A stretch of 64,000 bases of DNA, taken from the NCBI GenBank assembly GCA_030537525.1, contig JAUNVU010000004.1:1-64000 (forward strand), given 5' to 3'. How positions within the stretch are numbered: position 1 is the stretch's first letter; every line of letters begins with the position of its first letter. The notes under the pieces were generated by a model. It was not told the origin of the DNA. It saw only the letters and a program-made list of their open reading frames with translations, and did no database searches. Of the stretch, positions 1 through 64,000 are shown piece by piece. A program made the translations under genes and the position numbers. Origin of the DNA: Eubacteriales bacterium (GTDB lineage: Bacteria > Bacillota > Clostridia > Saccharofermentanales > DTU023).

Positions 1-31
1 AAAAACGCCGTGACATCTTGTATCACGGCGT
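1..31 (-). terminator. Intrinsic terminator of the tRNA operon
   Basis: An inverted repeat (AACGCCGTGA facing TCACGGCGT) with a loop of about nine bases is followed, on the minus strand, by a run of T (the aaaaa at the window start). It lies six bases downstream of the tRNA-Ser 3' end. Confidence 0.8.
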
Positions 32-36
32 CGATA

Positions 37-128
37 TGGCGGAGAGCAAGGGATTCGAACCCTCGTTGCGCTTTTGACGCAAACACGATTTCCAGTCGTG
101 CACCTTCAGCCAGCTCGGTCAACTCTCC
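37..128 (-). tRNA. tRNA-Ser (anticodon GGA)
   Basis: Read on the minus strand, it begins GGAGAGTTGACCGAG and ends CTCTCC-G-CCA, giving a paired acceptor stem, a G discriminator base and an encoded CCA. The anticodon arm is CACGA-CTGGAAA-TCGTG with GGA at the decoding position. A long variable arm (TTGCGTC..GACGCAA type) precedes the GTTCGAATC T-arm, as expected for a class II serine tRNA. Confidence 0.95.
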
Positions 129-191
129 ATAAAGGCTTCACAATTATGTAAGTAAAAGCCCAGTTTGTCAAATATCCCCAAGCTAAATCAT

Positions 192-219
192 AAAAAAAGA
201 CCTCGATTTCTCGAGGTCT
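192..219 (-). terminator. Intrinsic terminator-like hairpin between the two tRNAs
   Basis: On the minus strand AGACCTCGA-GAAA-TCGAGGTCT is followed by seven T. It sits just after tRNA-Arg and before tRNA-Ser, so tRNA-Ser may be reached only by read-through or from its own promoter. Confidence 0.8.
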
Positions 220-222
220 CTG

Positions 223-299
223 TGGCGCGCCCAGCAGAATTCGAATCCACAATCTTCTGATCCGTAGTCAGACGCCTTATCCAGTTCGGCTATGGGCGC
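223..299 (-). tRNA. tRNA-Arg (anticodon ACG)
   Basis: On the minus strand the acceptor arms GCGCCCA and TGGGCGC pair, followed by G and an encoded CCA. The anticodon arm is TCTGA-CTACGGA-TCAGA with ACG, and the T-arm holds ATTCGAATT. The first anticodon A is normally deaminated to inosine in bacteria to read CGN codons. Confidence 0.95.
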
Positions 300-314
300 A
301 TGTATAGCTTCAAT

Positions 315-343
315 ATAATAAGCATAGTTTTCGGCTCTGTCAA
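315..343 (-). promoter_or_regulatory. Promoter of the tRNA genes
   Basis: On the minus strand a perfect -35 TTGACA (338-343) is followed after 17 bases by TATTAT (315-320). The tRNA-Arg 5' end at 299 lies about 15 bases beyond the -10 box, the right distance for a stable-RNA promoter. Confidence 0.8.
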
Positions 344-380
344 GCTTGTGAAGTAAATTTTTCTGTCTTCTACTACCAGC

Positions 381-1238
381 TTAGATTAAAATATCATCAA
401 CCAGAGCAATAAAGTCATAAGGATCGTGCTCCTTGCCGTCTGCTGCCTGAGCTACAAGATATTTCTCCTCTTCTGGATAGATTAAAATGAACTGCCCATA
501 GAGGCCATCTGCTCGCCAAGCATTAGCATGACAAGATTTCCAAACTTGATAACCATAGCCATTTCTAGTCTCAAGCTCTGGATAGAGCTCAGACGGAACA
601 AGATCTTCGTGCATCCGATCCAGGTAAGCAGCTGGCACAATCTCCTGAGCTTCATAAAATCCAGCGTCTAGCATGAGCCTAGCAACCTTTGCCAGTTCTT
701 CTAAATTTAAATGTAGCTTGGTATAGGCAAGCTCATAACCATGATAGCATAAGCCCCACTCGGGCTTATCGATGCCAAGTTTGGCGAATAGTCGCTGATA
801 AAGAAAATCACTCAGCCGCTCTCCACTGCTCTTTAGCACCAGCCTACCTAGCATGTAGCTGTTGAGATTGCAGTAGTAAAATTCTGTCCCTGCTTTGACC
901 TGTAGAGGCTCTGAGAAGAATATTCTTGCCCAGTCTTCTTTGGTATCGGTCTTGTGCTTGCGAAATAAGGGGACCTTCTTTCCTGAGCGCATCTGCAAGA
1001 GATCAATTATTCTAATTTCTCGGTGCTCAGCAGAAGTCAGATCAGCAAACTCAGGGAAATATTCGTACACTTTATCTTCAAGTTTCAACTTACCTTCTGC
1101 TTCTAAGAGGCCAATGGCAAAACTCGTGAAAGTTTTGGTAATTGAATAGATATTTCGCCGCTCACGCCTATCGCCAGCTATTTCTACGAAATGGAGCCCG
1201 TTTTCTCTATCGTAATATGCAAAGCGCAGGAGAGGCAT
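381..1238 (-). CDS. Beta-lactamase-fold serine hydrolase (class C/PBP-like)
   Basis: This is a 285-residue protein of the serine beta-lactamase-like (Beta-lactamase, class C) superfamily. The active-site SxxK is SITK at residues 32-35 and the second motif YxN is YCN near residue 122. A C-terminal ADGLYGQF stretch followed by a beta strand matches the position of the third motif, where secreted relatives often have a GxGGQ-type sequence. There is no signal peptide and only 31 residues precede SxxK, fewer than in classical enzymes, so it is probably a cytosolic esterase or peptidase-like hydrolase, not a resistance enzyme. AGGAG lies six bases before the ATG. Downstream of leuS on the same strand. 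The substrate is unknown. Confidence 0.75.
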   Translation of the reverse strand: MPLLRFAYYDRENGLHFVEIAGDRRERRNIYSITKTFTSFAIGLLEAEGKLKLEDKVYEYFPEFADLTSAEHREIRIIDLLQMRSGKKVPLFRKHKTDTKEDWARIFFSEPLQVKAGTEFYYCNLNSYMLGRLVLKSSGERLSDFLYQRLFAKLGIDKPEWGLCYHGYELAYTKLHLNLEELAKVARLMLDAGFYEAQEIVPAAYLDRMHEDLVPSELYPELETRNGYGYQVWKSCHANAWRADGLYGQFILIYPEEEKYLVAQAADGKEHDPYDFIALVDDILI

Positions 1239-1299
1239 GCGCTCTCCTGCTGCTATTTTTAATCTTCGTAATTTATTTTCTAAGATTGCTATCTCCTAT

Positions 1300-3810
1300 C
1301 TATTTTCTCTCTTTGACCACCAAATTGGCCAAGCGAGCCTTGACATAGATGAAGCGTACAAGTTCCTTGCCCTCTAACCACTTTTCATAGTCTGGGGCCG
1401 CTGCTACTATAGCCTGAACTTCTTCTTCGCTGGCATCTGTCGGGACCATAATGCGGCCCGTTACCTTACCGTTGATTTGAATGGCAATCTCTATTTCATC
1501 TTTCTTCAGCTTGTCTGGATCAAACTTTGGCCACTGTTCTCTGAAGATCAGATCGCCATGCCCAAGTTCAGACCACGCTTCTTCAGCAAAGTGTGGTGTA
1601 AATGGTGACAGTAAGATCAGCATCTGCTCGACTACTCTAATAAGCTCTGCATCACGACCAATTTCTTCTTCGTATTTATAGAGCTGGTTGACCAATTCCA
1701 TGATTCTTGCCACCGAAGTATTGAATTGGAAATTTTCACAGTCTCTAGAGACCTCTGAAATCGCATAGTGTAACTGATACTCGAGATCCGCTAACTGCTT
1801 GGCTTTAGCCTCTGCAGTCGGCTTTTGATTCTTACTGCGGCTTATTTCTTCTCCTTCAGCAATTTCGTCAGATTTGCCCGAGATCCTATTTACCAGACGT
1901 TGGACACGTTTTAGGAAGCGTTCGCAGGCCTTGATACCGTCACTGCTCCAGGGTCCACCATCAACATATGAGAAGCCGAATGCCAGATAGAGGCGGAAGA
2001 CGTCTGAACCGTACTCCTTAATGTAGTCATCGGGATTCAAGGTATTGCCCTTGGACTTGGACATCTTCTGCCCGTCAGAGCCTAAGATCATGCCTTGGTG
2101 GGTCAGACCTTGGAAGGGTTCGTCGAAATCTAGATAACCGAGGTCGCGCAATACTTTAGTGATGAAGCGTGAGTAGAGCAAATGCATTGCTGCATGCTCG
2201 GCACCACCGACATATCTATCAACAGGACAGAGTTTATTGACCTTCTCCCTGTCGAAGGGCTGTTCGGTATTTTTATTGTCTACATAGCGGAACTGGTACC
2301 AAGATGAGCAGACAAAGGTGTCCAAGGTGTCTGGGTCGCGCTTGGCCTCTCCACCACAGTTAGGACAGCTGCAGTTCATAAATTCAGGTGCCTTCTTTAG
2401 AGGCGATTCACCGTCTGGTGTAAAGCTGACATCGTAGGGAAGTTTTACTGGTAAATCCGTCTCGGGAACTGGTACCACCCCGCATTGGGGACAGTGGATA
2501 ATGGGTATTGGAGTGCCCCAATAGCGCTGCCTGGAGACGAGCCAGTCTCGCAGTCGGTACATGATCTTCTTCCCGCCTGCACTCAGCGCAGCCAATTTCT
2601 CACTGATTTTTTCAATGGCCTCTGTACTTTTAAGTCCATCAAATTCACCTGAATTAACTAGGCGACCAAGCTCTGTATAGGGCAGCTCCGCCTCTTTTTC
2701 ATCCTCAGCTTCAATGACTAACTTAATTGGCAAGCCAAATTTAGTAGCAAACTCGAAGTCTCTGCTGTCATGGGCAGGAACAGCCATGACGGCGCCCGTT
2801 CCATAAGAGGCAATGACATAATCCGAAATCCAAATGGGAATATCCTCACCCGTCAACGGATGTCTGGCAAAGGCCCCAGTAAACACCCCAGTCTTCTCCC
2901 GCCCGAGAGATTGGCGCTCAATTTCTGTCAAGTGCTTTACATCTTCACAATAAGCTTCAACAGCTGCTTTCTGCTCAGCAGTAGTCAAAAGTTCTGTCAG
3001 CTCAGATTCTGGCGCTAAGACCAGATAGGTAACACCTTGTAGAGTATCAGCCCGGGTGGTAAAGACTTCTATTTCACTATCTGCTGGCAGTTCCTGACCA
3101 CTGGAGACAATGGGGAACTTGACTGTTGAACCTTCTGAACGTCCGATCCAATTTTCTTGGATCTTCTTAGTCTTCTCAGGCCAGTCGAGGCTTGGCAGGA
3201 AGTCAAGCAGCTCTTGTGCATACTTCGTAATTCTAAAGAACCACTGAGTTAGCATGCGCTTTTCAACCAATGAACTACAGCGCTCACATTCGCCATCCGA
3301 ACTCACCTGCTCGTTGGCCAATGTCGTATTGCAGGATGGACACCAGTTAACTGGTGCATTTTTCTGATACGCCAGACCATGCTTGTAGAGCTGGAGGAAT
3401 AACCACTGATTCCAACGATAGTATTCAGGTTCACAAGTTGAGAGCTCGTGCTCCCAGTTGAAGAGTCCGCCGAGTGTTTTCAGCTGCTCTTCCATCTTTG
3501 CAATATTGGACCTAGTAGAATCTTGTGGGTGAATTCCTGTCTTGATTGCATAGTTTTCTGCCGGCAGGCCAAAGGAGTCAAATCCCATTGGCTGGAAGAC
3601 TTCATACCCTTGTAACTTCTTCATTCTGGCAAAGCAGTCAGCCAAACCATAATTCCACCAGTGACCAATGTGCAGATTGGCACCAGAAGGATAGGAAAAC
3701 ATCTCGAGTACATAAATCTTTTTATCGACTCGAGACCAGTCAAAGGCGGCTATATTCTCCGCCTCCCAGCGATCCTGCCACTTCTTATCTATAGCGTGTG
3801 AATACTTCAT
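1300..3810 (-). CDS. leuS: Leucyl-tRNA synthetase
   Basis: Charges tRNA-Leu with leucine in the cytosol. The 836-residue length is typical of bacterial LeuRS. The class I HIGH motif is HIGH at residues 47-50 and KMSKS is present in a [16 protein letters not shown] context. A CPSC...CERC zinc knuckle and a second CPQC...CPNCGG cluster flank the editing (CP1) region, and the C-terminal anticodon-binding and tail domains are complete. No T-box is seen: only 31 bases separate it from the upstream gene at 3842. The preceding TTGGAGGG gives a good ribosome binding site. Confidence 0.97.
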
Positions 3811-3841
3811 AAACCCTCCAATTCAAATTTTAATTATATAG

Positions 3842-5203
3842 CTAGGCCTCACCAAATAGCGAGACCAAGTAGAGATCTGCTGTCCCCTCGGCAAATTCCA
3901 ACAATTCTTGGCTGAAACCACTTTTCGAAAAAATCAAATAGAGCTTGTGCTTACGTCGCTGCGTCAAACGCCCTCTCTCCTTTAATTCTTCAAAATCAGC
4001 CATGCTCGCCTTCTCTGCAGACCACTTACAGGCTGCCAACACCGCTGTATCAGCATTGCTACCCAAGAGGTCAATCTGCTGATCGGGCTCATTCCACCAT
4101 GGAGCAAAGTCATCTATATCGTTAGGAAGCTCTCCTTGCTCTCGTAAATTGAGTAAATACTCTCTTGCGATCTCAATGAAATCTTGGTGAAAATAATCAT
4201 CAAGCTTGTCCTTGATGATCTCCAGACATTCATCTAGCAGACCTCTTTGGCGGAGTGGATCCAATTTGTAAAGGAAGTAAAAGACGAAGCGAAAGACAGG
4301 ATCTGCAATGAAGTAGCGAATCAGTCTGGGATTGTTATTCCTATAGGCCTGCCGCTTCTCGATCAGGCCAAGTTCCAATAAGACTCTCAGATAGTTCGCC
4401 GCAGATGAAGGTGGCAGAGCCGCTGCCTCGGCAATCTCCTTCTGCCGCTTAGCCCCTTCGGCCATAGCCTGAAGTTCCATTTGATACAAGGCAGGCTCTC
4501 TCAACTTAGAGGCCAAGACACGCTCTGGTAAACTCTGTAGTTCACCATTCGGCGAGCAAAACTCCTCTAGTAGGAGCTCATCTAAGTTCTGATACTTCGC
4601 AAGTTTCAGCAGATAATCGTAGTAACCCCCACTAATACTGTATCCGTATAATCTATCCTCTGCGGGCCAATGCGCCAGAAACTGCATGGACTCCAGATAG
4701 TTCAAGGGGTAAAAGCCTAAGCTGAGCCCTGCCATCTGCTTATAAAAACCTCTGGCGAGACTCTTCTCACGGGCCTGCTCGGAGCCGTACTCTTCAACAA
4801 TTATTAACTTCAGATTAGATTCCTTAAAGTCTTCGCGAATCGATTTACGGATGAGCTGCTCCAATTTGGGACAGGACTTAATTAAATTCTGATAATTAAG
4901 TAAAACTAGGATGCCCTGTTTCTCCTTATAGAGTCCTGCCAGATCTTTAAAGAAGTCAGCAAATTCGGAATTTTCTAGTTCAGGAAAATAATAGGCCCAG
5001 TATTTCTGCTGCCCTGAAAGCGGTAGCTGCTGCATGTTTAAAATAGCAGCTTCATAGGCACTCAGGCTCTGACGCAGGAAATCTGGAATACCTACACCCA
5101 CCTTGCCACTGAGCTGTATCAGGCTGAAACCCGGCTCACTCAAGGCCTGCAGTAAGAGCTGCCGCTCTTCCTCAAACAGTGATGTGATCTCTTTCACAAA
5201 CAC
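3842..5203 (-). CDS. DUF234-type AAA ATPase homologue with degenerate active sites
   Basis: The architecture matches the archaeal-type ATP-binding protein family (COG1672): an N-terminal ATPase-like domain, a winged helix (about residues 255-310, IAEAAALPPSSAANYLRVL) and a C-terminal DUF234 domain (YFIADPVFRFVFYFLYKLDP, then WWNEPDQQIDLL and AACKW). The family's Walker A (GxxxxGKT) should lie near residue 30, but the sequence there reads LSGKVGVGIPDF without GK[ST]. The Walker B position reads LVLLNYQNLI, without the usual acidic pair. In the nuclease-like DUF234 part the expected ECKW reads AACKW. It is probably a non-catalytic or strongly diverged member. The role is unknown. It may share a transcript with leuS. 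Confidence 0.65.
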   Translation of the reverse strand: MFVKEITSLFEEERQLLLQALSEPGFSLIQLSGKVGVGIPDFLRQSLSAYEAAILNMQQLPLSGQQKYWAYYFPELENSEFADFFKDLAGLYKEKQGILVLLNYQNLIKSCPKLEQLIRKSIREDFKESNLKLIIVEEYGSEQAREKSLARGFYKQMAGLSLGFYPLNYLESMQFLAHWPAEDRLYGYSISGGYYDYLLKLAKYQNLDELLLEEFCSPNGELQSLPERVLASKLREPALYQMELQAMAEGAKRQKEIAEAAALPPSSAANYLRVLLELGLIEKRQAYRNNNPRLIRYFIADPVFRFVFYFLYKLDPLRQRGLLDECLEIIKDKLDDYFHQDFIEIAREYLLNLREQGELPNDIDDFAPWWNEPDQQIDLLGSNADTAVLAACKWSAEKASMADFEELKERGRLTQRRKHKLYLIFSKSGFSQELLEFAEGTADLYLVSLFGEA

Positions 5204-5310
5204 CCTCCCATAAGTCTTAGTGCAATTTATATTATCATAATTAGAGTATTAGTTTAAGTTTATAGTCAAGCTATTTAAGCTGTGTTATTATTGACACCAT
5301 CGGAGGAAAG

Positions 5311-5970
5311 ATGAAGAACGGAAAAGCTAGAATCTTTATAGAAACACTGATCAGCTTGCTCATCATTTTAATCCTGATGTGCTCTATACCCTCAGCAGTG
5401 GTCTGGCTCAATAACTACCGCGAGATCGTTTTTTATGAAAATCTGGACTCCAATCAGCTGAAGACAGAACAGCGTATACTCGTGGTTTTTGGTGCTGGTC
5501 TTCGCCCTGACGGTAAACCTTCTCCTATGCTCGCCAATCGTCTAGACAGAGCCTATGACCTCTACCAAGCAGGAATTTCTAGAGAGATTATACTGAGCGG
5601 CGATTATACGCCACCATATTACAATGAAGTAGGTGCCATGCAAGAATACCTCATCAATAGGGGTGTAGCTGAGTCGGCACTGAAATTGGATCCTCTGGGT
5701 TTTTCAACCTTCGCTACTGTCGAAAATCTCTTAGCAAGGCAGGAACATAAATTCATCTTCGTCAGCCAAAAATACCATCTGCCGAGAATGCTTGAAATTG
5801 CCAAGCGCCTGGGAATTGATGCTATTGCCGTGCCAAGTTCTAGAAACATCTTTCCTGGCAGCTCCTTATATCTGACAAGAGAGGTATTGGCTCGCGGCAA
5901 AGACCTCCTGAAATTGGAATTTTATCTCAGAGATTTGGACTTCTCTCCTATTGAAGAGCTATTGCCCTAA
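5311..5970 (+). CDS. SanA/YdcF-like DUF218 membrane protein
   Basis: A 219-residue protein with one N-terminal membrane segment (about residues 10-32) followed by a DUF218 domain. Matching elements are VVFGAGLRPDGKPSPMLANRLDRAYDLY (split here as VVFGAG and LANRLDRA), IILSGD, the EVGAMQEYLINRGV helix and FVSQKYHLPRML. SanA/YdcF relatives act at the cell envelope and affect vancomycin exclusion in enterobacteria, but their reaction is poorly known. The start is set by CGGAGG six bases upstream. Its 3' end overlaps nth by 12 bases, tail to tail. Confidence 0.85.
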   Translation: MKNGKARIFIETLISLLIILILMCSIPSAVVWLNNYREIVFYENLDSNQLKTEQRILVVFGAGLRPDGKPSPMLANRLDRAYDLYQAGISREIILSGDYTPPYYNEVGAMQEYLINRGVAESALKLDPLGFSTFATVENLLARQEHKFIFVSQKYHLPRMLEIAKRLGIDAIAVPSSRNIFPGSSLYLTREVLARGKDLLKLEFYLRDLDFSPIEELLP

Positions 5971-6606
5971 CTTTTTGTAGTAGTGACAATAAGCTTGGAT
6001 CGGACAGGCTGCACAATTGGGGCGCCTGGCCTTGCAGATATAGCGACCATGGTGAATTAGGAGATGGTGGGCTTCAGTCCAACGCTCTTTCGGGATCTTC
6101 TTTTGTAGAGCTATTTCCGTTTTCTCTACGGTCTTCTCCTGGACCATGCCTATTCTATTAGCCAGTCTGAAAACATGAGTATCAACTGCAATGGCAGGCA
6201 CCCCAAAGGCATTCGAGGCCACAACATTGGCCGTCTTGCGCCCTACTCCTGCCAATTGTTCGAGTTGTTCCACGGTTTGCGGAACCTCGCCGCCATAATC
6301 TTTCACTATCTGCTCGGAAGCAGCGATGATATTCTTGGCCTTATTTCTGAAAAACCCACACGACTTAATCAGCTCTTCGAGCCTCGCCTGCTCCATATCG
6401 GCAAAATCTTCTGGCTTATTATATTGGGGGAAAATTTTTGCAGTGATCTGGTTCACTCTAACATCTGTGCACTGGGCAGATAAAATGGTCGCCACCAAGA
6501 GCTCAAACGGCGAATCGTGAACTAGCTCACAGACGGGATTGGGATGTACTGTCTTCAGCAAATCTAGTACTTCAATGACTTCTTTTTTACTCAGTAAACG
6601 CGGCAT
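5959..6606 (-). CDS. nth: Endonuclease III (DNA glycosylase/AP lyase)
   Basis: A base-excision repair enzyme that removes oxidised pyrimidines and cuts at abasic sites. The helix-hairpin-helix is LEQLAGVGRKTANVV, with the catalytic lysine in VGRKTA and the aspartate in VDTHVFR. The C-terminal [4Fe-4S] loop is C-x6-C-x2-C-x5-C. I chose the ATG at 6606 (MPRLLSKKE, 215 residues, close to the E. coli length of 211). The longer frame would begin with TTG at 6642 and add twelve unmatched residues. An AGG lies nine bases upstream. It lies 91 bases downstream of the cobQ stop and could be the last gene of that unit. Confidence 0.95.
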   Translation of the reverse strand: MPRLLSKKEVIEVLDLLKTVHPNPVCELVHDSPFELLVATILSAQCTDVRVNQITAKIFPQYNKPEDFADMEQARLEELIKSCGFFRNKAKNIIAASEQIVKDYGGEVPQTVEQLEQLAGVGRKTANVVASNAFGVPAIAVDTHVFRLANRIGMVQEKTVEKTEIALQKKIPKERWTEAHHLLIHHGRYICKARRPNCAACPIQAYCHYYKKLGQ

Positions 6607-6697
6607 ACATTCAAGCCTAGCCCTTTGAATCTTTCTAGGCAAGTGCTCTGGTAACTTAATGAAAACAGAAAGAAGATGAGAATTTAGCCTCTTCTGG

Positions 6698-7561
6698 CTA
6701 GAGTCCTATAATTTCATCTAACTTTGAAAAATCTATATTGCCCTCAATCTCAGTTCTAGCCTTCGCAAATTCAGAATCATAAAATCTTCTAAGCTCAGCC
6801 TCGCTGGCTGTCTGTAGCTTCGCTGGCAAGCGATGATAGTCTTCAGATAAACTGTCCTCTGGCTCAAGGCAAGCCTCTACATAGGGCACAACCCCCAAGG
6901 CTGGCAGGTCTAACTTCTCCTTTAAGAGTTCTAAGCCTGGTTCAAGTAGGCTCACATCACCGCGGAAGCGGTTGATTAGATAAGCCTTCAGCTGCCTTCT
7001 TAACTCTTCTGGTAAAATCCCCCAAGTACCATAGATCGCGGCAAAAACCCCGCCCCTTTCTATGTCCGCAACAAGGACTGCTGGTATATCGGCGGCCTTT
7101 GCCAAGGGTAAATTGACGAGGTCTCTATCCAATAAGTTGATCTCAGCACAGCTGCCAGCACCCTCTAAGACCAGCAGGTCATAATCAGCAGAAAGACTTT
7201 CTAGAGCACTCATGACTATGGGCCGCAATTCATCGCGCAGAGTATAGTACTCCCTAGCAGCTAATTCACCGCGGCTTTTGCCCAAGACGAAGAGTTCCGA
7301 GCGTCGCTCGCCACATGGTCTCAGTAGTATGGGGTTCATGCGCGCTTCGGCTTCTAGGCCTAGAGCTCTTGCCTGCCAGAGGCTGCTATTAGCGATGAGC
7401 TCACCACCTCGTAATCTTGCTGTGCGAGAGCTCATATTCTGTGCCTTAAAGGGCGCTACCCTCAGACCGCGCTCCTGGTAATGCTTGGCTATTACTGCGG
7501 TGAGTAACGACTTGCCAGCATCAGAAGAGGTACCAACTAGCATTAATTTCAAATTCTTCAT
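6698..7561 (-). CDS. cobQ: Cobyric acid synthase lacking its glutamine amidotransferase domain
   Basis: The protein matches the N-terminal ATP-dependent synthetase domain of CobQ/CbiP: P-loop VGTSSDAGKSLL, then PFKAQNM, a MNPILLRP block, DYDLLVLEGAGSCAEINL and VLVADIERGGVFA. Full enzymes are about 480-510 residues and end in a class I amidotransferase domain. Here the protein stops at about 287 residues, soon after the linker, and nth starts 91 bases on, so the second domain is really missing. The QA-rich helix after the P-loop (GELIANSSLWQARALG) also departs from the usual GEIGRAQ pattern. The ATG at 7561 follows the cbiB TGA by one base, which suggests translational coupling. It could use free ammonia, an amidotransferase encoded elsewhere, or be decaying. 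Confidence 0.8.
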   Translation of the reverse strand: MKNLKLMLVGTSSDAGKSLLTAVIAKHYQERGLRVAPFKAQNMSSRTARLRGGELIANSSLWQARALGLEAEARMNPILLRPCGERRSELFVLGKSRGELAAREYYTLRDELRPIVMSALESLSADYDLLVLEGAGSCAEINLLDRDLVNLPLAKAADIPAVLVADIERGGVFAAIYGTWGILPEELRRQLKAYLINRFRGDVSLLEPGLELLKEKLDLPALGVVPYVEACLEPEDSLSEDYHRLPAKLQTASEAELRRFYDSEFAKARTEIEGNIDFSKLDEIIGL

Positions 7562-7562
7562 A

Positions 7563-8555
7563 TCAATAGACAAATGTTCTCAATAGAGCCAAGAGCAAAG
7601 CCGTGATCAGCGTTGAGCAAGTCACTATGAGACAGGCCTTCCTGATGTCCCTGCTCTCTGGACTTCGACTGTTAAAGCCGATATAGGGCTTGTCTACTAG
7701 CCGACCGTGGTAGCTACTTGGACCGCCTAGGCGAATTCCTAATAAGCCAGCCATAACAGCTTCCGTATGAGCCGAATTGGGTGAGCTGTGGGCATAGCGA
7801 TCGCGCCAGTAAACCTTCGCTCCCTGCAGTGGGTGACCTGTGAGTATGCCACCAACTATAAGCATGACCAGAGCAGCTAGACGCGCTGGAATGATATTCA
7901 AGATATCGTCCAGCTTAGCAGAGGCATAGCCAAAGTCTCTGTAACGCTCATTCTTGTAGCCAAGCATTGAATCCAGGGTGTTTACGGCCTTGTAAAATAC
8001 CAGACCTGGTAGGTCAAATAGCCAGAAAAAAAACAAGGGCGCAACAATGCCATCCGTGAAATTTTCAGCTATCGTCTCTACCGTCGCTGTAATAATTTGC
8101 CGAGACATCAACAGCTTCGTATCTCGGCCGACAATCCTCGAGAGCAGCTGCCTGCTGTATCCGAGGCTATCTCGTTTCAATGATTGCTCAATTTTTAAGC
8201 CTTCCCGCACCAATTGACCAAGAGCCAAGAACCAAGTTAAGAAAATCAGGCGAGAGATTAGGTACACCACGGAATTAAGATTAAACAGCGTCCATAAGCA
8301 TACTCTCGTGATAATGGCAAGACCCGCTGGGATAACTAGGGCTGGAATGAAGCCGAGGCGCTTCTTGATCCTGTCGGGCTGATCTGGATTTAGGAGGAGC
8401 TTTTCCGCCTTAGAGATGAGATAACCCATGCCTCTGACAGGATGAGGCCAAGTCTCAGGATCACCAATTGCGTAGTCCAAAAGGCAGGCCAGGATAATAG
8501 TCGGTGCGAAATATATTCTGGCCAGCTGAACTTGGGCTAATACATTGGGATCCAC
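7563..8555 (-). CDS. cbiB: Adenosylcobinamide-phosphate synthase (CbiB/CobD)
   Basis: An integral membrane enzyme that attaches aminopropanol (phosphate) to adenosylcobyric acid. Diagnostic stretches are LLDYAIGDPETWPHPVRGMGYLI at the N-terminus (seen as DYAIGDPE and HPVRGMG), FTDGIVAPLFFF, KAVNTLDSMLGYKNERY, and YRDRYAHSSPNSAHTEAVMAGLLG near the C-terminus. It has several hydrophobic segments and 330 residues, a normal length. A GTG start directly abuts the cobC stop (TAAGTG), with GAGGAAG upstream, so it is tightly coupled to the histidine phosphatase gene. Confidence 0.93.
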   Translation of the reverse strand: MDPNVLAQVQLARIYFAPTIILACLLDYAIGDPETWPHPVRGMGYLISKAEKLLLNPDQPDRIKKRLGFIPALVIPAGLAIITRVCLWTLFNLNSVVYLISRLIFLTWFLALGQLVREGLKIEQSLKRDSLGYSRQLLSRIVGRDTKLLMSRQIITATVETIAENFTDGIVAPLFFFWLFDLPGLVFYKAVNTLDSMLGYKNERYRDFGYASAKLDDILNIIPARLAALVMLIVGGILTGHPLQGAKVYWRDRYAHSSPNSAHTEAVMAGLLGIRLGGPSSYHGRLVDKPYIGFNSRSPESRDIRKACLIVTCSTLITALLLALLRTFVY

Positions 8556-9281
8556 TTATAACTCTTCCTCAACTGGCCAATTGCTAAAGTCTTCTGCCAT
8601 TCTTATCGATGAGAAACTGAGTTTCTCTGTCTGGCTATCTAAGTCGAAGTAGAAGGCCAGCGGCTCTAAATTATCTGGGAAACTCAAGATATCTTCATAA
8701 CCTTTACCATAGGTTCTACATAGGGAACCGATCACTCCACCATGACAAACTACCAAGAAGCGCAGATCCTTCTCAAGAGCAGCGACTGTTTCCAAGGGTA
8801 AGATGCGCTGCTCTGCAGTGGTGAAACCGTTGAATAAACTCTCATCTACGGTATGGGCTGCAGCCAAGGCTAGTCTAGTCACACGCTTTAGTCCAGTATC
8901 TAGACGCTCCACTAAATGCTCATCGCTCTCCATGCCCCCTGGCCAAAGTTGGCGATCATCTAGCCAACGCGCGAATTCTTCGTCGCGCGAGTTCTCCGCT
9001 AGATTCTTGCCCTCAAAACGGCCAAATCCACGTTCGACAAATTCTGGAAAGATAATGGGACGAAATTCTGGAAAGAGAATTCTCGCCGTCTCAATACAAC
9101 GATAAAGAGGCGATACGAGAACGCCCTGGGCAGGTAAAAAAGAGCGCAGAGCTGCACGTTTCTCTTGAGCTTCAGCCTGCCCTGATAGGGACAGTGGTGT
9201 ATGCGACCAGCCCGTGAACTGCCTGGCCTCATTGGCTGCCGTCCTGCCGTGTCTGATAAAAATCAACTCTAGTTTAATCAT
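8556..9281 (-). CDS. cobC: Histidine phosphatase, probable alpha-ribazole phosphatase
   Basis: A phosphoglycerate-mutase-like histidine phosphatase. The catalytic RHG is FIRHGRT at residues 9-15, the second arginine and glutamate follow in the ERGFGRFEG region, and the second histidine is in VVCHGGVIGSL. It is 241 residues long, somewhat larger than typical CobC because of an insertion around residues 135-165. The assignment as alpha-ribazole-5'-phosphate phosphatase rests on its position between cobU (8-base overlap) and cbiB. A general phosphatase of the same fold cannot be excluded from sequence. Confidence 0.8.
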   Translation of the reverse strand: MIKLELIFIRHGRTAANEARQFTGWSHTPLSLSGQAEAQEKRAALRSFLPAQGVLVSPLYRCIETARILFPEFRPIIFPEFVERGFGRFEGKNLAENSRDEEFARWLDDRQLWPGGMESDEHLVERLDTGLKRVTRLALAAAHTVDESLFNGFTTAEQRILPLETVAALEKDLRFLVVCHGGVIGSLCRTYGKGYEDILSFPDNLEPLAFYFDLDSQTEKLSFSSIRMAEDFSNWPVEEEL

Positions 9282-9705
9282 CTAAGTCACCTACTTCTCT
9301 CTCTTCTTTTAAAATTATTGGAATACCTGCAACTACACGTCTAACTACCTGAGCCTCACCTGCCAGATACTGATTGACTAAACCAGCCTGCTCACGGAGC
9401 CTACGATCAAGTGGCGAAGTTGAAACTAATCCAGAAGAAATATCATCCGTAATAATAATCAAATCGCGCTCTCTACTGAGCTCAACTAAATCCTCGAGCA
9501 TGGGAAAAACTTCTTCATCTAAGGCGAGCTTCCTTCGTAGCCAATGGTGAAGACCATTGAAGACCAGAGATTGCGCACCTTCAGGCCACTGTAAATTCAA
9601 TTCTGCATCATGACCATCGAGGTAATGTGTTTTCTCATGCAAAAGCCTAGTCTTCACATAGGCCCACTTTCCCTGATGAGCGCCGCCAATTACTAGCTGT
9701 AGCAC
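9274..9705 (-). CDS. cobU: Short CobU-like cobinamide kinase/guanylyltransferase
   Basis: At 143 residues this is shorter than canonical CobU (about 180). The N-terminus IGGAHQGKWAYVK takes the place of the P-loop GGARSGKS. The C-terminus (DISSGLVSTSPLDRRLREQ, then GLVNQYLAGEAQVVRRVVAGIP) matches the CobU pattern of GIVP..R..RD..G..NQ.LA....V..V.GIP. Short CobU relatives with a GGAxQGK motif are, from memory, common in clostridia, so this may be a bona fide variant. It has a GTG start with AAGGTG upstream. It follows galE by 11 bases and overlaps cobC by 8. Confidence 0.75.
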   Translation of the reverse strand: MLQLVIGGAHQGKWAYVKTRLLHEKTHYLDGHDAELNLQWPEGAQSLVFNGLHHWLRRKLALDEEVFPMLEDLVELSRERDLIIITDDISSGLVSTSPLDRRLREQAGLVNQYLAGEAQVVRRVVAGIPIILKEEREVGDLDD

Positions 9706-9716
9706 AATATCACCTT

Positions 9717-10691
9717 CTAGCTGAAGAAATTGCGATGAAAATTCCAGGCATCGCCAATGATCTCTGCTAAATTACTGTGCTCTTTACGCCAGCCAAGAAT
9801 TCTTTCTGCCTTACTGCTGTCGGCGATGAGTATGGCAGGATCACCTGCTCGACGTTCTCCCATCTGCCAATTTATGGGACGTTCGCAGACCTTCTTTGCG
9901 GCTTCTAAAATTTCTAAATTGGAAAAACCAGACTCGCTAGACAGGTTGAATACATCGCTTTTCCCGCCCTTTTCCAGATAGTCGAGAGCCAAGTAGTGGG
10001 CGCTGATCAAATCGTCAATGTGGATGTAGTCTCTGATGCAGGTGCCATCCTTAGTCGGGTAGTCAGAGCCGTAGACTTCTAGCTTCTCACGGCGGCCGAG
10101 AGCCACGTCGAGGATAATTGGGATCAAGTGAGTTTCGGGGCGGTGCCGCTCACCTAGCTTCCCGTCCTTGCTTGCCCCAGCCGCGTTAAAGTAGCGAAGG
10201 GCAACATAGGAAATATCGTAGGCCTTGGCATAATCTGCAATTAGCTGCTCCATCATGAGCTTGGACTTACCATAGGGACTTAGCGGTTTGGTCGGGCAAT
10301 TTTCTGTGATTGGAATCTCAGCTGGTTCTCCATAGACTGCTGCAGTGGAGGAGAAAATAATATTTTTCACATTTGCCCTGAGCATAGATGAAAGTAAAGA
10401 GAGCATCCCGCCAACATTATTTTCGTAGTATTCTGCTGGTTTCTCTACACTCTCACCAACAAGCGATCTGGCGGCGAAGTGGAGTACTGATTTAATTTGC
10501 TCTTTTTTCAATACCTCATATAGCTTCTCTTCATCTCTGATATCGAGTTCATAAAAGGGCAAATCGCCGACAGCATCCCTGTGACCCGTCAATAAATTGT
10601 CAACGACAACTACAGATCTGCCTTGCTCATAAAAATACCTGGCTGCATGAGAGCCTATGTAGCCTGCACCACCAATAATTAATACTGACAT
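9717..10691 (-). CDS. galE: UDP-glucose 4-epimerase
   Basis: Interconverts UDP-galactose and UDP-glucose in the Leloir pathway and supplies UDP-galactose for surface glycans. It is an extended short-chain dehydrogenase. The NAD-binding GGAGYIGSH is at residues 7-15, the catalytic serine lies in FSSTAAVYG and the YxxxK is YGKSK. RYFNAAGA and RDYIHIDDL are characteristic of GalE. At 324 residues it is full length. TAGGAGG precedes the ATG, nine bases after galK. Confidence 0.97.
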   Translation of the reverse strand: MSVLIIGGAGYIGSHAARYFYEQGRSVVVVDNLLTGHRDAVGDLPFYELDIRDEEKLYEVLKKEQIKSVLHFAARSLVGESVEKPAEYYENNVGGMLSLLSSMLRANVKNIIFSSTAAVYGEPAEIPITENCPTKPLSPYGKSKLMMEQLIADYAKAYDISYVALRYFNAAGASKDGKLGERHRPETHLIPIILDVALGRREKLEVYGSDYPTKDGTCIRDYIHIDDLISAHYLALDYLEKGGKSDVFNLSSESGFSNLEILEAAKKVCERPINWQMGERRAGDPAILIADSSKAERILGWRKEHSNLAEIIGDAWNFHRNFFS

Positions 10692-10700
10692 TTAAGCCTC

Positions 10701-11930
10701 CTAATCTATCCTGCTTGGTCCATTTGTCGAATTCACAAAGTACGCCTCAGCTCTATAGCCTGTGGCTTCGTGATAATTTTGTAAAATTCTATTTAGCATT
10801 GACTGATCGAAATTCTCGCTGACTAGGGCGATGACGACACCGCCAAATCCTGCACCACAAATTCTCGCTCCATAGACTTCAGGCTCGGCCTGGCAAGCTG
10901 TAGCCAGACTGTCCATCTCCTTGCCAGTCACCTCATAATTCTTGGCAAGTGAAGCATGCGAGGCATTGAGGACCTCACCAGCTCGCTTTAAGTCTGCACC
11001 GTCTACTGCCTGAAGGAATTCGTAGACACGTGAATTCTCTGTGATCACGTGCTCCAAACGTCGACTCAATATACTTGCCTCTTCAGGGTAGTATTCCTGC
11101 AATAAGATATTTGCCTCAGCAATCTTTTCTGGATCTAAAAGGGCCAGACCTGTGCCTTCCTCATAGCGCGGACGCTTCTCACTATCGATTAAACCCTCGG
11201 CGAAGAGTAGGTCGGCAATGCGCTGGCACTCCTCGCGCCGCTCATTGTACTTAGACTCTCTGAGACTTCTTCGCTTATGTGAGTCTATGACTAGAATTCT
11301 GGCCTCAGCTAGATTTAAGGGGAAATGTCGATAACCGTGATTAGCCAGATTATAAAGTAGAGCTTCGCCTTCCTTGCCGAGTGCTATGGCTAATTGGTCC
11401 ATTAAACCAGATTGCACGCCGATATACTTGTTTTCTACTACCTGTCCAAGCTTCGCAAGTTCCAGCTCGGGCAGCTCGGCATCGGCTACTGCTAGTGCCG
11501 TAGTTGCAATCAGCAATTCCAAGGAAGCCGATGAAGAGAGACCAGCTCCACCTGGCAAGTCACTGCCAATACTGGCATAGAAAGGTTTCAACTTGATGCC
11601 TGCCTCTAGAAGTTCAAGGAGGGTGGCTTGTATATAATCAGTCCACTCTCCTGCTGGCTTATATTCACGCGTCTCTAGATCGGCAAGGCTTAGCTGATAT
11701 TCTTGCTTAAATTTATCGGTGAAGAAGCGAAAGTACTGATCCTTTGACTCTCCTATTGCTGCGTAGTTACCGACGTCTATGGCTACCGGTAGGACTGAAC
11801 CATTGTTGTAATCAATGTGTTCGCCAATTAAATTCACCCTGCCAGGCGAGAAGTAAACAGTCTTCGCAGCCTCACCGTAGCATTCTTTATAGTTACTTAA
11901 GACAGATTCTACAAGATCTAAATTCAACAT
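10701..11930 (-). CDS. galK: Galactokinase
   Basis: Phosphorylates alpha-D-galactose to galactose-1-phosphate (GHMP kinase family). The galactokinase signature GRVNLIGEHIDYNNG lies near residue 30. The ATP-binding GHMP motif is LPGGAGLSSSASLE and the C-terminal motif is GARICGAGFGGVVIAL. The 409-residue length is normal. AGGGGAG precedes the ATG. It sits between an MglB-like binding protein and galE. Galactose-1-phosphate uridylyltransferase (galT) is not present in the window, so the next step must be encoded elsewhere. Confidence 0.96.
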   Translation of the reverse strand: MLNLDLVESVLSNYKECYGEAAKTVYFSPGRVNLIGEHIDYNNGSVLPVAIDVGNYAAIGESKDQYFRFFTDKFKQEYQLSLADLETREYKPAGEWTDYIQATLLELLEAGIKLKPFYASIGSDLPGGAGLSSSASLELLIATTALAVADAELPELELAKLGQVVENKYIGVQSGLMDQLAIALGKEGEALLYNLANHGYRHFPLNLAEARILVIDSHKRRSLRESKYNERREECQRIADLLFAEGLIDSEKRPRYEEGTGLALLDPEKIAEANILLQEYYPEEASILSRRLEHVITENSRVYEFLQAVDGADLKRAGEVLNASHASLAKNYEVTGKEMDSLATACQAEPEVYGARICGAGFGGVVIALVSENFDQSMLNRILQNYHEATGYRAEAYFVNSTNGPSRID

Positions 11931-11943
11931 ATATCTCCCCTAT

Positions 11944-12981
11944 CTATTTGCCAGTAAAGGCTCTATATGGCAGCCTGATGGCATAGCCATCAGTCATTTC
12001 ATATTCTGTATCACTTATAAAATAATTGCCAGATGCTACATTTTCTGCAACCTTTATTAGTGCTTTTACCAATTCTGATTTACTCTGCCGAACTGTACCC
12101 ATCATCACGCCAGCTCGTACCGCTTCCCTGCCCGCCTCAGTGGCATCTATCCCGAAGACGCCAATCGTCGACTCCGGATTTGCTTCTTCTTGAAGATTGT
12201 AATTTATCACTTGCAAGGCATCGACAGCACCAAGGGCCATATCGTCATTATTGGCAATGATTACATCGATATTTTCTAGGTCACTAGCGAGCCAGGCTTC
12301 TACTGCGACAGTGGCCTTCGCCCTATCCCAGTCGCAGTTGGCAACTGCTAATTTATTGAGTTCTATACCAGCATCTTCCAGCACAGCTAGCACTAGTTCA
12401 CTCCTAGCCACTGTCTCGGCACTATCTGCGCCACCTTGTAATAAGACGTAGTCGAGCTTGCCGTTTTTATTGCGATCACGTGAAGCTGCCTGCCAATAAT
12501 CCAAAATAAGTTGACCTTGTATCCTACCCGCCTCTTCTTCTAATGGACCTATATAACAGATCTTGCCTAGTTCATAGAGGCTGCTGTCCTCAGGCTCCCG
12601 ACCCCAGAAAATGATCGGAATATCCGCTTTGCTAAGCATTTCAGTAAGCTCAGATAGCTCACTGGTATCGCAGGCATTGATCAAGGCGACGGCTAGTCCT
12701 GTTCCAATCGCACCTGCCACCTGCTGATTTTGGGTGTTTTGATTGTTCTGGCCATCAAATTCGAGAATTTCAAAACCTGCTGCCTCGTCAATATTTTCTT
12801 TTAAAACATCACGGATATTACTTATATAACCGTCACTGAAATCGTGGTAGAAGATGCCAAACTTTTGACGTTTAGGCTTGCCGCCAGCCTGCTCCTCTTG
12901 CTTATAGCTGTCGAGGTCGCAAGCACTGGTGAATAGCATGGTAAAAACTATTAAGGCAATTATGTACTTATAAATTTTCAT
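11944..12981 (-). CDS. MglB-like galactose/glucose-binding lipoprotein
   Basis: A periplasmic-binding-protein type I solute receptor anchored as a lipoprotein: the signal ends in FTSAC with the lipobox cysteine at residue 21. The mature part resembles MglB, with GIFYHDFSDGYISNIRDVL, FDGQNNQNTQNQQVAG, PIIFWGREPE, the Ca2+-loop-like DRNKNGKLDYVLLQG, VIANNDDMALGA and GIDATEAGREAV. No transporter ATPase or permease genes adjoin it, so it must feed a transporter encoded elsewhere or act as a sensor. It is the first gene of the galactose-cobalamin unit, 13 bases before galK. Confidence 0.88.
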   Translation of the reverse strand: MKIYKYIIALIVFTMLFTSACDLDSYKQEEQAGGKPKRQKFGIFYHDFSDGYISNIRDVLKENIDEAAGFEILEFDGQNNQNTQNQQVAGAIGTGLAVALINACDTSELSELTEMLSKADIPIIFWGREPEDSSLYELGKICYIGPLEEEAGRIQGQLILDYWQAASRDRNKNGKLDYVLLQGGADSAETVARSELVLAVLEDAGIELNKLAVANCDWDRAKATVAVEAWLASDLENIDVIIANNDDMALGAVDALQVINYNLQEEANPESTIGVFGIDATEAGREAVRAGVMMGTVRQSKSELVKALIKVAENVASGNYFISDTEYEMTDGYAIRLPYRAFTGK

Positions 12982-13061
12982 TTAGCCCCCCTGGCATCTA
13001 GGACTTCTGCCCAAATGTATTTTAACAGATGCAAGTTTTAATTTTGACTCTTATGCTTGCC

Positions 13062-13781
13062 TTACCTAGCAATGAATAATTTGCGTTCTGGCAAGTCCAA
13101 GCTGTCAAGCAAGCTAAGTTCTTTAAAATATGAGAACAACTCTTCTACTTCGTAGTAATACTCAGTAAGTTCAGCTAGATTTCGTCTATATAGACCTCCC
13201 TCTTCATGAAAGAAGGTAAACTGAGACCTGGCCTCCCAGAGCTCCTCGTCCCAACTATTTTCCCAGACAAAACAAGTGCTCGGCATCTCTTCATTGCCGA
13301 GTTCGGAGTAGAAGGTGAAATCCCCTCGCTCCTCTCGCAAGTAATCGAGTTTTAGTAGATCAAAGATAAATAATGTATGCTCCTTGAATGCCTGTTCAAT
13401 ATTTTTACAAGCCAGTGGTAATTTCGCAGGTGACAGATGATTCAAGACATCAGTTAAGGCTATGACCACATCCGCTTGGGGTAATTTGTCAGTACTGATG
13501 TCCGCCAGGCGCAAGTCGATTTTACTATCCGCGATAGAGCCTTGGCGTTCCTTAAATATCTCAAGCATCTCGAAGGAGTTGTCCAAGCCATAGACTTGGG
13601 AAAAGAACGGGGCAAACTCCCCTGTCAGCCGCCCTGTGCCACAGCCTAGGTCTAATAGTGAAGCTTGCGAAAAATCAGTGATGTATTCCTTGATCTTTCG
13701 AATGATTTGGACTTCACTCTCGGGATCAGCAAAAAAATCGTAGTATTGGGCCAGATGGGTGTATGGATTACTCATTTTCAT
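13062..13781 (-). CDS. Class I SAM-dependent methyltransferase
   Basis: A 239-residue methyltransferase with motif I LLDLGCGTGRLTGEF (about residues 41-55), a following acidic motif II around YGLDNSFEML, and motif III/IV in LPQADVVIALTDVLNHL. The N-terminal PYTHLAQYYDFF resembles the family of small-molecule methyltransferases often given no substrate. It lies 80 bases upstream of the mglB-like gene on the same strand without a visible terminator between, so co-transcription is possible. The substrate is unknown. Confidence 0.85.
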   Translation of the reverse strand: MKMSNPYTHLAQYYDFFADPESEVQIIRKIKEYITDFSQASLLDLGCGTGRLTGEFAPFFSQVYGLDNSFEMLEIFKERQGSIADSKIDLRLADISTDKLPQADVVIALTDVLNHLSPAKLPLACKNIEQAFKEHTLFIFDLLKLDYLREERGDFTFYSELGNEEMPSTCFVWENSWDEELWEARSQFTFFHEEGGLYRRNLAELTEYYYEVEELFSYFKELSLLDSLDLPERKLFIAR

Positions 13782-13796
13782 TGCTCATTTCTCTGT

Positions 13797-13826
13797 AATA
13801 AAACAGCTTGGCCGTGGCCAAGCTGC
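13797..13826 (-). terminator. Terminator of the permease operon
   Basis: The hairpin CAGCTTGGC-CGTG-GCCAAGCTG (13805-13826) is followed on the minus strand by TTTTATTA. It lies 27 bases after the permease stop and just upstream of the methyltransferase start. Confidence 0.8.
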
Positions 13827-13852
13827 TTCAGTGTTTCAAGAACTTCTCAGTT

Positions 13853-15238
13853 CTAGTTTTTAAATTTACCAAGCTTCATCGGCACGTATAAGACAATTGG
13901 CAAAATGATATAGCCAATGACCATGGCCCAGATTGCAAATAGATTGAGTGAGCCATCTGCCAGTGAGAACTGACCCTTCCAATTGAACTTAGCCATTAAG
14001 AAGACACTCAGGATGAAGCCGATTACTGGAACGACAACATCGGTTACGAAATTTCTCTTGGCATCGAGGATCGGCTCCTTCGCCTTGTTGTAATAGAAGA
14101 AAATTACGGCGATAGGCACAACAATGAATTGCAAGAAGCGCGAAACTGAGGAAATGACCATGATACCACGCATGTCATAGCGGAAGGCCATGGGGACGAA
14201 GATTGCCATTACGGCTGTGACGAGGAAGGCATAGAGTGGGATGCCACGCTTGGTGCGCTTTCTCAAAACTGATGGCAACTGTCCCTCATCTGCCATGGCT
14301 TCAAAGATACGCGGGGTGCTAAAGGCCGCTGCGATATTAATACCAAACATCGAGACCAAGGCTCCATAGAGGATGAGGTTCTTGATAAGCGGGCTATTAT
14401 AGGCAGAGGCTAGTAGCACTGGCTCCTTCGAATTCATGACGGCAACTGGGTTGATGATCATGGCAATCGAGACGACACTGACGTAGATCAGGGCGATAAT
14501 AGCGATAGCCAGAGGAATAGCTCTTGGTAGATTCTTTTCTGGATCCTTCATCTCGGTGGCGGCTGAAGAGACTGATTCAAATCCCGTGTAAGCATAGAAA
14601 GCAGACATCATAGCCCCGACAAATACGGTGACACTCATTGGCTGAATGAGCAAATTACCTTCGGCATCAGTCAAGCTATTGACTTCAGCGAAGTGATTCT
14701 CACCAGTCTTGATGAAGATAATCAAACCTGCGACTATGGCGATGACGAGGGCGCCAATCTTACCAATAGTGGAGACATTGCTGAAGATCTTGGTGATAAA
14801 GGTACCTGAGAAGATGATCAGTAGTAAAACGCCCATCAGAATAATGAAGCCAATGGTGATATTTTTTTGAGTCTGAGCTTCAGCACCGCCGAAGATACCT
14901 AATGTGGTCCGTACGACAGCGGTCGCCATGACGCCCCAGGCGATGGCGCCAGCAGTAAATCTTGTGATACCAATGTAGAAACCTAGGTCACCACCAAAGG
15001 CGGCCTTGGTATAGGCATAGGCCGCACCATTTTTCTTCGTGAACTTACTAGCTGAAGCAAAGACGACAGCTAGAATGCCAGCGAAAATTGCCGCAGCTAT
15101 ATATACTAGTGGTGTATAGGTACCAGCGACTTTAATTACGCCTGCTGGTGACAGGAAGATACCTGTCCCGATAATAGAGTTAATGGCCAATAGGACTATA
15201 GACCAGAAACCAAATTTACGAATATTGTCCTTATTCAT
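13853..15238 (-). CDS. APC-family amino acid permease
   Basis: A polytopic membrane transporter of the amino acid-polyamine-organocation family. The consensus first segment is INSIIGTGIFLSPAGV, followed by GAAYAYTKAAFG, a long helical middle, FYAYTGFESVSSAATEMKDPEKNLPRAI and APC-like loops. I place the start at the ATG at 15238 (MNKDNIRKFG, 461 residues) because AAAGAGGAAC lies just upstream. The longer frame, beginning at 15286, overlaps the upstream gene. It lies 28 bases after the PuuD-like hydrolase, which suggests uptake of a glutamyl-linked or GABA/polyamine-like substrate. Confidence 0.9.
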   Translation of the reverse strand: MNKDNIRKFGFWSIVLLAINSIIGTGIFLSPAGVIKVAGTYTPLVYIAAAIFAGILAVVFASASKFTKKNGAAYAYTKAAFGGDLGFYIGITRFTAGAIAWGVMATAVVRTTLGIFGGAEAQTQKNITIGFIILMGVLLLIIFSGTFITKIFSNVSTIGKIGALVIAIVAGLIIFIKTGENHFAEVNSLTDAEGNLLIQPMSVTVFVGAMMSAFYAYTGFESVSSAATEMKDPEKNLPRAIPLAIAIIALIYVSVVSIAMIINPVAVMNSKEPVLLASAYNSPLIKNLILYGALVSMFGINIAAAFSTPRIFEAMADEGQLPSVLRKRTKRGIPLYAFLVTAVMAIFVPMAFRYDMRGIMVISSVSRFLQFIVVPIAVIFFYYNKAKEPILDAKRNFVTDVVVPVIGFILSVFLMAKFNWKGQFSLADGSLNLFAIWAMVIGYIILPIVLYVPMKLGKFKN

Positions 15239-15266
15239 ATGTTCCTCTTTTCTAGCACATAAGTTC

Positions 15267-15995
15267 TTATGCACAAGTTGAGACAAAGTGTTTGAAGAAC
15301 TTACGCATGATTTCGCTGCTGATTGACATCATTTCGGGGTGCCATTGGACGCCGAGAATTTTATTTGCTGGATCCTCAACTGCCTCAATCACGCCATCAG
15401 GTGCGCGGCCAGCTACAGTTAAGCCCTCGCCAACCTCCAGCACAACTTGGTGGTGATGGCTGTTAACCATCGTTTCAGCACCAAATAGCTCATAGAAACT
15501 CGTTCCTTCGACAAACTCGACTGAGTGGATTGGCATATCAGGGCTCTGATTCTGCCAATGCTTGAGTAACGGGGTGTCACTATAACTCAGATCCTGTAGG
15601 ATCTTGCCACCTCTGACGGCATTGATCAGCTGGAAGCCGCGGCAGATACCTAATACGGGCTTACCCATGGCCTGGGCCTGGGCCAATAGTTCTTGGTCGA
15701 AGAGATCGCGCTCTGGCCAGACTTCGCTAAGCTTCGCCTGGGCCTCTTGTCCGTAATAGGGCGGATAGAGGTCGTGTCCTCCACTTAAAATGAGGCCGTC
15801 GACCATCTCTAGCCACTGCTCTACCTGACCGTTGCGAGCGGCTTCTGGGATGAATGGCAGTACCAGTGGTAGGGCATCGGCCTCAGTCAGTGACCTGATG
15901 TAGTCATCATTGACATAGGCTCTCTTATAGCCGGGAAATAGGCCTCCCTTGTCGACCAGCCAGCTGCCCGACACGCCAATTACAGTTTTACTCAT
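15267..15995 (-). CDS. Gamma-glutamyl-gamma-aminobutyrate hydrolase-like class I amidotransferase (PuuD family)
   Basis: A cytosolic class I glutamine-amidotransferase-fold hydrolase (peptidase C26). The nucleophile elbow is PVLGICRGFQLINAVRGG with Cys near residue 118. The catalytic His and Glu are in LGVQWHPEMM. HDLYPPYYGQE and VNSHHHQVV are typical of PuuD. Relatives release glutamate from gamma-glutamyl-GABA or other gamma-glutamyl amides. Two in-frame ATGs occur (16001 and 15995). AGGAGC lies seven bases before the second, so 15995 is preferred. First gene of the operon with the APC permease. Confidence 0.88.
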   Translation of the reverse strand: MSKTVIGVSGSWLVDKGGLFPGYKRAYVNDDYIRSLTEADALPLVLPFIPEAARNGQVEQWLEMVDGLILSGGHDLYPPYYGQEAQAKLSEVWPERDLFDQELLAQAQAMGKPVLGICRGFQLINAVRGGKILQDLSYSDTPLLKHWQNQSPDMPIHSVEFVEGTSFYELFGAETMVNSHHHQVVLEVGEGLTVAGRAPDGVIEAVEDPANKILGVQWHPEMMSISSEIMRKFFKHFVSTCA

Positions 15996-16023
15996 ATGCA
16001 TGCTCCTCTAATTTATTTTTCTA

Positions 16024-16052
16024 ATTATATAAAAATTTTGAGGCTTGATAAA
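16024..16052 (-). promoter_or_regulatory. Promoter of the hydrolase-permease operon
   Basis: On the minus strand a perfect TATAAT (16024-16029) is preceded after 17 bases by TTTATC (16047-16052), a weak -35. The start codon is 28 bases downstream. Confidence 0.5.
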
Positions 16053-16123
16053 TAAAATATCTTTAAATTGCTAAATTATGACCTATTTAGTAGTTCTATG
16101 GCTATCTCCAAGATCTCTTGATC

Positions 16124-16738
16124 TCAATTACCGCTAATTAGCTTCTTATAGTAATAGACTGCAAGCTGGGTACGATCACGTAAGTCAAGTTTAGCTAGCA
16201 CCTCGGAGAGCAAGTTGCGAACAGTCCCCTCACTGAGGAAGAGCTCGGCGGCGATCTCTTTATTATTCAAGCCTTCGGCGACAAGCCTAGTCAGTTTGAG
16301 TTCACGCTCACTCAGGCGCTGGTCTTCGAAGCGCAAGGCAATTCGATTGACCTGGTCCATGATCTTCTCATTGAAGATGAGGTGGCCGGAGGCTACCGCC
16401 TCTATCGCTGGAATAATCCCATTGAAATTTTGCTTGAGTAGGTAGCCCTTACAGCCAAGCTTGAGAGCCTCGGCAATATATTTTTCATCTTCGAAGGTTG
16501 TGAGCAGAAGAATCTTTACTTCGCTGTCTGCATGCATCAGCTCACGGGCTAGCTCGAGACCGCTTTTTTCCGGCATTTGGATATCTAGCAAAAATAGATC
16601 GGGGCTGTCTCGAAAGTACTCGGCAAGTGGCAGATTACTCTTCACATAAGCACCTGTAACCTGATGACCTGCTGATTCTAAAATAGTCTTCAAGGCCTCC
16701 AAGACCAAGCTGTCATTATCTACTAAAACTATTCTCAT
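16124..16738 (-). CDS. NarL/LuxR-family response regulator
   Basis: A 204-residue regulator: receiver domain with acidic pocket DND (residues 7-9), phosphoacceptor Asp52 in LLDIQMPEKSG, Thr in LLLTTFED, and Lys in GYLLKQ. A LuxR-type helix-turn-helix follows (LSERELKLTRLVAEGLNNKEIAAELFLSEGTVRNLL, here shown as LSERELKLTRLVAEG and NKEIAAELFLSEGTV). The start overlaps the kinase gene by 23 bases. By position it should control the divergent ABC exporter at 17903. Confidence 0.93.
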   Translation of the reverse strand: MRIVLVDNDSLVLEALKTILESAGHQVTGAYVKSNLPLAEYFRDSPDLFLLDIQMPEKSGLELARELMHADSEVKILLLTTFEDEKYIAEALKLGCKGYLLKQNFNGIIPAIEAVASGHLIFNEKIMDQVNRIALRFEDQRLSERELKLTRLVAEGLNNKEIAAELFLSEGTVRNLLSEVLAKLDLRDRTQLAVYYYKKLISGN

Positions 16739-17801
16739 CTACTACCTCTTTAGCAAAAGTCAGAAAGACTGTAAAACCATTATCTCTGTCCAGGCGAAAA
16801 TAGCCGCCATAGCGCTCGGCAGTCTCTCGCATGGTGAAGAGTCCGATACCATCTTTCGTCTCTTCGACCTTTGCCGGTCCTTTATCTGCAATTTCCAAAC
16901 TATAAAAACTCCTCTGTTCTAGCAGTCGTAAGCGCAAGACCTTGGCTTCAGAATGCTTCGTGAAATTATTAACCCCCTCTTGAATGAGCTGAAGTATTTC
17001 CAGACGAAAGGTCAATGGCAGTTCGCTCTCCACCGTATTCAACCAATCTAGCTGTCGACCTGCTAGGTCCTCGCTGAGCTTCAAGACCTTGGCATCGAGG
17101 TTGAAGGCCTCTCTTCTAAGCCTGTGTAGCACTTCGCGAATCTCATCCATTCCAGTGCTAAGCCGAGTCTGCACTCTCTCTAAAGCAGCTGCCTGCTCAG
17201 GATTTTCACTGCTGATTTTCAGAGCTTCCAGTTGCAATATCGAGGCCGAGATGCTGTGACCAATGGTGTCGTGTAATTCTCTTGAGATCCGCTCCCGCTC
17301 TTCGAGCTGGCTGAGTTCTTTGAGTTGTGTACTTTCACGCTTCAACAGCCTATTTCGCTCTGCCATACTAGCAATCTGAGTGCTAAGTTCGTCTATCCTC
17401 GCTAGTCGTTCTTGCATCGTGATTTGCTGTCTGCTCATAAAAAAAGCTCCTAGCCCTGCCAGAGCAGAAAGAAAAATCGTCACTGGCGACAAGACTATTA
17501 TAGGTAGGGCCGCAATGACTAACAGATATGGACTGTATCTAAGACTGCCAATAAGGTAGGCAAAGTCCAGCAATAACAAGGGATAAAAAATACTTGTGTC
17601 GGAGCTCAAGAGCAGACTGGCGAAAACAAGTAGATGTAGGAATTTTGCAAAACGCGACCTCATAAAGAAAGCAACGATAGATAAAGAGGCAAAGGCCAGG
17701 CAGAACAAAGCTGAACCGCTTACATTAGTAGCCAGCAAGTCAAGATTGCTGAAAATGATTCCAAGCATGAGAACTAATTTAAATACAAGGAGCCAGAGCA
17801 T
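16716..17801 (-). CDS. DesK/NarX-type sensor histidine kinase (HisKA_3)
   Basis: A 361-residue kinase. The first 125 residues hold about four to five membrane segments with very short loops, so the signal is probably read in the membrane, with no extracellular domain. A coiled linker (about 125-165) leads to the HisKA_3 box ERERISRELHDTIGHS with phosphoacceptor His177. The HATPase_c part carries the N-box LIQEGVNNFTKHS and the G-box DGIGLFTMRE. DesK-type kinases with adjacent ABC exporters commonly sense membrane stress or peptide antibiotics, which is an inference here. Confidence 0.92.
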   Translation of the reverse strand: MLWLLVFKLVLMLGIIFSNLDLLATNVSGSALFCLAFASLSIVAFFMRSRFAKFLHLLVFASLLLSSDTSIFYPLLLLDFAYLIGSLRYSPYLLVIAALPIIVLSPVTIFLSALAGLGAFFMSRQQITMQERLARIDELSTQIASMAERNRLLKRESTQLKELSQLEERERISRELHDTIGHSISASILQLEALKISSENPEQAAALERVQTRLSTGMDEIREVLHRLRREAFNLDAKVLKLSEDLAGRQLDWLNTVESELPLTFRLEILQLIQEGVNNFTKHSEAKVLRLRLLEQRSFYSLEIADKGPAKVEETKDGIGLFTMRETAERYGGYFRLDRDNGFTVFLTFAKEVVDENSFSR

Positions 17802-17822
17802 ATTTTAATTTTAGCAGAGAAA

Positions 17823-17863
17823 TGACATTTGTCACTTGGCAATTGATTGCAGACACTTATCAG
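17823..17863 (+). promoter_or_regulatory. Probable operator palindrome and promoter of the ABC exporter
   Basis: A perfect inverted repeat TGACA-TT-TGTCA (17823-17834) abuts a candidate -35 TTGGCA (17836-17841), with a weak -10 TATCAG (17858-17863) 16 bases on. A two-fold site directly upstream of a weak promoter is what a NarL-type activator needs. It lies between the divergent kinase and exporter genes. Confidence 0.55.
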
Positions 17864-17902
17864 AGCTCGGCTTTTGCCCAATAATGAACACAGGAGGTAA
17901 GT

Positions 17903-18841
17903 ATGGAACCTGTAATTAAAGTTAAGGACTTGGTCAAACGCTATGACGAAGTATTAGCCCTCAAGCGCTTCAATATGGAAGTCATGCCTGGTGAAATTTT
18001 CGGACTCTTAGGGCCAAATGGCTCTGGTAAAACTACAGCTATCAACTGCATTCTGTCCTTGCTTAGCTATGAACAAGGTGATATTAAAGTCTTCGGGCAA
18101 GAGCTCAAGCCAAATTCGTATAAACTCAAGGCCAGGATTGGTTCGGTGCCTCAAAATATCGCCATCTACCCCACACTTAATGTGCGTGAAAACATCGATT
18201 TCTTCTGTAGTCTGTACATCAAGGATAGGCACCGTAGACGTGAGTTGGTAGACGAAGCAATTCACTTCGTTCAGTTAGAAAAGCATGCAAAATTTAGGGC
18301 TTCGAAATTATCTGGTGGCCTTCAAAGGCGCCTACACATCGCCTGTGGCATTGCCCATAAACCAGATTTGGTTATTCTTGACGAACCAACGGTAGCAGTC
18401 GATGCGCAGAGCCGCGCCTTCATCCTCGATGGTATTCGCAAGCTTCGCGATGAGGGAAGCACGATAATCTATACTACTCACTATCTTGAAGAGGCAGAAG
18501 AGCTCTGCGAGCGCTTCCTCATCCTCGATAACGGTGAGCACATAGCAAGCGGCACTCTATCAGAGCTGCGTGAACTAATTAGCACTAGTGAGATCATCCA
18601 CTTGAAATTAAGCTCAGATCAGCCAACTCTACTCGAGAAATTTAAAGAGCTTCCTGGTTTAGTCCAGCTGAACAGAAGCGATGACGGCTATCAAATGGAG
18701 TTTTCGCGCAGACAAAACGGTCTGACTTCTTTAATTGACTTGCTAGATCGCGAGCAACTGGCCTATACCTCACTCTATAGTACACAACCTTCGCTGACTG
18801 AGATCTTCCTCTCCCTTACGGGCAAGGAACTTAGAGAGTAG
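17903..18841 (+). CDS. ABC transporter ATP-binding protein (ABC-2/drug-export type)
   Basis: A 312-residue ATPase. Walker A GPNGSGKTT at residues 37-45, Q-loop in GSVPQNIAIYP, signature LSGGLQRRLHIA, Walker B LVILDEPTVAVD, and H-loop TTHYLEEAE. The 80-residue C-terminal extension after the ATPase core is typical of NatA/CcmA-like exporters. ACAGGAGGT precedes the ATG. It forms a three-gene operon with two membrane proteins (gaps of 7 and 12 bases) and is divergent from a two-component system, so it is probably an inducible antimicrobial or lipid exporter. Confidence 0.93.
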   Translation: MEPVIKVKDLVKRYDEVLALKRFNMEVMPGEIFGLLGPNGSGKTTAINCILSLLSYEQGDIKVFGQELKPNSYKLKARIGSVPQNIAIYPTLNVRENIDFFCSLYIKDRHRRRELVDEAIHFVQLEKHAKFRASKLSGGLQRRLHIACGIAHKPDLVILDEPTVAVDAQSRAFILDGIRKLRDEGSTIIYTTHYLEEAEELCERFLILDNGEHIASGTLSELRELISTSEIIHLKLSSDQPTLLEKFKELPGLVQLNRSDDGYQMEFSRRQNGLTSLIDLLDREQLAYTSLYSTQPSLTEIFLSLTGKELRE

Positions 18842-18848
18842 GTAGAAT

Positions 18849-19913
18849 ATGAATCGCTTTTTCACCTTATTTAAATACTACACACTGTCGTACTACAGAG
18901 ATGCGAGCGCAGCATTTTGGACTCTGGGTTTTGGCATCATTCTTGCAACAATTCTCGGGCTGACAGTCGGCCGTATTCCTGCGGCCATGGAAATAAAGGA
19001 AATAAAAGTCGGCTATAGAGAGGCTTCACTTGCCAGTTCTGCCCTAGAAGATATCTCTTTTGTCAAGCTAAACAAGTATACTGAGGGAGAGCCTAGTCAA
19101 TTAATTGATGAACATGAATTAGATGCCTTCTTAGATACAGATGACATCCTGGTAATAAATAAAGTGGGGCTGATGCAAGAGATTCTTGAGCAAATCCTCT
19201 CACAGGTCAAACAAATTTCGGCTCTCGGCCCAGAAGCTCAGCTCGTCGATTTCAATGCTAAGTGGGTGGAAAATAAAGTCGAGACTAGCCAGACAATAGG
19301 CTCTTTGTTTATCAATATATTGGCACTATTTAGCTTCTACTCTTACTTTGCTGCAATTGACATCTCCAATAAAATACAAGCGAATTTATCAACCTTTGGA
19401 CAGCGTGTTGCGCTAGCCTCAGTAACGAAGTCTGAGCTTCTGGCAGCTTTCTCTCTGACCTCTATCTGCATCAATATCTTCAATAATCTCTGCTTAATGG
19501 CCTACATCCAATTTATCCTCCAGAAGAAAGTTATTACAAACTTGCCCCTCACTTTGTTAGTACTACTAGCATCAAGTTTCATCGGTCTGGGCTTTGGCTA
19601 CTTAGTTGGTGCTGTTCCCAAGCTCAATGAGCAAGCTAAAACCATGTTTGGTGTCTTCGTTTTGATGTTTCTGAACACCCTCTGTGGTCTGATGAATCCT
19701 TCTTTGAGAATTATCATTCGTACCAAGTTCCCCCTGTTAGACAAGCTCAATCCAGCCTCCGTCATCTATCGAGCATATACAGCGGTTAATAAGCCTGAGC
19801 AACTGGTAGGCTCAGCTCTCTCCCTCATCTACCTACTTGGCATCTCTTTAGTTTTCATGAGCGTGAGTGTTTTTGTAATCCGTCGCCGTAAGTTCAAATC
19901 TTTAGGAGCGTAG
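18849..19913 (+). CDS. ABC-2 type transporter permease
   Basis: A 354-residue membrane protein: one N-terminal transmembrane segment (about residues 22-42), an extracytoplasmic domain of roughly 120 residues, then five C-terminal segments with the last near residues 320-342. This is the standard ABC2_membrane_3 layout. The basic tail is RRRKFKSLGA. It lies seven bases after the ATPase gene, with TAGGTAG before its ATG. Confidence 0.87.
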   Translation: MNRFFTLFKYYTLSYYRDASAAFWTLGFGIILATILGLTVGRIPAAMEIKEIKVGYREASLASSALEDISFVKLNKYTEGEPSQLIDEHELDAFLDTDDILVINKVGLMQEILEQILSQVKQISALGPEAQLVDFNAKWVENKVETSQTIGSLFINILALFSFYSYFAAIDISNKIQANLSTFGQRVALASVTKSELLAAFSLTSICINIFNNLCLMAYIQFILQKKVITNLPLTLLVLLASSFIGLGFGYLVGAVPKLNEQAKTMFGVFVLMFLNTLCGLMNPSLRIIIRTKFPLLDKLNPASVIYRAYTAVNKPEQLVGSALSLIYLLGISLVFMSVSVFVIRRRKFKSLGA

Positions 19914-19925
19914 AAGGAGTACTAG

Positions 19926-21080
19926 ATGATTATATTCAAACATTTCTTAAGACTCTGCTGGCATCGCAAGTGGATAATTATCCTCTTTATTATGCTGATC
20001 TTAATCTTTCAGCAGTTTGCCAGTATAGATGCCGCAGGTTTATCCACAGAAAAAATTGTTTTGATTCCCGAAGCTGGCGCTGAGCCCATAATTGTCGAAA
20101 GCCTCAAGGAATATCTGTCGAATGAAGGCTATAGTTTCTATGACCTGGAAAATAATGATACAAGCATTGAAGAGCTGCTAGATATCAGGGACATCAGTGC
20201 TGCAATCTTCATTGACAGCGAAATTGCACAGAAGCTAATCTCTGGGCAAACCGTCTTTCATCTTCAGGCTCCAGATGGCATTCTAAACACGGCTAAGATC
20301 CAAGCGAAGCTCAACGCCTTCAGCATGGTCAGCTCTGCAGTCTTAAAGAGTCACGGGGCTAAGCTCACACCTGCTGGTGCAGCTGAAATCAGACAAGCTC
20401 TAGCCGTCAAAGCCGAGATCCAGTATCAAGATCAGACCCCACAGCAAAGACGAGAAACCGAAATGAACTTCTACAAGACCTTCTTACCTTATGGCATGTC
20501 TCTTTGTCTTATCTCACTTTTATCCTATGTGATCTTTGACCTCGAGAACCCACGTCTAAAGCGACGCTGCTTACTGGGTTCAATCAACAAAATACAGTGG
20601 AATCTAGGCATCTTTAGCGGCCAATTATTCATCACCGTTATCATGCTTGCTTTAATCTTCGCCCTATCCTTACCACAGCTGAGTGAAGATCCACTGCAAA
20701 GCCTGTTGAACTTCGGTCCAAGCTCTATCGCCTTGTGCTTCACCACTTGCTGCCTGACGAATCTTCTCTGCAAATTGCTCCCCCATTCCCTGCTCTTTGG
20801 CGCAAGTCTCACCTACTCAATGGGAACAAGTTTCATCTCGGGCGCTAGTTTTCCGCAAGAACTCCTGGGTAAAGGTGTCTTGGCCGTAGCTAAATTCTTC
20901 CCTACCTACTACTACGTTGAAGATGTTGAGCTGGCTCACGCCAATTTCTCTGAGCGCCTACCCTATACATTGGTGGTTGTGGCTTTTGGCATTTTCTATC
21001 TGCTGCTGAGCATCTTGCTAGACCAACTAAAGGCGAAATCTAAGGACTTCTCAGACGATTCCCAGAAGCATCAAACTTAA
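19926..21080 (+). CDS. ABC-2 type transporter permease
   Basis: A 384-residue protein with the same layout as its neighbour: an N-terminal segment (about residues 15-33), a large extracytoplasmic loop (about 35-190), and five or six C-terminal segments. It is not a recent copy of the preceding permease, since little identity is visible outside the layout. The two probably form a heterodimer in the membrane with the ATPase at 17903. AAGGAGT precedes the ATG. Confidence 0.86.
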   Translation: MIIFKHFLRLCWHRKWIIILFIMLILIFQQFASIDAAGLSTEKIVLIPEAGAEPIIVESLKEYLSNEGYSFYDLENNDTSIEELLDIRDISAAIFIDSEIAQKLISGQTVFHLQAPDGILNTAKIQAKLNAFSMVSSAVLKSHGAKLTPAGAAEIRQALAVKAEIQYQDQTPQQRRETEMNFYKTFLPYGMSLCLISLLSYVIFDLENPRLKRRCLLGSINKIQWNLGIFSGQLFITVIMLALIFALSLPQLSEDPLQSLLNFGPSSIALCFTTCCLTNLLCKLLPHSLLFGASLTYSMGTSFISGASFPQELLGKGVLAVAKFFPTYYYVEDVELAHANFSERLPYTLVVVAFGIFYLLLSILLDQLKAKSKDFSDDSQKHQT

Positions 21081-21113
21081 GGTAGAAGACATTAAATATC
21101 TCTTTAAATATTA

Positions 21114-21150
21114 GGGTCCTCGGCTTAATATATGCCTAGGGCCCTTCTTC
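21114..21150 (+). terminator. Possible terminator after the ABC operon
   Basis: An imperfect 11-base inverted repeat (GGGTCCTCGGC facing GCCTAGGGCCC) with a nine-base AT-rich loop is followed by TTCTTC. The weak T-tract leaves it uncertain. It could also be a leader hairpin of pepC. Confidence 0.4.
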
Positions 21151-21176
21151 ATGAAAATCATGCCCCAGGAGAACTT

Positions 21177-22523
21177 ATGTCGAAAAATATTGCAATTACA
21201 CCCGAACTTCTTAAGAAATTCAATCAAGAAGCCAAGCTTGATACAGCAGCTGCCCACGCTGTGGCCAAAAACGGTCTAGAGCAGTCTGCAACTCGCCAAT
21301 CCGTCCTACGTCGTCATAATTTCGTATTTAACACAGAGAGCAAGATGGGGAAGATCACCGACCAGAAGTCCTCTGGTCGCTGCTGGATCTTCGCCGCCAT
21401 GAATGCTGCTCGCGCTGAAGCAATTGAGAAGTTAGAGCTTGAAGACTTCAAGTATTCCAAGGTCTACCCTCTATTCTGGGACAAACTGGAGAAAGCCAAC
21501 TACTTTCTCGAAAGCATTTTAGAAACCCTCGATGAACCTCTCGAAGGTCGTCTCTTAGCCCACCTGCTCAGAGATCCGTTACAAGACGGCGGACAGTGGG
21601 ATATGTACTCCGGACTCTTAGAGAAATACGGTGCCGTACCTGAAGATGCCATGCCAGAAACTTACCACTCATCAAACACCACTGACATGGTCGCACTCTT
21701 GACTAGAAGACTTCGAGCCTGGGCCTGCCGCATCAGAAATGGCTATGCCGCTGGCCAAAGTGAAGCTGAGCTGAGAGCCGAAAAAGAGCCCATGCTAGCT
21801 GAGGTCTACCAGATTCTCGTCAACTGTCTGGGTACGCCTCCAGAAAAATTCACCTTCAGTTATTACGACAAGGATAAGAATTATCACAGCTTACCTGAGA
21901 TGACTCCCCAGCAATTCTTCCAGGAGCTCTCCTCCTGGAAATTAGAAGATAAGATCTCCTTGATTAATGCTCCAACCGCAGACAAGCCATATGGCAAGGT
22001 CTATACAGTTAAGTTTCTCGGTACAGTCAAAGAGGCCCAACCCATCCGCTATCTCAATGTCCCAATCGAGGTCTTGAAGCAAGCCGCGGTCGCATCGCTC
22101 AAGGCGGGTGAGCCTGTCTGGTTTGGCTGTGATGTAGGACAGTACCTCTTGGGCAAAGCGGGCATCATGGACCTCGAGGCATACGACTACGAATCAGTGG
22201 CTGGCCCTGAACCAGAATTCAATAAGGCAGAGCGTCTGGACTACGGTGAGAGCGTCCTCACTCATGCCATGGTCTTCACAGGCGTCGAACTTGACGACAA
22301 TGACAAGCCATGCCAGTGGAAGGTCGAAAATTCCTGGTCAGAAAAGTCTGGCCGCGACGGTATTTTCTCCATGTCTGATGAGTGGTTTGATGAATTCAAC
22401 TACGAGATTATGGTCGACAAGAAATACGTCCCAGAACAATGGTTGAAGGCCTTTGAAGGCGAGATTATCGAACTAGAACCCTGGGATCCCATGGGCGCAC
22501 TAGCTGGTATCGAAAGGAATTAA
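21177..22523 (+). CDS. pepC: Aminopeptidase C (bleomycin hydrolase family)
   Basis: A cytosolic cysteine aminopeptidase (C1B) that frees N-terminal residues from oligopeptides. The oxyanion Gln63 and nucleophile Cys69 lie in DQKSSGRCWIFAAMN. The catalytic His is in LTHAMVFTGVE and the Asn in WKVENSWSEK. I choose the ATG at 21177 (MSKNIAITPE, 448 residues, the usual length) because CAGGAGA lies eight bases upstream. The longer frame from 21132 adds 15 unmatched residues. Confidence 0.95.
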   Translation: MSKNIAITPELLKKFNQEAKLDTAAAHAVAKNGLEQSATRQSVLRRHNFVFNTESKMGKITDQKSSGRCWIFAAMNAARAEAIEKLELEDFKYSKVYPLFWDKLEKANYFLESILETLDEPLEGRLLAHLLRDPLQDGGQWDMYSGLLEKYGAVPEDAMPETYHSSNTTDMVALLTRRLRAWACRIRNGYAAGQSEAELRAEKEPMLAEVYQILVNCLGTPPEKFTFSYYDKDKNYHSLPEMTPQQFFQELSSWKLEDKISLINAPTADKPYGKVYTVKFLGTVKEAQPIRYLNVPIEVLKQAAVASLKAGEPVWFGCDVGQYLLGKAGIMDLEAYDYESVAGPEPEFNKAERLDYGESVLTHAMVFTGVELDDNDKPCQWKVENSWSEKSGRDGIFSMSDEWFDEFNYEIMVDKKYVPEQWLKAFEGEIIELEPWDPMGALAGIERN

Positions 22524-22524
22524 A

Positions 22525-23115
22525 GTGGCAACTAAAAAAGAACAAAATCAGAAGAATTCAGCAAGTGAACGCAAGTATAAGAGTGAGAGCAAGGTGTATC
22601 TGCACGTTCCCAGTTTCGAGGAACTGACTTATCGTCAGAAATTACTGCAGGAAGCAGAGACCATGAGCTACAACAAGGGCTACGAACGCAACATCGAAGG
22701 TTATGATATTGAAACCGGCTGCATAGACTTCTCAGAATCAAAATGGCAAAAGTGGTACGACCACTTCATCGGCCAGGAACCGAAGCGCTTCTACGCCTAC
22801 ATTACGCGCTCCGATAATGATGAGTTCATCGGTGAAGTCAATGTCCGTGAAGTCCCTGGCAAACCCTGGTACGAAATGGGCATAGTTGTCACAGCTAGTG
22901 AGCGCGGAAAGGGCTATGCCAAAGACGCCTTAAAATTGCTGCTTGAGGTAGCCTTCGAGAAATTGCAAGCGGACTCCGTCCACAACTTCTTCGAAGATGA
23001 GCGTGAAAGCGCTATCGCTCTCCATCTAAATTGCGGCTTTTCGGTACTCAGTCACGAAGAACCAATAATTGAATTGTTGATCACGAAGGAAGAGTATGAG
23101 CAACTCAAGCATTGA
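22525..23115 (+). CDS. GNAT-family N-acetyltransferase
   Basis: A 196-residue protein of the RimJ/RimL-like acetyltransferase group (Acetyltransf_3). The acetyl-CoA-binding region is VTASERGKGYAKDALKLLLE, with the core RGKGYA motif (Q/RxxGxA). The first 25 residues are polar and low complexity. A GTG start at 22525 follows the pepC stop by one base and AAAGGA lies upstream, so it is translationally linked to pepC. The substrate is unknown. Its 3' end overlaps yaaA by 11 bases, tail to tail. Confidence 0.85.
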   Translation: MATKKEQNQKNSASERKYKSESKVYLHVPSFEELTYRQKLLQEAETMSYNKGYERNIEGYDIETGCIDFSESKWQKWYDHFIGQEPKRFYAYITRSDNDEFIGEVNVREVPGKPWYEMGIVVTASERGKGYAKDALKLLLEVAFEKLQADSVHNFFEDERESAIALHLNCGFSVLSHEEPIIELLITKEEYEQLKH

Positions 23116-23812
23116 GCTTGAAGAAGAGCTTCTCTTTAGTAGATAATTCAGCCACATATTCAACGACTCCTCTGAGGCATTTAAGACCCTCGGAGGAGTC
23201 TATTTTATGCTCTGCCATGTACTGTAAGATCTGGCCTCTAGCCTTCTTTGCAGTTGTTGAATGACGCTTAATTTGACCGTCGACAATTTTAGCAATATCA
23301 ATATCAACCCAATTCTTAGAATGCGGCAGCAGAGTTGAAAACTCGTTACTGGCAAGATTGATAATCTCTCCATCGCTATCTTCTAAAGCATTGGCAAAAG
23401 CTGCCTTCCAGAAACTCGCCAGGCTCTGACCACCGATCTGAAGTTTGGCCTGCATGTCGAGACGGTACGGAGCAATCAATTCCTCGGAACCTATGGGACC
23501 ATAGAGAGCTGAGATAATGATCAGGTGTTTCGCCAAGTATTCCCTAATGTTCTTATCATCTACAGTCAGCTGTTTAAACGTCATCCCCGAATAGAGTTCA
23601 ATAGCTGGTGAGACCTGCTTGCCAAAATGCTTATAGCGTTCGTAAGTGGAATCCAATAGCTCAGCTTTAACAGACAGAGTCTTGCCCAGCTTGTTTTTCG
23701 GCAAGGCTCGGAGGGCTTGCAGGATTTCCTGGCTTGGCTTCGCAAGCGCGACTTCACCTTCAGTGAGCCTCTCTAGATTCATATTCTTCGATGGTGAAAA
23801 TAATATCTTCAT
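23105..23812 (-). CDS. yaaA: YaaA/UPF0246 family peroxide-stress protein
   Basis: A 235-residue member of the UPF0246 family. The N-terminus is MKILFSPSKNM, followed by SPAIELYSGMTFKQL, IISALYGPI, APYRLDMQAKL and an INLASNEFS motif, all in family order. In E. coli YaaA lowers free iron and limits hydroxyl-radical damage during peroxide stress and binds DNA. Its role in Gram-positives is less studied. It is monocistronic and divergent from the AraC regulator. Confidence 0.93.
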   Translation of the reverse strand: MKILFSPSKNMNLERLTEGEVALAKPSQEILQALRALPKNKLGKTLSVKAELLDSTYERYKHFGKQVSPAIELYSGMTFKQLTVDDKNIREYLAKHLIIISALYGPIGSEELIAPYRLDMQAKLQIGGQSLASFWKAAFANALEDSDGEIINLASNEFSTLLPHSKNWVDIDIAKIVDGQIKRHSTTAKKARGQILQYMAEHKIDSSEGLKCLRGVVEYVAELSTKEKLFFKLNA

Positions 23813-23876
23813 AGTTTATATTTTAGACTTTTCACCAACAGATGTCGTATAAATAAATCAAGTAGAGGATTACGCC

Positions 23877-24572
23877 ATGCATTTTGATGATAATTACATT
23901 GCCATCGTACCGAGCTATAACAGTGCCGACTTCCACAGTCACGGAATGCTGCATATCTTCTTGTCGGACGAAGCTATTCGCGTAAAACTCGCAGATAGAG
24001 AGCTTAACAACAGCTTCATAGTGCTAGATCACTGGATTGGCCACCAAGTTGAGCTGCCCCTAAATTCGCTTTTCTACCTGATTGATCCAAGCTCTTTTCT
24101 GGCCACAAATTTAAGAAGCAAGTACCTGCAGGGCAATGAATTCTACACCTCTGACCTGAAACTTTCAAAATTGATGAAATCACCAAATGAACGTCTACAA
24201 ATCGGCGAAGAGAGCAGAGAGATTTTAACTAGGCTAGGCCTTTGCCATATTCAAACGAACTTACGGGATGAGCGAATTGTCCAACTTGTCGAAGCAATTA
24301 AATCGGGGGAATTGCTGAACCTCGAAGTCGTTGATATAGCCAAACAAATGCATCTGTCCGCAAGTCGGCTCTCTCATCTATTTAAAGCAGAGACTGGTAT
24401 GAACCTGAAAAACTACCTCCTGATGATGCAAGTGAAGCAGGTATTTATCCTAGTCAATAATGGGCAGAGTATCACGGAAGCAGCGCTGAATGCTGGTTTC
24501 TACGACAGTACTCACCTGTGCAAAGTCGTTAAGAAATATACGGGAATTACGATCAGTGACGTGTTTCAGTAA
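23877..24572 (+). CDS. AraC-family transcriptional regulator
   Basis: A 231-residue regulator. The C-terminal pair of helix-turn-helices starts near residue 135: LLNLEVVDIAKQMHLSASRLSHLFKAETG, then QSITEAALNAGFYDSTHLCKVVKKYTGI (shown in parts: DIAKQMHLSASRLSHLF; AALNAGFYDSTHLCK). The N-terminal half is a short cupin-like sensing region starting FDDNYIAIVPSY. GAGGATT precedes the ATG. It probably governs the hydrolase gene 68 bases downstream, an inference from position. Confidence 0.9.
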   Translation: MHFDDNYIAIVPSYNSADFHSHGMLHIFLSDEAIRVKLADRELNNSFIVLDHWIGHQVELPLNSLFYLIDPSSFLATNLRSKYLQGNEFYTSDLKLSKLMKSPNERLQIGEESREILTRLGLCHIQTNLRDERIVQLVEAIKSGELLNLEVVDIAKQMHLSASRLSHLFKAETGMNLKNYLLMMQVKQVFILVNNGQSITEAALNAGFYDSTHLCKVVKKYTGITISDVFQ

Positions 24573-24640
24573 TTTGAAGATAGCAGAAACTTACTATTAA
24601 TAAACAAGTCGCCCTCCTAAGCTAGATGTGGAGGTGCGTT

Positions 24641-25456
24641 ATGAGTCTAATTGATTTTTTCGGCAAGAAGATCAAGCCGCTGAAGCTGCGCGGTCGCGGG
24701 ATTTTCAATACCAACCCTACTGCGCAAATAAATGAAAACATCTACAGCATCGCGCAATGGGATGTTAATTTTTACGTATATAGAAAGGGCGAGGACGTAA
24801 TCCTAATTGATTCTGGCTACGACAATTATCCTAGTCCAGAGAGAGATTTTGCAAAAATCGGCCTCGTGCCGGATCTGGTAAAAGCCGTATTCTTAACCCA
24901 TGCAGATATGGATCATGCAGGCTCAATAGTCGATTGCCACAATCTCTTCGAAAATGCCACAGTCTACCTGCACGAACGGGAGCAGGATATGTTATTAGGG
25001 CGTGAAAAGCGGTTTAAGAAAGGGCCATTCGGCTTGAGAAATCCCGTCAAGCGAACAAGTGGCTATAAATTACTGCAGGACAATGAGGTTGTCGAGATCG
25101 GAGACATCAAGGTCAGAATCATCCACGTGCCGGGCCACACTTACGGCCATAGTGTCTATATTGTCGATGACCGCGCCTTGTTCACAGGTGATTCCATGGC
25201 GATCAATGACGAGGGCGGTCACTGCTTTTTCAACTTCTACAATATGGATACGAAGCTCAATATTCAGTCGTTGAGTAGACTTAAAGAGATCTGTAAAGAC
25301 TATAAAATTGATACCATCTGCACGGGTCATAGCGGAGTCTGGCACGATTTAGAACATGTCTTTCGCAAGATAGATATGGTCGCTGTCGGCACGAAGGAAA
25401 AACCCTTTGATCCCACAGCACCACGGGATATATTTGCCAAACACATGAATATATAA
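24641..25456 (+). CDS. Metallo-beta-lactamase-fold hydrolase
   Basis: A 271-residue MBL-fold hydrolase. The metal-binding THADMDHAG (HxHxDH variant with Ala-Asp between) lies near residue 86. Further ligands are in HVPGHTYGH, FTGDSMA and CTGHSG. I choose the ATG at 24641 (MSLIDFFGKK) because GTGGAGGTG sits six bases upstream. The frame from 24626 adds five residues. The first metal motif has Ala where most family members have His (THxHxDH), so one metal site may be altered. The substrate is unknown. Confidence 0.88.
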   Translation: MSLIDFFGKKIKPLKLRGRGIFNTNPTAQINENIYSIAQWDVNFYVYRKGEDVILIDSGYDNYPSPERDFAKIGLVPDLVKAVFLTHADMDHAGSIVDCHNLFENATVYLHEREQDMLLGREKRFKKGPFGLRNPVKRTSGYKLLQDNEVVEIGDIKVRIIHVPGHTYGHSVYIVDDRALFTGDSMAINDEGGHCFFNFYNMDTKLNIQSLSRLKEICKDYKIDTICTGHSGVWHDLEHVFRKIDMVAVGTKEKPFDPTAPRDIFAKHMNI

Positions 25457-25495
25457 GATTCTTGTAGACCGCTAGGTGTCGTCGATCTCACTCAA

Positions 25496-26920
25496 CTAGC
25501 GAAATAATTGCAGACGTTTATCGCACTCCCCTGCCCACCGCTCGATGTATAAACCGATATCCTTGACGTTTATATGACGCTCCAGACGCTCGCCAAATAC
25601 AGCCTTCGAACTGGCACCGGCCCCGAAACCCAAGACATTTCGTCTGTCACTCATCATGCCGACATTGTACTTCGATTCAGTGCCCGGGAGGGCGAAACCC
25701 GTATTCTCCAAGCCCGCAACGAGATTCTTTTGGCGGTAGAGGTAGTACGGTTTATAACCAGCCTCCTTAAGAGCGAGGTGAGCCTGGCTCATGGCCGCAG
25801 TCAAATCGGCATTTTCTCTTCGCTTCTCAGTCACCGTCTGAGTCAGTCTAGCTGTCCGCTTAAGAGCTAAAGCATGCACAGTTATATTGGCAGGTTTGAG
25901 CGCCATGACATCGGCCAAGCTCTTCAGAAAATCAGCCCCATCCTCACCAGGTAGACCACAAATCAAGTCCATATTGATGATTTGGAAGCCAAGTTCAGAA
26001 ATCCACTCATAAGCTTGGTAGAACTCAGCTACACTATGATGCCGACCTATACGCTGTAAAGTCTCATCCGAAGTCGTCTGCGGATTGAGACAGATCCGTT
26101 CAATGCCGAAGTCCCGAATGAGCTTCAATTTCTCATAACTCAGTGAATCAGCCCGCCCCGCCTCGAAAGTGATCTCAGCGTCTGGCAGCAATGGCACATA
26201 TTTGTCAACGGCCTGGAGCAACCTCTCAATATCTTTAGTATCGGGACTAGACGGCGTTCCTCCCCCAAAATACAAAGAAGAAACCATGGACTTTCGCGAG
26301 CCAAAAAAGCATTTTAAGTCGCTTGTAATAGCATCTATATACTGAGGCAAAAGCCGCCTGTAGCGACTCGCATCTTGGGCGATAAACGAGCAGTAAGAAC
26401 AGCGCGAATAACAGTATGGAATACCGATATAGACTAGATCACTATCTGTCGGAATTTCAGAAAGCAAGGTCTGCTCTGCCTCATTGACTTCGATGGCCAG
26501 CTGGGCCTTGGCCTCTGTCAAGCCGTAATCTCTGAGCAAAGAGTTCATGATTGCCGTCCTATCGCCGCTATGATATTCAGCCAGCTCTGCAACTAGCATT
26601 GTTGGACGCACGCCTGTCAGCGCCCCCCAATTCTTCTGACTTTCAAGTTTCTTGCTCAGGTAGAGATAGAGCTGCCGACGCATTTCACGAGCAATTTTCA
26701 GATCTTGCGGTCTGGCAGTCATAAAGAGCTCTCCATTGCCATATGAATAGACCTCGCCCGCCTCGAAAGTAAGCGTGAAGCTGAGCTCTTTCGCACACTC
26801 TATTTTCATCTCCTGGGCACCATCAATGAACTCGACCTCAGGCAAGGACTTAAAAAACAGTCGCAGGACTTCGGCCAGGCGTTCACTCGCTATATCTTCT
26901 GGAAATCTCAATCTAAGCAC
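25496..26920 (-). CDS. hemZ: HemZ-type coproporphyrinogen dehydrogenase-like radical SAM protein
   Basis: A 474-residue radical SAM protein. The cluster motif CYSRCSYC (C-x3-C-x2-C) near residue 173 follows YIGIPY. FGGGTPS and a long N-terminal domain of about 165 residues before the cluster match HemZ, not the shorter HemW. HemZ is annotated as oxygen-independent coproporphyrinogen oxidase, but its activity is not well established. No other heme gene is present here. A GTG start with AAGG upstream overlaps the DUF1624 gene by 13 bases. Confidence 0.88.
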   Translation of the reverse strand: MLRLRFPEDIASERLAEVLRLFFKSLPEVEFIDGAQEMKIECAKELSFTLTFEAGEVYSYGNGELFMTARPQDLKIAREMRRQLYLYLSKKLESQKNWGALTGVRPTMLVAELAEYHSGDRTAIMNSLLRDYGLTEAKAQLAIEVNEAEQTLLSEIPTDSDLVYIGIPYCYSRCSYCSFIAQDASRYRRLLPQYIDAITSDLKCFFGSRKSMVSSLYFGGGTPSSPDTKDIERLLQAVDKYVPLLPDAEITFEAGRADSLSYEKLKLIRDFGIERICLNPQTTSDETLQRIGRHHSVAEFYQAYEWISELGFQIINMDLICGLPGEDGADFLKSLADVMALKPANITVHALALKRTARLTQTVTEKRRENADLTAAMSQAHLALKEAGYKPYYLYRQKNLVAGLENTGFALPGTESKYNVGMMSDRRNVLGFGAGASSKAVFGERLERHINVKDIGLYIERWAGECDKRLQLFR

Positions 26921-27627
26921 GTAAATAAACCTTTAAGTAGCAAAAGTAGTATTGGCTGATGTAGAAAATAAAATAGCAGAGCATGGCGGCCAAGACAAGC
27001 GAGAGGATCTCTTGCTGCTTCTTGACGAATATTTAGAGCCTGCAACGGGAATCTTCTAAACAGGAGATAGATCACTATAAAATAAAATAGCCACGGCCAG
27101 TTCGAGAGGTAATCGGCCTGAGCAGGCAATTTCTCTATGCTGCCGTCAGCAATATATTTGGAGACCAGGGAGATCAGTATGCCAGTGATCATGACGACTA
27201 GTTCATACTGAGAATCCCGCAGATCCTTTAATAAATAAAGTAGCAATCTGGCGAGCGCCAAAACCATTAGTAAGTTCCAGAAGATATAGAGATTGAGGTC
27301 TGAAATTACACTAATTGCACTCGTAGTCAGCAGCAGCAGCGTAGCTGCTAGAACTTGCCTCTTCACTCCTCTCGGGCTCTGACGTCTAGCCTGGCTGGCA
27401 CTGAGAGCTGAGGAGCTAATAAACAGAGCTACTATTAATATATGCAAATAGTAGTAAAATTTGGGTCCGAGCCCTAGTCTTTTCTGAAAGATGAATTCTG
27501 TGTCATAGAGGCCATGATGCAATAGCATAAGTAAGCAGGCCAGACCTCTAACTCTGTCGAGCCAGTTGATCCGACCTGCCTTGCTAGTCATCAATTTAGC
27601 TTTATTAGTCAGTCTATTCTGCTTCAC
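26908..27627 (-). CDS. DUF1624 (heparan-alpha-glucosaminide acetyltransferase-like) membrane protein
   Basis: A 239-residue polytopic membrane protein. RINWLDRVRGLACLLMLLHHGLYD near the N-terminus carries the DxxRG and the histidines typical of DUF1624 and acyltransferase-3-like proteins. Six or seven hydrophobic segments follow, and the last (GRHALLFYFLHQPILLLLL, with GRHALLFYFLHQP) is also characteristic. It starts with GTG at 27627 inside the end of pepF (14-base overlap). A second start at 27591 is possible. The acceptor is unknown and a cell-surface glycan is plausible. Confidence 0.8.
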   Translation of the reverse strand: MKQNRLTNKAKLMTSKAGRINWLDRVRGLACLLMLLHHGLYDTEFIFQKRLGLGPKFYYYLHILIVALFISSSALSASQARRQSPRGVKRQVLAATLLLLTTSAISVISDLNLYIFWNLLMVLALARLLLYLLKDLRDSQYELVVMITGILISLVSKYIADGSIEKLPAQADYLSNWPWLFYFIVIYLLFRRFPLQALNIRQEAARDPLACLGRHALLFYFLHQPILLLLLKGLFTCLD

Positions 27628-29437
27628 GCATTGTTTCGGTCAGCGCGTAGCATTCATCCACGAGAGCTGAAATATAGTCGACAGTACGCAGCTGAGCCTC
27701 CTGATTGCTGATGTCAATACCTGCAAGTGCCGCTTGCTCAATTGGCTGATAGCGGTTGCCAGCAGAGAGGAATTTTCGCCAGTCTGTCAATGCCTTTGGA
27801 CCCTCATCCATGAGGCGTCTAAACATCTCAGTACCAATAGTCAGACCAGCTGAATAGGTATAAGAGTACAAGCCATCATAGTAGTGGGGCTGGCGCATCC
27901 AGGTCAGTTCTGCCCCTTCATCAAGGATCACGAGATCTCCCCAGAAGTCCTCGAGAACCTCTCTAAACAGACGGCTACAAGTTTCGGCATCAATGCTCTC
28001 TCCCCTATCAACTAAGCGATAAACTTCACGCTGATAAGCTGCTTCGTGGAGGTGGGTAACCATATTGTGATAATAGGTATTGGCGATCAGCAGCGAGGCC
28101 ACCCATCGTTTGAAACGCGGACTGGCATCCTCCTTATGCATCAAGTAGTAGCCAAGTAATAATTCGTGGAAGGTCGAAGGCGATTCAACAACATAGAGGC
28201 TCATGTTCTGGCCGAGGAAGCTGTTCTCTTTGGCTGTTAGTAAGAACTGCCCTGCGTGACCTAGCTCATGTACTAGGGTGAACAATTCTGCTACTGAATT
28301 ATCCCAGTTCATCAGTATGTAGGGGTGAGCACCATTGACATAGAGGGCGAAGCCACCTGTACTCTTGCCCTCATTTTGGGCAAAGTCTAGCCAGCGTTCC
28401 TCGAAGGCTGGCATGAGGAGGTCACGGTAATCGTCCCCAGCAACGGCGAGGACCTCGGAAACTATCTTCTTGGCCTCGTCATAACTCAATTCACTAGAAA
28501 AGTCAGGATCTAGAGGCAATTTTAAATCAGCAAAATGCAATTCATCTAGCCCATGAACCTCTTTAAGCAGCTTGGCATAACGACGCATTGGCTTCTTAAC
28601 CTCTTCGATAAAGGTTGAGATTTGCGAATCGAAATTACTTCTCTCTATGCCCTGTGGCAACAAGAGATAGTCGAAGACGGAGTCAAATTTCCTGAGCTCT
28701 GAAAGCTGCTTATCTTTCTGAACATGGGTATTGTAAATTGCAGCTGTTGTTTCCTTGTACTGCGCAATCTGCTTAGAAAATTGCCTAAAGGCCTCGCGCC
28801 GTAAATTGGTATCTGGCGAATAGGCATAGACATTTTCATAGAGCACGTAAGAAAGCGGATACTCCTTTCCATCCACTGTGAAATTAGGAAACTTGAGATC
28901 GTTGAATTTCACAACATTATAGAGATTTTCTGGGGTATTCAAAGTCGGGCTCAATTTTTCCAATGCTGCTTCTGTCTCGGGACTCAGTTGATGAGGTTTA
29001 TTCTGCTCAATCTCCCTTGCCAGACCACTATAACGCGGCTCATATTTGGCTAGAGCTCTAGTCAGTTCTGTGGGCAGCTGCTGCAATTCAATTTGTGCAA
29101 AATGCAAAATATTGCTGAGTTCGCTCAGCTCCATCGATACTCTCTGCTCCGCCTTTCGCCACTCTTCATTATTTCTATCGACAACAAAGGCCAAAAAGTA
29201 GTATTTGCCATAGCGAGAGATCGCGATGAGTAAGTCCTCATAATCCTCCAAGAAGGCAACAATGGCGGCAGGATCACTCAAGCTCTTGACCTTGCCCTCA
29301 TACTGCTCTTTCAATTTTAGGGCCCAGGGTTTCAGTTTCGCGCCTGCAGCTTCGGCCTCCTGGACATCCTTAAAAATCGCCGAGATATCCCAGCACAACT
29401 GCTCATCAACTTGACTGCGTTTCGGAAATTCTGCCAT
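27614..29437 (-). CDS. pepF: Oligoendopeptidase F (M3B)
   Basis: A 607-residue cytosolic zinc metallopeptidase that cuts oligopeptides of intermediate length. The HExxH motif is LVHELGHAGQF with the third ligand glutamate about 25 residues on in VVESPSTFHELL. The N-terminal helical domain (YGKYYFLAFVVDRNN) and the C-terminal YTYSAGLTIG are family features. It lies 15 bases after pgeF and overlaps the DUF1624 gene. With PepC and the M18 peptidase it points to peptide use as a carbon or nitrogen source. Confidence 0.95.
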   Translation of the reverse strand: MAEFPKRSQVDEQLCWDISAIFKDVQEAEAAGAKLKPWALKLKEQYEGKVKSLSDPAAIVAFLEDYEDLLIAISRYGKYYFLAFVVDRNNEEWRKAEQRVSMELSELSNILHFAQIELQQLPTELTRALAKYEPRYSGLAREIEQNKPHQLSPETEAALEKLSPTLNTPENLYNVVKFNDLKFPNFTVDGKEYPLSYVLYENVYAYSPDTNLRREAFRQFSKQIAQYKETTAAIYNTHVQKDKQLSELRKFDSVFDYLLLPQGIERSNFDSQISTFIEEVKKPMRRYAKLLKEVHGLDELHFADLKLPLDPDFSSELSYDEAKKIVSEVLAVAGDDYRDLLMPAFEERWLDFAQNEGKSTGGFALYVNGAHPYILMNWDNSVAELFTLVHELGHAGQFLLTAKENSFLGQNMSLYVVESPSTFHELLLGYYLMHKEDASPRFKRWVASLLIANTYYHNMVTHLHEAAYQREVYRLVDRGESIDAETCSRLFREVLEDFWGDLVILDEGAELTWMRQPHYYDGLYSYTYSAGLTIGTEMFRRLMDEGPKALTDWRKFLSAGNRYQPIEQAALAGIDISNQEAQLRTVDYISALVDECYALTETMREAE

Positions 29438-29452
29438 CTTAAATCCCTCTTT

Positions 29453-30439
29453 CTATTGACAGTTGAGACTGGCAAAAGACGACATCAAGCCATAATTAGC
29501 GCTGCCGTCTCGCCTGTATGAATGATAATTTTCGGACTGGTATGTGGAACCTGGCACGGTATACACCGAGCCTGTCTTTAAGCCACATTCGCCTAATTGC
29601 CAGCTTATGGCTGCTTTGAGATCTAGTTTATATTTGAAATCGCTCTTTTGTTCAATGACCCTGGCCTCTTCAGGGAAGACGGCCATGCAGGGTACTGCTA
29701 CATCTGCTTCCACCTCGTAGTCAACTCCAGCAATCATGGGGCCGAGGACGACTGTGAGATCATCAACTTGAACACCATAGGCACTAGTCAGATATTCTAA
29801 AGTGCGCAGCGGAAAGAGAGCTAAAGTTCCACGCCAGCCTGAGTGGATATTGACTAAGAGCTTCTGTCGCCTGTCGAAGAAAATCACTGGAGCACAGTCA
29901 GCGTGCGTAGTGCCGAGGATTAGTTCGCAGCTATTGCTGAGCAGGCCGTCTATTGCCGCATAGCGGAGGGCAAAGCCGAGCTGTTCAGCGGCAATCTTGC
30001 CCTCTTCACCCATGGCATCGAAGTCCAAGGGCTTGATCTCCAGACCGACTTCAGCTGCTTCAATAGTTTCTTTAGCCTCATTCTCAATTACTTCAGCCAA
30101 GTGACCAGCCTCACCTTCTAAGCTGGATAAGTCTCGGAAGCTAGCAAGTTCTTCTGGCTGTTGTCTTCCGTTCAGCTCAATTATTCTTGAGCTGTGGGTC
30201 TGGCGTAAAATAATCAACTGCTTCTCGTGACCGTGCTGATCTTGACCGAAGAAATCCTTAATTGCCTGCCAAGGGGCTGTTTGCTTCTTGCCAGGGTGGA
30301 TTGCCGTATCGAAGTCGCGACTAGTCAAGAGGTAATCGAAACCTTGTTCTTTCAGCTCAGGAAAAGTGAAGAGTCGGCCCTCCTGGCCGTCTTCATTAAC
30401 CTGCAAAACCTCACTTCTAAGTTCTCTAATTTCTAGCAT
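29453..30439 (-). CDS. pgeF: Laccase-domain protein PgeF/YfiH
   Basis: A 328-residue member of the YfiH/LACC1 family, linked to peptidoglycan editing and to purine nucleoside phosphorolysis in relatives. The three metal ligands sit in QTHSSRI (His), THADCAPVIFFD (Cys) and NIHSGWRGTL (His). It is about 50-60 residues longer than usual because of an acidic, Glu/Ala-rich insertion around residues 100-155. AGGAGG precedes the ATG. First gene of the pgeF-pepF-DUF1624-hemZ unit. Confidence 0.92.
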   Translation of the reverse strand: MLEIRELRSEVLQVNEDGQEGRLFTFPELKEQGFDYLLTSRDFDTAIHPGKKQTAPWQAIKDFFGQDQHGHEKQLIILRQTHSSRIIELNGRQQPEELASFRDLSSLEGEAGHLAEVIENEAKETIEAAEVGLEIKPLDFDAMGEEGKIAAEQLGFALRYAAIDGLLSNSCELILGTTHADCAPVIFFDRRQKLLVNIHSGWRGTLALFPLRTLEYLTSAYGVQVDDLTVVLGPMIAGVDYEVEADVAVPCMAVFPEEARVIEQKSDFKYKLDLKAAISWQLGECGLKTGSVYTVPGSTYQSENYHSYRRDGSANYGLMSSFASLNCQ

Positions 30440-30546
30440 TATCTAACCTCCTGAAGTCACCTTTTCGTACATTATGCTATCATGATTTAGCTATTAAATT
30501 CATTATTTGGCGCCAGTTTAGAATGCTGGTGCGAAGGGAGTAAAAA

Positions 30547-31860
30547 ATGGCAGTCAAAACCATTCCAAATGCAGCCCTAGAGCAAGCGGAAAATCTATTA
30601 AATTTTATTGGACGTGCGCCGAGCGCATATCAGGCGACCGCAGAGGTCGCTAAAATTATGTCCGCCAAGGGCTTCAGGGAATATCAACTGAAGGATCTGA
30701 CGAATCTCAAAAGAGGCGATAAAGGCTACTATCAGAAGAATGGCTCCGCAATTATCGCCTTCGTCGTTGGCGATGAACCACTGGAAAACGGTTTCCGGAT
30801 CATCGGAGCTCACACAGACAGTCCCACACTCAGAATCAAACCCAATGCAATTTCTGTAAATGAATCTGTTGTGAGACTATGTACTGAAGTCTACGGCGGT
30901 GGGCTCTTAAATTCCTACTTTGATAGACCTCTTTCACTAGCTGGTCGCTGCGTCTTGAAGAGTGGCGACAGCTTCAAACCTGAGGTCAGACTAGTAGATT
31001 TCCAAGAACCACTCTTGATTTTGCCAAACCTCTGCATTCACATGAATAGAGAAGCCAACGAAGGCGTGAAAATTGAGCGCCAGAAAGTTCTCTTGCCAAT
31101 CGTCGCTTTAAGTGATGAGTGCGAGGAGGACTGGCTCGACAAACTCTTAGCTGATGAGCTCGGCTGTGATCTAGACAGTATTTTGGACTATGACCTATAC
31201 ATTTATGAATATGACAAGCCCTGCTTCGTGGGCCGCAATAAAGAATTCATTTCCGCCGGCAGGCTCGATAATCTCTTCTCTACCTTCTGCTGCTTCAATG
31301 CTCTAGCAGAGGTTTCTGACCATGTGCGACCAGGCATTCAAATAGCCCTGGCCACCGACCACGAAGAAGTTGGCTCAGGCTCCAAGCAAGGTGCCGCTTC
31401 TGCCTTTATCCGGGATTTCTTAGAAGCTCTTGCCTACGGTCTAGGCGCCAATAGGCAGGAATTCTTGGACCTACACGACAAGTCCTACATGATCTCAGCA
31501 GACTGCGCACATGCTGTTCATCCAAACTATGCCGAATACGCCGATCCAACACACAGGCCCGCCATCAATGGTGGTCCGACTATCAAGGTCGCAGCTTCCC
31601 AAGCTTATTCAACTGATGCCTACTCAGCCGCCATCTTCCGCGAACTCTGTGCTGGTGCAGAGGTTCCTTGTCAGCTCTTTGTCAACCGCTCCGACTTGCG
31701 CGGCGGCTCAACAATTGGTCCTATTACATCAAGATTAGTGCCCGTAGCTACTGTCGATATGGGCATGCCAATCTGGGGTATGCACTCCATTAGAGAGACT
31801 GGCGGCACCCTCGATGTCTACTACTTCGACAAGCTCTGCCGACACTTCTACAGCGCTTAA
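30547..31860 (+). CDS. M18-family aminopeptidase (aspartyl aminopeptidase-like)
   Basis: A 437-residue zinc aminopeptidase. Metal-site motifs are GAHTDSPTLRIKP, SAGRLDNLFSTF, TDHEEVGSGS and ADCAHAVHPNY, in family order, and the C-terminal GMHSIRETGG gives the last ligand. It removes N-terminal, often acidic, residues from peptides. GAAGGGAG precedes the ATG. A GCGCCAG/CTGGTGC hairpin (about 30511-30534) lies in the leader just before the ribosome binding site. Divergent from pgeF. Confidence 0.94.
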   Translation: MAVKTIPNAALEQAENLLNFIGRAPSAYQATAEVAKIMSAKGFREYQLKDLTNLKRGDKGYYQKNGSAIIAFVVGDEPLENGFRIIGAHTDSPTLRIKPNAISVNESVVRLCTEVYGGGLLNSYFDRPLSLAGRCVLKSGDSFKPEVRLVDFQEPLLILPNLCIHMNREANEGVKIERQKVLLPIVALSDECEEDWLDKLLADELGCDLDSILDYDLYIYEYDKPCFVGRNKEFISAGRLDNLFSTFCCFNALAEVSDHVRPGIQIALATDHEEVGSGSKQGAASAFIRDFLEALAYGLGANRQEFLDLHDKSYMISADCAHAVHPNYAEYADPTHRPAINGGPTIKVAASQAYSTDAYSAAIFRELCAGAEVPCQLFVNRSDLRGGSTIGPITSRLVPVATVDMGMPIWGMHSIRETGGTLDVYYFDKLCRHFYSA

Positions 31861-31916
31861 GTCTTTACAGCCTAGTGCAAGGAAGCTAAACTAGCTACTT
31901 AGTAAAGGGGATTAAG

Positions 31917-32339
31917 ATGAGTAATAACAATCGCAATATTCGCAGGCCTGGCAGCCAATCGAGTAGCCAGTCTTATACCAGTAAACCGACGAACGTTAAG
32001 AGACCGCGGGCGAAGCGACCAGCTGTTTTGCTTGATGAGCGCGAACGCAGAGCTCTCTCCACGCCCAGTCGTCAAGAGCGGCAAAGCTCCAATCTTGGCC
32101 TCTGGCTAATGATGATTCCTCTGACACTGCTCCTCTTGCTGTCACTGTTTTTTAATTACAGTTTGTATAGGAATGCCAGGGAGCGGGATCAAGAAATTTT
32201 GAAGCTCTCCCGCGAATTCTCAATACTTCAAGAGGAGGCCCAGCCAGGACTGGCTCGCATTGACGCTCAACAAAATGAAATTGAGCAATTGAAGCAAGCC
32301 GTTAAGACCTTGAAGGATTGGATTACTGAGGGCGAATAG
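31917..32339 (+). CDS. Small single-pass membrane protein with coiled coil
   Basis: I do not recognise a family. The 140-residue protein has a basic, Ser/Asn/Arg-rich cytosolic N-terminus (about 1-58), one strong membrane segment (LWLMMIPLTLLLLLSLFF, about 62-82) and a C-terminal heptad-like stretch (about 85-135, ending IEQLKQAVKTLKDW). This N-in single-pass layout with an outside coiled coil resembles FtsL/DivIC-type divisome proteins by shape only. AAAGGGG precedes the ATG. It ends three bases from the convergent rpiR-type gene. Confidence 0.7.
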   Translation: MSNNNRNIRRPGSQSSSQSYTSKPTNVKRPRAKRPAVLLDERERRALSTPSRQERQSSNLGLWLMMIPLTLLLLLSLFFNYSLYRNARERDQEILKLSREFSILQEEAQPGLARIDAQQNEIEQLKQAVKTLKDWITEGE

Positions 32340-32342
32340 AGT

Positions 32343-33221
32343 TTAATCCTCCTCAAATTCGCGATGCTCGGCGATATGTTCTCGTATCGCCTTAATATTG
32401 GCCAGGGACTCTGCTTCCTTGGCCTTATTTAATTTTGCCAACATGATGTAGAGAGTGTCGATTAACAAGAGAGTTGAAATTCTTGCTTCCATCGCCTCTG
32501 AACGGTACTCATATTCGCGACCCGCAGCGAGCAATAAGACATCTGCCACCAAGGCTAAAGGAGAAGCGGCTGAGCTGGAGATAACGGCTACATCTAAGCC
32601 CTTGGCCTTGGCCTCACTGGCAACATGCATAAGATCCTTGTTCCGGCCAGATAGCGAAATCAAGAAGAGGAGATCGCCAGCTTCGGCAAGCGCTACATAC
32701 ATACTCATCCAATGCGGGTCAGCTGTGACCTGGCCTTGGATGCCATTGCGCACAAATTTATGATAGGCGTCTAGGGCCAGGGCGTGAGAACCCCCACTGC
32801 CGAAGAAGTAGACCGTTTTCGCCTTGGCTAATTTGTTGACCACGGTGCTAAAGGCGAGGTCTGAATTGCGCTCTATGCTCTCTTTTAGGGAAAGAGTGTA
32901 ACCATGACTGAGTTTAGACATTACGGTGGAGCGTGAATCTTCTGACTCTATATCGTTATGAACATTTCGCAGGGGTTCGACAACAGAGCTGGCTAGCGCT
33001 ATCTTGAACTCATAAAAACCCTTGTAGCCGAGTGATCTAGTTAGCCGAAAGACAGTTGTATCCGAGACTCCCGAAGCCTTCGCCACCTCCGCTATAGTCA
33101 TGTGTATGGTCTCGTTCGGATATTGCAGAATAAAAGCTGCAACTAATTTCTCACGCTTGTTCAAATCTTGAAATTTCTGTCGAATAAGATCTCGACAATT
33201 TAGTTTTGGTGTTATTGACAT
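32343..33221 (-). CDS. MurR/RpiR-family transcriptional regulator
   Basis: A 292-residue regulator: an N-terminal HTH_6 domain (LNKREKLVAAFILQYPNETI... with IAEVAKASGVSDTTVFRLTRSLGYKGFYEFK, shown as AKASGVSDTTVFRLTRSLG) and a C-terminal SIS sugar-phosphate-binding domain (about 125-260; VYFFGSGGSHALALDAYHKF, FLISLSGRNKDLMHVA). GGGAGT precedes the ATG. It is divergent from gntK-gntP-gnd and probably senses 6-phosphogluconate or gluconate, an inference from position. Confidence 0.92.
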   Translation of the reverse strand: MSITPKLNCRDLIRQKFQDLNKREKLVAAFILQYPNETIHMTIAEVAKASGVSDTTVFRLTRSLGYKGFYEFKIALASSVVEPLRNVHNDIESEDSRSTVMSKLSHGYTLSLKESIERNSDLAFSTVVNKLAKAKTVYFFGSGGSHALALDAYHKFVRNGIQGQVTADPHWMSMYVALAEAGDLLFLISLSGRNKDLMHVASEAKAKGLDVAVISSSAASPLALVADVLLLAAGREYEYRSEAMEARISTLLLIDTLYIMLAKLNKAKEAESLANIKAIREHIAEHREFEED

Positions 33222-33249
33222 AATGTACTCCCTTTACTTAATTTTAACA

Positions 33250-33264
33250 AAAGATTTTTTCTTT
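33250..33264. promoter_or_regulatory. Possible third RpiR half-site pair near the regulator gene
   Basis: AAAGA-TTTTT-TCTTT is a five-base inverted repeat whose arms resemble those at 33328-33342 and 33381-33397. It lies 29 bases upstream of the regulator start and could serve autoregulation. Confidence 0.35.
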
Positions 33265-33327
33265 GTGCTATAGTCTACTGCGCTTTTTGCTAAAAATTCT
33301 CAGTGAATTTTAGTGCAAATAGGATAA

Positions 33328-33342
33328 AAAGAAACTTTCTTT
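33328..33342. promoter_or_regulatory. Candidate RpiR operator 1 (upstream of -35)
   Basis: A perfect inverted repeat AAAGAAA-C-TTTCTTT lies ten bases upstream of a -35 TTGACT (33352-33357). Its arms share the AAGAAA core with the second site at 33381. Confidence 0.5.
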
Positions 33343-33351
33343 CGTATTTTC

Positions 33352-33380
33352 TTGACTGAGCTGCTCCAGATAAGCAAAAT
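33352..33380 (+). promoter_or_regulatory. Promoter of the gluconate operon
   Basis: TTGACT (33352-33357) followed after 17 bases by CAAAAT (33375-33380), a 4/6 match to the -10 consensus. A TATAAT at 33387-33392 inside operator 2 is an alternative -10 without a good -35. Confidence 0.45.
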
Positions 33381-33397
33381 AAGAAATATAATTTCTT
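33381..33397. promoter_or_regulatory. Candidate RpiR operator 2 (at the transcription start)
   Basis: A perfect inverted repeat AAGAAAT-ATA-ATTTCTT directly follows the -10 box and precedes the gntK ribosome binding site. With operator 1 it brackets the promoter. Confidence 0.5.
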
Positions 33398-33430
33398 TTC
33401 ATGGGTAATCACCCCAGCGAGGAGGCGAAA

Positions 33431-34948
33431 ATGCTCTACATTGCACTTGATATCGGAACCACCACAATCAAGGCCGCGATCTTCAATGAAGCCGGCGAAT
33501 TAATAGACAGTAGAGAGCGACAGTCGAAGCTTTACACGCCAGAGGCAGGTTTTCGCGAGCATGATCCAGATGAAGTGGTCACAGCCTGTCTGGACTTACT
33601 CAAAGAAATCATTGACGGCAGATCTTCTGCGGAATTTGGCTTCCTCGCCCTCTCTTCTTACATGCACTCTTTAATTCTTGTGGATGAAGCTGGCAAGCCC
33701 CTCACCAACTGCCTGCTCTGGAATGACGCCAGAAGTTCGGCTATCGCCAAGGAGCTTAAAAATTCAGAACTCGGTGATCAACTCTACCACTTGACTGGCA
33801 CCCCGATTCATCCTATGAGTCCACTTTGCAAACTGCGTTATTTCAAGGAAAACGCCCCAGAGCTCCTCGCCCAGGCTGCTAAATTGGCCTCCATCAAGGA
33901 GTATTTAGTTTATAAGATATCTGGAGAATGGCTGTCTGAATACTCCTCAGCATCAGGCACTGGTCTCTTCGACCAAGCACAGCTTAAATGGTCAAGTGAA
34001 GCCCTCAGCTATGCTGGAATTGAAGCCGAACAGCTGCCGAAGCCCGTATCAGTTTTGACTCAATTACGCTGGCAAAAACCTGAATTCCTCGCAGCTGTTG
34101 GCCTGGATAAGCCCCTTACTATCGTACTTGGTGCAGGTGACGGTCCTCTTGCCAATCTCGGTAGTCGAGGCCTAGAACCTGGCTCTTGTATCTGTACTAT
34201 CGGGACCTCCGCAGCCGTTCGCGTCGTCAGCCGAGAACTTCGCCTCGACTCTCAAGGAAGAATATTTTCCTACATTCTCAACCCAGAATTAAATGTCGCT
34301 GGTGGCGCCCTTAATAATGGTGGCATTGCCTATGACTGGCTACGGCATAGTCTGGGCTTTGACCAGCATATCGATGAACTGATCAGCCACCTAAGTCCTC
34401 CTGAGGATGAGCGGGTCGGCGCTGGTCTGATATTCCTTCCCTTCCTCTCGGGCGAGCGCGCTCCCTACTGGGATGCCAAATTGCGCGCATCCTTCATTGG
34501 CCTTAGTCAGGAACACGACTCCCTCGACCTAATGGTAGCGGGCTTGAGGGGCATCTGCTTTGCTATCCGCGATGTCTTCGACGTGCTAGTCGAGGCTACA
34601 GGGGAAGATGTCAATGCGATTTATGCGAACGGGGGCTTCTGCCACAGTAAGTACTGGCTGCAACTTTTGGCTGACGTCTTGGAGAAAGCTGTAATCACTC
34701 TACAAGGAGGCGGCGGACCATTATTCGGGGCGTACTTAATCGGCCTACAAGCGATTGGTAAGCTGGCAAATCAGCGCGCAGCCGCCCAGTACTTTGTCGT
34801 TGAAGAGCGCTTTGAACCGCGAATTCGAGAGTCACTGCGCGAAAATTACAAACTATATAAGAGGGCCATCAGCTTGAATCAAGAGCTGATGCACGAGCTA
34901 AGCGAGCTCCAAGCCCAAGCTAGTAATTGGCTACTACGGGCGAAATAG
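33431..34948 (+). CDS. gntK: Gluconokinase (FGGY family)
   Basis: Phosphorylates D-gluconate to 6-phosphogluconate. It is an FGGY carbohydrate kinase, the Gram-positive type of gluconokinase, with ALDIGTTTIKAAIF at the N-terminus, LWNDARSS, the GDGPLANLGSRG region, GTSAAVRVV for phosphate binding and GGFCHSKYWLQLLADVL. I use the ATG at 33431 (MLYIALDIG, 505 residues) because GAGGAGG lies five bases upstream. The frame from 33401 adds ten residues with no ribosome binding site. Specificity for gluconate is inferred mainly from gntP and gnd downstream. Confidence 0.92.
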   Translation: MLYIALDIGTTTIKAAIFNEAGELIDSRERQSKLYTPEAGFREHDPDEVVTACLDLLKEIIDGRSSAEFGFLALSSYMHSLILVDEAGKPLTNCLLWNDARSSAIAKELKNSELGDQLYHLTGTPIHPMSPLCKLRYFKENAPELLAQAAKLASIKEYLVYKISGEWLSEYSSASGTGLFDQAQLKWSSEALSYAGIEAEQLPKPVSVLTQLRWQKPEFLAAVGLDKPLTIVLGAGDGPLANLGSRGLEPGSCICTIGTSAAVRVVSRELRLDSQGRIFSYILNPELNVAGGALNNGGIAYDWLRHSLGFDQHIDELISHLSPPEDERVGAGLIFLPFLSGERAPYWDAKLRASFIGLSQEHDSLDLMVAGLRGICFAIRDVFDVLVEATGEDVNAIYANGGFCHSKYWLQLLADVLEKAVITLQGGGGPLFGAYLIGLQAIGKLANQRAAAQYFVVEERFEPRIRESLRENYKLYKRAISLNQELMHELSELQAQASNWLLRAK

Positions 34949-34992
34949 CTCGTTTTGATATGCAAGATAGACAAATGAGGAGGTAAATCATA

Positions 34993-36327
34993 ATGTCTAC
35001 AACTGTTCTGATCGGCTTATTAGTGGCAAGTGTAGCGCTGCTACTCTTCCTCGTAATCAAGCTCAAATTACACGCCTTCATCTCGCTGCTTATCGTCAGC
35101 TTGTTCATGGGCATCCTTGCTGGCATGCCACTCAACGACATCATCAGCGCCATGACTGCTGGTATGGGTGGCACGCTGGGTTTCCTGGCGACCGTCATCG
35201 GTTTAGGAGCCATGTTTGGTAAAATGCTCGAAGTCACTGGCGGGGCTGAGCGTCTAGCTCAAGGCTTCTTGAATAAGTTTGGTGAGAAGCGCGCCAACTG
35301 GGCAATGTTACTAGCAGGTTTTCTAGTTTCCATTCCCGTCTTCTTTGATGTCGGCTTCATCATTTTAGTGCCGCTAGTCTTCGCCTTGGCCAAGAAGTCT
35401 AAGAAGTCAGTCTTAGTCTATGGTATTCCACTGTTGGCCGGTCTGGCCGTCACCCATGCCTTCGTGCCTCCCACCCCAGGTCCAATTCTGGTCGCAGGCT
35501 TCGTCGGCGCTGATATCGGCAAGGTCATCCTCTACGGTATCATCTGTGGTTTGCCCGCTGCAGTTATTGCAGGTCCAGTCTTCGGCAATTACATTGGCAA
35601 GAAGATTCACACCACAGTTCCCGACTATCTCGAGAATACGGAGCTCAAGGAATACAAAGGTGGAATGCCAAGCTTCGGTACGGTATTCGGACTCATCCTC
35701 TTCCCAATCGTCCTTATTCTACTCAACACCGCGGCCAATGCCTGGATTCCAGAAGGCAATTTAGCCCGTGATTTGCTAGGTTTCATCGGTCACCCAATCG
35801 TCGCCCTGATCCTAGCTACTCTAGCCGCCTTCATCGTGCTCGGTCGCTTCAAGGGTATGACCATGGATGATATCATGCAGGTATCAAACGCTGCCCTAAA
35901 CTCTACTGGCCTGATCATTCTGGTAACTGGTGCCGGTGGCGTCTTCAAGCAGGTTCTCGTCAATTCCGGTATTGGCGACGCCATCGGTGAGAGCTTCGCA
36001 GCCCTCCCCTTGAGCCCGCTGCTGCTGGCCTTTTTGCTGGCAGTAGTCGTCCGCCTAGCCGCTGGTTCGGCAACGGTCGCCATGACCACTGCCGCCGCCA
36101 TCGTGGCTCCCATCGCCCAGGCCTCAACTGTCGAGCCCGCTTTGATTGTCATCGCAATAGCCGCTGGCGCGACCGCCTTCTCCCACGTCAATGACTCGGG
36201 CTTCTGGCTGGTCAACCGCTACTTCGGTCTAAGCGAGAAGGACACCCTCCGTTCTTGGACCGTCATGGAAACCCTAATCGGCTTTGTCGGCCTCGGCATG
36301 GCAATGTTACTTTCCCTAGTCGTCTAA
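34993..36327 (+). CDS. gntP: Gluconate permease (GntP family)
   Basis: A 444-residue membrane transporter of the Gnt family, probably gluconate:H+ symport. It has about 12-14 hydrophobic segments and family stretches AGMGGTLGFLATVIGLGAMFGKMLE (here GGTLGFLATVIGLGA), VFFDVGFIILVPL, HAFVPPTPGP, GSATVAMTTAAAI and HVNDSGFWLVNRYFGLSEKDTL (HVNDSGFWLVNRYF). GAGGAGGT precedes the ATG. Confidence 0.96.
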   Translation: MSTTVLIGLLVASVALLLFLVIKLKLHAFISLLIVSLFMGILAGMPLNDIISAMTAGMGGTLGFLATVIGLGAMFGKMLEVTGGAERLAQGFLNKFGEKRANWAMLLAGFLVSIPVFFDVGFIILVPLVFALAKKSKKSVLVYGIPLLAGLAVTHAFVPPTPGPILVAGFVGADIGKVILYGIICGLPAAVIAGPVFGNYIGKKIHTTVPDYLENTELKEYKGGMPSFGTVFGLILFPIVLILLNTAANAWIPEGNLARDLLGFIGHPIVALILATLAAFIVLGRFKGMTMDDIMQVSNAALNSTGLIILVTGAGGVFKQVLVNSGIGDAIGESFAALPLSPLLLAFLLAVVVRLAAGSATVAMTTAAAIVAPIAQASTVEPALIVIAIAAGATAFSHVNDSGFWLVNRYFGLSEKDTLRSWTVMETLIGFVGLGMAMLLSLVV

Positions 36328-36344
36328 CGACCTAACCCTTCGTT

Positions 36345-36367
36345 TGGCGGGGCCACACACCCCGCCA
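36345..36367 (+). other. Strong intercistronic hairpin between gntP and gnd
   Basis: TGGCGGGG-CCACACA-CCCCGCCA forms an eight-base GC-rich stem but is followed by ACCAGATAAAG, not by T. It is not a standard terminator. It may stabilise the upstream mRNA or mark a processing site that sets the gntP:gnd ratio. Confidence 0.55.
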
Positions 36368-36387
36368 CCAGATAAAGAGGTTTTATT

Positions 36388-37809
36388 ATGCAGAATTTAG
36401 ATCTTGGCGTTATTGGTATGGCCGTAATGGGCCGCAATTTAGCGCTAAACTTGGCTGAGCACGGCTACAAATGTGCTGTTTTCAATCGTAGCAAAGGACC
36501 CTTAGAATTGGCAAAAGCCGAGGACGAGACAGGTCTACTTCAGCCCTTCGAAAAACTTGAAGATTTCGTGAGTTCCCTAAGCAGGCCACGGAAAATCATC
36601 CTCATGATCAAGTCTGGGGATCCAGTTGACAGCCTCATCTCCCAGCTAATTCCCCTACTTTCCGCAGGTGATATCATCGCTGACTGTGGCAATTCCTATT
36701 ACAAGGATACTGAACGTCGCGCCCAGGAACTTGCAGCCCTTGATCTCAACTATCTTGGCGTCGGTGTCTCTGGCGGTGAAGTTGGCGCCCGCTTTGGTCC
36801 GGCCATCATGCCAGGTGGTGACTTGGCCGCCTATGAACACTTCGCAGACATCTTAAAAGACATCAGTGCGAAGGCTGCAGGCGAGCCCTGTTCCGCATAC
36901 ATCGGCAAGGGCGGCTCAGGACACTACGTCAAAATGGTCCACAATGGCATAGAATATGCTGACATGCAAATTATTGCCGAGGGTTATTATTTCCTTCGCT
37001 ATGGCTTGGGACTCTCCCTTGAAGAAATTCACGACTGCTTTGAGAAATATAATCAGGGTCCGCTCGACTCTTACCTCATTGAGATCACCGCGAAGATTCT
37101 GACCGCCAAAGATGATCTCGCTTCTGGCTTCCTCTTAGATCAAATTGTGGATGAAGCCAGGCAAAAGGGCACGGGTCGCTGGACCAATTTAGAGGCCATT
37201 GAGCTTGCGGTTGACTGCTCAGTCCTGCTTGCAGGTCTCAATGGACGAAATATCTCCAGTATGAGTGCCGAAAGACAAGCTGCTAACAAGCTCTACGGTG
37301 GTGCCAGAAAACTTGAGCTCACGCCTAAGGAAAAACAGAGTTTAATCAGTCAGGTGGAGAGAGCAATTCTCGCAGCAAAGATTATCGCCTATGCCCAGGG
37401 CTTCGCCCTCTATCATCGGGCTAGTGAGGTCTATGACTGGCAATTGAATCTGGCAAATATTGCTGCCATCTTTAGAAACGGCTGCATCATTAGAGCGAAG
37501 CTACTAAAAGAGATCATGGCCGCCTTCAAGCAAGAACCTCACTGCCCCAACCTACTCTTGAGCGAGGAGTTTAAGGAGACAGTTGAGGAGAATATCAAGG
37601 GTCTTAGGAAAATTGTCAAATTGGCAGCTGAAATAGGTATTGCCATGCCTGCAGCTTTTGCCGCTTTGAGTTACTTTGACAGCTATAAGTCTGTGCCTTC
37701 CGCAGCTAATCTCATTCAAGCTCAACGCGACTACTTCGGAGCTCACAGCTTCGAACGCAGAGACCGCAAAGGCAACTTCCACTACCCGTGGCAGTCCTTA
37801 GAAAAATAA
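36388..37809 (+). CDS. gnd: 6-phosphogluconate dehydrogenase (decarboxylating)
   Basis: Oxidises and decarboxylates 6-phosphogluconate to ribulose-5-phosphate with NAD(P)+. The dinucleotide-binding GVIGMAVMGRNLALN is at the N-terminus. GVGVSGGEVGARFGPAIMPGG and GKGGSGHYVKMVHNGIEYADMQ (shown as GGSGHYVKMVHNGIEY) give substrate and catalytic residues. The C-terminal QAQRDYFGAHSFERRD is also standard. The 473-residue length is normal. It completes a transport-kinase-dehydrogenase route for gluconate. zwf is not in the window. Confidence 0.97.
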   Translation: MQNLDLGVIGMAVMGRNLALNLAEHGYKCAVFNRSKGPLELAKAEDETGLLQPFEKLEDFVSSLSRPRKIILMIKSGDPVDSLISQLIPLLSAGDIIADCGNSYYKDTERRAQELAALDLNYLGVGVSGGEVGARFGPAIMPGGDLAAYEHFADILKDISAKAAGEPCSAYIGKGGSGHYVKMVHNGIEYADMQIIAEGYYFLRYGLGLSLEEIHDCFEKYNQGPLDSYLIEITAKILTAKDDLASGFLLDQIVDEARQKGTGRWTNLEAIELAVDCSVLLAGLNGRNISSMSAERQAANKLYGGARKLELTPKEKQSLISQVERAILAAKIIAYAQGFALYHRASEVYDWQLNLANIAAIFRNGCIIRAKLLKEIMAAFKQEPHCPNLLLSEEFKETVEENIKGLRKIVKLAAEIGIAMPAAFAALSYFDSYKSVPSAANLIQAQRDYFGAHSFERRDRKGNFHYPWQSLEK

Positions 37810-37832
37810 AGCGAGCCTCATGCCCGCTTGAG

Positions 37833-37865
37833 AAGCTCCGTTTCAATACGGAGCTTTTTATTATT
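37833..37865 (+). terminator. Terminator of the gluconate operon
   Basis: AAGCTCCG-TTTCAATA-CGGAGCTT is followed by TTTATTATTTT on the plus strand, 24 bases after the gnd stop. Confidence 0.88.
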
Positions 37866-39062
37866 TTAAGGCTGTACCTTACCTGGCCAGCGGGCCTGTC
37901 GGAACTTGCCCATCAGGATCTCTATTTCCCCACCAAAGGACTTCTTGAATTCATAATTACCAAATCCCTCACTGGCCTCCGCGAGCTCCAAAGTGCCATA
38001 GAAATTAAAGCGCTTGCGGCCTTCGGCGTAAGCGACGGCTAGAAGTTCGTGGTTCAAAATACTGTTTGCCCTAGTATAATTGAAGCGTTGGTAGCGCCCG
38101 CCAAACACCGTGGTCGTCTCGCCTGGTGATTTTAGGCAGAAGAGGGCAGCCAAGGGCAGCTTCGCGCAATTTATCTCCTCAGCTTCTGCTAAGCGCTTTT
38201 CAATGGCCTTTAATCTCTTCAACGCTTCCTTGCGCTGACCCTCGGCCTTGCGATTTGTAGCACCTTCAAGCTCTTTCAGCTCGCTTTCCTCTTGCGCCTT
38301 GAACTCACTTTGATGGCGTATAAATTCTGCACGATCAAGTTCGACAAGGGCCAGGAGACAGTCTTCGCCAAAGGCTCGCTTCATAGCCTGAAAATAATTT
38401 AGATCCTGAATAAAGAATTCCTTGCGATCAGCTGTATCATCGAGGATTTTAAAGAAATGTTCTAGTTCTGAGGCTGGTAAATTACGACAGCTAAGCCCGT
38501 ATTCTTCTACCTTCGGCAAGGCTCTTCGCAAATTACCCTCATAGCCACTAATTATTTCCTCTAAGCTCTCACCCGTATCTAGTCTTCTGATATAGAGGTG
38601 GTTGACAGTGTCCATGTCCAGAGCCTGGCCACAGTTAGTAAAACCAGCCTGTTCTAAAGTAGGTAATAATTTTTCCCCAGTTTTCGCGTTGTAATACGGC
38701 GTAAACTGCAAGGCTATCACTCTTTTGTTGCGATATAAATAATCTCTCAATAGCTCCAAGCAAGACAGCATATCTTGCTCGCTAGCTCCCATTTGGAATA
38801 CAGGACCATGGCTGATCCAGGCTTCACGAAAGATCTTCAAACGGCGGTAAAAGCGGACTATGGCAGTCGCTATTACTTCGCCTTCTTTAACCAGCATCAA
38901 GCGCTTATGCTCTACACCCAAAATTTGGTAAGCAGTTCCCATCCGCCAGTCCTGCAGAAATGCCACTGCTTCGTTCAGAGCGTTTTGAAAATCCCGAAAC
39001 TTTATAGCTTCGGGACTTCCTTCGTAACTGCTATCGCTTAAGTCTAAAATTTTTATTGACAA
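37866..39062 (-). CDS. FemAB/FemX-family peptidoglycan branch transferase
   Basis: A 398-residue member of the FemAB family, which adds amino acids from aminoacyl-tRNA to the peptidoglycan stem at the inner face of the membrane. Family features are WRMGTAYQILGVEHKRLMLV, the GPVFQMG region, ISGYEGNLRRALPKVEEYGL and a helical coiled-coil arm (about 260-300, KAQEESELKELEGATNRKAEG) typical of the tRNA-synthetase-like insertion. The C-terminal KRFNFYGTLE and EGFGNYEFKKSFGGE are standard. It has a TTG start with AGGAAG upstream. The amino acid added cannot be read from sequence. Confidence 0.9.
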   Translation of the reverse strand: MSIKILDLSDSSYEGSPEAIKFRDFQNALNEAVAFLQDWRMGTAYQILGVEHKRLMLVKEGEVIATAIVRFYRRLKIFREAWISHGPVFQMGASEQDMLSCLELLRDYLYRNKRVIALQFTPYYNAKTGEKLLPTLEQAGFTNCGQALDMDTVNHLYIRRLDTGESLEEIISGYEGNLRRALPKVEEYGLSCRNLPASELEHFFKILDDTADRKEFFIQDLNYFQAMKRAFGEDCLLALVELDRAEFIRHQSEFKAQEESELKELEGATNRKAEGQRKEALKRLKAIEKRLAEAEEINCAKLPLAALFCLKSPGETTTVFGGRYQRFNYTRANSILNHELLAVAYAEGRKRFNFYGTLELAEASEGFGNYEFKKSFGGEIEILMGKFRQARWPGKVQP

Positions 39063-39091
39063 TGTATTTCTTCCTATGTTCTTATTCAGCT

Positions 39092-39490
39092 CTACTTCTT
39101 ACCGGCAACATTAATTCGATTAATCGCCTTCAACAGAGCGATTCTAGCTCGCTCGTAATCAATATCTTCACTCTGTGTGTTGAGATATGACTCGGCGCGT
39201 TTCTTGGCGGCTTCTGCTCTTGCCACATCAATATCTTCTGGCCATTCGGCAGATTCTGTAACCAGGGTGGCTCCATTCTTCTCTACGGCAATATAACCGC
39301 GGCCAACTGCTGCCAATTTTCTCGTTCCATCCTCTAGATGGAGGGTGGCTACGGAAATCTTTGTCGGCGTCAAAAGCGGAGTAGTTCCCTTCATTACGGC
39401 CAGGTCGCCCTCAATTCCCCGGATTACCAGAGTCTTGACAGCGGCCTCGAAGAAGACCCGCTGTGGTGTTACGACCTTTAAGCGAAACAT
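39092..39490 (-). CDS. atpC: ATP synthase epsilon subunit
   Basis: The 132-residue F1 epsilon subunit couples rotation and regulates hydrolysis. The N-terminal beta sandwich (FRLKVVTPQRVFFE, GDLAVMKGTTPLLTP) and the two C-terminal helices (ARAEAAKKRAESYL) are present. Last gene of the atp operon. ATG directly after the atpD stop. Confidence 0.95.
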   Translation of the reverse strand: MFRLKVVTPQRVFFEAAVKTLVIRGIEGDLAVMKGTTPLLTPTKISVATLHLEDGTRKLAAVGRGYIAVEKNGATLVTESAEWPEDIDVARAEAAKKRAESYLNTQSEDIDYERARIALLKAINRINVAGKK

Positions 39491-39491
39491 C

Positions 39492-41766
<2,275 letters not shown>

Positions 41767-41789
41767 GTCGGCCACCTCCCGCAATCAAA

Positions 41790-43295
41790 TTACTGGAATG
41801 TCTTGGCGAATTCTGCCACTGCTTGACGGATGATCTCTTTATTCTCATCCGAGATGACACTAGTCTCTCGAATATCGTCATAGACTTGGCTGTGATTGAT
41901 CTCGAAGTAGTTGAGGAATTCTCCTTCAAAATCACTAATTCTTTCAACTGGTATTTCTGAAAGCAAGTCTTCAGTAACGGCAAAGAGTATGACGATTTGC
42001 TGCCATACTTCAAGCGGCGAATTCTGGCGCTGACGCAGTATTCTCATCATGCGCTCACCGAGTTGCAATGACTTCCTGGTCTCTTCATCTAACTCAGAAC
42101 CAAACTGGGCAAAACCCGCAAGATCGCGATACTGAGCTAATGAGAGCTTGAGTTTAGAACCGATCTTCTTAATAGCCTTGATCTGCGCAGCGCCACCAAC
42201 ACGAGATACTGAAAGTCCTGTGTTAATCGCAGGCCGCTGACCTGAAAAGAAGAGGTCTGACTCGAGGAAGATCTGGCCATCTGTAATCGAGATGACGTTT
42301 GTTGGAATATAAGCCGAGATATCACCTGCCAGCGTTTCAATAATTGGCAAGGCAGTAATTGAACCACCGCCAAATTCTTCATTCAATCTAGCAGCGCGCT
42401 CTAGTAGTCTTGAGTGTAGGTAGAAGACGTCACCTGGATAGGCTTCTCGTCCAGGTGGACGACGCAGTAGCAAGGACATGGTACGGTAGGCAACAGCGTG
42501 CTTTGAAAGGTCGTCATAGACAATCAAGACGTCCTTGCCTTGAGCCATAAATTCCTCAGCCATAGTGACACCAGCATAGGGGGCGATGTACTGAATTGGT
42601 GCCAGTTCACTAGCGGTCGCTGAAACTACAATGGTGTAGTCCATAGCTCCGTAGCGCTCGAAGTTATCGACGATACCAGCAACCGTAGAACTCTTCTGAC
42701 CAATGGCAACGTAAATACAAATTACATCCTTACCCTTCTGGTTGATGATAGTATCTGTTGCAATGGTGGTCTTCCCTGTTTGACGGTCGCCGATTATCAA
42801 TTCACGCTGTCCCTTGCCGATGGGGAATAAGGCATCAATAGCCTTGATACCCGTCTGCAATGGCTGGTCAACACTCTTTCTCGTGATGACGCCTGGCGCT
42901 ACTTTCTCAATAGGCATGTGCTTGTCTGTATTGATTGGACCCTTGCCGTCAATTGGCTGACCCAATGCATTGACTACGCGACCAATTAGTTCTGAACCAA
43001 CTGGCACTTCGACAATCCTGCCAGTGCGCTTGACAGTATCGCCCTCGACCAGCTCCTTATCTGAGCCAAGCAAGACGACACCAATATTGCTCTCCTCTAG
43101 GTTCAGGGCCATGCCAAAGATGCCACCAGGAAACTCCAATAATTCGTTACTCTGGCAGCCCTCTAAACCGTAGACACGGGCTATTCCATCACCGACCTCG
43201 AGGATAGTACCGACGTCAACTAGTTCTATCTTCTCTTCGTAATTCTCGATCTGCGATTTGATGATCGAGGTAATTTCCTCAGGTCTCAAACTCAT
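41790..43295 (-). CDS. atpA: ATP synthase alpha subunit
   Basis: Non-catalytic nucleotide-binding subunit of F1, 501 residues. P-loop [26 protein letters not shown] and the alpha signature [17 protein letters not shown] are all present. Flanked by atpH and atpG with gaps of 16 and 23 bases. Confidence 0.98.
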
Positions 43296-43311
43296 ATTTC
43301 ACCTCAATAGC

Positions 43312-43845
43312 TTAATTCTTTGCCATTTTCTGTCGGAAGTTCTCAAGCGAAGTCCTCAACGAATGGTCTAGGCGCTGACCGTCATAACTGACGATCAAGC
43401 CTCCTAAGAGGTCTCCATTAACCTCTTCATTGAGCTTCACCTTGCACTTACTCTTCTGCTCTATGACCTCGATGAGGCGTTCACGCTGCGCAGCTGTCAG
43501 AGGCGCTGCAGCCTGGACATCGACCTCAAGCTGGCCAAGTTCTGCCTGGGCAAGTTCAATAAACTCTGCGCTGATCTCAGCGAGACGAGCCAGACGACCA
43601 TTATCAATCAGAACATAGAGAAAGCGTAGGACTGTTTCGCTAAATTCACGTCCAAAAATTGCTTCCACTAGACGCTTCTTCTCTTCGCCAGGAATTCTTG
43701 GGTGGCCGAATGCCGTCTGTAGCTCTGGCACTTCAAGAACTGTCTTAGCAACAGTGGCCAACTGTTCTGCAGCACGCTCAATGGCCTGCTCATCCCCTAG
43801 AGTGCGCAGTAATGCTTCGGCGTAGGGTGTGCCCAACTTAGCCAT
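43312..43845 (-). CDS. atpH: ATP synthase delta subunit
   Basis: Peripheral-stalk OSCP/delta subunit, 177 residues. It shows the N-terminal helical bundle (GTPYAEALLRTLGDEQAIERA, i.e. YAEALL) and the C-terminal LLGGLIVSYDGQRLDHSLRTSLENF pattern (GGLIVSYDGQRLDHSLR). Its ATG overlaps the atpF stop by one base (TAATG). Confidence 0.95.
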   Translation of the reverse strand: MAKLGTPYAEALLRTLGDEQAIERAAEQLATVAKTVLEVPELQTAFGHPRIPGEEKKRLVEAIFGREFSETVLRFLYVLIDNGRLARLAEISAEFIELAQAELGQLEVDVQAAAPLTAAQRERLIEVIEQKSKCKVKLNEEVNGDLLGGLIVSYDGQRLDHSLRTSLENFRQKMAKN

Positions 43846-44357
43846 TACTGTCGCTCCAAATCGTTGATAAAGGAATCAACTAGGGCTTGCTGAGCCTCAG
43901 ACTTCCCAAGCTTATCGCGCAAGAGCTTGCTCGCAAGATTAACAGCCAGGTTGCCCGCTTCAGCTTGTACTTCAGACATAGCCTGACTCTGACGACGCTC
44001 TACTTCTCGATCTGTGCGCTCGAGTATCAACTTGGACTCTTCTTCGGCATCAGCCACTAATTTATCGCGCATAGCTTCACCGCGCTCTCGATAATCTTCA
44101 ACTATCTTAGCGCCCTCGTCACGAGCTGCTGCAAGCTTCGCTTCATACTGAGACTTGAGCTCTTCGGCTTCGGCACGTTCAGCCTCCGCCTTCGCGATTC
44201 CACCCAGTACCAGTTCTTCTCGTTTCTGGAGAAATTCCTTAATCGGCTTGTGTAGAAAATGCTTGAGGATGAAGTACAAAATGATCACGGAGATCCAGAC
44301 CAAAACCATGTGGATTGGATCTGGAACAGAATGTACCTGGATTTCCATTAGATGCAT
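43845..44357 (-). CDS. atpF: ATP synthase b subunit
   Basis: Peripheral stalk subunit: one N-terminal membrane segment (about residues 18-36) and a long, highly charged helix (EELVLGGIAKAEAERAEAEELKSQYEAKL, shown as IAKAEAERAEAEELKSQYEA). Length 170. GAGAGGAAG lies nine bases before the ATG at 44357. A second ATG occurs nine bases further on. Confidence 0.95.
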   Translation of the reverse strand: MHLMEIQVHSVPDPIHMVLVWISVIILYFILKHFLHKPIKEFLQKREELVLGGIAKAEAERAEAEELKSQYEAKLAAARDEGAKIVEDYRERGEAMRDKLVADAEEESKLILERTDREVERRQSQAMSEVQAEAGNLAVNLASKLLRDKLGKSEAQQALVDSFINDLERQ

Positions 44358-44390
44358 AAGTTTCTTCCTCTCAGTATTCTAAGCCGAAAA

Positions 44391-45363
<973 letters not shown>

Positions 45364-45379
45364 TCGACAATCCCTCCGT

Positions 45380-45748
45380 TCATTCGTCTCTCTTCTTAAA
45401 TAGAGAGCTCACTAATATAGTGTACTTCATTGATACAATGCCAACAAGAAGAGCGATCAAATTGACGCTGTCATCTTGCATAGCTAGAAGTATAAGCACC
45501 GCATAGATCACTAGCCTGATCATATACCCTAAACGCACCTTGCGATTGGCAAGCCGAGGAGGTCGTACCAGTGCCTTCCGCAAGGTCAGCTCCATTTGAA
45601 AAAATAGTACGATGGCGATTGCACCCCCAAGAAGTTGCCCCTTAATCCATGGCCAAGGTGTCTTTATGAAAATAAGATAGATGCCCGACAAGAGGATATT
45701 GAACCCCGCACAAAGTATTACTATGCGTTGCAAGATGGGATCTCTCAT
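45380..45748 (-). CDS. atpI: ATP synthase subunit I-like membrane protein
   Basis: A small membrane protein of the AtpI/UncI type that helps c-ring assembly. It has four hydrophobic segments in about 122 residues and the usual place before atpB. I use the ATG at 45748, which overlaps the atpZ stop (TAATG). A GTG two codons earlier (45754) is also possible. Confidence 0.82.
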   Translation of the reverse strand: MRDPILQRIVILCAGFNILLSGIYLIFIKTPWPWIKGQLLGGAIAIVLFFQMELTLRKALVRPPRLANRKVRLGYMIRLVIYAVLILLAMQDDSVNLIALLVGIVSMKYTILVSSLFKKRDE

Positions 45749-46086
45749 TACCACTCTTCTACCTCATCTGCTGACCTTGCAGCCTGCTCTTTCGCTCGAG
45801 TATCAGCATCCTTGCGCTCTTTCAAAACAGCCTCCATCTTCGCCCGCAGCTTCGCATCCGGGTCTGCTTTACGATTTTTGGCAAAGCGGAATTTATCCAA
45901 GCGAAGTATGACGCGGAAGGCAGCAAGCATGCCAAGGACCAAGAATACAATGGCAAAAATCCCGCCTGTTTCAAACTTCTTGTCTAGCCACAAGCCTAGC
46001 AGAAGGCAGAGGATAATCGGCGTCAACATCATGAAGCCCACCTGCGTAATAAGCGCAAAATATTCCAGTCCAGAATTCTTTTTCAT
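45748..46086 (-). CDS. atpZ: AtpZ/AtpI-family F0 assembly protein
   Basis: A 112-residue protein with two membrane segments (YFALITQVGFMMLTPIILCLLLGLWLDKKF..., the LGLWLDKKF turn being typical of AtpZ) and a charged C-terminal tail (DPDAKLRAKMEAVLKERKDA). AtpZ forms a complex with AtpI in Bacillus and is linked to Mg2+/Ca2+ handling. The start is the ATG at 46086, with GACGAGG upstream. A longer frame to 46134 would cover the promoter. Confidence 0.85.
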   Translation of the reverse strand: MKKNSGLEYFALITQVGFMMLTPIILCLLLGLWLDKKFETGGIFAIVFLVLGMLAAFRVILRLDKFRFAKNRKADPDAKLRAKMEAVLKERKDADTRAKEQAARSADEVEEW

Positions 46087-46105
46087 GCTATTTCCTCGTC
46101 TATTA

Positions 46106-46134
46106 ATACTATGTTCTAGAAGATATTTATTCAA
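46106..46134 (-). promoter_or_regulatory. Promoter of the atp operon
   Basis: On the minus strand TTGAAT (46129-46134), a 17-base spacer and TAGTAT (46106-46111), ending 20 bases before the atpZ start. Confidence 0.65.
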
Positions 46135-46222
46135 GTTTTCGAGCGATTAAATAAAGATGAAAATCTGTACAGTGGTTGTGAGAAAATGAGCAATTTAAAT
46201 CCTATTGATACGAATCAGCAGC

Positions 46223-46255
46223 AAAAAACCCCGCTACCATTGTTTGATAACGGGG
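46223..46255 (-). terminator. Terminator of the surface protein gene at 46278
   Basis: On the minus strand CCCCGTTA...TAGCGGGG with an imperfect stem is followed by six T. It lies 22 bases after the stop and also insulates the atp promoter. Confidence 0.82.
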
Positions 46256-46277
46256 GCCAAGATTTTTACATTTTGCT

Positions 46278-47573
46278 CTAGCTAATCTTTCTCTTAACAA
46301 ACACCACTACAGAGGCCAGTAGCAACAAGACTATGCTAATCTGCTGCATCTGAGTGGACTCTCCTGTTGCAGGTACTTGTAGACTCTGTTGCTGCGGAGT
46401 TTGTACTGCAACCTCAACTTTTACAGGTACTGTCTTAGGATCTCGGTATACTCCATGCGAAGGAATATAAACTGGTGGTATTACAACTTTTTCTGTCGGT
46501 CTTGTGTCACTTGGTTTAGATTCTTCTGTGGGTTTTGGTTGTTCTGTCGGTTTAGGTGGCTCAGGATCATCGGCAGGTCGATTGTAATAAAGAATTATAT
46601 GTAATTCATCGTTGTGAATATCTGGATCAAATGCACCCCACCTAAACTTTAGGGAATATTTGTAGCGATATCCATCTGTAGCATATTCGGTGAGGAAATT
46701 ATAGTCATCGTCTTCGATGATGGCGGATTGTTGGGATTCAAAGGTGACATCTTCTGTATCACTAAAGGTCAGTGTAACTATGGAATCTTCTTTGATATCT
46801 AAGCCCTTAAGACCTAGTGAGCCAGTGTCTTTATTTACCCCTAATTTAAGTGGTTCCGTATGTTCTGTTCCTTTGCTATCTGTGTATGTCAGCGTAAAGT
46901 TTGTTGGAGCAGCTTCCCAATAATTTCCAGCCTTGGTTGACTTGGTCTTAATATCGTTCAGGTCTGAATAGGTCGTTCCTGGATCATCTGCAACATTTGG
47001 ATCAATCCATGCAGAGTATATGACCAGGTTCTTTATCTTCTGCTCTGGTGTACCTTTTTTAACAAAATAGAGTTTTACATCCGCATTATCTGCTGGTTTT
47101 AATAGCATGGTGCCCTTGGTATTCAATTTGTTATATCTGCCACCAGGAGATTGCTCATCCTCATATAGCGTATAGTAAGATTTCCAATCCTTTCGTTGAT
47201 CTTCAGTCAAATCAGGGAATGGAATCTGGACAGCAATTCTATCAATAGCAGCCACTAGAGCCTCATGATTAACAGGAGTTACATCAGGCACTGGTTCTTC
47301 TACAGATATAAAATCCGTTTCCGCCACCCCTAATGCATACTCACCAACATTCCCTGTTAAGGTTATTGAGATAGGATTACCGTCATCATCTGTACCAAAA
47401 TTGCCACTAAACACACCACCGTCACCTAAGTAGAAGTGAACCTTGTATTCCACAGTTCCTTCGGCTCTAGCAATAATCCTATTAGGAATTGTCACCAATC
47501 CTAATGTTAAAAATAGCCCTAACGAAACCGCTAGAATCCTATTCATCAAAACCTTTTGGGTCTTATTCATCAT
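46278..47573 (-). CDS. Sortase-anchored surface protein with VPATGE signal
   Basis: A secreted wall protein of unknown ligand. From the ATG at 47573 (MMNKTQKVLM, GGAGGAG upstream) it has a signal peptide ending near ARAEG, a central region of about 300 residues with no motif I recognise, a Pro/Lys/Glu/Thr-rich wall-spanning stretch (PPKPTEQPKPTEESKPS), and a C-terminal sorting signal: VPATGES, a hydrophobic segment (ISIVLLLLASVVVFV) and KRK. The first position is Val, not Leu. The 450-residue frame from 47630 adds 19 residues before the true signal. Divergent from the LytTR system. Confidence 0.82.
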   Translation of the reverse strand: MMNKTQKVLMNRILAVSLGLFLTLGLVTIPNRIIARAEGTVEYKVHFYLGDGGVFSGNFGTDDDGNPISITLTGNVGEYALGVAETDFISVEEPVPDVTPVNHEALVAAIDRIAVQIPFPDLTEDQRKDWKSYYTLYEDEQSPGGRYNKLNTKGTMLLKPADNADVKLYFVKKGTPEQKIKNLVIYSAWIDPNVADDPGTTYSDLNDIKTKSTKAGNYWEAAPTNFTLTYTDSKGTEHTEPLKLGVNKDTGSLGLKGLDIKEDSIVTLTFSDTEDVTFESQQSAIIEDDDYNFLTEYATDGYRYKYSLKFRWGAFDPDIHNDELHIILYYNRPADDPEPPKPTEQPKPTEESKPSDTRPTEKVVIPPVYIPSHGVYRDPKTVPVKVEVAVQTPQQQSLQVPATGESTQMQQISIVLLLLASVVVFVKRKIS

Positions 47574-47610
47574 AGATCTCCTCCATAAAATCGACCAAAA
47601 TATTTGTTCG

Positions 47611-47619
47611 AGTATACCA
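47611..47619 (-). promoter_or_regulatory. Extended -10 promoter of the surface protein gene
   Basis: On the minus strand TG-G-TATACT, 38 bases before the start codon. No good -35 is seen. The rest of 47574-47854 is AT-rich (over 70%) and holds no gene or clear LytTR box. Confidence 0.45.
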
Positions 47620-47854
47620 TATATATTCAAAACAGAGTTACGCAGAGATTACTTTATGAATTTTTACTGTAATAACAATATAAACACTTGAATTTAATTT
47701 CAAAATTCACTTTAATATCGGTCAGCTGTTTAACCAATCAAACTTAATATGCAAAAGAAATTTGAACTTTATTGCAAATCAAAAGTAATTTTAACCTGCA
47801 TCATACACTTTTTGCTATCATGAAAAAGGAAATCAAGAAAGGATATCTCGAGTC

Positions 47855-48574
47855 GTGCTCTACTTCGCAATTGTTGAAGACCAATCAGCCGAGCGGCAAC
47901 TGCTCCGTAACTACCTTGAGCAATGGGCCAGCAGCCGTAATCAAGACCTGGTCATCAACGAGTTTCCATCGGCCGATGCTTTCGATTTCGCTTACAGTGA
48001 AGACCAAAGAGTCGACTGTGCACTCTTAGATATCCAGATGCCAGGCCAAAGCGGGGTGGAATTAGCACGCAGGCTTAGGCAAGCAGGACAAGAACTCACC
48101 ATTATCTTTATCACAGGTATAGTCGATTATATCCAAGAGGGCTATGAGTTGGAGGCTCTTCACTATCTTTTAAAACCCGTAAAAAAAGAAGACCTCAATC
48201 GCTGTCTGGATCGTTTCTTACAGCATCAGAAAACGGCTGCTCCCGCTCTCTTCATCAAAACAGAAGACGGTCATCGAAAAATAATTATTGACGATTTACT
48301 TTATCTTGAAAGCGAGCGCAATGATCTACACTTTCAGCTCAAAGATAAGCAGCAATTAACAGTCCGGGCCGCGCTACAAGATTACGTCGAGAGATTGGGT
48401 GATAATTTCGTCCTCGCCCATCGTAGCTACCTAATAAACCTTGCCGCCATTGAGCAGATCAATGGCCATACAATCATCTTGAGTTCTGGTGAGCAACTGC
48501 CTGTCAGCCGTCGAAGACTCTCAGAAGTCAACGCTGCCTTCATACGATATCACCGCGGGAAGGGTCTGATTTAA
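47855..48574 (+). CDS. LytTR-family response regulator
   Basis: A 239-residue regulator: receiver domain with phosphoacceptor Asp59 in CALLDIQMPGQSG, Thr in IIFITGI and Lys in YLLKPVKK, then a LytTR DNA-binding domain (about 135-235: KTEDGHRKIIIDDLLYLESERN, shown as IIIDDLLYLESERND; FVLAHRSYLINLAAIEQING; LPVSRRR). It has a GTG start with AAAGGA about eleven bases upstream. The last codons overlap the kinase start. Two LytTR boxes upstream of the exporter at 49566 mark the probable target. Confidence 0.94.
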   Translation: MLYFAIVEDQSAERQLLRNYLEQWASSRNQDLVINEFPSADAFDFAYSEDQRVDCALLDIQMPGQSGVELARRLRQAGQELTIIFITGIVDYIQEGYELEALHYLLKPVKKEDLNRCLDRFLQHQKTAAPALFIKTEDGHRKIIIDDLLYLESERNDLHFQLKDKQQLTVRAALQDYVERLGDNFVLAHRSYLINLAAIEQINGHTIILSSGEQLPVSRRRLSEVNAAFIRYHRGKGLI

Positions 48575-49368
48575 TGGCCTATTTTCTGCTAGCTAAATTC
48601 TTGAGTCCGCTCATCTTAATAGGCGCGTTCGCCGCCGGCTTATTATTACTGTGGTTATTTCAGAAATTAATACTTCACTTCGCTGAGCGGCGCTTTGAAG
48701 CTAGATTGGCTAATATCCTAGAACAGCACACCCAAGAGCTCGATGCCAGTTATCGACAGCTGCGCTCCTGGAAACACGACCTGAAGAACCACTTTCAGAT
48801 GCTCCGTGCCTATGGCGAATTGGGACAGACAGACAAGCTCCAAAATTATCTCGATGAGCTGGCTGAAGACCTGGAGAGTATTGACGCTGGCATAAGAAGC
48901 CAACATTTACTTATAGATGCTCTGCTAAATGCCAAGGTCCAGATCGCGAAATCAAAGGACATCAAAGTCAGCGCTGAAGCTGTCCTGCCACCCAAACTCC
49001 CCTTCCCCGACCTCGTCCTCTGCGTAATAATTGGCAATCTCTTGGATAACGCAATAGAAAGCGCGGCAGAAGTTGATAACCCCGAAGATCGCTTCATCCG
49101 TATCTATTTCCACGAAATGAAGCAGCAAGTCTACTTTTATGTCGCCAATAGTTATCAGGGCCAGAGAACTCGCCTGGGCAGCGTCTATCGCTCACACAAG
49201 GGAGGGCCTAACCACGGCTTTGGCCTCTTACGCATAGATCGCATGGTGAAGCGCTACGGCGGGTACCTGAAACGCGCCGACGAAGAAGGTGTCTTCGCCA
49301 CCGAAATTTTGCTGCCATATCCTAAGGCGAACCCCACAGCTAGCAATAATTCTAAAACTCTTGATTGA
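48574..49368 (+). CDS. AgrC-like sensor histidine kinase with one membrane segment
   Basis: A 264-residue kinase of the GHKL/HATPase_c_5 type that pairs with LytTR regulators. The phosphoacceptor is His68 in SWKHDLKNHFQ. The ATPase N-box is IIGNLLDNAIESA and the G-box GFGLLRIDRMV. Only one hydrophobic segment (about residues 10-33) precedes the catalytic part, whereas AgrC-type receptors have six or so. It therefore lacks a normal peptide-sensing domain and may depend on a partner such as the exporter. ATG overlaps the regulator stop (TAATG). Confidence 0.92.
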   Translation: MAYFLLAKFLSPLILIGAFAAGLLLLWLFQKLILHFAERRFEARLANILEQHTQELDASYRQLRSWKHDLKNHFQMLRAYGELGQTDKLQNYLDELAEDLESIDAGIRSQHLLIDALLNAKVQIAKSKDIKVSAEAVLPPKLPFPDLVLCVIIGNLLDNAIESAAEVDNPEDRFIRIYFHEMKQQVYFYVANSYQGQRTRLGSVYRSHKGGPNHGFGLLRIDRMVKRYGGYLKRADEEGVFATEILLPYPKANPTASNNSKTLD

Positions 49369-49467
49369 CCGACAAAGTTTGCTATCCATTGTCTAACAGG
49401 ACTCCCCGCACCTCTCGAATTCGAAGTGTCCCAGGGAAGACAATTTTTTACTTAATTCGAGAATCTG

Positions 49468-49536
49468 AACCGTTCGTCCCAAATAGCAAACCGTTGATCT
49501 CAAAAGTTCCGCAAGGCCAGAGCTATCCCATATACT
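49468..49536 (+). promoter_or_regulatory. Two LytTR boxes and promoter of the ABC exporter pair
   Basis: Direct repeats ACCGTTCGT (49469-49477) and ACCGTTGAT (49490-49498) both fit the LytTR consensus [TA][AC][CA]GTTN[AG][TG] and are 21 bp apart, two helical turns. A TATACT -10 box lies at 49531-49536 with a poor -35 (TTCCGC, 49507-49512), as expected for an activated promoter. The start codon is 30 bases on. Confidence 0.75.
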
Positions 49537-49565
49537 GGGCTTAAGTCGCTGAAAGGAACTTATTT

Positions 49566-51413
49566 ATGAAAGCTGTTTCAACAAGCATTTTTGGCAAAAG
49601 CCGCAGACAGAAACCCGCATTTTCTGTCCTGAACAACATTTTCTTTCTCCTGAAGAGAATTCTGAGAACAGACAAACTTTACTTCCTATTGCTTTTCTTA
49701 ACAGCCATTTTCTATGTCATCAACCCTCTATTAAATAGTTATCTGCCTAAGCTCATGATCGATGGTTTAGCTCTAGACAGTATGGCTGAGTATCTTGGAC
49801 GCTTGTTCCTCTTTGCCGTCCTGCTAGCCTTCAGCAAGTTCATGATCGCGCGCCTTGAAGTTTCTGTACAGTCACGTAGTGAGGGCCAGCGTTTTTATTT
49901 TCTAGCAGCTACAACGAATAATATGACGACGCTAGATTACCAATATCTCACCTCGAAAGACGGCACTGACAAGATGTTTCGCGCGCTGAATCAAGCCGCC
50001 GAGCCGAACTCACCCGTTGGTAAACTCTTTGGCCAAAGTATGGTGCGCTTTCTGACTGCACTTTTCTCTGTTGCACTTTTCGGCGGAATTTTGATTCATA
50101 TTCACTATTTGCTCCTGATATTTATCATTGGTACAGCTCTGCTACACTTCGGATACGGTTACTTAAATGCCAGCTTCCACGAGCGAGTCCTCCAAGAGAC
50201 GGCAGCTCCGCGTCGTAAAACAGACTACATTCAGAAGAAGACTACCGGTCCAGATTATGCCAAGGATTTGCGAGTCTATAAGATGCAAAACTGGTTCCCT
50301 AATGTCTATGAAGCCCTGGAGAAAGAACTCTTCTTTTGGGAAAAGAAAGACCGTTTTCGGGATTATCTGGGAAATCTCTTAAACCTACTCTTTGCAGTCC
50401 TTAGAGATGCACTGGCCTATATCTACCTCATCCGTCTCTTTGTATCTGGTGAGATCTCCATCGGTACCTTTGTCTTCATGCTCGGTATAGTGCGCTCCTT
50501 TGCCACCCTAACTGGCGACTTCTTCGAAAGTCTCAATCGTTTTCAGAAAGCTTCGCCAGACATCAATGAAGTGCGCGCCTTCCTCTCTATAGAGGACGGT
50601 CTAATCCGAGATCAAGGGGCGAGCCTACCGACAACTTACGATATCTTCTTTGATAACGTTTCTTTCCGCTATTCCGAAGACGGTCCCTGGGTGATCAAGG
50701 ACTTGACCTTACAAATTGAAAACGGTGAATCGCTTGCCGTAGTCGGTCTAAACGGGGCTGGTAAGACCACTCTCTGCAGTCTCTTGATCGGGCTCCTCCA
50801 TCCCACAAGAGGCCGCATCTTGATCGGCGGCGTGGACCTCGAAACTCTAAATATCTACGAGCGCTACAAACTCTTTTCAACTGTCTTTCAAGATTGCCTG
50901 CCAATCCCTGAGAGTATCAGTGATTTCATCACTTGCGATAAGGAGAAGCAGGATCCCGCAGGAGTTGAGCAAGTAATCAAAGAAGCCAAGCTCATAAGTA
51001 AAATCGAAAATCTGCCAGAAGGCGCCAATAGTCTGCTGATGAAAACCTTAAATCCCAATGGCATAGACCTCTCCGGCGGTGAAATTCAGCGCCTGTGCTT
51101 GGCAAGAGCACTTTATCGCAACGCCCCGATCAATATATTGGACGAACCTACTGCCGCTCTGGATCCAATTGCCGAACGCAGTATTTACGAAAACTACTTC
51201 GACATGACACGAGGTAAAACTTCAATTTTCATCTCCCACCGTCTTGCCTCCACCCGCTTTTGCTCCCGAATTATCTTCCTCGCGGATGGCGAAATAAAAG
51301 AACTCGGAACCCATCAGGAATTGATGGACGCAAAGCAGGAATACCGTCGAATTTTCGAGATGCAAGCACACTACTATAAAGAAGGAGTCGAAAGAGATGA
51401 AGAACTTATTTAA
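49566..51413 (+). CDS. ABC exporter half-transporter (membrane domain plus ATPase)
   Basis: A 615-residue fused exporter: six membrane segments in about residues 30-330 and a C-terminal ATPase with Walker A GLNGAGKTT, signature LSGGEIQRLCLA, Walker B INILDEPTAALDP and H-loop FISHRLAS. There is no N-terminal C39 peptidase domain, so it does not process a leader peptide itself. GAAAGGAAC precedes the ATG. It overlaps the next gene by 17 bases, and the two likely form a heterodimer. Confidence 0.93.
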   Translation: MKAVSTSIFGKSRRQKPAFSVLNNIFFLLKRILRTDKLYFLLLFLTAIFYVINPLLNSYLPKLMIDGLALDSMAEYLGRLFLFAVLLAFSKFMIARLEVSVQSRSEGQRFYFLAATTNNMTTLDYQYLTSKDGTDKMFRALNQAAEPNSPVGKLFGQSMVRFLTALFSVALFGGILIHIHYLLLIFIIGTALLHFGYGYLNASFHERVLQETAAPRRKTDYIQKKTTGPDYAKDLRVYKMQNWFPNVYEALEKELFFWEKKDRFRDYLGNLLNLLFAVLRDALAYIYLIRLFVSGEISIGTFVFMLGIVRSFATLTGDFFESLNRFQKASPDINEVRAFLSIEDGLIRDQGASLPTTYDIFFDNVSFRYSEDGPWVIKDLTLQIENGESLAVVGLNGAGKTTLCSLLIGLLHPTRGRILIGGVDLETLNIYERYKLFSTVFQDCLPIPESISDFITCDKEKQDPAGVEQVIKEAKLISKIENLPEGANSLLMKTLNPNGIDLSGGEIQRLCLARALYRNAPINILDEPTAALDPIAERSIYENYFDMTRGKTSIFISHRLASTRFCSRIIFLADGEIKELGTHQELMDAKQEYRRIFEMQAHYYKEGVERDEELI

Positions 51414-53217
51414 AATGCTAGCCCACTTAAAGAGCCTAGATCACCACTATATGACCTGGATGAGCTTCTTCAGCCTGATCAGTGCCCTCACGCCCCTCAT
51501 CGTCCTCACCTTATCGCGCTTCCTTTTGAACGCCTTGGTGACGGGCGCAAGTCAAAGATATATATATTCGCTACTTGCAGGACTCCTCGGAAGCTCTTTC
51601 CTGCTTTATAATCTCCAGGCCTACCTCAAACTCCAAGTGGATATTCGCAGACGTCGCATAGAACGGCGTGAAGCTCAAGGCAAAAGCCGCAAGCTGATGG
51701 AACTCGACCTTGCCTTTCTCGAGGATGAGAGTTTTCTCACCGAATTAGAAGAGATCGAGCAGAAGAAATACATTTCAAACATCGGTGTGATCCCCCTTGC
51801 CGAACAAGTAGAGAGCATGACCCAAGCCTTCTTTAACGTCTTGTTTGGCATTGGCTTAAGCCTCCCCGTATTTCTTCTGCCGCTCTCAGCTGGTTCTATC
51901 AACAACCCTCTGCTCACCGTCGCCCTCTTTGCTGGAATTCTCTTATTTGCAGGTTTCAATTCCCTCCTAAACAACCTGAATATCAAGGCCGCACAAGAAA
52001 TCGTTGCCGGCGATCTCTCGCGCATTAATTTGCAGTTCGGTTACTACGTCATGCGCTATGCTTCGACACCAGAAGGTGCCAAGGACGTCCGCCTATACAC
52101 CTCAAGTTTCGTCCAAGATGTCGCACACTGGCTATATAGAGGAAGTCACGAGTTCATCCTGCAAATTTTCAAGCAACTAGGGAAATTCCCCAGTTATCAA
52201 GAGCTATTATTAGGCTTCAACACCTTCCTCATTTATGCCTATATCGCCTTCAAAGCATACGTGCTCAAACTCCCTGCCGGTGATATTCTCCTCTATGCAG
52301 GCACTATTACCCTCGTCAGTGAGGGGCTCCGAAATGTGCTCATCGCCCGTACCGATTTGAAACTTAACTGGACCTACTTTTCTGAGTATCTAGACTTTAC
52401 CGAGCTGGGAGTTGCCAGATACGAAGGCAGCCTGCCTGTTGAGAAACGCCTAGATCGCTCCTACAGCCTAAAAGCTGAAAACATCTCTTTCGCTTATCCC
52501 GCCACCAAAAAAGAAGTCTTAAAAGATATCAACATCGATTTGCAGATCGGTAAGAAGTATGCTGTCGTAGGTCTTAATGGTTCCGGTAAGACAACGATGA
52601 TCAAGCTCTTGACTAGGCTTTACGACCCCGACCGAGGCACAATCAAGTTGAACGGTATCGACATCAAGAAATTCGCTTACCAGGAGTACTTGGAACTCTT
52701 CTCAGTCGTCTTCCAGGACTTCAAGTTGTTCTCCTTGAGCATCTCCCAAAATGTTGCCTGCTCCATGGATTATGATGCGGCAAAAGTCAAAGCCTGTCTC
52801 GAAAAAGTCGGTTTTGGCGAAATGCTTGCGAGCATGCCAAAGGGTATAGAAACTTGTCTCTACACCGATTACGAAGAAGACGGATATCAAATTTCAGGCG
52901 GCGAAGCGCAAAAGATAGCCTTGGCCAGAGCCCTTTATAAGAACGCCCCCTTCATGATCCTCGATGAACCAACAGCAGCCCTAGATCCAGTATCCGAATT
53001 TGAAATCTATAAACATTTCCAAGAGATCGTAGAAGATCGCACTACAATCTACATCTCACACAGACTTTCCAGCTGCCGCTTCTGCGATGAAATACTGGTC
53101 TTCGACGATGGTCAGATTGTGCAATGCGGAAACCATGAGGAACTCATTCAAGATCCTCATGGCCGCTACTACGAACTATGGAATGCCCAAGCCGCTTATT
53201 ACGAAGATAAGTCATGA
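51397..53217 (+). CDS. ABC exporter half-transporter, partner
   Basis: A 606-residue fused exporter with six membrane segments (about 15-320) and an ATPase: Walker A GLNGSGKTT, signature ISGGEAQKIALA, Walker B FMILDEPTAALDP, H-loop YISHRLSS. Both partners keep the catalytic Glu and His, so unlike many heterodimers neither site is plainly dead. GAAGGAG precedes the ATG. The substrate is unknown. A peptide, lantibiotic or lipid is plausible given the LytTR control. Confidence 0.93.
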   Translation: MKNLFKMLAHLKSLDHHYMTWMSFFSLISALTPLIVLTLSRFLLNALVTGASQRYIYSLLAGLLGSSFLLYNLQAYLKLQVDIRRRRIERREAQGKSRKLMELDLAFLEDESFLTELEEIEQKKYISNIGVIPLAEQVESMTQAFFNVLFGIGLSLPVFLLPLSAGSINNPLLTVALFAGILLFAGFNSLLNNLNIKAAQEIVAGDLSRINLQFGYYVMRYASTPEGAKDVRLYTSSFVQDVAHWLYRGSHEFILQIFKQLGKFPSYQELLLGFNTFLIYAYIAFKAYVLKLPAGDILLYAGTITLVSEGLRNVLIARTDLKLNWTYFSEYLDFTELGVARYEGSLPVEKRLDRSYSLKAENISFAYPATKKEVLKDINIDLQIGKKYAVVGLNGSGKTTMIKLLTRLYDPDRGTIKLNGIDIKKFAYQEYLELFSVVFQDFKLFSLSISQNVACSMDYDAAKVKACLEKVGFGEMLASMPKGIETCLYTDYEEDGYQISGGEAQKIALARALYKNAPFMILDEPTAALDPVSEFEIYKHFQEIVEDRTTIYISHRLSSCRFCDEILVFDDGQIVQCGNHEELIQDPHGRYYELWNAQAAYYEDKS

Positions 53218-53224
53218 TGACGTG

Positions 53225-54757
53225 CTAATCGATGAGTTGTAAACCATCCATTCTAAGCTCATAGACTTTATCAAATACCTCATCGATGAATGCTCTATCA
53301 TGAGAAACTGCAATTATCGCACCAGTGAACTTTAACAGAGCTTCACGGATTTCTGGTCCAGATAAAGGCGACAAATTTCGTGTCGGCTCATCTAGGACCA
53401 GAACTTCTGCGTCATGCAGAATCATTTTGGCAAAATAGAGCTTCGCCTTTTGCCCGCCCGAAAGTTCTGCGATTGGTCTAAGCATTTCCTCTGGAGTGAA
53501 CTTCAGACTTCCGAGATATGTTCTTATTCGCGTGTGTTCTTCCTTACTGTAATCTCTGGTGAGAAAATCTATCGGTGATTTAGACATATCCATTCCTTCG
53601 CCATATTCCTGAGGCATATAGGCTGAGCTGAGATTAAGATTTTTTAACTCTGCGTGGATTTCTCTTAGTAGGGTCGTCTTTCCCGAACCATTTGCTCCGA
53701 CTATACAGATCTTTTCCGGTCCGCAGAGTTCCAGTCTGATATTACGACTCAAAATCTTCGGACCAGCCTTCAATTCAGCTGTCTCATATGCCAATAATGC
53801 TTTCTTTGTATGAATATCACTTGCCGCCTTGAAACCTATGCTGATTGCGTCTTCGACAATCGGTTTTACGGTAAGTTTTGCTTCCTGTTTCTCGAAGCGG
53901 CGACCAATGGACTTGACCGTATGCATCTTGTCTTTCAAATTCCTGGCTACCTCAGGCTCCTGTCTGGAAACTGAGCGTAACTCATGCTGTACTCTCTCAT
54001 AAATCTTTCTATAGCGTTCCATCTGGGCATTGAACTCTTCGCGTTCCTTAAACGCCATTTTACTCTGCCGCTCAATCTTGGCGCTCCTTTGCCTCACATA
54101 TTCTTTATAGTTTAGGGAAGCAACAGTATGAACAGCCCTAGACTTGTGAACTAATTGCTCGAAGTGAACTATGGTATCACTGCAGTTTTCGAGCAGTCGC
54201 TCATCGTGTGAGACAAAGATGATCTTGAGCTTGCTATTCTTGATAAAGTCTTCAAGGAAGCCGATTGAAGCAAGATCTAAATCGTTGCTTGGTTCATCTA
54301 ACAAGAGTAATGTTGGGCGCTTCAAGAGCTGTAAAATAAGTTGATACTTGATCTTCTCACCACCTGATAACTGGCCAAAGTTTAACTCCGGGGAAATTAT
54401 TTCAGAATTTAGTTCGAAGTCGAATAACAGTTTATTGAGCTCAGTGTAATCAATATTTTCCCAGGCTATTTCTTGAACTAAAATCTCCTCGGTAGACTTC
54501 CTGGCATCTGTTTCAGATATTTGCTGTGGTAGGTAGCCAATTACTTCTCCACCATGATTAATTTCCCCCGTGATCTCTACATAATCTGTGATGAGCCTAG
54601 GATCATAAATGGCCTTCAGTAGTGTTGACTTGCCATTACCCTCCTCTCCTATCAGAGCAATTTTATTCCGTTTCTCACCTGGTACGAAGGAGAAGTCCTT
54701 CACTAAATACCGTAGGTCTTTCTTCATATATAAACTGAGCTTGTCAATTCGCAGCAT
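53225..54757 (-). CDS. ABC-F family ribosome-protection-like protein
   Basis: A cytosolic protein with two ATPase domains and no membrane segment, 510 residues. Walker A motifs are GEEGNGKST and GANGSGKTT. Signatures are LSGGEKIKYQ and LSGGQKAKLY. Walker B sites are LLLLDEPSNDLD and VLVLDEPTRNLSP. A charged helical linker (about 235-300, MAFKEREEFNAQMERYRKIYE in part) joins them, the region that enters the ribosomal E site in this family. Antibiotic-resistance ABC-Fs (Lsa, Vga, Msr, VmlR) have this layout, but the drug cannot be told from sequence. ACGGAGG precedes the ATG. Confidence 0.9.
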   Translation of the reverse strand: MLRIDKLSLYMKKDLRYLVKDFSFVPGEKRNKIALIGEEGNGKSTLLKAIYDPRLITDYVEITGEINHGGEVIGYLPQQISETDARKSTEEILVQEIAWENIDYTELNKLLFDFELNSEIISPELNFGQLSGGEKIKYQLILQLLKRPTLLLLDEPSNDLDLASIGFLEDFIKNSKLKIIFVSHDERLLENCSDTIVHFEQLVHKSRAVHTVASLNYKEYVRQRSAKIERQSKMAFKEREEFNAQMERYRKIYERVQHELRSVSRQEPEVARNLKDKMHTVKSIGRRFEKQEAKLTVKPIVEDAISIGFKAASDIHTKKALLAYETAELKAGPKILSRNIRLELCGPEKICIVGANGSGKTTLLREIHAELKNLNLSSAYMPQEYGEGMDMSKSPIDFLTRDYSKEEHTRIRTYLGSLKFTPEEMLRPIAELSGGQKAKLYFAKMILHDAEVLVLDEPTRNLSPLSGPEIREALLKFTGAIIAVSHDRAFIDEVFDKVYELRMDGLQLID

Positions 54758-54822
54758 ATTTCCTCCGTCAACATTTGTCTAAAAACTCAACTAGTACCTT
54801 TCATATGGAGGCTTCAACCATG

Positions 54823-54847
54823 AAAAAATCCACTCTTCCGAGTGGAT
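54823..54847 (-). terminator. Leader terminator (attenuator) upstream of the ABC-F gene
   Basis: On the minus strand ATCCACTC-GGAA-GAGTGGAT is followed by six T. It begins four bases after the stop codon of the short leader frame and lies 66 bases before the ABC-F start, so it should end transcription before the gene unless overridden. Confidence 0.8.
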
Positions 54848-54851
54848 ATAA

Positions 54852-54893
54852 CTACTGCGCTAACCAGACGGAAGACGGGATCTCGTATATCAT
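54852..54893 (-). CDS. Candidate leader peptide (13 residues) of the ABC-F gene
   Basis: A short frame, MIYEIPSSVWLAQ then TAG, begins with ATG at 54893. GAGG lies six bases upstream, a good ribosome binding site. Its stop is four bases before the 5' arm of the attenuator hairpin. This is the layout of drug-inducible ribosome-stalling attenuators known for other ABC-F and erm genes. The peptide sequence is new to me. Its translation is unproven. Confidence 0.55.
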   Translation of the reverse strand: MIYEIPSSVWLAQ

Positions 54894-54932
54894 GGCAAGC
54901 CTCAAACCTCGCCCGACCTCTTGGCCTGGCGC
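54857..54932 (-). other. Structured leader RNA of the ABC-F gene
   Basis: On the minus strand GCGCCAG (54926-54932) can pair with CTGG..CGC (54857-54867, bulged), enclosing GGCC-AAGA-GGTC and GGCGAG/CTTGCC stems. The second stem hides part of the leader frame's start region. I do not recognise a known riboswitch class. Confidence 0.4.
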
Positions 54933-55010
54933 TCTAACTTAAATAAGTTCTAGCTCACCGATATACTATTTGATCATCCCTATCTCCCTTAATTAATTTC
55001 TAAACAGGCC

Positions 55011-55757
55011 CTAGACCCTGTCTTCAGTAAATAAGCTAAAGCACTTCTCAGCCTGGCCGAGAACCATGTCATAGCCATTTTTAACCACTATGCCATGCAC
55101 TTCCAGCTTATTCATGATGCTAGTTTGCCACGGGCTATAAATCATGTCAAAGAGAGTTTCCTGGCCAGGTAGTGGTTTTTCTAACAAGCTCTTGTCCTCG
55201 TTATATCCCACAGTCGTCGCCTGGACAAGATTGGTCGCCATGCCCTCTTCAACTTCTTTAAGATCGTACACAATTTGGATGTCTTCTTTAATCTTGCGAA
55301 GCTCAGAATCCTTCGAGTCATCACGGCAATAGACAGTAACTGGTCTATCCTTAAACGCAAGAATTGCTGCCTTCGCTGCGCCGCTGCGTCCCAGTATCAA
55401 TACAGATCCTGGTACAAATAGACCGTCGACTGCAGATAATACTCCGTCAACATCTGTGTTATAGCCGTAAAGCTTACCGTTGCGGTGAACGACCGTATTA
55501 GAGGCATTAAGTATCTTCACGCGTTCGTCTGTCCAGTCTAAGTACTTTAAGATCTCTGCCTTGTAGGGAGAGGTGACATTGAAGCCCCAGACATCCTCGG
55601 CTTTTGCCTTAGTAATCACGCTGGGTATTTCGTCTAAATCTACGTCCATCAGGCCGTACTTTGCATCTATACCAGCTTTCTGCAGTAGGTTGTTATGGAT
55701 TTCGGGTGAAACCGACTTGGATATTCCCTTACCTAGTAGAAACAGCTTAACTTTCAT
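55011..55757 (-). CDS. aroE: Shikimate dehydrogenase-like protein
   Basis: Reduces 3-dehydroshikimate to shikimate with NADPH. The substrate site is [16 protein letters not shown] with SxS, the catalytic lysine and aspartate lie in FNVTSPYK and YNTDVDG, and the cofactor loop is [14 protein letters not shown] use the ATG at 55757 ([14 protein letters not shown] upstream, 248 residues). The frame from 55817 adds 20 residues. It is slightly short, and SPYK replaces the usual IPxK, so a relative such as YdiB or a quinate/shikimate-like dehydrogenase is possible. Confidence 0.82.
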
Positions 55758-55883
55758 CTTGTACCTCACAATTCTTACATCCTCAAAAAAATTATCCACG
55801 TCCGCTATTCCAAACATATGTTACTAGTCCATGGCTGTTTTTTTCAAGCTGAAACAGTAGTATTATTTTTATGTATATTTACA

Positions 55884-55901
55884 CCATCTTTGATTAGATG
55901 G
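55884..55901 (+). other. Leader hairpin before the YbjQ-like gene
   Basis: CCATCT-TTGATT-AGATGG ends right before the AAAGGAG ribosome binding site. It may tune translation but is not a terminator. Confidence 0.35.
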
Positions 55902-55913
55902 AAAGGAGAAACA

Positions 55914-56234
55914 ATGATTATTACGACAACTAATAATATCGAAGGCTACAACATTGTCGAATATCGCGGCATTGTTTTCGGTGAAGTCATCACCGGCGTC
56001 AACTTTCTTAAGGACATGGGAGCCGCTTTCCGTGACATCTTCGGCGGCAGATCCTCGGGCTATGAAGGCGAGCTAATTCAAGCTCGTGAAGAAGCTCTAC
56101 AAGAAATTGCCAATCGCGCTACAGCTCTAGGTTGTGATGCCGTAATTGGTGCCAAGATGGACTATGAGGTACTAGGTGCCAATGGCTCCATGCTTATGGT
56201 CACGGTCTCAGGTACTGCCGTGAAATTAGGTTAG
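55914..56234 (+). CDS. YbjQ/UPF0145 family protein
   Basis: A 106-residue YbjQ-type protein, sometimes called a heavy-metal-binding domain. [26 protein letters not shown] at the start ([11 protein letters not shown]), the [28 protein letters not shown] core ([18 protein letters not shown]) and [10 protein letters not shown] at the end are family features. The start at 55914 has GAAAGGAGAAACA upstream. The longer frame from 55818 is not needed. Monocistronic. The function is not established. Confidence 0.92.
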
Positions 56235-56277
56235 AGTTATCTGTTAAACTCTGTTATCTAGGCAAGCTTCTGAGCTT

Positions 56278-56309
56278 AATAGCCCAACCTCATAAGAAGC
56301 TGGGCTATT
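56278..56309. terminator. Shared hairpin between convergent genes
   Basis: AATAGCCCA and TGGGCTATT pair across a 14-base loop between the ybjQ-like gene (+) and the surface protein gene (-). T-tracts on both sides are poor, so termination efficiency is uncertain. Confidence 0.45.
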
Positions 56310-56343
56310 CTAATTAAGTGCTAAAATCAATTAAGTTCCTAGG

Positions 56344-58428
56344 TTAATGTACCTTGCGACGCAAGAGGATTACCGCCATCAACAGGCCCAATGTGCTGAT
56401 TCCTAATACATAGGATTTACTGCTCTCTCCTGTTGCTGGTATTTGAGGTGTGGTTACTTCAGTGTGCACTGTGGGTACAGGTGCTTTGACTGTTTCCGTT
56501 GGCACAGTGAAGCTATAACTTGGCGTCGGGTGTGGGAGGGTTACGGTCGAGGTTGGAACGGTTGTGGTCGTGGTAGGATCCGTGGTTGTCGTGGTTGGGA
56601 CAGTAGTGGTCGTGGTAGGAGTTTCACTTGGAGTTTTCTTATTCGTCACTATGAAGCCATTTACAACATCTCCAGTGATGGCAACGGTGTAGCCAGAAAC
56701 TTCTGCTTCACCAATTGTATACACAATCTCAACTCCATCAGCAGTTTTCGGAAGACCCTCAAACTTTCCTGTCCATCCATTTTTCTCATTGAGTTTCAAG
56801 CTCAAGCCAGTATCAGAACCGTTTGCAGACAATTTAACTTCAACCTCAGCTGGACGCTGACCATCTTTGTTATCGCTATCTTCCCAAACTTTCGTAACAG
56901 AAATCTCAATTGGCTCTTCATCCTTACCAATGATTACCGTACCGTTTGATCCGATTCCACCACCGCGCGTTGCCGACTCATTACCGCTGATAATTACTTT
57001 CGTCAGTTGTTCAGTTAGTTTATTGCCTGTTTCGTTAGTGTAAAGACCGAGAAATTTTTCATTGGGCAATGTGCCTTCAAGAGACTCAAAGCTCTTCTCG
57101 GCAAACTTCCAATTATATGATTGTCCTCCTAACATGTATTCAGAGATCTTAAAAGGAGGTTCTCCACTATGTAGACCATAATTAAGGTCACTATATATAT
57201 AAATATCTCTGGCTTCCTCGCTTGTTTTATTTCCATATATAGCAGCACCTTCTGTAAGGTAAACTTCTGTTTTAGAAATAGGACAAGCAGCATAACCAGC
57301 ACCTTCAAATTTTGCTGAATTATCAGTGATTAAAGCATTCTTAAGATAAAGCTCACCATTGCCACCCCATTCCTTTGTTGCTCCATTGACGTAAATACCA
57401 GCACCACCAAAAGCATTATCTGTATAACCAGATCTGTCAGTTTTGTTATTTAGAATTTTCCCTCCGCTTATATATGCCTTTGATGAACCTCCATTAAAAT
57501 ATCTGGCCTGGATCATAATTCCTCCACCAGTTGCTCCTGCAGTATTACCTTGAATCAATCCTCCTTCCATATATAAATAGTTGTCGCCGTATTCCCAAAT
57601 TCTACTACCCAAACTAATCCCACCTCCTACTTCATGAGAAAAGTTATTGGAAACCTCTGCTGCGCCAGACATTTTAACCGTTGAACCTTTATTGGCTAAT
57701 ATACCGCCTCCAGCTAAATAATGTTGATAAGGCGTTACAGATTCATCGGTGACTCTATCAGCTTTGTTATTGTTAACCTTGCCACCAGAGAAATTTAAAG
57801 TTGACCTATGTAGACAAATACCACCACCATTGATAGCGCTGTTATGTTCGATAATTCCGCCAGTCATATTTATAGTGGAACTTTTAGCAAAAACCGCACC
57901 TCCAAAAGTTCTGGTGTTTTTAATTATCTTAATTTTATTGTTTCTCAGGACAGTCCCTTCTGTAATATTTAACGTAGCGCCCTTATTCACAATAACTAAA
58001 GATTTTACAATGTTAGGGTTATTCTCTGAGTTACCGTCTATTTTAATATCACTTAGTTGTGCCTTTTTACCTTCAGGAATACAAAATAAGTAATCATTGA
58101 AGTCTTTATATCGAAGTATCTTTACGTTTAAGTCCTTTAAAGATATATCGCCTTCAAGATTTGCCGTTCCTGTGACAATGATTTGTGTTATATCAGAATT
58201 ATTCTTAGCAAGCTCCTTAGCCTTGGCAAACGTCTTCACCGCTTCTTCAGGAGTCAAACCGTTTTCATCATCATTGCCAGCCTGACCATTTAAATAAATG
58301 GCATTCTCAGATCCTCTTACAGCTGGGGAACCAGGATCTCCCGCTGGATCATCTGCTAGGAGGAATAAGCCATTCAATATAAATGCGAAAATAAGTATTA
58401 TCGCAAAAATCTGCCTTTTAAACTTCAT
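56344..58428 (-). CDS. Beta-helix surface protein with Cna-B repeat and IPATGE signal
   Basis: A 694-residue wall protein from the ATG at 58428 (MKFKRQIFAI, GGAAGG upstream). Order: signal peptide (about 1-27), a right-handed beta-helix-like region (about 40-480) with many GG[GA]I and INMTGG/NNKAD turns as in pectate-lyase-like or polymorphic surface proteins, one Cna-B/transthyretin-like domain (ISVTKVWEDSDNKDGQRPAEV through VVNGFIVTNKK), a Thr-rich repeat stretch, and the sorting signal IPATGES, a hydrophobic segment and RRK. Likely an adhesin or glycan-binding protein. The ligand is unknown. Confidence 0.85.
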   Translation of the reverse strand: MKFKRQIFAIILIFAFILNGLFLLADDPAGDPGSPAVRGSENAIYLNGQAGNDDENGLTPEEAVKTFAKAKELAKNNSDITQIIVTGTANLEGDISLKDLNVKILRYKDFNDYLFCIPEGKKAQLSDIKIDGNSENNPNIVKSLVIVNKGATLNITEGTVLRNNKIKIIKNTRTFGGAVFAKSSTINMTGGIIEHNSAINGGGICLHRSTLNFSGGKVNNNKADRVTDESVTPYQHYLAGGGILANKGSTVKMSGAAEVSNNFSHEVGGGISLGSRIWEYGDNYLYMEGGLIQGNTAGATGGGIMIQARYFNGGSSKAYISGGKILNNKTDRSGYTDNAFGGAGIYVNGATKEWGGNGELYLKNALITDNSAKFEGAGYAACPISKTEVYLTEGAAIYGNKTSEEARDIYIYSDLNYGLHSGEPPFKISEYMLGGQSYNWKFAEKSFESLEGTLPNEKFLGLYTNETGNKLTEQLTKVIISGNESATRGGGIGSNGTVIIGKDEEPIEISVTKVWEDSDNKDGQRPAEVEVKLSANGSDTGLSLKLNEKNGWTGKFEGLPKTADGVEIVYTIGEAEVSGYTVAITGDVVNGFIVTNKKTPSETPTTTTTVPTTTTTDPTTTTTVPTSTVTLPHPTPSYSFTVPTETVKAPVPTVHTEVTTPQIPATGESSKSYVLGISTLGLLMAVILLRRKVH
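56538..56640 (-). repeat. Thr-rich tandem repeat in the wall-spanning region
   Basis: Imperfect repeats of about 21 bases encode TTTTTVP / TTTTTDP / TTTTTVP. Such coding repeats can change in copy number by slippage and set how far the protein extends through the wall. Confidence 0.65.
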
Positions 58429-58638
58429 ACTGCACCTTCCTTTGCATGGAATGCGTATATCAATACCGGATACCGTACTCATTGTACGAAATAACTTTGT
58501 TACAAAAAAAAGAAGTAGTCAAATTAAAAAAGTAACACTTTAGTCTTTGCTCACCGACTAGCCGTCATGAATAGCCCACATCTAGCCTTAATTTCTAAAA
58601 TATAATTAGGTCAACATCTCATAGAAAGGATGGCCCCT

Positions 58639-59757
58639 ATGTTCAGAAACTCCTCTACCTCTATAGAATGTGATTTGCTGTTAATTTCAATTCTGTTTAT
58701 ATCCCTTTTCCTTCTTTCTATCTTTGTGACAGGTTGCAATATTTCAGAACCATTCTCAAACACTACAAAAGAAGACGGCGGACACGTGCATTATCGCGAT
58801 AAGAGCGCAGATGCTGAAATTAATGATGACCAGCTCGACTACTTAGAGATCCGGACTTACAATTTCGATCTCTACTTATTCCTCTATAATCCCGAATCCG
58901 CAAAACATGAAGGTTATTCTTCGGATGCCGAAGTTCGCCAGAATGTGGAATTCTATGAGAATGAGTTGCAGGATCTTGACCCATCTGAGCATCCACAGGA
59001 GTCTGAGCACATCTTACATCTCTTGATTCGCGATCCCTTTGACGGGAAAATTATCCAAAATGACTATCTGAGATTAAATCTGGAAGAAGTCAAAGAACTA
59101 ACCACCGTCATAGGAGCCAGTGGCCTGATCGAACTGAACGGCGAGGTGAACAACACCCGTGGTATTCCAGACAGCGCAGGCTACCTGGATGTCGATGCCC
59201 GCTACAGTAATGGTCAGAAATTGTATTACCGAGAAAACGGATATCGGAACCATCTATTGTTGACGGGAGAGATGGAGAGATATCTGGTGAAGCGGCTTTT
59301 GCCAGAAAATAAAGACTGCCTGTCCGTCCTCAAACTCTTCCCTGCCCCCTCGCTAGATCCTCTGTATATTAGTGAATTGAGTTATAAAATGGATTGGGAT
59401 GACGGCGAGGCGTGTGCTCGGTTGAAGCTCAGACGCGAGGACGAGAATTACTATATCAGCGGTTTCTATACCGACCGTAAGAAAGAGCGATTTGAGGTTC
59501 CCGAAAGGCAGCTTACGGCAGGCGAAGTTAACGATTTCTTCCAGCATTTTGCAGATTATCAATTGAACTTGGAGTTCCCTGACTCGGATGCTCAAGAGGT
59601 CAATACAAATTTCATATTGCGGCTGCCCAATGGCCAGGAGGTTGGGATCATGGCCTTGATAGATCAGCAGGGCGAGCGCAAATATCCATTTGAGTTAGAA
59701 GAATTCTTGATGGAAATTGCGGCAAAAGCCGAGGGCCAGCGTGATGCTGACCCCTAG
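58639..59757 (+). CDS. Lipoprotein of unknown function
   Basis: A 372-residue lipoprotein. The signal has a long hydrophobic core (LLLISILFISLFLLSIF) and the lipobox VTGC with Cys near residue 33. I prefer the ATG at 58639 because GAAAGG lies nine bases upstream and would be too close to the ATG at 58630. A TATAAT lies at 58601. I recognise no family. The mature part seems to hold two similar lobes (about 60-220 and 235-360), each ending with a polar strand pair and an acidic helix. It sits between two sortase-type surface protein genes. Confidence 0.75.
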   Translation: MFRNSSTSIECDLLLISILFISLFLLSIFVTGCNISEPFSNTTKEDGGHVHYRDKSADAEINDDQLDYLEIRTYNFDLYLFLYNPESAKHEGYSSDAEVRQNVEFYENELQDLDPSEHPQESEHILHLLIRDPFDGKIIQNDYLRLNLEEVKELTTVIGASGLIELNGEVNNTRGIPDSAGYLDVDARYSNGQKLYYRENGYRNHLLLTGEMERYLVKRLLPENKDCLSVLKLFPAPSLDPLYISELSYKMDWDDGEACARLKLRREDENYYISGFYTDRKKERFEVPERQLTAGEVNDFFQHFADYQLNLEFPDSDAQEVNTNFILRLPNGQEVGIMALIDQQGERKYPFELEEFLMEIAAKAEGQRDADP

Positions 59758-59782
59758 TTCTATTTTCTCTGTTTGTGTCAGA

Positions 59783-62593
59783 TTATGAATTTTTACGAAT
59801 ACATAACAGTGCGGCTGCTAATAGCAATAGTGCAAATGTCGTAATACGCAAAGCCTCTCTAGTCTCACCAGTTACCGGAATAGCTGGGCCCTTATAAACC
59901 TCTGAATCTTCCTGATTCTCGATAGAGGCTTGTGGTACACGATAATAAATTGAAGATTGCGGTTGATATGAAGTAGCACTAGGTATCGGCTGTGTTTGAT
60001 TAGTTGTCGTAGTCGGCACATTTAACCCTGATTCAGTCGTTGTCGTTGGAACCTCAGGCTCCTCGAAAGTATTGGTAATCGTCAATCTATCACTACTATA
60101 AGTAGCAACATAGTTCATAGGAACGTTTGGCTCCAGGGCGTAATAGACAAATGGGCGGCCAGAGGGATCGTGCTTGGCCAAACCAGCGAACGTATGACTT
60201 GTAGTTTCGCCGTTGGCGATAAACTGTCCTTCATCAACCATTTTCACCTGCTCTTTGATTTCAGTCCCATCTATTTCCTGTCCTTCTCGCCATAACTGAA
60301 TAACTGTGTCCGGCATGCTACCGCCTACCCATATCTTATTAACAGTTACATCAATAACATTCGGATTAGGATTCGGATCATCTGGATTCGGAACATTCCT
60401 ATTAGTTACCGTCACAGTCGCCTCCGATTGGCCGTCTTCAGGTTTGCGACGTAAAGTCACTGTCATTGGTTTAGTGCTATCATCTGTTCCGACTGAGTAC
60501 GTTGGTGTGTATCCGTTAGCCTCAACTTCTGTAACCGTATACTCACCGAAGTAAAGATTTTCAAATACTTTTTCGCTACCGGCAGTTAGCTTAAATGTTT
60601 CGTTGAAATTATATGGACCTTCTACTTTAAAAGTAAATTCTAAAGGCGCACTTCTTAAGATAGCATTTGCACCATTTTCTTCACTATTATTGGTCGGCTC
60701 GTTTTCTAAGACTTTTTTTATTGTAAGTTTCCCATTCTTTTCGGCACCTGTAACAACTGTGTTTTCTATGTAAGGAAAAGCGTGGCTATCATCAGGATTT
60801 TTCATAGATCCAAAATTCCAGTTATCATCTAAAACATTAGGTTGTTTGGTATTCTCTGTAACTACTAGGGAGTAACCATCTGTTAGTTCTGGCACTCGTG
60901 TCCATTTGGCTCTATCTTTGCTAATGTCCTTAGTTAGATTATTACCTCTACCATCTTGTAATGGCTCTGGGTTCCCATTAACTACTGTTTTATTTAATGT
61001 AAAAGTGATATCTGGTCTTGTGACATTTTCATCACCAGACCATACCTTGTCAACAATGAAGGATACAAAAATCGCGCAATCATCTTCTGCAGTTAAATTC
61101 TGTGCACCACTTGCACCGTTGCAGGAAACTCTTCCAGTATTTATAATCTTCTTCCCTTGGGCTTCTGGTTTTACTTTTGCCTTGAAACGAATAGCATACT
61201 GCCAGTCTTGCGTGTCTCCGTCATTTGCAGCCTCAAGAATTCCAATAGGAACTGTTATTTGGTTTTCGACTATAGGATCGTCAAGGGTAACAAAGTCAGA
61301 ATCTCCAGAGCGCTTAACAGAAAGAGAATTAGCAATATATTCGATGTCCTCAGGTATCTGATCTGTAAATATAGTTTCTATTGCATTATCTAGTCCGTCA
61401 TTTTTTATTTGAATCTCGTATTCAACAATATCCCCAGCATCAACATCGCAACCAAGATCATCGCAGGAAAGAGCTTTCTCATTACTGTTGGTATCAGTGA
61501 GCTTTACAACTTTCTTTTCTATAGTAATATCAGGAGCATAAAGATCAATTTCTGAAGTAAGTATTGTTGGATAATACCAATCTCCATCTGTACCAAATTG
61601 GTAGGTCACACTTTCAGCCCCGTTTGGGATGATACCTGGGGGTAAATCCATTGTTTTCGCATCTATTCCCATGTTATTAACATAATTGGGATTACGATTT
61701 TCAAGTAATTGCCCATTATCTGAAATTCTTGAATTGAAGAAATTATCCTCTGGAGAGGCGTCACTGGAAAGTTTTACAAATTCACCTTTGTCGTTCTTTA
61801 CAGCGAAATAATCATCTTTAAATCCTGCATCTCCCTCCCACACTACCATACCAATTTTCGCGTTAACGTCACCATTTGGCGGAGTTTGTAAATCACCTAT
61901 TTTCACGTCAACCGTTTTTTTTGCACCAACTATCTGATGACCAAAATTAATAGACAGTGATTTTAAAGTAAATGCTTTTTTATTTTCTAACACTACGATA
62001 AGCGACCATGCCGCATATAAATCTTTTGCTCCTTTTAAATGTGTGATATCTGCTGCCCAATATGTCCCCGATTTCTTGACGTAGTCACTTACATCCGCAT
62101 AGGCAGTGTAATCTTCTTTAAGACCTTTTAATTGATTATAGCTTTTAGCCTTAATTGTTTCATATTGTCCTGTTTCATATTTAAATTTAATTGTTGGGTA
62201 TTCACCTTCTATGAATCCCTCAAGTTCCGCTCCATATTTTTTAGTTGCTGCACCCCAAACTAAATATGCGGCTGCTACTTTTGCTCCATCTGGTATTTCC
62301 AAATGGGCTGAAGATGAAACCTTAGTTGTTGAATCGTAATCGACATCAACACGGACCATTTTATAGTCATTATTGCTTTTATTATCAAATCCAGCCACTG
62401 GTTTATTATCTGGTTTTGGCTCGAGAAAAGTATTGCCTGTGATCATGATGGTTCCATTAAGATTTGCTTTGTAAATCTCATGAAATTCCATAGTATTATA
62501 AGCTGCTTTAACTTCTATTGGTGAAAAAGCTACAAGCAACACACAAAACGCAAGAATCAATGCTAAATTTTTCTTTATATTCTTCAAGGTCAT
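59783..62593 (-). CDS. Large Cna-B/DUF11 surface adhesin with IPVTGE signal
   Basis: A 936-residue wall protein from the ATG at 62593 (MTLKNIKKNL, GGGGGG upstream). Order: signal peptide (to about VKA, 30), an adhesin-like N-terminal region (about 35-370) starting with a NLNGTIMITGNTF pattern seen in many Gram-positive surface proteins, a DUF11/isopeptide-type domain (about 375-505; DAGDIVEYEIQIKNDGLDNA), three Cna-B/prealbumin-like modules (about 515-820; VDKVWSGDEN, GEYTVTEVEANGY, VTVNKIWVGG), a Thr/Pro/Gln stalk and the sorting signal IPVTGET, a hydrophobic segment and CIRKNS. The Lys, Asn and Glu of such modules often form isopeptide bonds. Confidence 0.87.
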   Translation of the reverse strand: MTLKNIKKNLALILAFCVLLVAFSPIEVKAAYNTMEFHEIYKANLNGTIMITGNTFLEPKPDNKPVAGFDNKSNNDYKMVRVDVDYDSTTKVSSSAHLEIPDGAKVAAAYLVWGAATKKYGAELEGFIEGEYPTIKFKYETGQYETIKAKSYNQLKGLKEDYTAYADVSDYVKKSGTYWAADITHLKGAKDLYAAWSLIVVLENKKAFTLKSLSINFGHQIVGAKKTVDVKIGDLQTPPNGDVNAKIGMVVWEGDAGFKDDYFAVKNDKGEFVKLSSDASPEDNFFNSRISDNGQLLENRNPNYVNNMGIDAKTMDLPPGIIPNGAESVTYQFGTDGDWYYPTILTSEIDLYAPDITIEKKVVKLTDTNSNEKALSCDDLGCDVDAGDIVEYEIQIKNDGLDNAIETIFTDQIPEDIEYIANSLSVKRSGDSDFVTLDDPIVENQITVPIGILEAANDGDTQDWQYAIRFKAKVKPEAQGKKIINTGRVSCNGASGAQNLTAEDDCAIFVSFIVDKVWSGDENVTRPDITFTLNKTVVNGNPEPLQDGRGNNLTKDISKDRAKWTRVPELTDGYSLVVTENTKQPNVLDDNWNFGSMKNPDDSHAFPYIENTVVTGAEKNGKLTIKKVLENEPTNNSEENGANAILRSAPLEFTFKVEGPYNFNETFKLTAGSEKVFENLYFGEYTVTEVEANGYTPTYSVGTDDSTKPMTVTLRRKPEDGQSEATVTVTNRNVPNPDDPNPNPNVIDVTVNKIWVGGSMPDTVIQLWREGQEIDGTEIKEQVKMVDEGQFIANGETTSHTFAGLAKHDPSGRPFVYYALEPNVPMNYVATYSSDRLTITNTFEEPEVPTTTTESGLNVPTTTTNQTQPIPSATSYQPQSSIYYRVPQASIENQEDSEVYKGPAIPVTGETREALRITTFALLLLAAALLCIRKNS

Positions 62594-62643
62594 AAGCCCC
62601 CCATGCAACTACAAATTTGTAACCATTATAGCATATTGAAAAT

Positions 62644-62657
62644 GTAGAAATTTCTAC
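62644..62657. promoter_or_regulatory. Perfect 14-bp palindrome upstream of the adhesin gene
   Basis: GTAGAAATTTCTAC is its own complement and is centred on the -35 position of the adhesin promoter (TATAAT at 62625-62630). A repressor or activator site is likely, but no matching regulator can be assigned. Confidence 0.5.
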
Positions 62658-62890
62658 GTAATGTAACATTTTTTAAAATATTAACATATTAAATTAGTTT
62701 TTATAAGTGTTAGCACTAGCACTAATCTGTAACGAGAGTATACATATCCAATCGAAAGGTTGATGCAGCATAGACTAACCTGGCTCAGGGCTTGCGATCA
62801 ATTATTTTGAAACCGATTTTGTCTGCACTTTTCAGCACTGCTTTGCAATCAATTTTTAGCTCAAGACAAACATATAGATTTAAATTTTGT

Positions 62891-62925
62891 AAAAAAACCC
62901 CGCAAGACTTGCTACTGCGGGGTTT
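62891..62925 (-). terminator. Terminator after the flavodoxin gene
   Basis: AAACCCCGCA and TGCGGGGTTT pair across an 11-base loop. On the minus strand the stem is followed by a run of T, 21 bases after the flavodoxin stop. Confidence 0.85.
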
Positions 62926-62945
62926 ACATTATCTAATGACTTGAC

Positions 62946-63491
62946 TTACTTCTTGAGTTCGGCAATTCTTCTTTGCATCTCAACTCGTTCATTGAAGCGC
63001 TCACTAGCAAGAGCCAGCTCAGTCTTCGTTGGATGAGCCTTGGTCATCTCGTAGCGCACACCCTTCTCTGCCGTATACGCATGATGATCCGTACTACCTT
63101 CAGCTGCCATCTTCTTGAAGCGTTCTATCATTGCGGGATCCAGAGGACCACTGCAGACGAAGTGACCGATGACCTCATTACCAGCTTCCTTGGCTATCTC
63201 ACAACCCTTGTTTACCGAGTCAAACCCGTGTTCGGAATCTGCGAAGTAAGCCAGAGTTGCAAAGACGAAAACCTTTTTACCCTTAATACTCTCAAGGAAC
63301 TTCATGGCCTCAGTATTTGGACCGCCCTTGTCAACCCAGTAGCCAACAGCAACAATATCTGCTGCTGAAATATCCGGCTTCTCCTTGATTTTCGAAATGA
63401 GCTTTTCGCCACCTTTATAACCCGCATAGATTGCCTTGGCAACCTTCTCGGTATTACCAGTTAGACTTGAATATACGACATGAATGTTCAT
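62946..63491 (-). CDS. Flavodoxin-family protein
   Basis: A 181-residue FMN-binding-type protein. The phosphate-binding loop is YSSLTGNTEKVA at residues 8-19. IVAVGYWVDKGGPN (about 46-59) and VFVFATLAYFADSEHG (about 74-89) match the Flavodoxin_3-like group. The C-terminal helical tail (about 145-181) is charged. Probably a soluble low-potential electron carrier or small-molecule reductase partner. GAAGGAGGA precedes the ATG. It lies 52 bases after the nitrogenase-like fragment and is probably its partner. Confidence 0.88.
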   Translation of the reverse strand: MNIHVVYSSLTGNTEKVAKAIYAGYKGGEKLISKIKEKPDISAADIVAVGYWVDKGGPNTEAMKFLESIKGKKVFVFATLAYFADSEHGFDSVNKGCEIAKEAGNEVIGHFVCSGPLDPAMIERFKKMAAEGSTDHHAYTAEKGVRYEMTKAHPTKTELALASERFNERVEMQRRIAELKK

Positions 63492-63543
63492 CTAATCCTC
63501 CTTCGGATCTCGACAGTTATACTGCCAGTTTGACTGAAATGTT

Positions 63544-64000
63544 CTAATCGAGATTCTGCAGGTAATCCAACAGTTTCTCGTAAAGCCAGTCCATCCCCCG
63601 CACTCCCATAATTGGCAAATGCGTGGCCACAGGCATATGCTGCAGCCAAGGGAAGGACGTTAAAACTTTTGCATTATTACTTGCGGCTAGTCGCAAAATT
63701 TCACTATCGGCAAAGATCAAGCCGTGCTGCCAAGCTTCAACTGCGCGAAGCTTCTCCTGCTCGTCTGCCGCGTATTCTATTTGTTCTTCGAATTCTAGAC
63801 CTAATTCGCCAAAGGCTAGATTCAGACCACGATTCAATTCTCTATTTCCCACACTGAAGAGGTGTAGATTCTTACCAAGCCGCCTTCTGGACATTTGAAA
63901 CAGTGCTAATTCCTTTTGTCTCTTGGTGAGATCCTGGGAAAAATCTTCTGCAATTTCTCTCTGCAATAGAGCGGAAATTGCTTCCACTATGCTCTTCGTA
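63544..64000 (-). CDS. C-terminal part of a nitrogenase component 1-like protein (cut by window edge)
   Basis: The frame is open to the window edge (codons for TKSIVEA run in from 64000), so the GTG at 63987 need not be a start. The visible 147 residues fit the last domain of NifD/NifE-like proteins: GKNLHLFSVGNRELNRGL, then LGLEF, a central LIFADSEILRLAASNN and a final MPVATHLPIMGVRGMDWLYEKLLDYL, which parallels the family's P.VGYRGA..L.E...N ending. No cysteine is visible in this part. This is a pattern-based call of modest certainty. A flavodoxin gene lies downstream on the same strand. Confidence 0.45.
   Translation of the reverse strand, partial: TKSIVEAISALLQREIAEDFSQDLTKRQKELALFQMSRRRLGKNLHLFSVGNRELNRGLNLAFGELGLEFEEQIEYAADEQEKLRAVEAWQHGLIFADSEILRLAASNNAKVLTSFPWLQHMPVATHLPIMGVRGMDWLYEKLLDYLQNLD

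Follow-up and report, generated by a model that had tools for sequence, protein, structure and literature searches.

The window is the whole stretch of DNA that was analyzed, 64,000 nucleotides in length. It encodes an ABC-F protein on the minus strand (53225 to 54757), preceded by a 253-nt leader (55010 to 54758, minus strand). The leader lies between the ABC-F gene and an aroE-like gene (55011 to 55817, minus strand). The aroE-like gene is divergent. Its best family match scores 160.8 bits, below the cut-off of 200.2; Pfam recognizes only the N-terminal domain of its product. Tandem genes for two ABC exporters (permease plus ATPase, 615 and 606 amino acids) are found on the plus strand at 49566 to 53217 and converge with the ABC-F gene. 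A gene at 56344 to 58482 (minus strand) encodes a 712-amino-acid protein. By eye, parts of this protein are right-handed repeat-like or Cna-B-like; it also has a stretch rich in Thr and Pro and, at its C terminus, a possible cell wall anchor (PATGES...RRKVH).

The ABC-F protein contains 510 amino acids, with two intact ABC domains, a helical-hairpin linker, and both ATPase sites intact in the alignment. It scores 289 bits against the NCBIfam model ribo_prot_ABC_F, under the cut-off of 380. The nearest solved sequence is VmlR (phmmer, 175.6 bits), followed by VgaL/Lmo0919, and VmlR2 (8buu) ranks first in the profile search. The predicted model has a pLDDT of 88.9, and its closest folds are PoxtA, VmlR2, and Sal(B). 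The nearest solved structures are thus antibiotic resistance ABC-Fs (ARE-ABCFs). The housekeeping ABC-Fs EttA and YheS also match the protein strongly. PADLOC matches were dismissed as generic ATPase matches. None of the named resistance families reaches its cut-off for this protein, and all are far below it; we can therefore only infer that it is an ARE-ABCF and functions in resistance. No description of its clade was found in the literature searched.

A mobile homologue is about 48% identical to the window protein and has a short upstream open reading frame (uORF) encoding MINR. Its DNA is nearly identical in a dozen unrelated gut bacteria. The gene follows that of a CD1110-family conjugation ATPase and immediately precedes a gene for a Lnu(C/D/P)-like lincosamide nucleotidyltransferase. 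Copies were retrieved from L043 to L054 (without L050), L104, and L108 (e.g., L044, 3001 to 5127), within a conjugative element. The hosts are Eubacterium, Blautia, Butyribacter, Levyella, Baileyella, Pseudoramibacter, Ruminococcus bromii, and a Gastranaerophilales MAG. Plasmid and phage records contained no close relative; all matches were below 60% (those listed, 25 to 29%). The Lnu-type neighbor of this homologue gives a supporting hint that the window ABC-F may have a resistance role.

An intrinsic terminator was identified in the leader at 54823 to 54847 (minus strand) from the sequence and a terminator scan. The hairpin, ATCCACTC-GGAA-GAGTGGAT, occupies 54847 to 54828 and runs into six T at 54828 to 54823. 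It contains 8 pairs and a GGAA loop and is the top-ranked site of 2 kb, in which the scan found 3 terminator-like sites against 1.3 expected. The predicted fold of the whole leader beats 200 of 200 dinucleotide shuffles (z = -3.6). An Rfam scan retrieved two tRNAs only, with no riboswitch or T-box and no match in the leader region.

Two short frames precede the terminator. The longer one, MIYEIPSSVWLAQ (54852 to 54893, minus strand), has 13 codons and a stop (ATG ATA TAC GAG ATC CCG TCT TCC GTC TGG TTA GCG CAG TAG). GAGG stands at 54903 to 54900, six bases 5' of the ATG at 54893, and a TTAT spacer of four bases separates the stop codon from the hairpin, which starts at 54847. An earlier note had described this frame with its ribosome binding site, the spacing, the strong hairpin with six T, and the ABC-F gene behind it. 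All of these are present, and Pfam ABC_tran matches the product of 54757 to 53225 in two stretches. The second frame has three codons and a stop (ATG ATC AAA TAG, encoding MIK; 54966 to 54977, minus strand). Its Shine-Dalgarno (SD) sequence is AAGGGAG (54984 to 54990, minus strand; SD match in the uORF scan). The arrangement AAGGGAG-ATAGGG-ATG ATC AAA TAG at 54990 to 54966 lies just outside the interval of the earlier note, 73 bases upstream of the 13-codon frame. Its counterparts and their enrichment in relatives suggest that the MIK uORF is probably the drug-sensing frame.

The upstream regions of orthologous ABC-F genes contain an SD followed by a 3- to 4-codon frame at the equivalent place; the 13-codon frame is not common to them. 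By hand, a short uORF with an SD was placed there in 46 leaders. The peptide is MII in the genus sister and MNN, MNR, MIN, MIS, MNS, or MIL in other relatives. Lachnospiraceae uORFs mostly encode MINR, MIIR, or MFIR. When an ATG, an SD match of at least 5, and 2 to 4 codons were required as a strict automatic criterion, such a uORF was found in 33 of 57 nonredundant leaders, against 2.5 in shuffles (maximum, 6). The same criterion found one before 5 of 163 neighboring genes at these loci and before none of 47 other window genes. No uORF was assigned in relatives L006, L007, L010, L012, L013, and L015. In L010, L012, and L013, the ABC-F gene stands right behind a hairpin and T run that follow the upstream gene, and no ultrashort uORF is recognizable. 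Judged by these three leaders, ultrashort-uORF control is not universal within the clade. The proposed sensor type is extended here to an ABC-F clade of Tissierellia, Helcococcus, Anaerococcus, and many Lachnospiraceae.

The predicted fold of the window leader and duplex tests place the uORF in an anti-antiterminator stem. In this fold, the uORF SD, the start codon, and the bases from the stop onward pair with the stretch that holds the GAGG, the ATG, and the first eight codons of the 13-codon frame. The 5' arm, GTATATCGGTGAGC (54953 to 54966, minus strand), begins with the last base of the uORF stop codon (duplex test, p = 0.003). The 3' arm, GAGGCTTGCCATGATATAC (54885 to 54903, minus strand), contains the GAGG and ATG of the 13-codon frame. 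A lower part, GGGAGATAGGGAT (54976 to 54988, minus strand), contains the uORF SD and start codon and pairs with 54870 to 54881. The segment ATCCCGTCTTCCG (54869 to 54881, minus strand) is a two-way partner. Its partner is the uORF SD with the start codon in the repressed form or, when it acts as the 5' arm of an antiterminator, the terminator in the induced form.

These pairings were compared across relatives. A whole-leader MAFFT alignment was unusable because the leaders are too divergent, and the comparison rests on stem arms and on duplex tests within each leader. The arm after the uORF stop pairs downstream better than shuffles in 24 of 41 leaders, and in 31 of 41 a second site closer to the gene can pair with the stem's 3' arm (both at p < 0.05); the 41 leaders are related, and combined p values overstate the support for pairing. 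In relatives with a short CAAUAUGG/CCAUAUUG stem, pairing holds in 98.6% of cells, and compensatory changes are seen at 6 of 9 pairs, in an alignment whose arms were chosen because they pair and whose window row was entered minus its two-base bulge. None of 500 shuffles was as good, and sliding the partner destroys the signal. The consensus from an alignment of 19 Lachnospiraceae leaders is of the antiterminator type, and compensatory changes occur at 15 of its 33 pairs. The fourth uORF codon in the Lachnospiraceae leaders (alignment A4) is nearly always Arg (AGA or CGA), followed by the stop. The resulting AGATAA appears to lie within the anti-antiterminator stem (GATAAT/ATTATC). RNA pairing, not the peptide, may be the cause of this conserved Arg.

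The effect of a ribosome on the leader was computed by barring a footprint of -14 to +15 around the P-site codon from pairing, in an equilibrium model that ignores co-transcriptional order. With the ribosome on codons 1 to 4 of the MIK uORF, including the stop, the probability of the terminator falls from 0.97 in the free leader to 0.00, 0.02, 0.05, and 0.05. The probability of the antiterminator rises from 0.00 to 0.95 to 1.00. Shuffling the intervening region 300 times never gave a switch. In this thermodynamic model, the terminator between the uORF and the gene is mutually exclusive with the antiterminator that the ribosome frees. About half of 14 terminator-bearing leaders fall below a terminator probability of 0.6 when the ribosome sits on the start or stop codon of the uORF. 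The modeled switch was not reproduced in the equilibrium fold of the genus sister, L002.

Together, these results make it very probable that the leader (55010 to 54758) works by ribosome-mediated transcription attenuation, as vmlR/cplR-type leaders do, and senses drug via the MIK uORF. With no drug present, the uORF would be translated and the ribosome would leave quickly. The uORF SD, start codon, and post-stop bases would then pair with GCUUGCCAUGAUAUAC...AUCCCGUCUUCC as the anti-antiterminator, the terminator would form, and the ABC-F gene would be off. If a drug inhibited initiation or formation of the first peptide bonds, the ribosome would be held at the uORF. By analogy, the inducers may be lincosamides, pleuromutilins, and streptogramins A. 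The held ribosome would free AGAUCCCGUCUUCCG, which would pair with the terminator loop, 3' arm, and U tract as the antiterminator, and the ABC-F gene would be transcribed. On the 3' side of the terminator, CAUGGUUGAAGCCUC would pair with GAGGCUUGCCAUGA and lock the open state. The segment CATGGTTGAAGCCTC (54808 to 54822, minus strand) pairs with GAGGCTTGCCATGA in the read-through form (duplex p = 0.010) and has a counterpart in relatives. The earlier note had proposed a drug-inducible leader-peptide attenuator. The computation supports ribosome-mediated transcription attenuation before the ABC-F gene but not the 13-codon peptide as its sensor. The CCAG/CTGG antiterminator that the note suggested was not recovered; the predicted pairing is AGAUCC-CG-UCUUCCG with CGGAAGA-GU-GGAUUUU.

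If the 13-codon frame MIYEIPSSVWLAQ were the sensor, a ribosome stalled on it would cover the 5' arm of the terminator or free an antiterminator. The frame, its SD, and its spacing are real. It is also open in the genus sister, as MIYEIPSSGALSKV with the SD kept, and the two third-position differences in the codons common to both frames are synonymous. In the model, a ribosome at codon 13 or at the stop would block the terminator by direct occlusion (probability, 0.02 and 0.00). However, stalling at codons 1 to 11 leaves the terminator at 0.89 to 0.97 (0.62 at codon 12). The end of the frame differs between the window (VWLAQ) and the sister (GALSKV), as does the stop-to-stem spacing (4 versus 9 nt). 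The start codon lies within the anti-antiterminator stem, and no known arrest motif (IFVI, RYR, or similar) was seen in the peptide by eye. Conservation of the frame upstream of orthologous genes, which the earlier note had offered as a check, was not found: the start codon and SD are absent outside the genus. Ten other leaders contained no ATG at this place or an ATG that lacks an SD and opens an unrelated peptide (2 to 43 residues). The first eight codons coincide with two RNA arms, the 3' one of the anti-antiterminator stem and the 5' one of the antiterminator, and RNA pairing, which uses them in both states, accounts for their conservation. The two synonymous differences sit at positions that, in our reading of the window, are unpaired or mismatched. 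We regard this frame as a highly unlikely sensor. Because it has no counterpart outside the genus and overlaps the RNA arms, it is probably a by-product of the RNA switch, though it may have a secondary role. The case shows how a longer open frame within an RNA switch can pass for a leader peptide.

The two frames could also act together, with MIK sensing the drug and drug-free ribosomes on the 13-codon frame melting the antiterminator and resetting the leader to termination. If true, this would give a threshold response in which the gene is off unless most ribosomes are blocked. The terminator can still form when a ribosome covers the antiterminator's 5' arm (probability, 0.96 to 0.97 at codons 3 to 11), and the one sister species keeps the 13-codon frame and its SD. 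Yet this is a predicted frame present in two genomes only, pairing in the repressed state includes its SD and start codon, and we consider such a combination very unlikely. It is extremely improbable that the hairpin is a mere terminator of the aroE-like gene with no regulatory role. It does lie downstream of that gene, and no clear promoter was found in the window between aroE and the uORF. However, the sister has the same leader before its ABC-F gene behind a different upstream gene. The uORF, the stem, and its second partner also recur in many genomes with unrelated upstream sequence, and the switch was computed in the window itself.

Attenuation via the MIK uORF was also considered at the SD of the ABC-F gene, GGAGG (54762 to 54766, minus strand). 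The CCUCC of CAUGGUUGAAGCCUC could alternatively pair with this SD. In the window, folding gave no change in its exposure on uORF stalling (0.72 to 0.71 unpaired). In the terminator-less leaders L011, L014, L019, and L020, post-uORF sequence pairs with the gene SD, and stalling frees it in the folding (0.18 to 0.22 rising to 0.52 to 0.73). L011, L014, L016, L017, and L019 have compact leaders without a terminator, in which ATGAACAGCTAA (encoding MNS) is followed directly by a segment able to pair with the ABC-F SD. This segment covaries with the SD between L011 (AAAGACT/AGTCTTT) and L019 (AAGGACT/AGTCCTT). The compact terminator-less leaders look like pure translational attenuation, which the freeing of the SD in the four folded leaders also fits.

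Leaders of the ermC/msrD type rely on arrest inside a specific peptide. The window leader likewise appears to place a probable resistance gene under ribosome-mediated control, but it has no arrest motif or peptide conservation. When leader peptide conservation among orthologues was tested, only the sister had a counterpart, with a different C-terminal end.

In the vmlR leader of Bacillus subtilis, a uORF (MIN) lies within an anti-antiterminator hairpin; the leader also has a terminator and an SD hairpin, and induction by lincomycin needs initiation at this uORF (PMC9226507). The vmlR leader shares with the window leader a three-codon uORF within an anti-antiterminator hairpin, an intrinsic terminator, and an ABC-F gene (PMC9226507). 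In both, a stalled ribosome favors the antiterminator, and a segment 3' of the terminator joins the induced fold, as computed for the window (PMC9226507). The window uORF differs in encoding MIK, its ABC-F belongs to another clade (175.6 bits to VmlR by phmmer), and SD sequestration is unsupported by folding. The likeness is one of architecture. In Clostridioides difficile, cplR has a uORF encoding MR[I/M], a terminator, and an ABC-F gene, and it combines transcription and translation attenuation (PMC10201436). The window resembles cplR in its three-codon uORF, terminator, and ABC-F gene; however, the cplR terminator itself sequesters the gene SD (PMC10201436), whereas in the window the terminator is separated from the downstream SD by at least 57 nt. 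Further ultrashort uORFs before ABC-F genes are those of vmlR2 (MK[L/Q]) and lsaA (MAGN) (PMC10201436). For the are5sc uORF (MLV), drug stalling at the start codon was seen by toeprint (PMC12421871). These three are like the window in having a very short uORF but differ in peptide and ABC-F subfamily. The window leader thus shares every testable feature of the vmlR/cplR type except SD exposure, and the mechanism is already known. The cplR study poses the question of whether short uORFs are drug selective (PMC10201436). The uORFs found here (MIK, MNN, MNS, MINR, MIIR, and others) are a natural set ready for testing such selectivity.
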